Shown: one piece after another, positions 1 to 37,030 of the stretch
Position numbering within the stretch: position 1 is the stretch's first letter
How the letters are laid out: each line of letters opens with the position of its first letter
Assembly (NCBI GenBank): GCA_021818025.1
Contig: JAKAFH010000014.1
Coordinates: 1-37,030, forward strand
Direction of reading: 5' to 3'
Origin: Actinomycetes bacterium
Lineage (GTDB): Bacteria; Actinomycetota; Acidimicrobiia; Acidimicrobiales; RAAP-2
Length of the DNA: 37,030 nucleotides
Position numbers and translations under genes: made by a program
Notes under the pieces: generated by a model
What the model was told of the DNA's origin: nothing
Database searches by the model: none
Seen by the model: the letters and a program-made list of their open reading frames with translations, nothing else

Positions 1-383
1 GATCTCTGAACGAGCTGATCGCCTTCGCGGTCAAGTTCCACAGCTTCAACCCGGCGAACATGCTGACCTACACCCTGCCCACGGTGGCGGCGACGGTCGC
101 ACCGGTGGGCGACGTGCTGTTCACCCAAGAGCCCGAGGCCCAGCAGCTGCTCGTGAACATCTTTGGCTCGTCGCTGCTCACGCCGACCAACCCGCCGCCC
201 AACGCGCAGCTGCAGACGCCGCTGCCGCCGGTGGTGGCGACCACGACCACCACGACGACGGTGGTCTCGCCGTCGACGTCGCGACCGGCCACCTCGACGA
301 CCAAGGCCTCGACCGGTACCAAGACCGTCACGAACCCGACGGCGGTCGTGCCTTATTTCGACCCGGTCCCCTGCACGCCCTAG
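1..383 (+). CDS. C-terminal end of an LCP-like (LytR-CpsA-Psr) envelope protein, partial
   Basis: The reading frame is open from the first bases of the window and ends at a TAG at 381-383, so the start lies outside. The visible part has a globular stretch (FHSFNPANMLTYTLPT, then a segment with DVLFTQEPEAQQLL) resembling the end of an LCP catalytic domain. It is followed by a low-complexity Thr/Pro/Ser tail with seven consecutive threonines. Such tails are common on secreted actinobacterial LCP proteins, which attach glycopolymers to peptidoglycan outside the membrane. The catalytic arginines lie in the missing part, so the family call rests on the C-terminal pattern alone. It could be another extracellular protein. 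The gene converges on sufU with only 3 bases between them. Confidence 0.55.
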   Translation, partial: SLNELIAFAVKFHSFNPANMLTYTLPTVAATVAPVGDVLFTQEPEAQQLLVNIFGSSLLTPTNPPPNAQLQTPLPPVVATTTTTTTVVSPSTSRPATSTTKASTGTKTVTNPTAVVPYFDPVPCTP

Positions 384-386
384 GCG

Positions 387-845
387 TCAGGCCTCGTCGA
401 GCCCCTGGCTGAGCGTGTTCCAGGCCAGGGTCGCGCACTTGATGCGCACGGGGAACTTCACGACGCCCTGCAGTGCGGCGAGCTCGCCCATCGTGCGGAT
501 GTCGGCCACGGGCGCCTCGCCCTGGCCGTCGAGGGACGACTCGTGCACGGTCATCAACTGCTTGAATCGGTCGATCGTGGCACGCGCCTCGGCCACCGTC
601 TTGCCCTTGACCGCGGCGCTCATCATCGATGACGACGCCTGGGAGATCGAACAGCCGTGGCCGGTCAGCTTGATGTCCACGATCACGCCGTCTTGGACGT
701 CGAGGTAGACGACGAGCTCGTCGCCGCAGAGCGGGTTGAAGCCCTCGGTCCGGATGGCCGACGGCGACGTGAGCTCGCCGCGGTTGCGCGGCGTGCGGTA
801 GTGGTCGAGGATGATCTCGCGGTAGAGGTCGTCGAGGTTCGCCAT
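387..845 (-). CDS. sufU: SufU-type iron-sulfur assembly protein
   Basis: This 152-residue protein is a SufU/IscU-fold partner of the SUF system. In Gram-positive bacteria and actinobacteria it accepts sulfur from SufS and passes it to the cluster scaffold. It shows the typical N-terminus LDDLYREIILDHYRTPRN and the three conserved cysteines in NPLCGDE, GHGCSISQAS and RIKCATLAW. The aspartate after the first cysteine is also present; these four residues bind zinc in SufU. It is the last gene of sufC-sufS-sufU, starting 3 bases after the sufS stop. The extra segment between the second and third cysteines, usual in SufU and absent from IscU, supports SufU. Confidence 0.93.
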   Translation of the reverse strand: MANLDDLYREIILDHYRTPRNRGELTSPSAIRTEGFNPLCGDELVVYLDVQDGVIVDIKLTGHGCSISQASSSMMSAAVKGKTVAEARATIDRFKQLMTVHESSLDGQGEAPVADIRTMGELAALQGVVKFPVRIKCATLAWNTLSQGLDEA

Positions 846-848
846 GGT

Positions 849-2084
849 CTAACCGAACATCGTCACGGCGCTGCCCAGCGCCTCGAGCAGGACGTCGGTG
901 TCCGTGGTGAGCGAGTACGGGCCGAAGGAGGCGCGGGCCGTGGCCGCGAGCTTGAAGCGGCGCATGAGGGGCTTGGCGCAGTGGTGTCCGGGGCGCACGC
1001 ACACGCCGAACTGGTCGAGCACCTGGGCCACGTCGTGGGGGTGGACCCCGTCGACGTCGAGGCTGAGCACGCCGCCGCGGTCGACGTTCTCGGCGGGGCC
1101 GATGACCCGTACCCGTCCGTCGAACTCGTTGGCTAGGCGCTTGAGCGCGTCGCTCGTCAACTCGTCCTCGTGGCGCGCCACGTTCGCCAGGCCGAGACCC
1201 TCGAGATACACGATGGCGGCGCTGAGCCCGGCCGTCTCGGCGATCGGCGGGGTCCCCGCCTCGAAGCGGGTCGGCCCGCTCGCGGGCACGTAGCCGTCCA
1301 CGCGCACGTCGGCGATCATGCCGCCACCGCCAAGGAACGGGGGCATGGACTCGAGAATCGCCGCGCGGGTCCACAGGACGCCCAGGCCGGTCGGTCCGAG
1401 CATCTTGTGCGCGGAGAAGCAGAAGAAGTCGACGTCGAGGTCCACGACGTCGGTCGGCTGGTGGCCGACGGACTGGGCGGCGTCGACCGCGACCAGGGCT
1501 CCGTGGTCGTGGGCGATCCGGGTCAGCTCCTTGACCGGATTGCGGGTGCCGAGCACGTTGGAGGCGGCGGTGAAGGAGAACAGCTTGACGCCATCGAGCA
1601 GGCGGTCAAGATCGCTCAGGTCGAGGCGGAAGTCGTCGGTCACGGGCACGAAGCGAACCTCGATGCCCGTCTGCTCGCGCAGCTGGAACCACGGCACGAT
1701 GTTGGCGTGGTGCTCCATCTCGGTGACCAGGACCACGTCACCGGCCGTGAGGTTGGCCGCGCCCCACGACTTGGCCAACAGGTTGAATGACTCGGTCGTG
1801 TTCTTGGTGAACACGATCTCGTCGAGGCCCTGGGGGGCGTTGATGAACCGTGCCGTGGCCGCCCGCGCGCCCTCGTAGACGTCGGTCGCCTCGACGGCGG
1901 TCTGGTACACGCCGCGATGCACATTGGCGTGGCGCAGCTCGTAGTACCGAGTCATCGCCTCGATGACGGGACGCGGCGGGAGCGTCGAGGACGCCGAGTC
2001 GAGGTAGGTGATCGGCCGGCCGTTGATCACGCGGCCCAGCAGCGGTGTGTCGCCACGCACGCGGCGGGCACTGTAGGAGCTCAT
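849..2084 (-). CDS. sufS: SufS cysteine desulfurase (PLP-dependent)
   Basis: Group II cysteine desulfurase that removes sulfur from L-cysteine for iron-sulfur cluster assembly in the cytoplasm. The PLP lysine lies in FFCFSAHKMLGPTGLG, the histidine-containing DAAQSVGHQ segment is present, and the catalytic cysteine is in VRPGHHCAKPLM. The frame is open to a start at 2102, but the ATG at 2084 overlaps the sufC stop as ATGA and gives MSSYSARRVRGDTPLL, so I prefer it (411 residues). It is translationally coupled to sufC and followed by sufU, its sulfur acceptor. Confidence 0.94.
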   Translation of the reverse strand: MSSYSARRVRGDTPLLGRVINGRPITYLDSASSTLPPRPVIEAMTRYYELRHANVHRGVYQTAVEATDVYEGARAATARFINAPQGLDEIVFTKNTTESFNLLAKSWGAANLTAGDVVLVTEMEHHANIVPWFQLREQTGIEVRFVPVTDDFRLDLSDLDRLLDGVKLFSFTAASNVLGTRNPVKELTRIAHDHGALVAVDAAQSVGHQPTDVVDLDVDFFCFSAHKMLGPTGLGVLWTRAAILESMPPFLGGGGMIADVRVDGYVPASGPTRFEAGTPPIAETAGLSAAIVYLEGLGLANVARHEDELTSDALKRLANEFDGRVRVIGPAENVDRGGVLSLDVDGVHPHDVAQVLDQFGVCVRPGHHCAKPLMRRFKLAATARASFGPYSLTTDTDVLLEALGSAVTMFG

Positions 2085-2839
2085 CGCAGTGCCCCTCGCC
2101 ACGCGTCGTAGCCGTCGTGCTCGATGGCCGCGGCCAGTTCGACGCCGCCGCTGTGCACGATCTGGCCGTCCACGAGGATGTGGACGCGATCGGGCTCGAT
2201 CTCTTCGAGCAACTTGACGTAGTGGGTCACCACCACCACGCCCATCGCCGGGTTCTCACCGCGCACCGTGCGTACGCCACGGGCCACGATGCGCAGGGCG
2301 TCGATGTCGAGCCCCGAGTCGGTCTCGTCGAGCAGGGCGACGACTGGTTCGAGCAGGGCCATCTGCAATACCTCGTTGCGCTTGCGCTCGCCGCCCGAGA
2401 AGCCGTCGTTGAGGTGCCGCTCCGCGAAGGCGGGGTCCATGCCCAGTCGGTCCATCCATTCGGCGAGATCGAGTCGAACCTCGAGCACCGAGAGCTCGCT
2501 CAGCCCCTTGCGCGCGACGATGGCCTGGCGCAGGAACTGGATCACCGAGACGCCGCTGATCGCCTCGGGGTACTGGAAGGCGAGGAAGATGCCCGCGCGG
2601 GCCCGCTGGTCGGGGGACCAGGTGGCGATGTCCTCACCATTGAGCAGGATCTGCCCGTCGGTCACGCGGTAGCCGGGGTGTCCCATCACCACGTTGGCCA
2701 GGGTGGACTTGCCCGCGCCATTGGGTCCCATGAGCGCGTGGACCTCGCCGGGATTGATGGTCAGGTCCACACCGCGCAAAATGACGGTGTCTTCGGCTAC
2801 GGCGTGGACGTTTCGAAGTTCGAGCAACGGGGCAGACAC
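2081..2839 (-). CDS. sufC: SufC, Fe-S assembly ATPase
   Basis: ABC-type ATPase of the SUF scaffold, 252 residues. Walker A is GPNGAGKST, the signature is FSGGERKRNEVLQ, and Walker B is VALLDETDSGLD, a form typical of SufC. In known systems it acts as a SufBC2D complex. Here sufB and sufD are not next to it: the gene upstream on the same strand is an MBL-fold hydrolase, and sufC has its own -10-like box. It starts with GTG six bases after that box, so its mRNA is probably leaderless. The order sufC-sufS-sufU otherwise matches actinobacterial suf operons, which makes the missing BD pair notable. Confidence 0.93.
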   Translation of the reverse strand: MSAPLLELRNVHAVAEDTVILRGVDLTINPGEVHALMGPNGAGKSTLANVVMGHPGYRVTDGQILLNGEDIATWSPDQRARAGIFLAFQYPEAISGVSVIQFLRQAIVARKGLSELSVLEVRLDLAEWMDRLGMDPAFAERHLNDGFSGGERKRNEVLQMALLEPVVALLDETDSGLDIDALRIVARGVRTVRGENPAMGVVVVTHYVKLLEEIEPDRVHILVDGQIVHSGGVELAAAIEHDGYDAWRGALR

Positions 2840-2845
2840 AAGTCG

Positions 2846-2851
2846 AGCCTA
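2846..2851 (-). promoter_or_regulatory. Predicted -10 box of sufC
   Basis: TAGGCT on the minus strand, followed by six bases and then the sufC GTG. Transcription about 7 bases downstream would begin at the start codon. No convincing -35 box is seen. Confidence 0.5.
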
Positions 2852-2877
2852 TCGTTCACGGCGATATTTTCGGCCGG

Positions 2878-3495
2878 TCACCAGCCGCGCGCGACCCACT
2901 CGGCGAGGTGTGGTCGCTCGACGCCAACGGTCGTGGGTGCGCCGTGTCCGGGCAGGACGAGCACCTCGTCCCCGAAGCGACCCAAGAGCCGTTGGTCGAT
3001 GGAGGCGATGATCGTGGCGAAGTCGCCGCCCTCGAAGGTCGTGGCGCCCGGACCGCCCGGGAAGAGGGTGTCGCCGCTGAACAAGATTGGACTGCCCTCG
3101 ACGGCAAAGCAGGTCGAGCCGGGTGTGTGACCGGGCGTGTGGATGACCCGCACGCGCAGCTCGCCAACCTCGAGAATCTGGTCGTGGACGAGACGCCGGT
3201 CAAGGGCGGGAAAGAGTGCTTCGTCGTCGGGGTGTCCCCAAACGGTGCGCCCCGAATCGCGCAGGCCGGGAATGGCTCCGACGTGGTCGTGGTGACCGTG
3301 GGTCTCGAGCACGTCGGTGACCCCGAGGTCGTCAGCCAGGGCGAGGAGTCGCTCGGTCTCGTCGGCGGCGTCGATCAGCACGGCCGTGGCGGTGCGGCGG
3401 CACCGAAGGACGTAGACGTTGTTGGCGAGCGGTCCGACCACGACCCGGTGGACGTCTAGCGCCGCGCTGCCCCAGATCACGCTCGACTCGTGCAC
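2878..3495 (-). CDS. MBL-fold metallo-hydrolase (glyoxalase II-like)
   Basis: A 205-residue metallo-beta-lactamase-fold protein. Metal ligands are visible in THGHHDHVG, in HTPGHTPGS and in LFSGDTLFPGG, with a C-terminal histidine in LPGHGAPT. This arrangement is typical of hydroxyacylglutathione hydrolase-like and related thioester or lactone hydrolases. The sequence does not fix the substrate. It lies upstream of sufC on the same strand, with 38 bases between them that contain the sufC promoter, so it is probably a separate unit. It starts with GTG; a weak CATCCT box lies six bases before the start. Confidence 0.85.
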   Translation of the reverse strand: MHESSVIWGSAALDVHRVVVGPLANNVYVLRCRRTATAVLIDAADETERLLALADDLGVTDVLETHGHHDHVGAIPGLRDSGRTVWGHPDDEALFPALDRRLVHDQILEVGELRVRVIHTPGHTPGSTCFAVEGSPILFSGDTLFPGGPGATTFEGGDFATIIASIDQRLLGRFGDEVLVLPGHGAPTTVGVERPHLAEWVARGW

Positions 3496-3535
3496 CCCAT
3501 CAGGATGCCACGCGACGTCGCGGAGGGGAGTTCGC

Positions 3536-3541
3536 TAGTCT
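3536..3541 (+). promoter_or_regulatory. Predicted -10 box of the acyl-CoA dehydrogenase gene
   Basis: TAGTCT in the 84-base divergent spacer. A start site near 3548 would give a leader of about 38 bases containing GGAG (3569-3572) and GAGGG (3576-3580), so this transcript is leadered. Confidence 0.4.
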
Positions 3542-3585
3542 CGCAAGTGCGGTAACTCACCAGTAAGCGGAGATCGAGGGTGGCG

Positions 3586-4701
3586 ATGAACTTTGGATTC
3601 ACCGAGGAGCAAGACGAACTGCGCAAGATGGTCAAGCGGTTCTTGGACGAGAAGTCACCCGAGACCGAAGTCCGCCGACTCATGGCGACGCCCGAAGGCT
3701 ACGACCCCGCCGTGTGGCGCCAGATGGCCGAGGAGCTCGCGCTGCAGGGACTAGGCATTCCCGAGCAGTTCGGGGGACAGGGCTACGGCCCGGTCGAGCT
3801 GTACATCGTGTTCGAGGAGATGGGCGCCGCCCTGCTGTGCGCACCATACTTCTCGACGGTGGCACTCGCGGCCAACGCCGTGCTGCTAGTGGGCACCGAC
3901 GAGGACCGCGCGACCTACCTTCCCGGGATCGCCTCGGGCGACACGATCGCCACCGTGGCCCTGACCGATGACGCCGGCCAGTGGGACCTCGCCGCGACGT
4001 CCGCCACCGCCACGAACGCAGGCGGTACCTGGGCGTTGAACGGCGTGAACAGCTTCGTCACCGACGGCCAGAGCGCGTCGGTGATCTTCGTGCCGGCCAT
4101 GACCGAGGCGGGCCTGTCGCTGTTCGCCGTCGACGCCGGCGCTACGGGGCTCGAGCGCGAAGCGCTGCCCACGATGGACCAGACGCGCAAGCAGAGCCGG
4201 CTCACGTATCACGACGTGCCAGCCCGTCTGGTCGGGGTTAACGGCGGCGCGCTCGCCGGGCTCGAGACCACACTGCAGATCGCCGTGGCGGCCCTGGCCG
4301 CCGAGCAGGTCGGCGGCGCCCAACGCGTGCTGAGCAACGCCGTCGAGTACGCGAAGAATCGCGTCCAGTTCGGGCGCCCCATCGGGTCGTTCCAATCGAT
4401 CAAGCACAAGTGCGCGGACATGCTGCTCGACGTGGAGTCGGCGAAGTCGGCCGCCTACTACGCGGCCTGGGCGGCCCAGGAGCGCAACGACGAGCTACCA
4501 ATCGCGGCGAGCCTCGCCAAGTCGTTCTGCTCGGAGGCCTACTTCCACTGCGCCGCTGAGAACATCCAGATTCACGGTGGCATTGGCTTCACCTGGGAGC
4601 ACCACGCGCACCTGTACTTCAAGCGGGCCAAGAGCTCCGAGCTCTTCCTCGGTGATCCGGCGTACCACCGCGAACTGCTCGCCAACCAGCTCGGCATCTA
4701 A
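3586..4701 (+). CDS. Acyl-CoA dehydrogenase
   Basis: FAD-dependent acyl-CoA dehydrogenase of 371 residues, the usual length. It oxidises acyl-CoA thioesters to enoyl-CoA. The N-terminal helical domain begins MNFGFTEEQDELRKMVKRFL, a middle beta domain follows, and the C-terminal helices include RVQFGRPIGSFQSIKHKCAD and IQIHGGIGFTWEHHAHLYFKRA, a pattern seen in many actinobacterial FadE proteins. The substrate cannot be told. I chose the ATG at 3586, placed 5 bases after GAGGG; a GTG two codons upstream (3580) is an alternative. The gene ends 6 bases before the alpha/beta hydrolase-like gene, suggesting an operon. Confidence 0.92.
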   Translation: MNFGFTEEQDELRKMVKRFLDEKSPETEVRRLMATPEGYDPAVWRQMAEELALQGLGIPEQFGGQGYGPVELYIVFEEMGAALLCAPYFSTVALAANAVLLVGTDEDRATYLPGIASGDTIATVALTDDAGQWDLAATSATATNAGGTWALNGVNSFVTDGQSASVIFVPAMTEAGLSLFAVDAGATGLEREALPTMDQTRKQSRLTYHDVPARLVGVNGGALAGLETTLQIAVAALAAEQVGGAQRVLSNAVEYAKNRVQFGRPIGSFQSIKHKCADMLLDVESAKSAAYYAAWAAQERNDELPIAASLAKSFCSEAYFHCAAENIQIHGGIGFTWEHHAHLYFKRAKSSELFLGDPAYHRELLANQLGI

Positions 4702-4707
4702 GGCCTC

Positions 4708-5454
4708 GTGCTCGTTCACGAACAGCTGGCCAGCGACGCGTCGCTGCTCGACCTGCGCATCGCGTCGTCCAGTGCCCGACCGGCCGTCGGCCACGTGCTC
4801 GTGCTCGTGCACGGCCTGCCGCGCGCGACGGGTATGGGCCGCCAAGCGGCCGGCTTGCTGCCCGAGCTCGCCGAGCACCTCGCCAGCGAGTCGGGTTGGA
4901 CGGTCGCTACCGGAACGCTGTCGGGCGTTGGCGGGAGTACAGGGACCTTCTCGGCCAGTCAGTGGCGTCGCGACCTGGGCGCGATCATCGGGCGAATCGA
5001 CCAGGACGGTGGACGGATCTCGCTGGCGGGTTTCGGCTTTGGTGGTGCGCTCGCACTCGCGGTGACCGCCGACGACGAACGCGTGCGCGGCGTCGCCACG
5101 TTCGCCGCGCCCGCGCACCTGGAGACCTGGTGCGGCGCGGCCGCTCCGTTTCGCCAGTGGATCATCGGCGCGGGCGTCGTCGGGGACGAGAAGGACCTGC
5201 TCGCCGCAAACGACCTGCGCGCCGACGTGCTGGCCGTGGACCCGCTCGGCGCCGTGGCGAAGGTCCCGCCCCGCCGCTTGCTGGTCGGTCACGGCACGGA
5301 CGACCTGGAGGTGCCCGCGAGCGACGCCCGGGACCTACTCAGCGCGGCCGACGGCCGCGGCGAGCTTCGCCTGATTCAAGGTGCCGGCCACCAGCTGCGG
5401 GCAGATCCCCGGATGGTGGCCACCCTGCTCGGCTGGCTCGACCGGCACCGCTAG
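4708..5454 (+). CDS. Alpha/beta hydrolase-fold protein lacking the nucleophile serine
   Basis: A 248-residue protein with an alpha/beta-hydrolase layout: the oxyanion-type HGLP (residues 35-38) after a hydrophobic strand, the nucleophile-elbow region ISLAGFGFGGALAL, an acid candidate in GHGTDDLEVP (Asp198/199) and a histidine in GAGHQL (His228). The elbow reads G-F-G-F-G, so the position that normally holds Ser (or Cys/Asp) is Gly110. The rest of the triad seems present, so the protein may be a non-catalytic or altered member. It starts with GTG just after the acyl-CoA dehydrogenase stop and probably shares its transcript. Its end overlaps the convergent thiE by 4 bases. Confidence 0.75.
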   Translation: MLVHEQLASDASLLDLRIASSSARPAVGHVLVLVHGLPRATGMGRQAAGLLPELAEHLASESGWTVATGTLSGVGGSTGTFSASQWRRDLGAIIGRIDQDGGRISLAGFGFGGALALAVTADDERVRGVATFAAPAHLETWCGAAAPFRQWIIGAGVVGDEKDLLAANDLRADVLAVDPLGAVAKVPPRRLLVGHGTDDLEVPASDARDLLSAADGRGELRLIQGAGHQLRADPRMVATLLGWLDRHR

Positions 5455-6083
5455 TTCGCGGCGTCGATGGCCTCGTCCAAGGCGCGGCGGATCGATGCCG
5501 CCGCGTGGAAGGGGTCAGGCGCATTCGTGAGGGCGCGGACCACCACGAAGTGGCCGAGCCCCGCGCGAACCAGTGAGGCCACGTTGTCGGCGTCCACGGC
5601 GCCGGTCACGAAGACTGGCTGATCGCTTCGAAGGGTGCAGTCGAGCGCGTACTGGATTCCGGTGCCCGTGCGGCCGGGCTTGGTCGGTGTGGCCACGATC
5701 GGACCGGCGCTGCGATAGGTCGTCGGCTGAGCGAGCGCACGCTCGAACTCGTCGGGGTCGTGGGTCGACAGCCCGACGATCGCGTCAGGACCGAGCAGCT
5801 CACGACACACGGCCACGCTCAGGTCCTCCTGGCCTACGTGGACGCCGTCGGCCCCCACCTCGGCCGCGAGGTAGGGCGAATCGTTCATGATGAATGGCAC
5901 GCCGAAGTCCCGGCAGATCGCCGCCATCACTCGGCCCGAGACTCGGCGCTGGTCGTCGTCGAGATCTTTCTCGCGTAGTTGGACCACGTCGACGCCACCG
6001 CGCAACACTGCGGGGAGGAAGTCGGCGATGTCGTCCCGGTGACCCACGCAGAGGTAGAGGCGCCGTGAAGTGAGATCATGCAC
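5451..6083 (-). CDS. thiE: Thiamine-phosphate synthase
   Basis: A TIM-barrel enzyme of 210 residues that joins HMP pyrophosphate and thiazole phosphate to make thiamine phosphate. Family motifs are VVQLREKDL, FIMNDSPYLAAEVGADGVHV followed by GQEDL, VGLSTHD, and GPIVATPTKPG for phosphate binding. The GTG start at 6083 is six bases after a TAGAGT box, so the transcript should be leaderless and there is no room for a TPP riboswitch. It is a lone thiamine gene in this window, divergent from the Rrf2 regulator. Confidence 0.92.
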   Translation of the reverse strand: MHDLTSRRLYLCVGHRDDIADFLPAVLRGGVDVVQLREKDLDDDQRRVSGRVMAAICRDFGVPFIMNDSPYLAAEVGADGVHVGQEDLSVAVCRELLGPDAIVGLSTHDPDEFERALAQPTTYRSAGPIVATPTKPGRTGTGIQYALDCTLRSDQPVFVTGAVDADNVASLVRAGLGHFVVVRALTNAPDPFHAAASIRRALDEAIDAAN

Positions 6084-6089
6084 CCGCCC

Positions 6090-6095
6090 ACTCTA
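6090..6095 (-). promoter_or_regulatory. Predicted -10 box of thiE
   Basis: TAGAGT on the minus strand, then six bases and the GTG start codon of thiE. This is the same leaderless spacing as at sufC and dxs. Confidence 0.5.
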
Positions 6096-6184
6096 AAACC
6101 GACGTGGCGCGCCGTCGGATCGGTGCTACGGGTCTCGCGGACCGCTCGCCGTCGTCCATTACCCGGCGGGTCCGCCGACTCGGG

Positions 6185-6190
6185 CAGAAT
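6185..6190 (+). promoter_or_regulatory. Predicted -10 box of the Rrf2 regulator gene
   Basis: CAGAAT, six bases before the ATG at 6197. The first base departs from TANNNT, but the spacing matches the other leaderless candidates. Confidence 0.35.
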
Positions 6191-6196
6191 GGACCC

Positions 6197-6655
6197 ATGC
6201 AGATTCCCGCGAAGGCCGAGTACGCCATTCGGGCGTTACTCACCCTGGCGGCGAGCAAGACGTCCGTGAGCGCCGAACACCTGGCCGCCGAACAGCAGCT
6301 GCCCGCGAAGTTCCTGGGAGCGATCCTGTCGGACCTTCGACGCGGCGGACTGGTCACCAGCCAGCGAGGCCCCGAGGGTGGGTTCCGGCTGGCCCACGAC
6401 CCCGACGAGATCATGATCGCCGACATCTTGCGCGTCGTGAGTGGCCCAATGGCCGGCGTGCGCGGGATGCGCCCCGAGACGCTGAACTACGGCGGCGACG
6501 CCGAACACCTGCGTGACGTCTGGGTCGCGGTGCGCGCGGCGTTGCGCGAGGTGCTCGAGCACGTGACCCTCGGCCAGGTCCTGCGTGGCGATCTCCCGGC
6601 CGCGGTGACCCGCTTCACCGCCGACGAGGACGCGTGGATCACGCGCCAGCTGTGA
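6197..6655 (+). CDS. Rrf2-family transcription regulator without cysteines
   Basis: A 152-residue winged-helix regulator. The family N-terminus is MQIPAKAEYAIRALLTLA, followed by recognition-helix and wing features (LPAKFLGAILSDLRRGGLV and QRGPEGGFRLA) and a C-terminal helix. Fe-S-sensing members (IscR, NsrR, RsrR) carry three cysteines after the wing. This protein contains none, so it cannot bind a cluster in the usual way. I chose the ATG at 6197 because the Rrf2 domain begins there; the frame is open further upstream but has no support. It diverges from thiE and is followed by rnhA, so the target is unclear. Confidence 0.88.
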   Translation: MQIPAKAEYAIRALLTLAASKTSVSAEHLAAEQQLPAKFLGAILSDLRRGGLVTSQRGPEGGFRLAHDPDEIMIADILRVVSGPMAGVRGMRPETLNYGGDAEHLRDVWVAVRAALREVLEHVTLGQVLRGDLPAAVTRFTADEDAWITRQL

Positions 6656-7089
6656 TCCGAATTCACACCGACGGCGCCTGCCGGGGCAATCCCGGTCCGG
6701 GCGGCTGGGCGTGGGCGCGCGGCACCGACGGTTACGCGAGCGGCGCCGAGCCCCAGACGACCAACCAGCGCATGGAGCTGCGCGCGGTCCTCGAGGCCCT
6801 GCGGGACAATCCCGATGACGACGTCGAGATCGTGAGCGATTCGACCTACGTGGTGAAGTGCTTCAACGACCACTGGTACGTCGGCTGGCTTCGCCGTGGC
6901 TGGAAGAACTCCCAGGGCCAACCCGTGGCGAACCGTGACCTGTGGGAGCCCCTGTTCGACCTCACGCTGCGCGGTGAGCGAACCGTCACCTTCTCCTGGG
7001 TGCGGGGTCACGCGGGCGACCCGATGAACGAGTTCGTTGACGAGCTGGCCACGGCCGCGGCCGACCGTCAACAGGGTCAACGGCGCTAG
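6652..7089 (+). CDS. rnhA: Ribonuclease HI
   Basis: RNase HI degrades the RNA strand of RNA-DNA hybrids. All four acidic catalytic positions are visible: Asp in RIHTDGACRGNPGPGG, Glu in QRMELRAV, Asp in IVSDSTYV and Asp in NEFVDELA, plus the histidine in WVRGHAGDP. The GTG at 6652 overlaps the stop of the Rrf2 gene by four bases and places the first strand at the N-terminus (145 residues). An alternative GTG at 6634 (151 residues) lies 3 bases after GAGGA, so the start is uncertain. It is probably co-transcribed with the regulator. Confidence 0.93.
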   Translation: MIRIHTDGACRGNPGPGGWAWARGTDGYASGAEPQTTNQRMELRAVLEALRDNPDDDVEIVSDSTYVVKCFNDHWYVGWLRRGWKNSQGQPVANRDLWEPLFDLTLRGERTVTFSWVRGHAGDPMNEFVDELATAAADRQQGQRR

Positions 7090-7091
7090 CG

Positions 7092-7107
7092 CGCGGCCGT
7101 GACCGCG
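7092..7107 (+). terminator. Weak hairpin after rnhA, possible terminator
   Basis: CGCGG (7092-7096) and CCGCG (7103-7107) form a 5-bp GC stem with a 6-base loop directly after the rnhA stop. There is no T tract, and in GC-rich DNA such stems arise by chance, so confidence is low. Confidence 0.25.
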
Positions 7108-7123
7108 GCGGCGTCAGAAACAT

Positions 7124-7153
7124 TAGGATTTCGTAGGTCTCAGTGACGAAATC
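7124..7153 (+). promoter_or_regulatory. Predicted lpd promoter with an inverted repeat
   Basis: TAGGAT (7124-7129) is a good actinobacterial -10 box. Overlapping it, GATTTCGT (7127-7134) and ACGAAATC (7146-7153) form a perfect 8-bp inverted repeat with an 11-base spacer. A start near 7136 would put only the right arm in the leader, so the repeat could be a protein-binding site rather than an RNA hairpin. A ribosome-binding site GAAGGGA (7157-7163) precedes the GTG at 7171. Confidence 0.5.
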
Positions 7154-7170
7154 TACGAAGGGAATCCGCC

Positions 7171-8586
7171 GTGACGAACGAGGTCCAGCTGTTTGACGTT
7201 GTGATCATCGGAGGTGGCCCCGGCGGCTACGCCGCTGCGCTCTACGGGGCCTCGGCCGGTCTCAACGTCGCGCTGATCGAGCGGGACAAGGTGGGTGGGA
7301 CGTGCCTGCACCGTGGCTGCGTACCGGCCAAGGAGTTCCTCGAGACGGCCCACGTGCGCCGGACCATCGAGCACGCGAGCACGTTCGGCATCGGCACCGG
7401 CGCGGTGTCAGTGGACTTCTCGGTGAGCCAGGCCCGCAAGAACGAGGTCGTCGACAAGCTGCACAAGGGCCTGTCGGGCCTGCTCAAGGGTCGCAAGGTC
7501 ACCATCTACGAGGGCACGGCGCGACTCGACGCGGACCAGGTCGTACGGATCCTCGACGGGGCCGACGCCGGCGTCGAGGCGAAGGGGACCAACGTCATCC
7601 TGGCCGCTGGCTCGGTCCCGCGGACGCTGCCGGGCTTTGACGTCGACGGCCAGATCGTCCTGACCTCGGACGAGTTCTTGGACCTGGACACCTTGCCCGC
7701 GAGCGCCGCAGTGATCGGCGGCGGGGCGATCGGCTGTGAGTTCGCGTCGATGCTGTCGGACATGGGCACTGCCGTGACCGTGCTCGAGGGTTTGCCGACG
7801 ATCCTCGCGGGCTGCGACAGCGAAGTGGTGAGCGTCGTGGGACGCTCGTTCAAGAAGCGCGGAATCGAGGTCCGTGCCGGGGTGAACGTGACCGGACACA
7901 CGCCCGCGAAGGGCAAGACGGCCGTGCACGTCGAAGGCGGTGACGACGTCGTGGTCGAGGTCGTCGTGCTCGCCGTCGGACGACGCCCGCGCAGCGAGGG
8001 TTTGCTCGGTGACGGGACCGGCGTCGAGGTCAACGAGCGCGGCTTCGTCGTCGCGAACTCCTCGATGCGCACCGCGAACCCCAACGTCTACGCTATCGGC
8101 GACATCGTCGCCAACACCCCCCAACTCGCCCACGTCGGCTTCGCCGAGGCGATCGTGGCGATCAAGACCATCCTGGGCGAGCCCGTGGTGCCCGTCGACT
8201 ACGACCGTGTGCCGTGGGCGATCTACTCGAATCCCGAGGTCGCTTTCGTGGGACTGACCGAAGCCGCCGCGAAGGAGCGGGGCTACGAGGTCGTCGTGAA
8301 GAAGGACCCCTTCGGTGGCAACAGCCGCGCCCAGATCATCGGCGAGACCGAAGGCGTCGTCAAGATCATCGCCGAGAAGCGCGCCGACGGCACCGCGGGC
8401 CAGATCCTTGGTGTGCACATGGCCGGTCCATGGGTGACCGAGCAACTGGGGGCCGGCTACTACGCCGTCAACTGGGAGGCGACGGCCGAGGAGGCCGCCG
8501 CGCTCATCCAGCCGCACCCGTCGCTGTCGGAGACCTTCGGCGAGACGCTGTTGGCCCTAGCTGGGAGGGGGCTCCACGTTGGCTGA
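7171..8586 (+). CDS. lpdA: Dihydrolipoamide dehydrogenase (E3)
   Basis: A 471-residue flavoprotein disulfide reductase that reoxidises dihydrolipoyl groups of 2-oxo-acid dehydrogenase or glycine-cleavage complexes with NAD+. An FAD-binding GGGPGGYAAA opens the protein. The redox disulfide is Cys45/Cys50 in GGTCLHRGCVPAK, the NAD-binding IGGGAIGCEFAS follows, and the C-terminal catalytic pair is His449/Glu454 in HPSLSETFGE. It starts a four-function lipoate operon: lpd overlaps the E2 gene by 8 bases, and the LipB-LipA fusion follows directly. Confidence 0.94.
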   Translation: MTNEVQLFDVVIIGGGPGGYAAALYGASAGLNVALIERDKVGGTCLHRGCVPAKEFLETAHVRRTIEHASTFGIGTGAVSVDFSVSQARKNEVVDKLHKGLSGLLKGRKVTIYEGTARLDADQVVRILDGADAGVEAKGTNVILAAGSVPRTLPGFDVDGQIVLTSDEFLDLDTLPASAAVIGGGAIGCEFASMLSDMGTAVTVLEGLPTILAGCDSEVVSVVGRSFKKRGIEVRAGVNVTGHTPAKGKTAVHVEGGDDVVVEVVVLAVGRRPRSEGLLGDGTGVEVNERGFVVANSSMRTANPNVYAIGDIVANTPQLAHVGFAEAIVAIKTILGEPVVPVDYDRVPWAIYSNPEVAFVGLTEAAAKERGYEVVVKKDPFGGNSRAQIIGETEGVVKIIAEKRADGTAGQILGVHMAGPWVTEQLGAGYYAVNWEATAEEAAALIQPHPSLSETFGETLLALAGRGLHVG

Positions 8587-9775
8587 CGTCACGCTGCCGT
8601 CACTGGGCGAATCGGTAACCGAGGGGATCATCACTCGGTGGTTCAAGAAGGTCGGCGACTCGGTCGCCCGCGACGAGCCGCTCTTTGAGGTCTCGACCGA
8701 CAAGGTCGACTCCGAGATGCCCTCGCCCGCAGCGGGCGTGTTGACCGAGATATTGGCCGGCGAAGGTGACACCGTCGAGACGGGCTCGCGCGTCGCTGTC
8801 ATCGACGAGAACGCGGTCGCCGGATCGGTGGCGCCGGCAGCGCCGAGCGCGCCGAGCGCCCCCGCGCCGAGCGCCCCCGCGCCGAGCACCCCCGCACCCC
8901 TTACGAGCGAGGCGCCCACCACGACGCCGGGCGAGTCGCGAACCGCTGGGGTCGTGATGTCGCCGGTCGTGCGGCGAATCCTCGCCGATGGCGGGGTCGA
9001 GCCAGCGAAGGTACACGGGTCGGGGCCGGGCGGCGCGATCACGCGGCGAGACGCCGAGCGGGCCGTCGCCAACGGGCCCACGGACGAGGAAGTCGTGCCC
9101 CTGTCCAACGGCCTTCGCCGGATGGGCCAGCACATGACCTTGTCCGCCCAGAGCACGCCGCACGGCTTCGTCGCGATCGAGGTCGACGCGTCGATCTTCG
9201 ACCAGTTGGATTCGCTCGGCCGGCGCACGCGCGACGGCGTCGAGATCTCGGACCAGATGGTGATGGGTCTCGCCGCGGTTCGCGCCCTGGGTGAATTCGA
9301 GTTCCTGAACGCCACGTTCGCGGGCGACGAGCTCGTCGTGCACCGCACCGTCAACTTGGGATTCATGCGCGAGGTACTGCGTGACGGCATGCTCGTGCCG
9401 GTCGTGCACGCGGCTGCTGGTCTGACGCTTCGCGCCCTGGCGCGCCGCGTCCACGAGCTCTTCGAACGCGTCTCGACGCGCCAGCTCACGACCGACGACC
9501 TCATGGGTGGCACCTTCACCCTGGTCGGCCCGACGGGGCCGAACTCGCTGTGGACGAGTCCGATCATCATCCAGCCCGAGGTGGCCGTGCTCTCGATGGG
9601 GGCAGTGCGCCGGGTTCCCGTGGTTCTCGAGGACGGCGTGAGCGTCGGTGTGGGGCGTCGCGTGGTCATCGGACTCTCCTTCGACCACCGCGTCTGCGAA
9701 CCCTTCACCGCGACGGCCTACCTCGAGCGGGTGGCCGAGTTGCTCGCGGGACTCGATCTGGAGAGCGAGCACTAG
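8579..9775 (+). CDS. 2-oxo-acid dehydrogenase E2 acyltransferase with an altered active-site motif
   Basis: A 398-residue E2-type protein. One lipoyl domain (residues 1-80, lipoyl-lysine Lys42 in STDKVDSEM) is followed by an Ala/Pro-rich linker, a peripheral subunit-binding domain (MSPVVRRILADGG to ITRRDAERAV) and a catalytic domain. The catalytic signature, normally H-R-x-x-D-G, reads His370-Arg-Val-Cys-Glu374-Pro375, so the general Asp is Glu and the Gly is Pro. The E1 genes are not in the window, so the complex (pyruvate, 2-oxoglutarate or branched-chain) is unknown. The start is TTG at 8579, overlapping the lpd stop, with GGGAGGGG upstream. Confidence 0.85.
   Translation: MADVTLPSLGESVTEGIITRWFKKVGDSVARDEPLFEVSTDKVDSEMPSPAAGVLTEILAGEGDTVETGSRVAVIDENAVAGSVAPAAPSAPSAPAPSAPAPSTPAPLTSEAPTTTPGESRTAGVVMSPVVRRILADGGVEPAKVHGSGPGGAITRRDAERAVANGPTDEEVVPLSNGLRRMGQHMTLSAQSTPHGFVAIEVDASIFDQLDSLGRRTRDGVEISDQMVMGLAAVRALGEFEFLNATFAGDELVVHRTVNLGFMREVLRDGMLVPVVHAAAGLTLRALARRVHELFERVSTRQLTTDDLMGGTFTLVGPTGPNSLWTSPIIIQPEVAVLSMGAVRRVPVVLEDGVSVGVGRRVVIGLSFDHRVCEPFTATAYLERVAELLAGLDLESEH
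8840..8893 (+). repeat. 15-bp tandem repeat coding for the E2 Ala/Pro linker
   Basis: Three units of GCGCCGAGCGCCCCC (8849-8863, 8864-8878 and 8879-8893, the last with one change) follow a partial unit from 8840. They encode repeated APSAP, the flexible swinging linker after the lipoyl domain. The copy number may vary between strains. Confidence 0.85.
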
Positions 9776-11401
9776 ATGCTGCGTCGACGCCACGTCGGGC
9801 GGGTCAGCTTCCGCGAGGCGAACGACCTGCAGCGCGCGTGGATGGAGGCGGCCGACGACTACGTGCTCGTCATGGAGCACCCGCCCACCTACACGCTGGG
9901 CATCCGCGCGGTTCCCGAGCACTTCCTCGTCCCGGTGTCGAGCCTCGACGCCGACGTCGTCGAGGCCGACCGCGGCGGGGACGTCACGTACCACGGTCCC
10001 GGCCAGGTCGTGGCGTGGGCCATCGTGACCGTGGACGACGGTCCGGCGGCGGGACGCGAGCACGTGGGTCGTCTCGAGGACGCCGTCATCGCCACGGTCC
10101 GCCACTTCGATCCCGAGAGCCGACTCGGCCGGGTCGGGCGACTCGAGGGCTACCCCGGCGTCTGGGCCCGGCTCGACGAGCGACCGATCAAGATCGCAGC
10201 CGTGGGCGTACGCACCGAGCGCAACCGCGCTGGCTATCGGCGCACGCTGCACGGTGTCGCACTCAACGTCGACCTCGATCTGCGGGCCTTTGATGCGATC
10301 GTGCCGTGCGGGATCCCCGACAAGCCCGTCGGCTCGATGCGCTCCCTCGGTCTGGACGCGTCCTTCAGCGAGGTCGAGGAGTTCCTCGGTTCGACCCTCG
10401 ACACGGTGCTCGGCGGCGCGGGCTCGATCGCAGCCGTCGACCGCAGCGGGGCGACGACCACGTCGGAGCGGCCACTGCTGCGCCGCCTGCGCAAAGCAGG
10501 GGTCGACCCTGACGCCGGCGTCGAGCTGCGCTCGCGCAAACCGTCGTGGCTGCGCATCGAGGCGCACATGGGCCCGGAGTACCAGTCGCTGCGCAAGCTG
10601 ACCGACGGACTTCGCCTCGTCACGGTCTGTGAGGAGGCCGGCTGCCCGAACATCTACGAGTGCTGGGCGTCGGGGACGGCCACCTTCATGGTCAACGGCG
10701 AGCGGTGCACGCGCGCCTGCGGGTTCTGCCTGATCGACACGCGCAAGCCCCTGCCCCTGGACCCGACCGAGCCCGATCGGGTCGCCGAGGCGGTGGTGCG
10801 ACTCGGGCTGAGCCACGCGGTCATCACGTGCGTCGCCCGCGACGACCTCGCCGACGGCGGCGCCGGCGCAATCGCGGCCACGGTCACGGCAATCCGCGAG
10901 CGCTCGCCCCAGACGACGGTCGAGGTGCTGATCAGCGACCTGAAGGGCGACGTCGAGAGCCTCCAGCTCATCCTCGACGTTCGACCCGACGTGGTCAACC
11001 ACAACGTCGAGACGGTGGCGCGCCTGCAGCGCGCCGTGCGCCCCAGCGCGGGCTACCTGCGGTCGTTGACCGTGCTCGCGCGCGCCGGCGCGCAGGGCCT
11101 GACCACTAAGTCGGGAATCATGGTCGGTCTTGGGGAGACCGCCGACGAGGTCGAAGAGACCCTCGCGGACCTGGCCGCGGTCGGCGTGTCGATCGCGACG
11201 ATCGGCCAGTACGTGCGCCCAACGGCCGAGCACGTGCCGGTCGCTCGGTGGTGGGAGCCCGCCGAGTTCGAGGACCTCGCCGAGCGTGGCCGTCGCGTGG
11301 GACTGGGCCACGTGCAGTCGTCACCGCTGACGCGCTCGAGCTATCACGCGGGCGAGGCGTTGCGCGAGGCCACGCCGCTGCCGTTGCCCGCGCGTCGTTA
11401 G
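9776..11401 (+). CDS. LipB-LipA fusion: octanoyltransferase joined to lipoyl synthase
   Basis: One uninterrupted 541-residue frame carries both enzymes of endogenous lipoylation. Residues 1 to about 215 are LipB, which transfers octanoate from acyl carrier protein to target lysines. It has RGGDVTYHGPGQ (66-77), the catalytic lysine in PIKIAAVGVR (Lys139) and the catalytic cysteine in IVPCGI (Cys178). Residues from about 230 are LipA, a radical-SAM enzyme that inserts two sulfurs. It has the auxiliary-cluster cysteines 285/290/296 (CEEAGCPNIYEC), the SAM-cluster cysteines 311/315/318 (CTRACGFC) and the C-terminal RSSYHA. All key residues of both are intact. The gene starts directly after the E2 stop. 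An internal GTG near codon 211 might allow separate LipA synthesis, but no stop codon separates the domains. Confidence 0.93.
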   Translation: MLRRRHVGRVSFREANDLQRAWMEAADDYVLVMEHPPTYTLGIRAVPEHFLVPVSSLDADVVEADRGGDVTYHGPGQVVAWAIVTVDDGPAAGREHVGRLEDAVIATVRHFDPESRLGRVGRLEGYPGVWARLDERPIKIAAVGVRTERNRAGYRRTLHGVALNVDLDLRAFDAIVPCGIPDKPVGSMRSLGLDASFSEVEEFLGSTLDTVLGGAGSIAAVDRSGATTTSERPLLRRLRKAGVDPDAGVELRSRKPSWLRIEAHMGPEYQSLRKLTDGLRLVTVCEEAGCPNIYECWASGTATFMVNGERCTRACGFCLIDTRKPLPLDPTEPDRVAEAVVRLGLSHAVITCVARDDLADGGAGAIAATVTAIRERSPQTTVEVLISDLKGDVESLQLILDVRPDVVNHNVETVARLQRAVRPSAGYLRSLTVLARAGAQGLTTKSGIMVGLGETADEVEETLADLAAVGVSIATIGQYVRPTAEHVPVARWWEPAEFEDLAERGRRVGLGHVQSSPLTRSSYHAGEALREATPLPLPARR

Positions 11402-11414
11402 GCCCGTCAACGTT

Positions 11415-11432
11415 CGCCCGTCCGCGAGGGCG
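11415..11432. terminator. Small GC hairpin between convergent genes
   Basis: CGCCC (11415-11419) and GGGCG (11428-11432) can pair around an 8-base loop in the 31-base gap between the LipB-LipA gene and the convergent Tat-exported protein. There is no T tract. It may be a bidirectional terminator or chance. Confidence 0.25.
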
Positions 11433-12959
11433 CTAGTACTGACTGGTGTTGGCGACTGACGGCGTGGCGTTGCCCGCGGGACCGGCGCCAAAGGACGCGA
11501 AGATGTTCATCGTCGCCCGGCGGATCACGTTGGTCACCCCGGGGATGGCGGCCGGCACCCAGAAGTTGCCGAGTTTGGGTGCGTTCGAGAGGTCAAAGAC
11601 CCAGTGGCCGGTGCCGCTGGCAAAGACCCCGCCCTGCCCGGGCTCGGCGACGTAGGTGACGTCGCTCGTCCCACCGCCCACGGCGGAGTGGGCGAGGATC
11701 TGCACGTTCGGTGGGTTCGTGACGGCGGGGTTGTAGTGATTGAACTCGCCGCCGAGGGCGCCGGCAAGCACCGACCCGTCTCGGACCCCGCAGCCGCGCC
11801 AGAGCCACGACGTGGCGTCGACGACGCTCAGTGACCCGGTGCCGTCCACGCCGCCGTAGATTGAGCCGGTGAAAGTGCTCTCGGGTGTGTCCGACGGGTA
11901 CTGGCTCCAGTTGACCGTGGCCAGTGAGGGGTTGGTCGCGGTGATGGGGTCGGCCGTCGAGCGGTAGTTGATCATCAGCCGATCAGGGCCGTTCACGCCC
12001 GGTTCGAAGCGGATCTTGCGGTAGCAGAAGTTCGCTCCGAAGAACGCCACGTTGACCCCGTGGGTGACCGCGTTGACGACGTTCGCTCGCATGGCGGGGG
12101 AGTAGTACTCGTCGTGACCGAGCGACAGCAGCGCGCGGTGACGGGTCAGGGTCGTGCCGCGCTCGTGGAGGTCGATGTCGGTCCAGTAGGTGAGGTCGAG
12201 TCCCATCTGCTCGGCCAGGAACAGCAGCGGGAACTCGTTGCCGACGAAGTCCGCCGCGCCGTTGGCGAAGGCCCGGTCGTAGGGTCGATTGAAGGACACC
12301 CGCACGGCGCGGTTCGCGTCACTGATGGTGATGCTGCCCACCGGCGTCGCCTGGCGATAGAGACTGAACCCGCCCCAGGTGTTGTAGGCCTGCCAGGTGG
12401 TGACCGAGCTCATGTAGACGAAGGCCGCCGTCGAGGAGTCGTCGCGCACGAGGAACGGGATGAATCGGAACTGGTGCTCGGCGTTCTCGAGGCGCACGAG
12501 GTACTGGCCCGGGAGGTAGCGCGCGTCGGTGATGACCCGGAACGACGCCGGCCACTGACAGTCCACGGTCCCGTACTGGTCGGGCGGGGGCATCGGCCGG
12601 GCGGCGCCGGTGAGGCCGACGCGCGACTCGATGAGCCGCGCGCCGAGTCCCTGGTAGTAGCCCATCCGGTAGACCTTGATCGAATAGGTCGGCGAGGTGG
12701 TGCTCACGAAGAAGGTGATGGGCTGGCCGAGGTCGACGCTCGTCGCGCTGGCGTAGCCCTCCAGGTCGCCGGCGGGCGCCGCGACGCCGCGCAGCCACGT
12801 GCCATCGCCGGGCCGAACGTTCTCGCGACGCACCCACTGGGCGGTGGCGGTGCTCGACGCGGCGCTGACGGAAGCGTCGAGTGAGGTTGCGGTCGCGATC
12901 GTGCCAGCGAGCACACCGATGCCGCGCAGGACGTCACGCCGGGAGGGACCGTGCGTCAC
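11433..12959 (-). CDS. Tat-exported N,N-dimethylformamidase beta-subunit-like protein
   Basis: A 508-residue protein with a Tat signal: a twin arginine in SRRDVLRGIG, then a hydrophobic stretch and an Ala/Ser-rich cleavage region near residue 35. The body resembles the large subunit of N,N-dimethylformamidase and related uncharacterised proteins. This is clearest in LLSLGHDEYYSPAMRANVVN, GVNVAFFGANFCYRKIRFE and the YMSSVTTWQAYNTWGG segment. The family includes amide hydrolases, but most members have no tested function and no partner subunit gene is adjacent, so the substrate is unknown. The GTG start is six bases after a TAGACT box. It is probably a single-gene unit acting outside the membrane. 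Confidence 0.75.
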   Translation of the reverse strand: MTHGPSRRDVLRGIGVLAGTIATATSLDASVSAASSTATAQWVRRENVRPGDGTWLRGVAAPAGDLEGYASATSVDLGQPITFFVSTTSPTYSIKVYRMGYYQGLGARLIESRVGLTGAARPMPPPDQYGTVDCQWPASFRVITDARYLPGQYLVRLENAEHQFRFIPFLVRDDSSTAAFVYMSSVTTWQAYNTWGGFSLYRQATPVGSITISDANRAVRVSFNRPYDRAFANGAADFVGNEFPLLFLAEQMGLDLTYWTDIDLHERGTTLTRHRALLSLGHDEYYSPAMRANVVNAVTHGVNVAFFGANFCYRKIRFEPGVNGPDRLMINYRSTADPITATNPSLATVNWSQYPSDTPESTFTGSIYGGVDGTGSLSVVDATSWLWRGCGVRDGSVLAGALGGEFNHYNPAVTNPPNVQILAHSAVGGGTSDVTYVAEPGQGGVFASGTGHWVFDLSNAPKLGNFWVPAAIPGVTNVIRRATMNIFASFGAGPAGNATPSVANTSQY

Positions 12960-12965
12960 CCCAAA

Positions 12966-12971
12966 AGTCTA
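12966..12971 (-). promoter_or_regulatory. Predicted -10 box of the Tat-exported protein gene
   Basis: TAGACT on the minus strand, then TTTGGG and the GTG start. This is the 6-base leaderless spacing. Confidence 0.5.
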
Positions 12972-13003
12972 GGTCGGACGCCTCGCGCATCCCCGTCGCC
13001 CGG

Positions 13004-16000
13004 TCAGGCGATGAAGTACTTGGCCGAGGGGTGATGGCAGATGATCGCGTCAGTCGTCTGCTCGGGGTGCAGCTGGTATCCCTCGGACACCTCAACGCCG
13101 ATGCGCTCGGCGCCGAGCAGCCGGGCGACCTTCGCATTCTCGGTGAGGTCCGGGCACGCCGGGTAGCCCCACGAGTAGCGCCCGCCGCGGTACTGCTGGC
13201 GGAACAGGCCCGCCAGGCTGGGTCCGTCCTCGTTGGCAAAGCCCAGTTCCTCGCGGATGCGCCGGTGCCAGAGTTCGGCGAGTGCCTCGGCCATTTCCAC
13301 GCCGAGGCCGTGCAAGAGCAGGTACTCGGTGTAGCGGTTCTCGCTGAACAGCTCTTGGGTGCGCGCCGAGACCCGCGGACCCATGGTGACCAGCATGAAG
13401 CTCGCGTAGTCGCGGTCGGGGCTGTCCACCGGGCGAAAGAAGTCGGCGATGCACAGATAGGGGTCGTGGTCTTGGCGTGGGAAGGCGAAACGCGTCGCCT
13501 CGGTGGTTCGGGTGTCGTCGGTGAAGATCACCAGGTCGTTGCCGTCGGCGGCGGCCGCGAAATGTCCCCAGACCACTTGGGGGACGAGCAGGTCGTCGCG
13601 CTTGACGATCGCCAGCTGCTCGCGCAGGGTCGCGCGGACCCGCTCCTTGAAGGCGGGGTCCCCCTCGTCGTTCTCGGGGCGAAAGCCCCACTGGTTGCGA
13701 AACAGCGCGGTGAGGTTGAGGTACTCGCTGATCTCGTCGATGGCGATCCCCTTGGCGACGCGCGAACCGAGGAACGGCGGGACGAAGAGCGGGTTGTCGA
13801 GTGCGACTGCCGGGCTGCGCACGGGCAGGTCCGTCGGGGCAGTCGCCGCGTCGGTGGGCAGGCGACGGTTGACCTTGCGCGTGGACAACTCGCGCCCGAA
13901 GTCGGCGTCGTCCTCGTTGTTCTTGCGGATCTCACCGAGCCGGTCGAGCACGCGCAGGCCCTCGAAGGCGTCCTTGCCGTAGAAGACGCGGCCCTGGTAG
14001 ACCCCGCGCAGGTCGCGCTCGACGTAGGTGCGCGTCAGCGCGGCGCCGCCGAGCAAGACCGGCACGTCCGCCATCCCGCGCTCGTTCATCAGCTCGAGGT
14101 TCTCGCGCATGATGAGTGTCGACTTGACGAGCAGCCCGCTCATGCCGAGCGCATCGGCGTGGTGCTCGTCGACCGCCTGGAGCATCTCGTTGATGCCGAC
14201 CTTGATGCCCAAATTGATCACCTCGTAGCCATTGTTGGTCAAGATGATGTCGACGAGGTTCTTGCCGATGTCGTGGACGTCGCCCTTCACCGTGGCGAGC
14301 ACGACGCGGCCGCGGCCACCCTGGTCGCTCTTTTCCATGTGGGGCTCGAGGTGCGACACGGCCGCCTTCATGGTCTCGGCACTCTGCAGGACGAAGGGCA
14401 ACTGCATCTCGCCGGTGGCGAAGAGCTCGCCGACTTCGCGCATGCCGTCGAGCAGTATCTCGTTGACGATCGCGAGGGGCGACTGACCTTCGGCGAGCGC
14501 CTGATCGAGGTCGGCTTCGAGTCCGGTGCGTGCCCCGTCGACGATGCGTCGGCGGAGCCGTTCGTCCAGGTCGAGGTCGTCGAGCGGGCTCTTGGCGACC
14601 TCGGTCGCCTTCGAGCCGTCAAAGACCGCGAGCAGCGCGGTCAGTGGGTCATAGTCATCTCGGCGCCGGTCGTAGATGAGGTCGAGGCAGATCTGGCGCG
14701 CTGCGTCGTCGATCCGTGCGAGCGGCAGGATCTTGGAGGCGTGCACGATCGCGGCGTCGAGGCCGGCCTGGGCGCACTCGTGGAGGAACACGCTGTTGAG
14801 CACCTGGCGGGCGGCGGGATTGAGCCCGAACGAGATGTTCGAGAGGCCCAGGATCGTTCGCACGCCCGGCAACTCGTTCTTGATTCGCCGGATCGCCTCG
14901 ATGGTCTCGATGCCGTCACGGCGCGACTCGGCCATGCCGGTGGACAACGGCAGGGCGAGGGGATCGATGAAGATGTCGTTCGCGTCGAGCCCGTAGCGCG
15001 TCACCGCCAGATCGGTGATGGCTCGGGCGGCGCGCACCTTCCACTCGGCGGTGCGCGCTTGGCCCTCTTGATCGATGCAGGTCGCCACGACGGCCGCGCC
15101 GAACTCGGCGGCGAGGCTGAGAAAGCCGTCCAGTCGCGTGCCGGGCCCGTCGCCCTCCTCGAGGTTGACCGAATTCAAGATCGCCTTGCCGCCCAGCCAG
15201 GTCAGGGCTTCGCGCGCCACCGCCGTCTCGGTCGTGTCGACCATGATGGGCACCGACGACTGGGTGGCGAACCGGCTCATCACCTCGGACATGTCGGTCA
15301 CGCCATCGGCGCCGGTGTAATCGACGCAGACGTCCAGCACGTGGGCGCCTTCGCGGATCTGATCGCGTCCGATCGTCACGCACGTCTCCCAATCGCCCGC
15401 GAGCATCGCGTCGCGGAACTTCTTGGAGCCGTTGGCGTTCGTGCGCTCGCCGACCAGCAGCACCGAGCGGTCCTGCTGGTACGGGGTGGTTGAGTAGATC
15501 GAGGCGACACCCGGTTCGAGCACCGGCTCGCGCCGGCGCCGTTCGAGGGGGCGGACTGCCTCCACGACGTGGGCGAGGTGCTCGGGCGTGGTGCCACAGC
15601 AACCGCCCACGACGTTGATCCCGTACTCGGTGACGAAGCGTGCGTGGTGCTCGGCGAGCGCCTCGGGCGAGAGGTCGTAGTGCATCGCGCCGTCGAGCAC
15701 GCTGGGTAGTCCGGCGTTGGGCAGGCAGGAGACCGGCATCGGCGCGGTCTCGGCGAGCTGGCGCAGCGGCTCGTACATCTCGACGGGACCGGTCGCGCAG
15801 TTGATGCCGATCACGTCGATGCCGAGCGGCGCCAGGGCGGTGATCGCCGCGCCGATCTCGGTGCCCGGGAGCATGCGCCCGGTCAACTCGATGGTGACCT
15901 GGGCCTGGATCGGCACGATTCGCCCGTGACGCACCATGGCGCGATGGCACGCGGCGATCGCCGCCTTGCCGGCGAGCAGGTCGAACATCGTCTCGACGAG

Positions 16001-16504
16001 CAGGAGGTCGACGCCACCTTCGAGCAGGCCGTAGGCGAGTTCCTCGTAGCTCGTAACCAGCTCGTCATACCTGATCTGACCCAGGGTGGGGAACTTGGTG
16101 CCCGGTCCGATCGAGCCGGCGACGAAGCGCGGGGAACCGGGGCTGGCGTAGCTGTCGGCGGTGCGCCGGGCGATCGTGGCCGAGGCGACGGCCAGCTCGT
16201 GGGCTCGCTCGGGGATGCCGTACTCGGCGAGCACGGTGGAGAACGACCCGAACGAGTCGGTTTCAATCACGTCGACGCCGACGTCCAGGAACGACCGGTG
16301 GAGCCGCTCGATGGCCTCGGGCTTGGTGATCGTGAGAATCTCGTTGCAACCCTCGAGGGCCTCGCCGCCGAAGTCGTCGGCCGTCAGGTTCTGTAGTTGG
16401 AGGTTGGTTCCCGTCGCCCCGTCGTACACGAGGACCCGATCGGCGAGAGCGGCCAGGTACGCGTTGTCCGCACCGGGTTTGGCGTAGGGGATGATCAGGT
16501 CCAT
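13004..16504 (-). CDS. metH: Cobalamin-dependent methionine synthase
   Basis: A full-length MetH of 1166 residues that transfers the methyl group of methyltetrahydrofolate to homocysteine through cobalamin. The homocysteine domain comes first, with zinc cysteines in GINCATGP and GGCCGTTPEH. The pterin domain begins near LLVGERTNANGSKKF. The cobalamin domain has the lower-ligand histidine in GDVHDIGKNLV (about residue 740). A C-terminal AdoMet reactivation domain has RYSWGYPACPDLTE. All four modules are intact. The ATG at 16504 diverges from the corrinoid adenosyltransferase across 47 bases. That spacer is too short for a cobalamin riboswitch. Confidence 0.97.
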   Translation of the reverse strand: MDLIIPYAKPGADNAYLAALADRVLVYDGATGTNLQLQNLTADDFGGEALEGCNEILTITKPEAIERLHRSFLDVGVDVIETDSFGSFSTVLAEYGIPERAHELAVASATIARRTADSYASPGSPRFVAGSIGPGTKFPTLGQIRYDELVTSYEELAYGLLEGGVDLLLVETMFDLLAGKAAIAACHRAMVRHGRIVPIQAQVTIELTGRMLPGTEIGAAITALAPLGIDVIGINCATGPVEMYEPLRQLAETAPMPVSCLPNAGLPSVLDGAMHYDLSPEALAEHHARFVTEYGINVVGGCCGTTPEHLAHVVEAVRPLERRRREPVLEPGVASIYSTTPYQQDRSVLLVGERTNANGSKKFRDAMLAGDWETCVTIGRDQIREGAHVLDVCVDYTGADGVTDMSEVMSRFATQSSVPIMVDTTETAVAREALTWLGGKAILNSVNLEEGDGPGTRLDGFLSLAAEFGAAVVATCIDQEGQARTAEWKVRAARAITDLAVTRYGLDANDIFIDPLALPLSTGMAESRRDGIETIEAIRRIKNELPGVRTILGLSNISFGLNPAARQVLNSVFLHECAQAGLDAAIVHASKILPLARIDDAARQICLDLIYDRRRDDYDPLTALLAVFDGSKATEVAKSPLDDLDLDERLRRRIVDGARTGLEADLDQALAEGQSPLAIVNEILLDGMREVGELFATGEMQLPFVLQSAETMKAAVSHLEPHMEKSDQGGRGRVVLATVKGDVHDIGKNLVDIILTNNGYEVINLGIKVGINEMLQAVDEHHADALGMSGLLVKSTLIMRENLELMNERGMADVPVLLGGAALTRTYVERDLRGVYQGRVFYGKDAFEGLRVLDRLGEIRKNNEDDADFGRELSTRKVNRRLPTDAATAPTDLPVRSPAVALDNPLFVPPFLGSRVAKGIAIDEISEYLNLTALFRNQWGFRPENDEGDPAFKERVRATLREQLAIVKRDDLLVPQVVWGHFAAAADGNDLVIFTDDTRTTEATRFAFPRQDHDPYLCIADFFRPVDSPDRDYASFMLVTMGPRVSARTQELFSENRYTEYLLLHGLGVEMAEALAELWHRRIREELGFANEDGPSLAGLFRQQYRGGRYSWGYPACPDLTENAKVARLLGAERIGVEVSEGYQLHPEQTTDAIICHHPSAKYFIA

Positions 16505-16513
16505 GCAGTGGCC

Positions 16514-16519
16514 AGGCTA
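16514..16519 (-). promoter_or_regulatory. Predicted -10 box of metH
   Basis: TAGCCT on the minus strand, nine bases before the metH ATG, preceded by ACCGG. The same CCGGTAG string precedes secA and dxs. The predicted leader is at most about 3 bases. Confidence 0.45.
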
Positions 16520-16539
16520 CCGGTGGCGCCTTCGTTCAC

Positions 16540-16545
16540 TACGCT
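16540..16545 (+). promoter_or_regulatory. Predicted -10 box of the corrinoid adenosyltransferase gene
   Basis: TACGCT, followed by GAATTC and the GTG at 16552. This predicts leaderless transcription, back-to-back with the metH promoter. Confidence 0.45.
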
Positions 16546-16551
16546 GAATTC

Positions 16552-17091
16552 GTGAAGATTTACACCCGCGGTGGCGACGACGGCACGACCGGTCTCTACT
16601 TCGGCGGGCGCGCCGCCAAGAGTTCGCACCAGATCGAGGTGAACGGTGCAGTCGACGAGGCCCAGGCCGCGCTCGGCTGGGCGCGATCGCTCAGCGAGCC
16701 CGATGGTCGATTGAACGAGCTGCTGGTCTCGCTCGAGCGCGACCTGTGGGTGCTCATGGCCGAGGTCGCGACGATGCCCGAAAACCGACACAAGCTCATC
16801 GCGGAGAAGTCGTTGGTCACGCCGGCCATGGTGACGCGACTGGAACGCGAGATCGACGAGCTCAGCGCGGCGACGCCAATGCCCCGCGAGTTCGTGGTTC
16901 CTGGTGAGAACCGGGTATCGGCCGCACTGGACGTCGCGCGAACGGTCGTGCGTCGGGCCGAGCGAACCGCCGTGGGCTACCAACTGGCCGATAGCCACGT
17001 CGTGGCGTACCTGAACCGGCTGAGTGATCTCGTGTGGACCATGGCCCGCTGGGCGGAGGGACCGAGTCACCGTACGGCTCGCTCGCAGTGA
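16552..17091 (+). CDS. PduO/MmaB-type corrinoid adenosyltransferase
   Basis: A 179-residue ATP:cob(I)alamin adenosyltransferase that makes adenosylcobalamin for B12 mutases. The ATP-binding N-terminus is KIYTRGGDDGTTGLYFGG, the helix with VARTVVRRAER carries conserved arginines, and the cobalamin-side YLNRLSDLVWTMAR ends the domain. It lies between metH and a downstream acyl-CoA mutase gene, the probable user of its product. pepA follows after 9 bases, so the two are likely co-transcribed. Confidence 0.93.
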   Translation: MKIYTRGGDDGTTGLYFGGRAAKSSHQIEVNGAVDEAQAALGWARSLSEPDGRLNELLVSLERDLWVLMAEVATMPENRHKLIAEKSLVTPAMVTRLEREIDELSAATPMPREFVVPGENRVSAALDVARTVVRRAERTAVGYQLADSHVVAYLNRLSDLVWTMARWAEGPSHRTARSQ

Positions 17092-17100
17092 GGAGGATTT

Positions 17101-18588
17101 ATGTCCCGTAGTGTCCACGTCGTCTCGAAGGCCGACGCATTGGCCCGTGAGACCGTGCTCGTGCCCGTCGTCGTGCGCGACGGCGCCGTCGTGCTCGACG
17201 GTGCCCTGCCCTCGGCCATCGGCACGGTCGAACTCGCGCCTCGACTCGACGAGTCATGGTGCCACCGCCACGGCCTAACGAGCCAGGCCGGAAGCAGTGT
17301 CGTCCTGCGGGGCTTTGGCCCGACGACCGTCGTCCTGGTGTCGGTCGGCAGCGCTGAGCCCGAGGGCTACCGGGTTGCCGCCGCCACCGGGGTCCGGTTG
17401 GCCGGTGAGGATGCGGTCGGCTTCCTGCTCGCCGTCGACGGCGTTGCCGACGCCCGGCTCGTCGCCCAGGCGGTTGCGGAGGGGGCGATCCTTGGTTCGT
17501 TCGACTACAAGGACGACGCGGAGCGACCCTTCGACCTCGCGGCGCTGGCGTCGCCGCTGCCCACCGTCGCCGCACACGACGCGATCGTGGCGGGCGCTCG
17601 TGACGGGTCGATCGTCGCCGAGTCCGTCAACTGGGCGAGGCGGCTCATTAACACTCCGGCGGGCGATCTGCCGCCTCGCGAGCTCGCGAGTCGCGTGATC
17701 GAGCGCCTCGACCGGCATCCGCGAGTCGCGGTCGAGGCATGGACCGAGTCGCGGATCCGCGCCGAGGGTCTCGGCGGCTTGCTCGGGGTCGGTCGCGGGT
17801 CGGCCGAGCCGACGCGACTCGTACGGGCCACCTACGATCCCGAACCCGGTGCGGCCCTGCCGCACGTTGCCCTGGTCGGTAAGGGCGTCACGTTCGACTC
17901 CGGGGGCCTATCGCTCAAGCCGGCGGCGTCGATGATCGGCCAGAAGACGGACATGTCTGGCGCGGCGATCGTCCTCGGCGCGATCTCGGCGTTGCACGAG
18001 CTGGGCGTGCGAGTCCGCGCCACCGCGTTCGCCCCGATGACCGAGAACCTCACGGGGGATAAGGCGACCAAGCCCGGGGACGTGCTCACCATTCGAAACG
18101 GTCGCACCGTAGAGGTGCTCAACACCGACGCCGAGGGGCGTCTGATCCTCGCCGACGCGCTGAGTTTGGCGGCCGAAGTGGCACCCGACGTGATCATCGA
18201 CATCGCGACCCTGACCGGCGCCCAGCGCGTCGCGCTCGGTGACGAAGTCGCGGCCGTCTACGCCTCGGACGACGACCTCGCGGCTGCGGTGTTGGCGTCG
18301 GGTGCGCGCAGTGGCGAGCAGCTGTGGCGGATGCCGCTCACCGATTCGTACGAATCCCAGCTGGACTCGGACGTGGCCGACATGAAGAACATTGGCAAGG
18401 TCGGCGTTGCCGGCTCGGTCGTCGCGGCGCTCTTCCTGCGTCGCTTCACCGACGGGCGGCCGTGGGTCCACTTCGACATCGCCGGACCTGGTCGCTCGGA
18501 CGCGGCAGGCGGCTACGTCAACGTGGGCGGTACGGCCTTCGGGCTGCGTACGATCGTCGACTACGTCACGGGCCTCGCTCGGGACTGA
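17101..18588 (+). CDS. pepA: Leucyl aminopeptidase (M17 family)
   Basis: A 495-residue cytosolic metallo-aminopeptidase that removes N-terminal residues from peptides. A variable N-terminal domain is followed by the M17 catalytic domain. Metal ligands and the active site are in GKGVTFDSGGLSLKP, MIGQKTDMSGAA, and the signature NTDAEGRLILADAL, with catalytic Lys and Arg present. A strong ribosome-binding site AGGAGGA lies just before the ATG at 17101. It follows the adenosyltransferase gene by 9 bases. Its end overlaps the convergent nitroreductase gene by 23 bases. Confidence 0.95.
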   Translation: MSRSVHVVSKADALARETVLVPVVVRDGAVVLDGALPSAIGTVELAPRLDESWCHRHGLTSQAGSSVVLRGFGPTTVVLVSVGSAEPEGYRVAAATGVRLAGEDAVGFLLAVDGVADARLVAQAVAEGAILGSFDYKDDAERPFDLAALASPLPTVAAHDAIVAGARDGSIVAESVNWARRLINTPAGDLPPRELASRVIERLDRHPRVAVEAWTESRIRAEGLGGLLGVGRGSAEPTRLVRATYDPEPGAALPHVALVGKGVTFDSGGLSLKPAASMIGQKTDMSGAAIVLGAISALHELGVRVRATAFAPMTENLTGDKATKPGDVLTIRNGRTVEVLNTDAEGRLILADALSLAAEVAPDVIIDIATLTGAQRVALGDEVAAVYASDDDLAAAVLASGARSGEQLWRMPLTDSYESQLDSDVADMKNIGKVGVAGSVVAALFLRRFTDGRPWVHFDIAGPGRSDAAGGYVNVGGTAFGLRTIVDYVTGLARD

Positions 18589-19180
18589 CCTCGAGTCGTC
18601 GAACGCGAGCGTGGCGCGTCGGCACCGAACGGTCGAGTGAGGGCGATCGGTGGTCGAGTCCGTCGGGGCGCCCGACCAAGACCGATGCGAAGAGCGACTC
18701 CTCGGGTGCCCCGACCCACTCGAGGACCTCGCGGTCGTGCCGGAAGTTGCCCCACAGCGCCGCCGACCATCCGCCCTCTTCGAGCAGGAGCAGTAGCGCC
18801 ATGGTCGCCATGGCGGCATCGGTGTGCCAGTACGGGACGGGCCAGGCCGTGATCGCCGACAGGCCCGAGGCCCGTTTGTCCTCTTCGGCGTACCGATCGA
18901 GGTAGTCCTGGGGTCGCGACGTGACCAAGACGACGGCGCCCGCGCGCGACAGGCCCGCTGCGCGCGGGGACTCTTGCCGCCACTGCGGGTCGGTGGCTCG
19001 CTCGAAGTACTCGCTCACCAGGTCTGCGCTGATGGTGTGCATGCGCACACCGGCGCTGTTGCCCGCCGTCGGTGCCCACAGGGCGGCCGCGCAGGCGTCG
19101 TCCAGCCAGCGCGGATCGACGGGGGTGGCGTCAAAGGAGCGGACCATCCGCCGTCGAGCCAAGAGTGTTGCCAGGTCCAT
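18566..19180 (-). CDS. Nitroreductase-family flavoprotein
   Basis: A 204-residue FMN-dependent nitroreductase-fold protein. The typical start is MDLATLLARRRMVRSFDATPVD, with the FMN-phosphate region ALWAPTAGNSAGVRMH. A middle helix follows (DAAMATMALLLLLEEGGWSA), and then the GAPEESLFASVLVG segment that ends the fold. The physiological substrate cannot be inferred. The frame is open up to 19282, but the domain starts at the ATG at 19180, which I chose. A TAGACC box lies seven bases before it. It lacks the features of BluB, although cobalamin genes are nearby. Confidence 0.85.
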   Translation of the reverse strand: MDLATLLARRRMVRSFDATPVDPRWLDDACAAALWAPTAGNSAGVRMHTISADLVSEYFERATDPQWRQESPRAAGLSRAGAVVLVTSRPQDYLDRYAEEDKRASGLSAITAWPVPYWHTDAAMATMALLLLLEEGGWSAALWGNFRHDREVLEWVGAPEESLFASVLVGRPDGLDHRSPSLDRSVPTRHARVRRLEVSPERGP

Positions 19181-19227
19181 GGTCGGAGGTCTAGCACGCG
19201 TGATGACGTGAATCTCGACCAGGCCAG

Positions 19228-19249
19228 TAGGATTTCGCCAAACGAAGGA
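19228..19249 (+). promoter_or_regulatory. Predicted promoter and ribosome-binding site of the rhodanese-MoeB gene
   Basis: TAGGAT (19228-19233) followed by TTCG resembles the lpd promoter context. AAGGAG (19244-19249) is a clear ribosome-binding site 7 bases before the GTG at 19257. This transcript is leadered. Confidence 0.5.
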
Positions 19250-19256
19250 GCGACCC

Positions 19257-20426
19257 GTGCCTACACCACGCGATCTACTCAATGCGGCGAAGCAGGCCGT
19301 TCGTGAGGTTGAACCGAGCGAGGTTGCCGCCCGCCTCGACCACTATCGGACCTTGGACGTCCGCGAGCCCGACGAGTACGAGCAGGGGGCGGTGCCCGGC
19401 GCCGTGCACATCCCTCGCGGGACCCTTGAATTTGCGGTCGAGTCGCGCCTCACGGACAAGCACGCACCGATCGCGGTGTACTGCGCCGGCGGCGTCCGCT
19501 CGGCGTTCGCGGCCAAGACCCTCCAGGAACTGGGCTACACCGACGTCGTATCGGTCATCGGTGGGTTCAACAAGTGGAAGGACGAGGGTCTCACCTGGAC
19601 GACGCCGCGCGCGCTCAACGCCGACCAGCGCAACCGCTACCAGCGCCACCTGCTGCTGCCCGAGGTGGGCGAAGCGGGCCAGATGCGACTGCTCGACTCC
19701 AAGGTCTTGCTGCTCGGCGCCGGGGGCCTCGGCTCGCCCGCCGCGCTCTACCTCGCCGCGGCCGGCGTCGGCACGATCGGCATCATCGACATGGACGTGG
19801 TGGACGCGTCGAACCTGCAGCGTCAGGTGCTGCACAACATGGACCGCATCGGCATGCGCAAGGTCGACAGCGCCAAGCAGACCTTGCAGGCGATCAACCC
19901 GGACCTGCACGTTCGGACCTACGACGTGCGACTGGGCGCGGACAACGTGCTCGACATCATCGATGGCTACGACGTGATCGTCGACGGCACCGACAACTTC
20001 CCCACGCGCTACCTCGTGAACGACGCGGCGCTGCTCAAGGGGATCCCGGTGGTGCACGGCTCGATCTTCCGCTTCGAGGGCCAAGTGACCATCTTCAACC
20101 CCTACGTCGGACCGTGCTACCGCTGCATGATCCCCGAGCCGCCGCCGCCGGAGCTCGCACCCAGTTGCGCCGAGGCCGGCGTCTTGGGCGTGCTGCCGGG
20201 CATCGTTGGTTCGATCCAGGCGATCGAGACGATCAAGTTGCTGCTCGAGCTTGGTGACCCACTCGTCGGACGTCTGCTGACCTATGACTCGATGGACCAG
20301 AGCTTCCGAACCTTCAAGGTTCGCCGCGACCCCTCGTGCCCGGCGTGCGGGGAGGACGCGGGTCCGATCGTCATCGCCGAGTACGACGACCTCTGCATGC
20401 CCCACGCCACGGTCGGCGCTGCCTAG
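19257..20426 (+). CDS. Rhodanese-MoeB/ThiF fusion, sulfur-carrier adenylyltransferase
   Basis: A 389-residue protein. Residues 1 to about 118 are a rhodanese domain with the persulfide cysteine in YCAGGVRSAF (Cys76). Residues about 122-389 are an E1-like adenylyltransferase with nucleotide-binding GAGGLGSPAAL (154-164), VDGTDNFPTRY, zinc cysteines 287/290 and 361/364, and the PSCAEAGVLG segment (Cys304). Such enzymes activate the C-terminus of MoaD, ThiS or CysO-like carriers and pass sulfur to them. In the well-known MoeZ/MOCS3 type the rhodanese is at the C-terminus, whereas here it is at the N-terminus. No carrier gene is in the window, so thiamine, molybdopterin or cysteine synthesis remain open. 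Confidence 0.9.
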   Translation: MPTPRDLLNAAKQAVREVEPSEVAARLDHYRTLDVREPDEYEQGAVPGAVHIPRGTLEFAVESRLTDKHAPIAVYCAGGVRSAFAAKTLQELGYTDVVSVIGGFNKWKDEGLTWTTPRALNADQRNRYQRHLLLPEVGEAGQMRLLDSKVLLLGAGGLGSPAALYLAAAGVGTIGIIDMDVVDASNLQRQVLHNMDRIGMRKVDSAKQTLQAINPDLHVRTYDVRLGADNVLDIIDGYDVIVDGTDNFPTRYLVNDAALLKGIPVVHGSIFRFEGQVTIFNPYVGPCYRCMIPEPPPPELAPSCAEAGVLGVLPGIVGSIQAIETIKLLLELGDPLVGRLLTYDSMDQSFRTFKVRRDPSCPACGEDAGPIVIAEYDDLCMPHATVGAA

Positions 20427-20458
20427 TCGGTGATCGCCGAGTTGGGATGTGGCACGGC

Positions 20459-20989
20459 TCAACCGTGACGCATCACGACCAGGGTCCCGGCTACCCGGTC
20501 GTGCAACGTCTGCTTGAGCGGATTGGCGAGGGGGAACAGCACGTCCACGACGACGATCATCATCACGATCGATGACGCGATCGGATTGTTGGCGAGGGCG
20601 ATCGCGCTGTAGGCGGCGACGAATCCCCACCGCCACACGGCTTGGCGACGGGTGATGGTCCCACCCGTGGACTGGTCGCACACCCGCGTCGCGACCAGCC
20701 GATTGCCCAAGGTCTGACCGCGCGGCGAGGCGAGCATGAAGACTTGGTAGAAGCCCTGCACGGCGAAGCCGGCGAGCACGCCGACCAACGAGCCCGCGAC
20801 GAGGCTCACCAACCAGAGCACCACCGAACTCGGCACGATCAAGACGGCGTTATCGGTGAGCGTCGCGCCGACGCGACGCCACCAGCCGCTGAGGTTTTGG
20901 GGCGAGCCGGTGCGCCGCCCTTCGAGCGCGGTGCCGCACACGGTACAAAAGGCCCCGCTCGATTCGCTTCCACAGCTGGGGCAGTACAT
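20459..20989 (-). CDS. Zinc-ribbon RDD-family membrane protein
   Basis: A 176-residue protein starting with a zinc ribbon (MYCPSCG with Cys3/6, then CTVCG with Cys15/18). An RDD-type membrane domain follows: hydrophobic helices near [20 protein letters not shown], the amphipathic [16 protein letters not shown] stretch, a last hydrophobic segment ([16 protein letters not shown]), and a C-terminal [11 protein letters not shown]. Function is unknown; RDD proteins are poorly characterised membrane proteins. An alternative ATG at 21025 adds 12 residues before the ribbon, and the promoter position would allow either. It converges on the rhodanese-MoeB gene with 32 bases between and diverges from the mutase gene. 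Confidence 0.8.
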
Positions 20990-21051
20990 CGGACCATTGT
21001 TGCCGATGGCGTGAGGTGGCGCCATCGATGGGACCCGCGAAACCGGCGGTC

Positions 21052-21058
21052 TAATCTA
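21052..21058. promoter_or_regulatory. Overlapping divergent -10 boxes (mutase and RDD genes)
   Basis: TAATCT (21052-21057) on the plus strand lies 7 bases before the mutase GTG, giving a leaderless start. The same bases read TAGATT (21058-21053) on the minus strand, toward the RDD gene. If both are used, the two polymerases would compete for one site. Confidence 0.4.
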
Positions 21059-21064
21059 CGAGTC

Positions 21065-22645
21065 GTGAGTGATGACCTTCGAATGACCGATTCGGGCATA
21101 GAGGTGCGGCCCGTGTACGGCGCTGATGACGTGGCGGCGTTCGATCCGGCGAGCGAGCTGGGCGAACCGGGTGGGTTCCCCTACACCCGCGGGGTTCACC
21201 CGACGATGTACCGCGGACGGCTGTGGACGATGCGCCAGTACGCCGGATTCGGCACGGCTGAGGCGACCAACGAGCGCTTCAAGTTCCTCCTGGGCGCTGG
21301 ACAGACGGGACTCTCGTGCGCCTTCGACCTGCCGACCCAGATGGGCTTTGACGCCGATCACGCGCGCGCCGAAGGCGAGGTCGGCAAGGTCGGCGTCGCC
21401 ATCTCGTCGCTCGAGGACATGCGGCTGCTGCTGGCCGACCTGCCCCTCGATCAGGTCACGACGTCGATGACGATCAACTCCACCGCCTCGACGCTCCTGC
21501 TGCTCTACCAGCTGGTCGGCGAGGAGCAGGGCGTGCGCGGCGACCAGCTGCGCGGCACGATCCAGAACGACATCTTGAAGGAGTACGTTGCGCGCGGGAC
21601 GTACATCTACCCGCCGCGGCAGTCGATGCGCCTGATCGTCGACACCTTCTCCTACTGCGCGCGCGAGATGCCCAATTGGAACACCATCTCGATCTCGGGC
21701 TACCACATCCGCGAGGCCGGATCCACGGCCGTCCAAGAGGTCGCCTTCACGCTCGCCAACGGGATCGCCTACGTCGAGGCCGCCCTGGCCGCGGGCCTGG
21801 CGCTGGATGACTTCGCGCCGCGGCTGAGCTTCTTCTTCAACGCTCACAACAACCTCTTCGAGGAAGTGGCCAAGTACCGCGCGGCCCGACGCATCTGGTC
21901 GTCGGTCATGCGCGATCGCTTCGGCGCGCGCGACCCCAAGTCGCTGATGCTGCGCTTCCACACCCAGACCGGCGGCTCGACCCTGACCGCCCAGCAGCCC
22001 GAGAACAACATCGTGCGCGTGACGCTCCAGGCGCTCGCGGCGGCCCTCGGTGGCACCCAGAGCCTGCACACCAACGGGTTCGACGAAGCCCTGGGACTGC
22101 CAACGGAGCGCGCGGCCAAGCTGGCGCTACGCACCCAGCAGATCGTTGGCTACGAGTCCGGGATCGCCGACACCGTCGACCCGCTCGCCGGTTCGTACTT
22201 CGTCGAGTCGATGACCAACGAAGTCGAGCGCCTCGCACGCGAGTACATCGCGACCATCGACGAGATGGGTGGCGCAGTGGCGGCCATCGAGGCGCGCTAC
22301 ATGCAAGAAGAGATCGAGGCCGCCGCCTACGACTTCGCACGCCGCGTGGATCGCGGTGAGAAGGTCGTCGTCGGGGTGAACCGCTTCGCCGATCGTGAGG
22401 AAGCGGCCAACGACGTATTCCCCATCGACGAGGCCCAGCAGCGCAGCCAGACCGAGCGGGTGCGGCGCCTGAAGCGCGAACGCGACGCCGACGCCGTCCG
22501 GGTCGCGCTCGAAGACCTCGACCGCGCCGCTCGCGGCTCGAGCAACGTGCTGTACCCGATGAAGCGCGCGCTCGCGGCCATGGCGACCCTCGGTGAGGTG
22601 GCCGACACCCTGCGCGGTGCCTTCGGGGTGTACCAACCCAACTAG
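21065..22645 (+). CDS. Methylmalonyl-CoA mutase-type large subunit, no B12 domain
   Basis: A 526-residue acyl-CoA mutase catalytic subunit of the separate-subunit kind. Substrate-barrel motifs include [59 protein letters not shown] and [19 protein letters not shown]. The C-terminal B12-binding domain of fused mutases is absent, so a small subunit must be encoded elsewhere. It could be methylmalonyl-, isobutyryl-, ethylmalonyl- or 2-hydroxyisobutyryl-CoA mutase; the overall pattern is closest to archaeal-type methylmalonyl-CoA mutase. I chose the GTG at 21065, which lies 7 bases after a -10 box. It converges, with a 4-base overlap, on the carboxylase operon. Confidence 0.9.
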
Positions 22646-22935
22646 CGGCTGATTGGCTCGAGGAAGTGGGTGACTTCGGGCGGGGTCACGTAGAACGGGT
22701 GGGTGGCGGTGCGCCACTGCTCGAAAGCGCCCGAGGCGCGAAAGTCCAGGTGGGCGGCGACGCTGGACCACCGAACGGTGAGCAGGTACACGGACGGGTC
22801 CTCGTGTTGGCGCCGAATCTCCGCGCCGTGACAGCCGGGTGCGGACTCGATGATCGCGAACGCCGCGAGCATCGCGGCCTCGAAGTCGTCGGTCCGGTGC
22901 GGGTCGACGTGGACGATGGCGTGCTCGTTGATCAT
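22642..22935 (-). CDS. ABM-domain protein (antibiotic-biosynthesis-monooxygenase fold)
   Basis: A 97-residue dimeric alpha/beta-barrel-type protein. The pattern [50 protein letters not shown] and [12 protein letters not shown] is typical of small ABM proteins. Some of these are heme- or quinone-acting oxygenases, but many have no known function, so no substrate is assigned. Its ATG overlaps the stop of the M20 gene as ATGA, and it is the last gene of the carboxylase operon. Confidence 0.8.
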
Positions 22936-24089
22936 CGGTCCTCTTGGAGTCGATGGCGAAGCGGCACGTCCTCGGCGACGAGGATCGCCGTGTGCGCCAG
23001 GGCCACGGCACCGTCGACGACAGCCGCGTCGGCGGCTTCGCCGACGCACGCGGCGGTGAATTCCGGCTGATGGTTCACGGCGCCGTTGGTCGGGATGCCG
23101 AGCAGCGGGTGGATCGAGGGAACGACGAGCGAGACGTTCGCCATGTCCGTCGAGAGCGTCGGGGCGGGCTCGCCGCGATCGTCGAGCTCGAAGGTGCGGC
23201 CCAACGACTCCGCCGCGCTGCGGTAGTGGCTCAGGACGTCGGGGTCCGACTCCATGTGCGAGAAGGGGTTGCCCAACTCGGTAATCGTGAGCGAGGCGCC
23301 GGTTGCGAGCGCACCGGCCTGGAAGCAGCGGGTCGTGCGTTCGCGCAGTTCGGCCAGGCGCGAGCTCGTGGTCGCGCGGCACATGTAGCGGCCGACGACT
23401 CGCGACGGGATGATGTTGGCGGCCGCACCGCCTTCGACGACGATCCCGTGGAACTGGTCGCCCGGCCGAAGTTGTTGGCGCAGCAGGCCGAGTGACACCT
23501 GGGCGATGGTCAGGGCGTCGAGGGCGTTGACGCCCTCCCACGGCGCCGCCGAGGCGTGAGCGTCACGGCCGTCGTAGCGGACCTCGAAGTGATCGACGGC
23601 CAGACACGCCGCGTCAAGTCGATCGCTCGGCCACGGGTGCACCATCATGGCGACGTGGACGTCGTCGAAGTAGCCCGCGTTGATGAGGTCGATCTTGCCG
23701 CCGCCTCCCTCCTCGGAAGGGGTGCCGAGTAGTACGACCGTGAGATCGAGTTCGTCGGCCACGGCCGCCAGGCCGATGGCCGCCCCGAGTGAGGCCGCGG
23801 CGATGATGTTGTGCCCGCAGGCGTGGCCCACGTCGGGCAGCGCGTCGTACTCGGCGCACAGCGCGACGTGCAGTGACCCGCTCCCCGCGGTGGCGCGGAA
23901 CGCGGTCGCCAGGCCAGCGGCGCCGCGCTCGACGTCGAATCCGTGGGACTGCGCCGCCCGGGCGACTGCTTCGGCGCTCACGAACTCCTCGTAGCCGAGC
24001 TCGGGGTTCGCGTGGATGTAGTGGCTGACCTCGAGCAGTGCCGGCCGGGCCGCCGCAATGGCCGCCGTGGCCCGATCGCGCGGGGTCAT
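22932..24089 (-). CDS. M20-family amidohydrolase
   Basis: A 385-residue M20D-type metal-dependent amidohydrolase (the family of hippurate, N-acyl-amino-acid and indole-acetyl-amino-acid hydrolases). Early [10 protein letters not shown] is followed by metal-binding [17 protein letters not shown] and [12 protein letters not shown] lid/dimer domain then has [16 protein letters not shown], and the protein ends with further metal-ligand histidines in the GAVNHQPEF region. The sequence does not define the substrate. It is coupled by 4-base ATGA overlaps to the biotin carboxylase gene upstream and to the ABM gene downstream, which suggests a catabolic unit. Confidence 0.88.
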
Positions 24090-25834
24090 TCGACGACGGC
24101 GACCACGTCGCCGGCGCTGACGGCGTCGCCCGGCTTGACCTTGATCGCGGTGACTACGCCCGACTTCTCCGCGCCGACGGCGTTCTCCATCTTCATCGCC
24201 TCGAGGATGACCAGGGTCTCACCCGCACTCACCGACTGGCCGACCTCGACCGAGACCTTCACGATGGTTCCCTGCATGGGCACCGAGACGGTGCCCGAGC
24301 CACTGCCGACCACGCCCGCGTGGTGCTGGCGACGCGGCTTGGCGGCCGTGCTCGTCGGCCGGGCTAGCCCATCGTCGCCACCGGCGAGCCAGAGCGCGAC
24401 TGACACCCGGCGCCCGTCGACCTCCGCGACGACGTCGCGACGCACGAGCTCGTCCGATTCGCCGCCACCGATCCCGGGACTCGTGATTCCCGAGAAGTCG
24501 AGTGTCTCTTCCACCCACTTGGTGGAGTGCGTCCCGTTCACGAAGTCGTCGCTCGACAGGATCACCGTGTCAGCCGGCAACGTCGTCGCCACGCCCTCGA
24601 TGACGGTCTCTTCGATCGCACGCAGCATCCGGCGACGGGCGCGGTCTCGGTCGGGCGCCCACACGATGAGCTTGCCGATCAGGTTGTCGTAGTACTGCGA
24701 GATGGCGTCGCCGGACTCGTAGCCGGCGTCGAGGCGAACCCCGGGTCCTGCGGGCGGCCGCAGCGAGGTGATGGTGCCCGGTGAGGGCGCGAAGCGTCCA
24801 CCGGCGGGGTCCTCGGCGTTGATCCGAATCTCAATGGCGTGTCCGTCACGGCGCACGTCATCCTGTCCGAAGGGAAGCGCCTCGCCGGCGGCGACGCGCA
24901 ACTGCCACTCCACGAGGTCCAGGCCCGTCACCAGCTCGGTGACGGGGTGTTCGACCTGGAGTCGGGTGTTCATCTCGAGGAAGTAGAACTCGCCGTCCTG
25001 GTAGAGGAACTCGACCGTGCCGGCGTTGACGTAACCGCAGGCGCGCGAGACCTTGACGGCCGCTTCACCCATCGCTACGCGGACGTCGTCAGGGAAGTTG
25101 GCGGCCGGCGACTCCTCGACGAGCTTCTGGTGGCGGCGCTGAGCCGAGCAGTCGCGTTCGCCGAGCCAGAGGGTATTGCCGTGGGTGTCGGCGAGGACCT
25201 GCATCTCGATGTGTCGGGGCCAGGTCAGGTACCGCTCCACGTAGCACTCGGAGCGACCGAAGTAACTGAGCGCCTCGCGCTGGGCGCTCTCGAAGGCGGC
25301 CGTGGCCTCATCGGGGCCCGACACGACCTTCATGCCGCGTCCGCCGCCGCCGTAGGCCGCCTTGATGGCGACCGGCCAGCCGAACTCGCGGCCGAAGTCG
25401 ACGACCTCGTCAGGGTGCTGGAGTGTCTCGTTGCGCCCGGGCACGCCCGCGACGCCAGCGCGCTCGGCGGCGAGTCGCGACGAGATCTTGTCGCCCATCA
25501 CCTCGATGGCCTCGGGCGGTGGCCCGATGAAGGTGACCCCGCGCGAGGTGATCGCCCGGGCGAAGTCGGTGTTCTCCGAGAAGAAGCCGTAGCCGGGGTG
25601 CACCGCGTCGGCGCCCGAGCGCTCGATGATCGCCAGGATCGCCTCGGTGTTGAGGTAGCTCTCGGCGGCGGTCGACCCACCCAAGGCGTAGGCCTCGTCA
25701 GCGAGACGAACGTGCAAGGCGTGGCGGTCGAGCTCGGAGTAGACGGCCACGGTCGCGATGCCGAGCTCACGGCACGTGCGCATGACCCGCACGGCGATTT
25801 CGCCACGGTTGGCGATTAGGACCTTCTGTAGCAC
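24086..25834 (-). CDS. Acyl-CoA carboxylase alpha subunit: biotin carboxylase with BCCP domain
   Basis: A 582-residue AccA3/PccA-type protein. The biotin carboxylase domain begins [20 protein letters not shown], contains the ATP-grasp glycine-rich [13 protein letters not shown], and continues with [19 protein letters not shown] and the [16 protein letters not shown] signature. A linker leads to a C-terminal biotinyl domain with EAMKMENAV (biotin-accepting Lys548). The frame is open to 26029, but the GTG at 25834 sits 4 bases after GGAGGA and matches family starts. The carboxyltransferase subunit is not in the window, so acetyl- versus propionyl-CoA use is open. The divergent birA probably biotinylates it. 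Confidence 0.93.
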
Positions 25835-26287
25835 GCGTTCCTCCGTCTCAGCACTGTCCTTTTCTACCACTCGGCTTCTGCGCACCCAATCTCGAGCGGG
25901 CGACATTCTGCAAGTTCGTGCAGTCTGATGAGTAATCATCGCACGGGCACGACCGCGTGCCGTGGCTCGAGCACGCGGTCGTCGCTCCGGCGAGCGCAGC
26001 GGTCGGCGCCGAGCCGCGAAGTTGCGCAACGTGATCCCGGTCCGACGTCACGCAAATCCGATGACCGAGCTCTGAGCATCAGCGCGGGCTCGGCGCGAGC
26101 CGACGGCGTGTGCTGGCTCGGGTCTGTGCCCGCACGCCGCGCCGGGGTCGCGAGACAGGCGTCAGCCGCACCCAGGGTGGCGTCACTATGTTGGACGGTG
26201 CGTTGCGCGGACGCGTGCATCGCGCGCTCGAGATGAAAGGGGAACGGGGTTTCGGATTCGCTGGTCGGATCACGCCCCTGGTAGCCA
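25835..26287. other. Long divergent intergenic region between the carboxylase operon and birA
   Basis: These 453 bases are the longest stretch without a convincing gene. Near the left end, TAGAAA (25866-25861, minus strand) could be the -10 box of the carboxylase operon, with its ribosome-binding site GGAGGA. On the plus strand, TATGTT (26187-26192) is a possible birA -10 box. Between them are a strong 12-bp hairpin (separate entry) and smaller stems, such as GGCTCG/CGAGCC (26087-26101) and CGGCGTG/CACGCCG (26104-26139). Short frames here have poor codon patterns and no recognisable homology. The region may carry regulatory or noncoding RNA. Confidence 0.5.
25949..25982. repeat. Perfect 12-bp inverted repeat
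   Basis: ACGACCGCGTGC (25949-25960) and GCACGCGGTCGT (25971-25982) are exact reverse complements separated by 10 bases. There is no T tract on either side. It lies about 80 bases upstream of the carboxylase -10 box and 300 bases before birA. It could be an operator, a terminator of an unseen transcript, or part of an RNA. Confidence 0.7.
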
Positions 26288-27034
26288 ATGGATTCGATCG
26301 TCTGGCGAGTCGACGAGGTCACGTCAATCGATTCGACCAATTCCTGGTTAGTGGAGCAAGCCCGTAGCGGCGCACCCGAGGGACGCGCCATCCTCGCGGG
26401 TTTCCAGCGGGCCGGACGGGGTCGCCTCGACCGCACGTGGGAGGCACCGGCGGACAGCGCCCTCCTGCTCTCACTGCTGCTTCGCCCCGCGGCGCTTCGC
26501 GGCGCGTCGTGGGCCGCCTCAGCGGTGGCCCTCGCCGCACGTGCGGCGCTCGTTCGCCTTAGTGGGGTGCGCCCGCAACTCAAGTGGCCCAACGACCTCG
26601 TGGTGGACGACGAGAAGCTCGGCGGCCTACTAGCCGAGCTCGCCACCGACGACCCGCCGGCGGTCGTCGTCGGACTGGGAGTGAACTTGACGGCGTACCC
26701 ACCGGACCTCGCCGCGACGAGTGTGCGACGCCGCTCGGGCGTGACACTGTGGCCGCGCGCACTCGCGGACATCGTGTTCGAGGAGGTCGAGTTTCGTCGT
26801 CGGCTCCTTGACGACGAGCGGGGACTGGCGGCGCTTCGCGACGAGTATCGCGGCGCGTCGGCGACACTGGGTCGATCTGTTCGCGTCACGCTGCTCGAGC
26901 GCACCGTGGTCGGTGACGCCGTCGACGTCGACGACGATGGCGCGCTGGTCGTCGACGTCGACGGCGATCGTCGGGCGTTCCGCGCCGCCGACGTGGTGCA
27001 CCTGCGTCCCCAATCAGCGGTAGGTGGCGCATGA
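26288..27034 (+). CDS. birA: Biotin-protein ligase
   Basis: A 248-residue biotin--[acyl-CoA carboxylase] ligase. It activates biotin to biotinyl-AMP and attaches it to BCCP. The substrate motifs SIDSTNSWL, GRGR (residues 43-46), KWPNDL (99-104) and EKLGGLLAE are all present, and a small C-terminal SH3-like domain ends the protein. It has no N-terminal helix-turn-helix, so it is a class I ligase without the repressor role of E. coli BirA. An in-frame TAG lies just before the ATG at 26288, which fixes the N-terminal limit; no good ribosome-binding site is seen. It overlaps rmlD by 4 bases and faces away from a biotin-dependent carboxylase. Confidence 0.92.
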   Translation: MDSIVWRVDEVTSIDSTNSWLVEQARSGAPEGRAILAGFQRAGRGRLDRTWEAPADSALLLSLLLRPAALRGASWAASAVALAARAALVRLSGVRPQLKWPNDLVVDDEKLGGLLAELATDDPPAVVVGLGVNLTAYPPDLAATSVRRRSGVTLWPRALADIVFEEVEFRRRLLDDERGLAALRDEYRGASATLGRSVRVTLLERTVVGDAVDVDDDGALVVDVDGDRRAFRAADVVHLRPQSAVGGA

Positions 27035-27942
27035 GTACGGTGCGGGTGCTCGTCACCGGTGCGGCGGGCCAAGTCGGGGTCGACCTGGTCTCGACCTTGC
27101 GTGGCGAGGTTCCCCCGGGCGCCGACGCACGTTGGCAGCCGGATGGCCTCGCGGTAGGGAGCGATGAGTTCGACGTGCTCGGCGTGACGCGTCACGAGCT
27201 CGACCTCGCCGATCGCGACGCGATCACGCGCGTGCTCGGACTCACCAAGCCCGACGTCGTCGTCAACCTCGCCGCGTATACGGCGGTTGACCAGGCAGAA
27301 CGTGATGTTGAGGCGTGCTACGCCGTCAACGCGACCGCGACGGGTTTGCTCTCGGAGGCGTGCGCCGCGCTCGGGGCGCACTTCGTGACGATCTCCACCG
27401 ACTACGTCTTTGACGGGGAGAAGGGGTCGGGCTACCGGGAAGACGATGTCCCGAACCCCCAGGGCGTCTACGGGGCGTCTAAGTGGGCCGGCGAGCAGCG
27501 CTGCCGTGTACAAGACACCATCGTTCGAACGTCGTGGGTCATGGGCGTGCGTGGCAAGAGCGTCGTGCACGTCATCGCCAACCGCGCGGAAAGCGGGTCG
27601 ACGGTGCGTTTCGTGGACGACCAGACTGGCACGGTGACCTGCGCGGCTGACCTCGCGCGGGCACTCGTGACGGTGGTGCGTGAGCGTCCCGGCGGCGTGT
27701 GGCACGTCGCCAACGAGGGAACGACGACCTGGTTCGACCTGGCCCGCTTCGTCGGACGCGAGCTCGGGCGCGGTGATGAGTTCGCGACGCCGATCACGAC
27801 CGCCGAACTGTCGCCGGCGCCGCTCGCGACGCGCCCCCGGCGTAGTGACCTGGTCACGGCCAAGTGGCGTTCGCGCTGGGCGGCGTTGCCGGACTGGCAC
27901 GAAGGCGTTGCACGGCTCTTGCGCGACCGGGCGGCATCGTGA
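27031..27942 (+). CDS. rmlD: dTDP-4-dehydrorhamnose reductase
   Basis: A 303-residue extended SDR enzyme that makes dTDP-L-rhamnose for cell-wall linkers and polysaccharides. An N-terminal NAD(P)-binding LVTGAAGQVG is followed by VVNLAAYTAVDQAE, the ISTDYVFDG segment and the catalytic YGASKWAGE. An N-terminal insertion rich in Pro/Gly (around residues 25-45) is unusual. The other rml genes are not here. It is coupled by ATGA to birA and by GTGA to a glycosyltransferase that may use the rhamnose donor. Confidence 0.88.
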   Translation: MSTVRVLVTGAAGQVGVDLVSTLRGEVPPGADARWQPDGLAVGSDEFDVLGVTRHELDLADRDAITRVLGLTKPDVVVNLAAYTAVDQAERDVEACYAVNATATGLLSEACAALGAHFVTISTDYVFDGEKGSGYREDDVPNPQGVYGASKWAGEQRCRVQDTIVRTSWVMGVRGKSVVHVIANRAESGSTVRFVDDQTGTVTCAADLARALVTVVRERPGGVWHVANEGTTTWFDLARFVGRELGRGDEFATPITTAELSPAPLATRPRRSDLVTAKWRSRWAALPDWHEGVARLLRDRAAS

Positions 27943-28784
27943 CCCTGCCTGTCACCGCGGTCGTCGTCGACTTCCACGCCGATGAGGCACTCGTCGGCTG
28001 TGTTCGGTCCCTACAGGCCAACGACGTCGATCGGATCGTCGTGGTCGAGAACGGCCGTCCGGGCTCGACCAGCGCGTACGTCGACCTCGACGCGGTGACC
28101 CTGGTCGAACCCGGGCTCAATCTGGGCTACGGCCGAGGCGTCAACCGAGGCGTCGCCGCCGAGGCGACGAACCCTTACTTGTTGGTCGCCAACCCCGACC
28201 TCATCGTGCACGAGGGCGCCGTCGCGTCGATGGTCGCCTACCTCGACGAGCACGCCGAAGTCGGCGTGGTCGGGCCGACCATCGAGCGGCCCGACGGGTC
28301 GCGCTACCCGTCGCTGCGAGTCTTTCCCAACGTGTGGCTCGCTGGTGCGCACGCGGTCCTCGCGCCCTGGTGGCCGGGCAACCCCGCGACGGCGCGGTAC
28401 CGCGCGCCGAGGCCCGACGGGACGGTGGACTGGGTGTCGGGAGCCTGCTTCCTGATCCGGCGCTCGGTGCTCGAGGCCGTCGGGGGCTTTGACGAGCGGT
28501 ACTTCATGTTCGCCGAGGACATGGCGCTGTGCTGGCGGGTGTGGGGCGCCGGGTGGACGGTCGCCGCGGTGCCCGACGCGGTCGTGACCCACGTCGAGGG
28601 GCTGTCACGCCAGCGCGCCTCGCGGGCCATGATCGTCGCGCACCACCAGAGCGCCCTGCGATTCGAATGGCAGACCGCCCGGGGCTGGCGCCGACTGCTG
28701 GCCCCGGTGGCGAGCCTGGTGCTCGGGGCGCGGCTCGCGGCGATGCTGGCGCTCGACTCGTGGACGCGACGGGCGCGGCCGTAG
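27939..28784 (+). CDS. GT2-family glycosyltransferase, rhamnosyltransferase-like
   Basis: A 281-residue GT-A-fold glycosyltransferase of family 2. The N-terminal nucleotide-sugar region TAVVVDFHADEALVGCVRSL is followed by NLGYGRGVNRGV, LLVANPDLIVHEGAV, and the acceptor region FDERYFMFAEDMALCWRVW. This pattern is typical of WbbL-like rhamnosyltransferases, and rmlD directly upstream supports that use. Only a weak hydrophobic C-terminal segment (LLAPVASLVLGARLAAMLAL) suggests membrane association. The GTG at 27939 overlaps the rmlD stop as GTGA. Its own stop codon overlaps the -10 box of the RNA gene. Confidence 0.82.
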   Translation: MTLPVTAVVVDFHADEALVGCVRSLQANDVDRIVVVENGRPGSTSAYVDLDAVTLVEPGLNLGYGRGVNRGVAAEATNPYLLVANPDLIVHEGAVASMVAYLDEHAEVGVVGPTIERPDGSRYPSLRVFPNVWLAGAHAVLAPWWPGNPATARYRAPRPDGTVDWVSGACFLIRRSVLEAVGGFDERYFMFAEDMALCWRVWGAGWTVAAVPDAVVTHVEGLSRQRASRAMIVAHHQSALRFEWQTARGWRRLLAPVASLVLGARLAAMLALDSWTRRARP

Positions 28785-28787
28785 ACT
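28782..28787 (+). promoter_or_regulatory. Predicted -10 box of the structured RNA
   Basis: TAGACT begins in the stop codon of the glycosyltransferase gene. It lies 5 bases before the first G of the RNA's closing stem (28793). That is the same box-to-start distance inferred for the leaderless mRNAs in this window. Confidence 0.5.
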
Positions 28788-28792
28788 GGTCC

Positions 28793-29045
28793 GGGGCTAC
28801 GGGTGGTTCTGTGGTTGAAAGTCGAGGCCAGCCGCGGGCGAAACGACCCACGTAAGGCGTCTTGTTGACGCCGAGCATGGCGCGGTTTAGAAGTCAGTCC
28901 TGCCCCTTCGCGGTCACCGTGGCCGCGCGGGGAGCCGGTGAAGTGCACGAGAACGACGTCGGAGAGCTTTGGCTGCCGGCGGCGCGTGTGGACACCGCCG
29001 CAGGCAGGTGTGGGGTCAAAGACCAGGTCAGACACCCGTAGCCCC
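28793..29045 (+). ncRNA. Candidate structured noncoding RNA upstream of secA
   Basis: GGGGCTACGGGTG (28793-28805) is perfectly complementary to CACCCGTAGCCCC (29033-29045), so a ~253-nt RNA would be closed by a 13-bp long-range stem. Inside are a two-part stem GTGG/CCAC plus GTCG/CGAC (28811-28851), a hairpin GGCGTC/GACGCC (28856-28872), GCGCGG/CCGCGC (28880-28928), CTGCC plus CGGCGG pairing with CCGCCG plus GGCAG (28973-29007), and GGTC/GACC (29014-29024). No plausible protein frame covers it. A -10 box sits just upstream, and the secA promoter lies downstream. I do not see the conserved sequences of tmRNA, RNase P or SRP RNA. Its place before secA, where many actinobacteria carry raiA/hpf, makes a relative of the raiA-motif RNA one hypothesis. 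Confidence 0.7.
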
Positions 29046-29060
29046 GTAAGGATCGTCCGT

Positions 29061-29073
29061 CTACCGGTAGGGT
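29061..29073 (+). promoter_or_regulatory. Predicted secA promoter with palindrome
   Basis: TAGGGT (29068-29073) is a -10 candidate, giving a leader of about 4 bases before the ATG at 29084. It overlaps the perfect palindrome CTACCGGTAG (29061-29070), a possible operator or extended -10 element. Confidence 0.5.
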
Positions 29074-29083
29074 GAAACACGAC

Positions 29084-31748
<2,665 letters not shown>

Positions 31749-31762
<14 letters not shown>

Positions 31763-32894
31763 GGCGGAGAACGCGCTGCGCGAGGCGCAGGCGTCACTCA
31801 GCGTGCTCGAGGAGCGGTGGAACTCGGCGCGCGACTACCTGAAGATCGACGAGCATCGGGCTCGCCACGCGCTGTTGAACGAGGAGGCGTCCTCGCCCGA
31901 CCTGTGGAACGATCAGGACCACGCCCGCGCCGTCACGACCGAGCTCGGTCGATTGACGAGCGAACTAGAGGCCTTCGACCAGCTGCGACGCAGCCTCGAT
32001 GACTGCGCGGTGTTGAGCGACTTCTCGACCGAGTCACTGGGTTCGGGCGAGGCGGACTGGACCCTGCTCGACGAGCTGCGCGCGAACGTCGCCGCGGTGG
32101 ACGACGCCCTCACGGCGCTCGAGACCCAGAGCCTGCTGAGCGGCCCCTACGACCACAACGACGCCATCGCCGAGCTCCACGCGGGGGCCGGCGGGACCGA
32201 CGCCCAGGACTGGACCGAGATGCTGCTGCGCATGTACGCGCGCTGGGCCGAGCGCCACGGCTTCGGGGTGGAGGTCGACGAGATCACCGAGGGCCAGGAG
32301 GCGGGTCTCCTGTCGGCCACCTTTATCGTGAAGGGGCCCTTCGCCTACGGGTGGCTCTCAGCGGACCGTGGCGTCCACCGACTCGTTCGCATCAGCCCCT
32401 TTGACTCACAGGCCCGGCGCCAGACGAGTTTCGCCAGCCTCGAGGTGACGCCCCTGCTCGATGACGACGCGCACGAGGTGGACATCGACGAGAAGGACCT
32501 GCGCATCGACACCTATCGTTCCTCGGGCGCCGGCGGACAGCACGTCAACAAGACCGATTCGGCCATTCGGATCACGCACCTGCCCACGGGGATCGTGGTG
32601 AGCTGCCAGAACGAGCGCAGCCAGCACCAGAACCGGGCCCGGGCGCTACAGATCCTGACGGCGAAGCTCGCCGAACGGGCCCGCGAGCAGCGCCGCGCGG
32701 AAATGGACGCCCTGTCGGGGGACCGGTCAGACAACGCCTGGGGCTCGCAGATCCGCAGCTACGTTCAGGCGCCCTACCAGTTGGTCAAGGACCACCGCAC
32801 CGATGTCGAGACCGGCAACGTCGACGCCGTACTCGACGGCGATATCGACGCCTTCATGGAGGCCGAGCTGCGACGCCAGCGCACCAGGAGCTGA
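31749..32894 (+). CDS. prfB: Peptide chain release factor 2
   Basis: RF2 ends translation at UGA and UAA. The 381-residue protein has the stop-recognition tripeptide SPF in [12 protein letters not shown] (about residue 216) and the peptidyl-tRNA hydrolysis motif GGQ in [15 protein letters not shown] (about 262). The N-terminal helical domain contains [12 protein letters not shown]. The frame is continuous, so the programmed +1 frameshift that regulates prfB in many bacteria is absent. It begins inside the end of secA and is probably translated from the same mRNA. Confidence 0.95.
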
Positions 32895-32946
32895 ACGCGT
32901 TGACCGGGCTGGCGGTGACGATGACGTCGCGACGACGGGGCGAAAC

Positions 32947-32952
32947 TAGAAT
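32947..32952 (+). promoter_or_regulatory. Predicted -10 box of ftsEX
   Basis: TAGAAT in the 116-base gap after prfB. A start near 32959 would give a leader of about 50 bases that ends with AAGGGG, a ribosome-binding site before the GTG at 33011. Confidence 0.45.
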
Positions 32953-33010
32953 GCTCGAAGAGATTCTGGGTGTCCGACCACCGATCAAGTGAACCCGAAG
33001 GGGCAGTGCC

Positions 33011-33712
33011 GTGATTCGTTTTGAGAACGTGTCGAAGACCTACAAGAATGGGACGCCCGCGCTCAAGGACATCTCGCTGGACATCGAGAAGGGCGAATTC
33101 GTCTTCCTCGTCGGCGCGTCGGGTTCGGGCAAGACGACCTTCCTGCGCCTCTTGCTGCGTGAGGAACTGCCCGATCGCGGACGGATCCTCGAAGCGGGTC
33201 GCGACATCAGCGAACTCTCCAAGTGGCGCGTGCCGTACCTTCGGCGCAACATCGGCTGCGTCTTCCAGGACTTCCGGCTCTTGCCGAACAAGTCGGTCTT
33301 CGAGAACGTCGCCTTCGCCCTCGAGGTGATCGGCCGGCCCCGTTCGACCATCGAATCCCAGGTGCCCCAGATCCTCGAGCTCGTCGGCCTGGCCGACAAG
33401 GCGAAGAACCTGCCGGGCGAACTCTCGGGTGGCGAGCAGCAGCGCGTGGCGGTGGCCCGGGCGTTCGTCAACCGACCACTCATCCTGCTCGCAGACGAGC
33501 CGACGGGCAACCTCGACCCCACCAACTCGGAGTCCATCATGGCGCTGCTCGAACGGATCAATCGGACCGGGACCACGGTGGTGATGGCGACCCACGACAA
33601 GGCGCTCGTGGACCGGATGCGACGGCGCGTGATCGAGCTTGACCACGGCGAGATGGTTCGTGACCAGGTGCGTGGCGTCTATGGCATCGACGAGCCGATG
33701 GAGATCCGCTGA
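33011..33712 (+). CDS. ftsE: Cell-division ATPase FtsE
   Basis: ABC-type ATPase of 233 residues that works with FtsX. Together they transmit signals across the membrane to control peptidoglycan hydrolases during division. The start [20 protein letters not shown] is typical. Walker A is GASGSGKTT, the signature is [14 protein letters not shown], and Walker B is [11 protein letters not shown]. It is coupled to ftsX by a TGATG stop/start overlap. Confidence 0.95.
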
Positions 33713-34566
33713 TGCGCGTCTATCTTCGATACGCGGTCAAAGAGACCCTGGCCAACCTCTGGCGCAACCGGATGATGACGATCGCGGCGGTGTTGACCGT
33801 CGCGGTCTCGTTGTCCCTGGTGGGCGCGGCGCTGCTGCTCAAGCAGAGCGCGGCGCAGGCGTCTGCACAGTGGGAGCAGGGAACCCGGGTGACGGTCTGG
33901 ATGCAGCCCAACGCGAGCGCGAGTCAGCTCGCCAACGTCAGGAGCCAACTCGCGACGATGCCCATCGTGAAGGACTGCACGTTCAACACCCAGGCCCAGG
34001 ACTACCAAGAGGCCAAGCGCATCCTGCCCCAGTCCGAGTGGTCGGTGCTGTCGGTCTCGAACGTGCCGTCGTCGTTCCGTTGCGTGCCCACGGTGCCCTC
34101 GGACGCCTTCGTCGTGATGTCGACGTTCAAGAACGAGCCCGGCGTCTACAACGTCACCGCGCCCGAGCAGCAGATCCGACAGATGAACAGCGCGATTCGA
34201 ATCCTGCAGATCGTGTTCCTGGCGCTGGCCGGCGTGCTGCTGCTCTCGGCCACGGTACTCATCTTGAACACGATCCGCATGGCGATCTTCGCCCGGCGTC
34301 GCGAGGTCTCGGTGATGAAGTTGGTGGGGGCGACCAACTGGTTCATCCGCATCCCCTACATCACCGAGGGATTCATCCAGGGCCTGCTGGGGTCGCTCGT
34401 GGCCGTGCTCGCGGTGACCGCGCTGCATACCTGGTACCCACTGCACAACGAGTTCCAGTTGGACACTACGGCCCTGGTGGGCACCAACCTCGTGGTGCTC
34501 ATCGTGGGCGTCGTGATCGGCTCGGTCGGCTCGGGTCTGGCGATCCGCCGCTTCCTAGACGTCTAG
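33712..34566 (+). CDS. ftsX: Cell-division membrane protein FtsX
   Basis: Membrane partner of FtsE, 284 residues. A cytoplasmic N-terminus and first membrane helix (MTIAAVLTVAVSLSLVGAAL) are followed by an extracytoplasmic domain (about residues 45-165). Three further helices come next, two of which are clear near IVFLALAGVLLLSATVLIL and LVVLIVGVVIGSVGSGL. The conserved ARRREVSVMKLVGATNWFIR segment lies between them. In many actinobacteria smpB follows, but here the next gene is the convergent msrB, 4 bases away. Confidence 0.94.
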   Translation: MRVYLRYAVKETLANLWRNRMMTIAAVLTVAVSLSLVGAALLLKQSAAQASAQWEQGTRVTVWMQPNASASQLANVRSQLATMPIVKDCTFNTQAQDYQEAKRILPQSEWSVLSVSNVPSSFRCVPTVPSDAFVVMSTFKNEPGVYNVTAPEQQIRQMNSAIRILQIVFLALAGVLLLSATVLILNTIRMAIFARRREVSVMKLVGATNWFIRIPYITEGFIQGLLGSLVAVLAVTALHTWYPLHNEFQLDTTALVGTNLVVLIVGVVIGSVGSGLAIRRFLDV

Positions 34567-34570
34567 GGAC

Positions 34571-34969
34571 CTATTCGCGGTCCGGGTCGAAGTCGATCGC
34601 GAGCGAGTTGACGCAGTAGCGAAGGCCAGTCGGCGTCGGGCCGTCGTCAAAGACGTGACCGAGGTGCCCGCCGCAGGCGGCACAGAGGATCTCGGTGCGG
34701 ACGCGACCGAGTGAGTGATCCGGTCGCTCCACGATGGTGCCCGGCTCACACGCGTCAAAGCTCGGCCAGCCGCAGTGCGAGTCGAACTTCTGGTCCGAGG
34801 TGAAGAGTCGCTGCCCGCAGCCGCCGCACGTGAAGACGCCAGCGTCGTCCACGTCGAGCAGCGACCCCGAAAAGGGCGGCTCGGTCGCGGCTTCACGCAG
34901 GACGGCGTAGCGGTCGGGGTCGAGCACGGCTCGCCATTCGGACTCGGATCGGTTCACGAGATACGACAT
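34571..34969 (-). CDS. msrB: Peptide methionine-(R)-S-oxide reductase MsrB
   Basis: A 132-residue repair enzyme that reduces the R form of methionine sulfoxide in proteins. Zinc is bound by two CxxC pairs (Cys48/51 in FTCGGCG and Cys96/99 in ILCAACG). The catalytic cysteine is Cys119 in RYCVNS, and Cys66 in HCGWPSF is a candidate resolving cysteine. All family motifs are intact. It follows dxs on the same strand by 33 bases but has its own TACCCT box, so it may be transcribed separately, without a leader. Confidence 0.95.
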   Translation of the reverse strand: MSYLVNRSESEWRAVLDPDRYAVLREAATEPPFSGSLLDVDDAGVFTCGGCGQRLFTSDQKFDSHCGWPSFDACEPGTIVERPDHSLGRVRTEILCAACGGHLGHVFDDGPTPTGLRYCVNSLAIDFDPDRE

Positions 34970-34976
34970 GGGTCTC

Positions 34977-34982
34977 AGGGTA
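34977..34982 (-). promoter_or_regulatory. Predicted -10 box of msrB
   Basis: TACCCT on the minus strand, seven bases before the msrB ATG. It lies inside the 33-base gap after dxs. Confidence 0.45.
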
Positions 34983-35002
34983 TCCGGAGACGGCGTCGGC
35001 GG

Positions 35003-36928
35003 TTACAAGTACTTCGAGTGCGGCGCCTCGGGCAGCGGCCGGGGGAACTCGGGCTTGTCGTCGAGCATTCGCGTGAAGGCTTCGGTCAGTCCGGCCGGGT
35101 CGAGACCCAGCTCGGCGAGCAGGAGATCCGGTCGGTGGTGCTCGAGGAAGGCGCGCGGCACGCCAAGAATCCTCGTCGTGGGAAACGACTGCCCGAGCTC
35201 TTGGGCACGATCACGCACGGCGGCGACCATCAGCGTGCCGGCGCCGCCGTGGCGGGTGCCGTCCTCCACGGTGATGATGCGCTCGTGAGCCAGCGCGTCA
35301 TCGATCATCGACGGGTCCGGTGGCAGGACGCGCACGTCGTAGAGGGTCACGCGACCGCGGCTTGACCCCATGGCGGCGATCGCCGCCATGGCACTGGGTG
35401 CCATCTTGCCGACGGCGAGCACGCACAGCGACCCGTCGCCGCGCAGCACTTCTCGTGCCTGGAGGCCGCTGCCGATCGCGCCGTCAAAGGGTTGGGGGAG
35501 CGTCTTGGGGAAGCGAATGGCCGTGGGCGTCGACATCGAGAGCGCGGTCGCGAGCATCCCGGGAACCTCCTCGGCGCTCGAGGGCGCGAAGATGGTCACG
35601 TTGGGGATCGCGAGACACAGGGCGATGTCGAGGAGTCCGTGGTGACTCGGGCCATCGTCGCCGGTGATCCCCGCTCGGTCGAAGACGAAGACGACCGGGA
35701 GGTTCAGCAGGCCGACGTCGAGGTGTGCCTGGTCGAAGGCGCGGCTGAAGAACGTGGAGTACACCGCCACCACGGGCTTGAGCCCGCCCATCGCCATACC
35801 GGCCGCGGCCGTAACCGCGTGCTGCTCGGCGATCCCGACGTCGAAGAACCGCTCGGGGAACCGCTCCTGGAACTGCATGAGCCCGGTTGGCCCGGCCATC
35901 GCGGCGGTGATGGCGACGATGCGGTCGTCGACCCCGGCGAGAGTCACGAGCGCGTTACTGAACGCCTCGGTGAAGGACTGCGGCGGCACCTCCTCGTCGT
36001 TCAGTCGAGGTGGCAGTTTGAAGTCGTGCATCCGTAGGTCGTCGGTGACCGCCGGTTCATAGCCTCGACCCTTCTGGGTCATGACGTGAATCAGGATCGG
36101 CCCATCCCACTTCGCGGCGCTGCGGATCGTCGTCTCGAGGGATTCGATGTTGTGCCCGTCGATCGGCCCAACGTAGCGGACGCCGAGGTTCTCGAAGAAC
36201 GTGTGCGGCGTCACGAACTCGCGGACGACCGAGGTGAACCCGTCGATCCCTCGGTAGGCCGCCTTGCCCACTCGGGGCAGGTGGGGAACCAACCGGCGCA
36301 GCCGGTCGCGCATGGTCAGGTACGTCCGATTGAGGCGCAGGTTCGTGAGCGACTCGGAGAGCTTGGAGATGGTCGGCGCATAGCTTCGTCCGTTGTCGTT
36401 GAAGATGATGACGACGCGCTGGTTGGAGTGGCCGAGGTTGTTCAGTGCCTCGTAGGCCATGCCGCCGGTGAGCGATCCGTCGCCGACGACGGCGACGATG
36501 TGCCGTTTGCCGCCGTGGCCGATGAGCTCCTTGCGCTGCTCCATCGCGACGGACAGTCCGTGAGCGTAGGAGAGGGCGGTCGAAGCGTGCGACGATTCGA
36601 TCCAGTCGTGGGGACTCTCGGAGCGGTTGGGGTAGCCCGAGATTCCGTCGCGCTGGCGCAGGTGCTTGAAGCCGTAGCGCCTACCGGTCAGCAGCTTGTG
36701 CACGTAGGCCTGGTGGCCAGTGTCCCAGAGCAAGATGTCGTTGGGCGAGTCAAAGACTCGGTGCAGCGCGATAGTCAGCTCCACCACGCCGAGGTTCGAT
36801 CCGAGGTGCCCGCCCGTGGTGGTCACCGTCTCGATGATGAAGTTCCGGATTTCGCCGCTCAACTCGTAGAGCTGGTCGTAGGAGAGGCCCTTCAGGTCTG
36901 CCGGACTCTCGATCGACGGAAGTATCAC
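35003..36928 (-). CDS. dxs: 1-deoxy-D-xylulose-5-phosphate synthase
   Basis: First enzyme of the MEP isoprenoid pathway; it condenses pyruvate and glyceraldehyde 3-phosphate with thiamine diphosphate. The length of 641 residues is normal. Motifs include TGGHLGSNLGVVELT, ILLWDTGHQAYVHK, the TPP-binding GDGSLTGGMAYEALNN, and GVDDRIVAITAAMAGPTGL at the start of the transketolase-like domain. DVGIAEQHAVTAAAGMA contains the catalytic glutamate. The GTG start at 36928 is six bases after a TAGTCT box. It is the only isoprenoid gene in the window. Confidence 0.96.
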   Translation of the reverse strand: MILPSIESPADLKGLSYDQLYELSGEIRNFIIETVTTTGGHLGSNLGVVELTIALHRVFDSPNDILLWDTGHQAYVHKLLTGRRYGFKHLRQRDGISGYPNRSESPHDWIESSHASTALSYAHGLSVAMEQRKELIGHGGKRHIVAVVGDGSLTGGMAYEALNNLGHSNQRVVIIFNDNGRSYAPTISKLSESLTNLRLNRTYLTMRDRLRRLVPHLPRVGKAAYRGIDGFTSVVREFVTPHTFFENLGVRYVGPIDGHNIESLETTIRSAAKWDGPILIHVMTQKGRGYEPAVTDDLRMHDFKLPPRLNDEEVPPQSFTEAFSNALVTLAGVDDRIVAITAAMAGPTGLMQFQERFPERFFDVGIAEQHAVTAAAGMAMGGLKPVVAVYSTFFSRAFDQAHLDVGLLNLPVVFVFDRAGITGDDGPSHHGLLDIALCLAIPNVTIFAPSSAEEVPGMLATALSMSTPTAIRFPKTLPQPFDGAIGSGLQAREVLRGDGSLCVLAVGKMAPSAMAAIAAMGSSRGRVTLYDVRVLPPDPSMIDDALAHERIITVEDGTRHGGAGTLMVAAVRDRAQELGQSFPTTRILGVPRAFLEHHRPDLLLAELGLDPAGLTEAFTRMLDDKPEFPRPLPEAPHSKYL

Positions 36929-36934
36929 CCAGTC

Positions 36935-36950
36935 AGACTACCGGCCGGTA
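36935..36950 (-). promoter_or_regulatory. Predicted dxs promoter with palindrome
   Basis: TAGTCT (36940-36935, minus strand) lies six bases before the dxs GTG. The perfect 12-bp palindrome TACCGGCCGGTA (36939-36950) overlaps its upstream end, placing CCGGTAG at the -10 box as at metH and secA. The remaining 80 bases to the window end hold nothing I can identify. Confidence 0.5.
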
Positions 36951-37030
36951 CGACTCCAGTACCGATCGACCAGTCCGCAGCCGGGGGGTCGCGAGCCGCC
37001 ACCGGTGTCCCGGTCACGGCCAGCGCGGCT

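Follow-up and report, generated by a model that had tools for sequence, protein, structure and literature searches.

An octanoyltransferase-lipoyl synthase (LipB-LipA) fusion kept across the actinobacterial class Acidimicrobiia

The 37,030-nucleotide window (the whole stretch of DNA analysed here) carries an uninterrupted 541-codon open frame that starts with ATG, ends with TAG and encodes an octanoyltransferase (LipB) followed by a lipoyl synthase (LipA) in a protein with a calculated mass of 58.5 kDa (Table 1). Lipoate is a vitamin-like cofactor that is built onto carrier proteins by two successive enzymes. The preliminary description of this DNA had placed LipB and LipA in one polypeptide, directly behind the genes for E3 and E2. 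The first statement is borne out by the NCBIfam equivalog models of both enzymes, whose cut-offs are passed, with Pfam in agreement, and the second by Pfam, NCBIfam and the sequence itself. The ATG of the fusion abuts the stop codon of the E2 gene with no gap, and this E2 is likely a substrate of the fusion protein.

Table 1. Positions in the window of the lipBA fusion gene, its parts and the genes upstream
Feature	Position	Strand	Evidence
lipBA fusion gene, 541 aa, octanoyltransferase + lipoyl synthase	9776..11401	+	single open frame; both NCBIfam equivalog cut-offs passed
LipB domain, residues 2-203	9779..10384	+	own profile HMM; TIGR00214; LplA-B_cat; fold match 1w66
LipB Lys139	10190..10192	+	invariant in 154/154 distinct fusions
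LipB Cys178	10307..10309	+	invariant in 154/154 distinct fusions
Junction between HMM domains, residues 204-251	10385..10528	+	HMM boundaries; pLDDT; fold alignment limits
LipA radical SAM lipoyl synthase domain, residues 252-531	10529..11368	+	HMM; TIGR00510; fold match 5exk_G
C285, C290, C296 (CX4CX5C)	10628..10663	+	154/154 distinct fusions
C311, C315, C318 (CX3CX2C)	10706..10729	+	154/154 distinct fusions
C-terminal Arg-Ser-Ser of LipA, R520-S522	11333..11341	+	148/148 fusions with letters there; 6/154 gapped
E2 lipoyl-domain acyltransferase	8579..9775	+	2-oxoacid_dh, Biotin_lipoyl, E3_binding
E3 dihydrolipoyl dehydrogenase	7171..8586	+	TIGR01350, 457.3 bits (cut-off 408.8)

The LipB half scores 112.9 bits against TIGR00214 over residues 26-191 (equivalog cut-off 83.55), and model residues 1-215 of the predicted fold align with M. 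tuberculosis LipB (1w66) at a Z score of 29.2 (rmsd 1.9, 199 aligned residues). Lys139, which we take to be the acyl-transfer lysine, and Cys178, presumably the acyl-enzyme cysteine, are accompanied by an RGG-x-x-T-x-H motif that is nearly invariant in the 154 distinct fusions; Gly74, behind this motif, is replaced by Ala in 28 of them. Fold, Lys/Cys pair and family cut-off are common to the M. tuberculosis enzyme or TIGR00214 and the fusion, whose LipB differs in bearing LipA on its C-terminus. In one locus (L228, G212:C138:41200-43400) about 30 repeat-rich residues interrupt the LipB part, and some 180 residues of charged repeats separate LipB from LipA.

The LipA half reaches 327.3 bits against TIGR00510 over residues 251-531 (equivalog cut-off 310.25), and M. 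tuberculosis LipA (5exk_G) aligns with model residues 231-535 at a Z score of 42.8 and 49% identity. C285, C290 and C296 would be the auxiliary-cluster cysteines and C311, C315 and C318 the radical-SAM cluster cysteines. Fold, six cluster cysteines, Arg-Ser-Ser and family cut-off are shared with M. tuberculosis LipA (5exk/5exj/5exi) or TIGR00510, whereas the N-terminus of the fusion's LipA runs on into LipB. Pfam LIAS_N finds only its profile positions 58-96 of 96, at 26.4 bits just below the gathering score of 27; this shortfall touches the N-terminal extension of LipA, not the catalytic domain. The earlier statement that the catalytic residues of both halves are all present holds for K139, C178, the six LipA cysteines and R520-S522, which are taken to be the catalytic ones.

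Since the LipB fold extends to residue 215 and the LipA fold begins at 231, only about 15 residues belong to neither; this stretch, approximately residues 216-230, lies around a low-confidence block at 221-230 (mean pLDDT 61). A stop codon between codons 205 and 240, named earlier as a sign against the fusion, was looked for and is absent. The GC content at the three codon positions is 0.77/0.60/0.88 in the linker, 0.77/0.46/0.89 in LipB and 0.71/0.51/0.92 in LipA. In comparisons with seven relatives, the dN/dS of the linker is 0.08, 0.09, 0.24, 0.49, 0.49, 0.15 and 0.49, thus always below 1; in six comparisons it is higher than in either domain and in the other one it equals the LipB value, the two halves ranging from 0.03 to 0.25. 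The junction therefore looks coding, with a codon-position GC that resembles the flanking domains and a low dN/dS. No ATG, GTG or TTG between codons 185 and 261 follows a Shine-Dalgarno-like stretch, so that a single product from the locus is the simplest reading; two CTG codons, 234 and 235, do follow such a stretch. Among the 154 fusions, the gap between the LipB and LipA HMM matches has a median of 62 residues and a range of 27-180, a spread as compatible with a tether as with a rigid link. Gly242, just before LipA, is nearly invariant in an alignment of 53 fusions.

The source genome is 97.5% complete, in 148 contigs. Its only TIGR00510 match and its only LplA-B_cat match over the cut-off are those of the fusion; a second LplA-B_cat match, on contig C102, stays below the cut-off (22.2 versus 27 bits), and the BirA-type biotin ligase at 26288-27034 of the window is caught by another Pfam model. 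Biotin_lipoyl domains occur at six places in the genome: two lie in the window, in E2 and in a biotin carboxylase, contig C118 has one that overlaps a GcvH-type protein, and C75, C147 and C46 account for the other three. Given these matches outside the window, the fusion probably serves several carriers, including ones encoded elsewhere. The biotin carboxylase with its carrier domain (24086-26029, minus strand) lies beside the biotin ligase (plus strand), the two genes diverging. Near the beginning of the window, about 7.5 kb from the fusion, a NifU_N (SufU-like) gene (387-845) and a SufS cysteine desulfurase gene (849-2102), both on the minus strand, place iron-sulfur supply genes near lipoyl synthase.

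The distribution of the fusion was surveyed in 235 genomes (G000-G234) of Acidimicrobiia, a group of soil and ocean dwellers, with class membership taken from record titles (Acidimicrobiia, Acidimicrobiales, Acidimicrobiaceae, Candidatus Actinomarina). The fusion is present in 221 of them, with both parts in one frame, in some cases ending at a contig end within LipA; relatives that all have split genes, the other finding that had been named as speaking against the claim, are thus not what the class contains. Six single-contig genomes have the same frame (G062, G066, G091, G101, G119, G124). Search rows that were split in two or contained stops were read individually: the LipB-LipA frame is unbroken and the stops lie outside it, and in G003, where contig ends break the gene, the LipB piece still extends to query residue 275. 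The remaining genomes comprise 11 with no match, confirmed with the profile (G004, G043, G060, G070, G096, G154, G157, G201, G205, G209, G233), two whose sole match is a piece of LipA at the end of a contig (G193, G230), and one, 85% complete (G184), that has a frame for LipB but no match to LipA. In G184 either the LipA half has apparently been lost, the single such case, or the assembly has a gap. A separate pair as the only version was found in 0 of the 235 genomes. The fusion thus appears to be a trait of the class, not a peculiarity of the source genome, and is best explained by one origin. At 46 of the 56 fused loci with record titles, an E2 match lies directly upstream on the same strand, with -4 to 121 nt between the E2 stop and the start of the LipB domain. 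Elsewhere, E2 lies on the other strand (L056), only an E3 match is found (seven loci, L057 and L060-L065), or the sequence begins at the gene (L042, L073).

Some individual genomes deserve separate mention. G149 has a lipB-lipA pair (L198, G149:C83:1500-4300) in addition to the fusion; the LipA of this separate pair falls outside the fused clade, on a long branch, and would stem from gene transfer or contamination. Conversely, a class-type fusion occurs in a record titled Bifidobacterium breve MAG (L067); it groups inside the fused clade, hence the bin is probably mislabelled. Three of the genomes without a match (G154, G157, G233; 93-95% complete) have an LplA/LipB-type domain over the cut-off and no LipA over it, and are possibly lipoate scavengers. 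Finally, the single 2.2-Mb contig of G091 has five LplA/LipB-type domain matches, one of them the fusion (C1: 993926-994711, 1024011-1024583, 1089676-1092626, 1171166-1171528, 1310008-1310514), and four GcvH-type matches, perhaps a lipoate-dependent sulfur-oxidation set, the link to sulfur being a guess.

Outside the class, we ran a profile of the 53 fusions on 396 Actinomycetota genomes, 38 from the class and 358 from outside. Its alignment (A1, 53 rows) omits L079 and L089, whose ranges contain a stop, and L041, L071, L075 and L095, which are near-duplicate or truncated. End-to-end, stop-free matches were obtained in 37 of the 38 class genomes (G043 had no match) and, among the matches listed, in none of the 285 outsiders that matched at all. 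Eleven outsiders gave, among the matches listed, end-to-end in-phase matches with 1-3 internal stops (G419, G341, G267, G488, G515, G392, G320, G584, G590, G550, G362); those read, G419, G392, G341, G267 and G488, have two frames each. A protein search matched 221 of 269 further Actinomycetota genomes, and of 20 outside-class stretches chosen for a long open frame or a match extending into LipB, none is fused on reading. The weakest matches of both searches fall outside the listings, so a divergent fusion in a genome not listed might have escaped them. Two frames are likewise found in loci titled Dietzia, Rhodococcus, Nocardioides, Mumia, Nocardiopsis, Streptomonospora, Actinorugispora and Streptomyces. 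In a contig scan that gave at least 592 stretches, none of the best 80 is titled outside Actinomycetota, some being titled 'bacterium' only. As for mobile elements, 214 plasmid records match, the best 8 covering 80-95% of the query (the search tool's own tally gives 6 with at least 80%); each of these 8 is joined from two pieces. Viral contigs gave 25 pattern matches, with no relative among them.

The separate pairs outside the class resemble the fused locus in part. The lipB-lipA pairs of Dietzia, Rhodococcus, Nocardioides, Nocardiopsis and Streptomyces have the same gene order as the fusion, and 16 of 22 named loci with such adjacent pairs have an E2 match in the 5-kb flank; the difference is that they consist of two frames with stop codons between them, whereas the fusion is one. 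Split loci picked by joint alignment score are mostly in phase, but this way of picking itself enriches for in-phase pairs. Less subject to that bias is the count among the 285 matching outsiders, where, for the matches listed, 11 are in phase from end to end and 4 more in part.

The phylogeny of both halves was examined with quick trees that contain some long branches. The LipA tree, made from 82 of 264 loci hand-chosen for spread over groups, separates 45 fused from 37 split loci with one change of state (SH-aLRT 99). The LipB tree has 66 rows, 16 of the 82 being omitted for lack of a LipB match or for one of 150 bits or less, and separates 45 fused from 21 split loci, again with one change of state, although with a support that is not strong (SH-aLRT 83). 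A single change alone fixes no direction. The trees and the distribution are best explained by one fusion event, no later than the base of the class, whose product was then kept. Most likely, it originated by loss of the stop codon in an adjacent lipB-lipA pair behind E2; we infer this as the easiest route because the adjacency and a nearby E2 are found in outsiders as well.

The window protein, predicted by AlphaFold with 53 aligned fusions, has a mean pLDDT of 90.7 and a pTM of 0.91, and a deep-branching fusion of the OCS155/Actinomarina type, 39% identical to it, gives 90.0 and 0.91. The pTM is a summary score and not an inter-domain measure; however, 0.91 is hardly reachable with freely floating domains, so a set arrangement is predicted. 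The models thus suggest that the halves pack in a fixed arrangement.

With regard to known systems, a comparable fusion family is NCBIfam NF053790 (LplA_LipA_fuse, bifunctional lipoate--protein ligase/lipoyl synthase), which by name and profile has a ligase-type half N-terminal to LipA, whereas the first half of the present fusion is LipB, not LplA. The window protein scores 343.2 bits against NF053790, below its cut-off of 800, and matches profile positions 329-605 of 606, i.e., the LipA half only. In the open-access collection searched, which covers few subscription journals and preprints, we found no paper that describes a LipB-LipA fusion, and the exact phrase 'lipB-lipA fusion' gave 0 hits there. 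Passages of PMC10332631, PMC6067878, PMC3904984 and PMC3917532 deal with LplA/LplB fusions, or with LipA and LipB as separate enzymes. Fusion sequences are nevertheless present in public databases, since the records of the surveyed loci are public.

Taken together, the fusion protein is very probably bifunctional and would combine all steps of endogenous lipoylation in a single chain, its activities being read from the sequence. The N-terminal half would take octanoyl from octanoyl-ACP via Cys178 and Lys139 and transfer it onto an apo lipoyl domain, that of an E2 or of the H protein, at the lysine. The C-terminal radical-SAM half would then insert two sulfurs, for which its auxiliary iron-sulfur cluster would be the source. 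An artefact of assembly or binning, by a chimeric contig or a missed stop, might be suspected in a draft genome of 148 contigs; yet 221 of the 235 class genomes have this frame, including single-contig ones, so this explanation is rejected for the class and has a negligible probability. It is also very improbable that one half is a relic whose step is done by a separate enzyme encoded elsewhere. The weak LplA-B_cat match on C102 would be a candidate for such an enzyme, but the key residues are invariant in both halves, both show the low dN/dS given above, and the source genome has no second LipA match.

How the fusion came to be kept is a different matter. A neutral stop-loss fixed by drift, leaving two halves that work independently on a tether without channelling, has a probability only a little short of even. 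It agrees with the broad range of gap lengths, with a linker that is the least constrained part versus six of seven relatives, with lipoyl-type proteins encoded elsewhere too, and with the in-phase adjacent pairs outside the class, which would make stop-loss easy. On the other hand, drift does not sit well with the absence, among the 235 class genomes, of any that has only a separate pair, with the high pTM in two distant members, or with the near-invariant G242. Selection for equal amounts, in which the fusion sets a 1:1 enzyme ratio with both activities behind E2 in one operon, is somewhat doubtful: the abutting ATG, the short distances behind E2 at the 46 loci, and the lack of an internal ATG, GTG or TTG after a Shine-Dalgarno-like stretch would fit it, but the adjacent separate lipB and lipA of other Actinomycetota would already be co-expressed. 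Fixed packing, if real, would leave the octanoylated domain a shorter way to travel between the two sites. The boldest reading is a rigid two-site machine in Acidimicrobiia, its halves packed in one conserved arrangement, in which the octanoylated lipoyl domain goes straight from the transferase to the sulfur-insertion site, the kind of channelling that the preliminary description had suggested; we regard it as conceivable though unlikely.

The bifunctional LipB-LipA fusion itself is real, kept across the class and made of two well-known enzymes. Within the phylum sampled, it is a clean marker of one actinobacterial class, and it may offer a single-gene lipoylation module for other hosts. Comparing the natural fusion with its separated halves would be a way to tell hand-over of the octanoylated lipoyl domain from diffusion, and if the rigid two-site machine were true, the hand-over between the lipoylation steps would be directly measurable on one chain.
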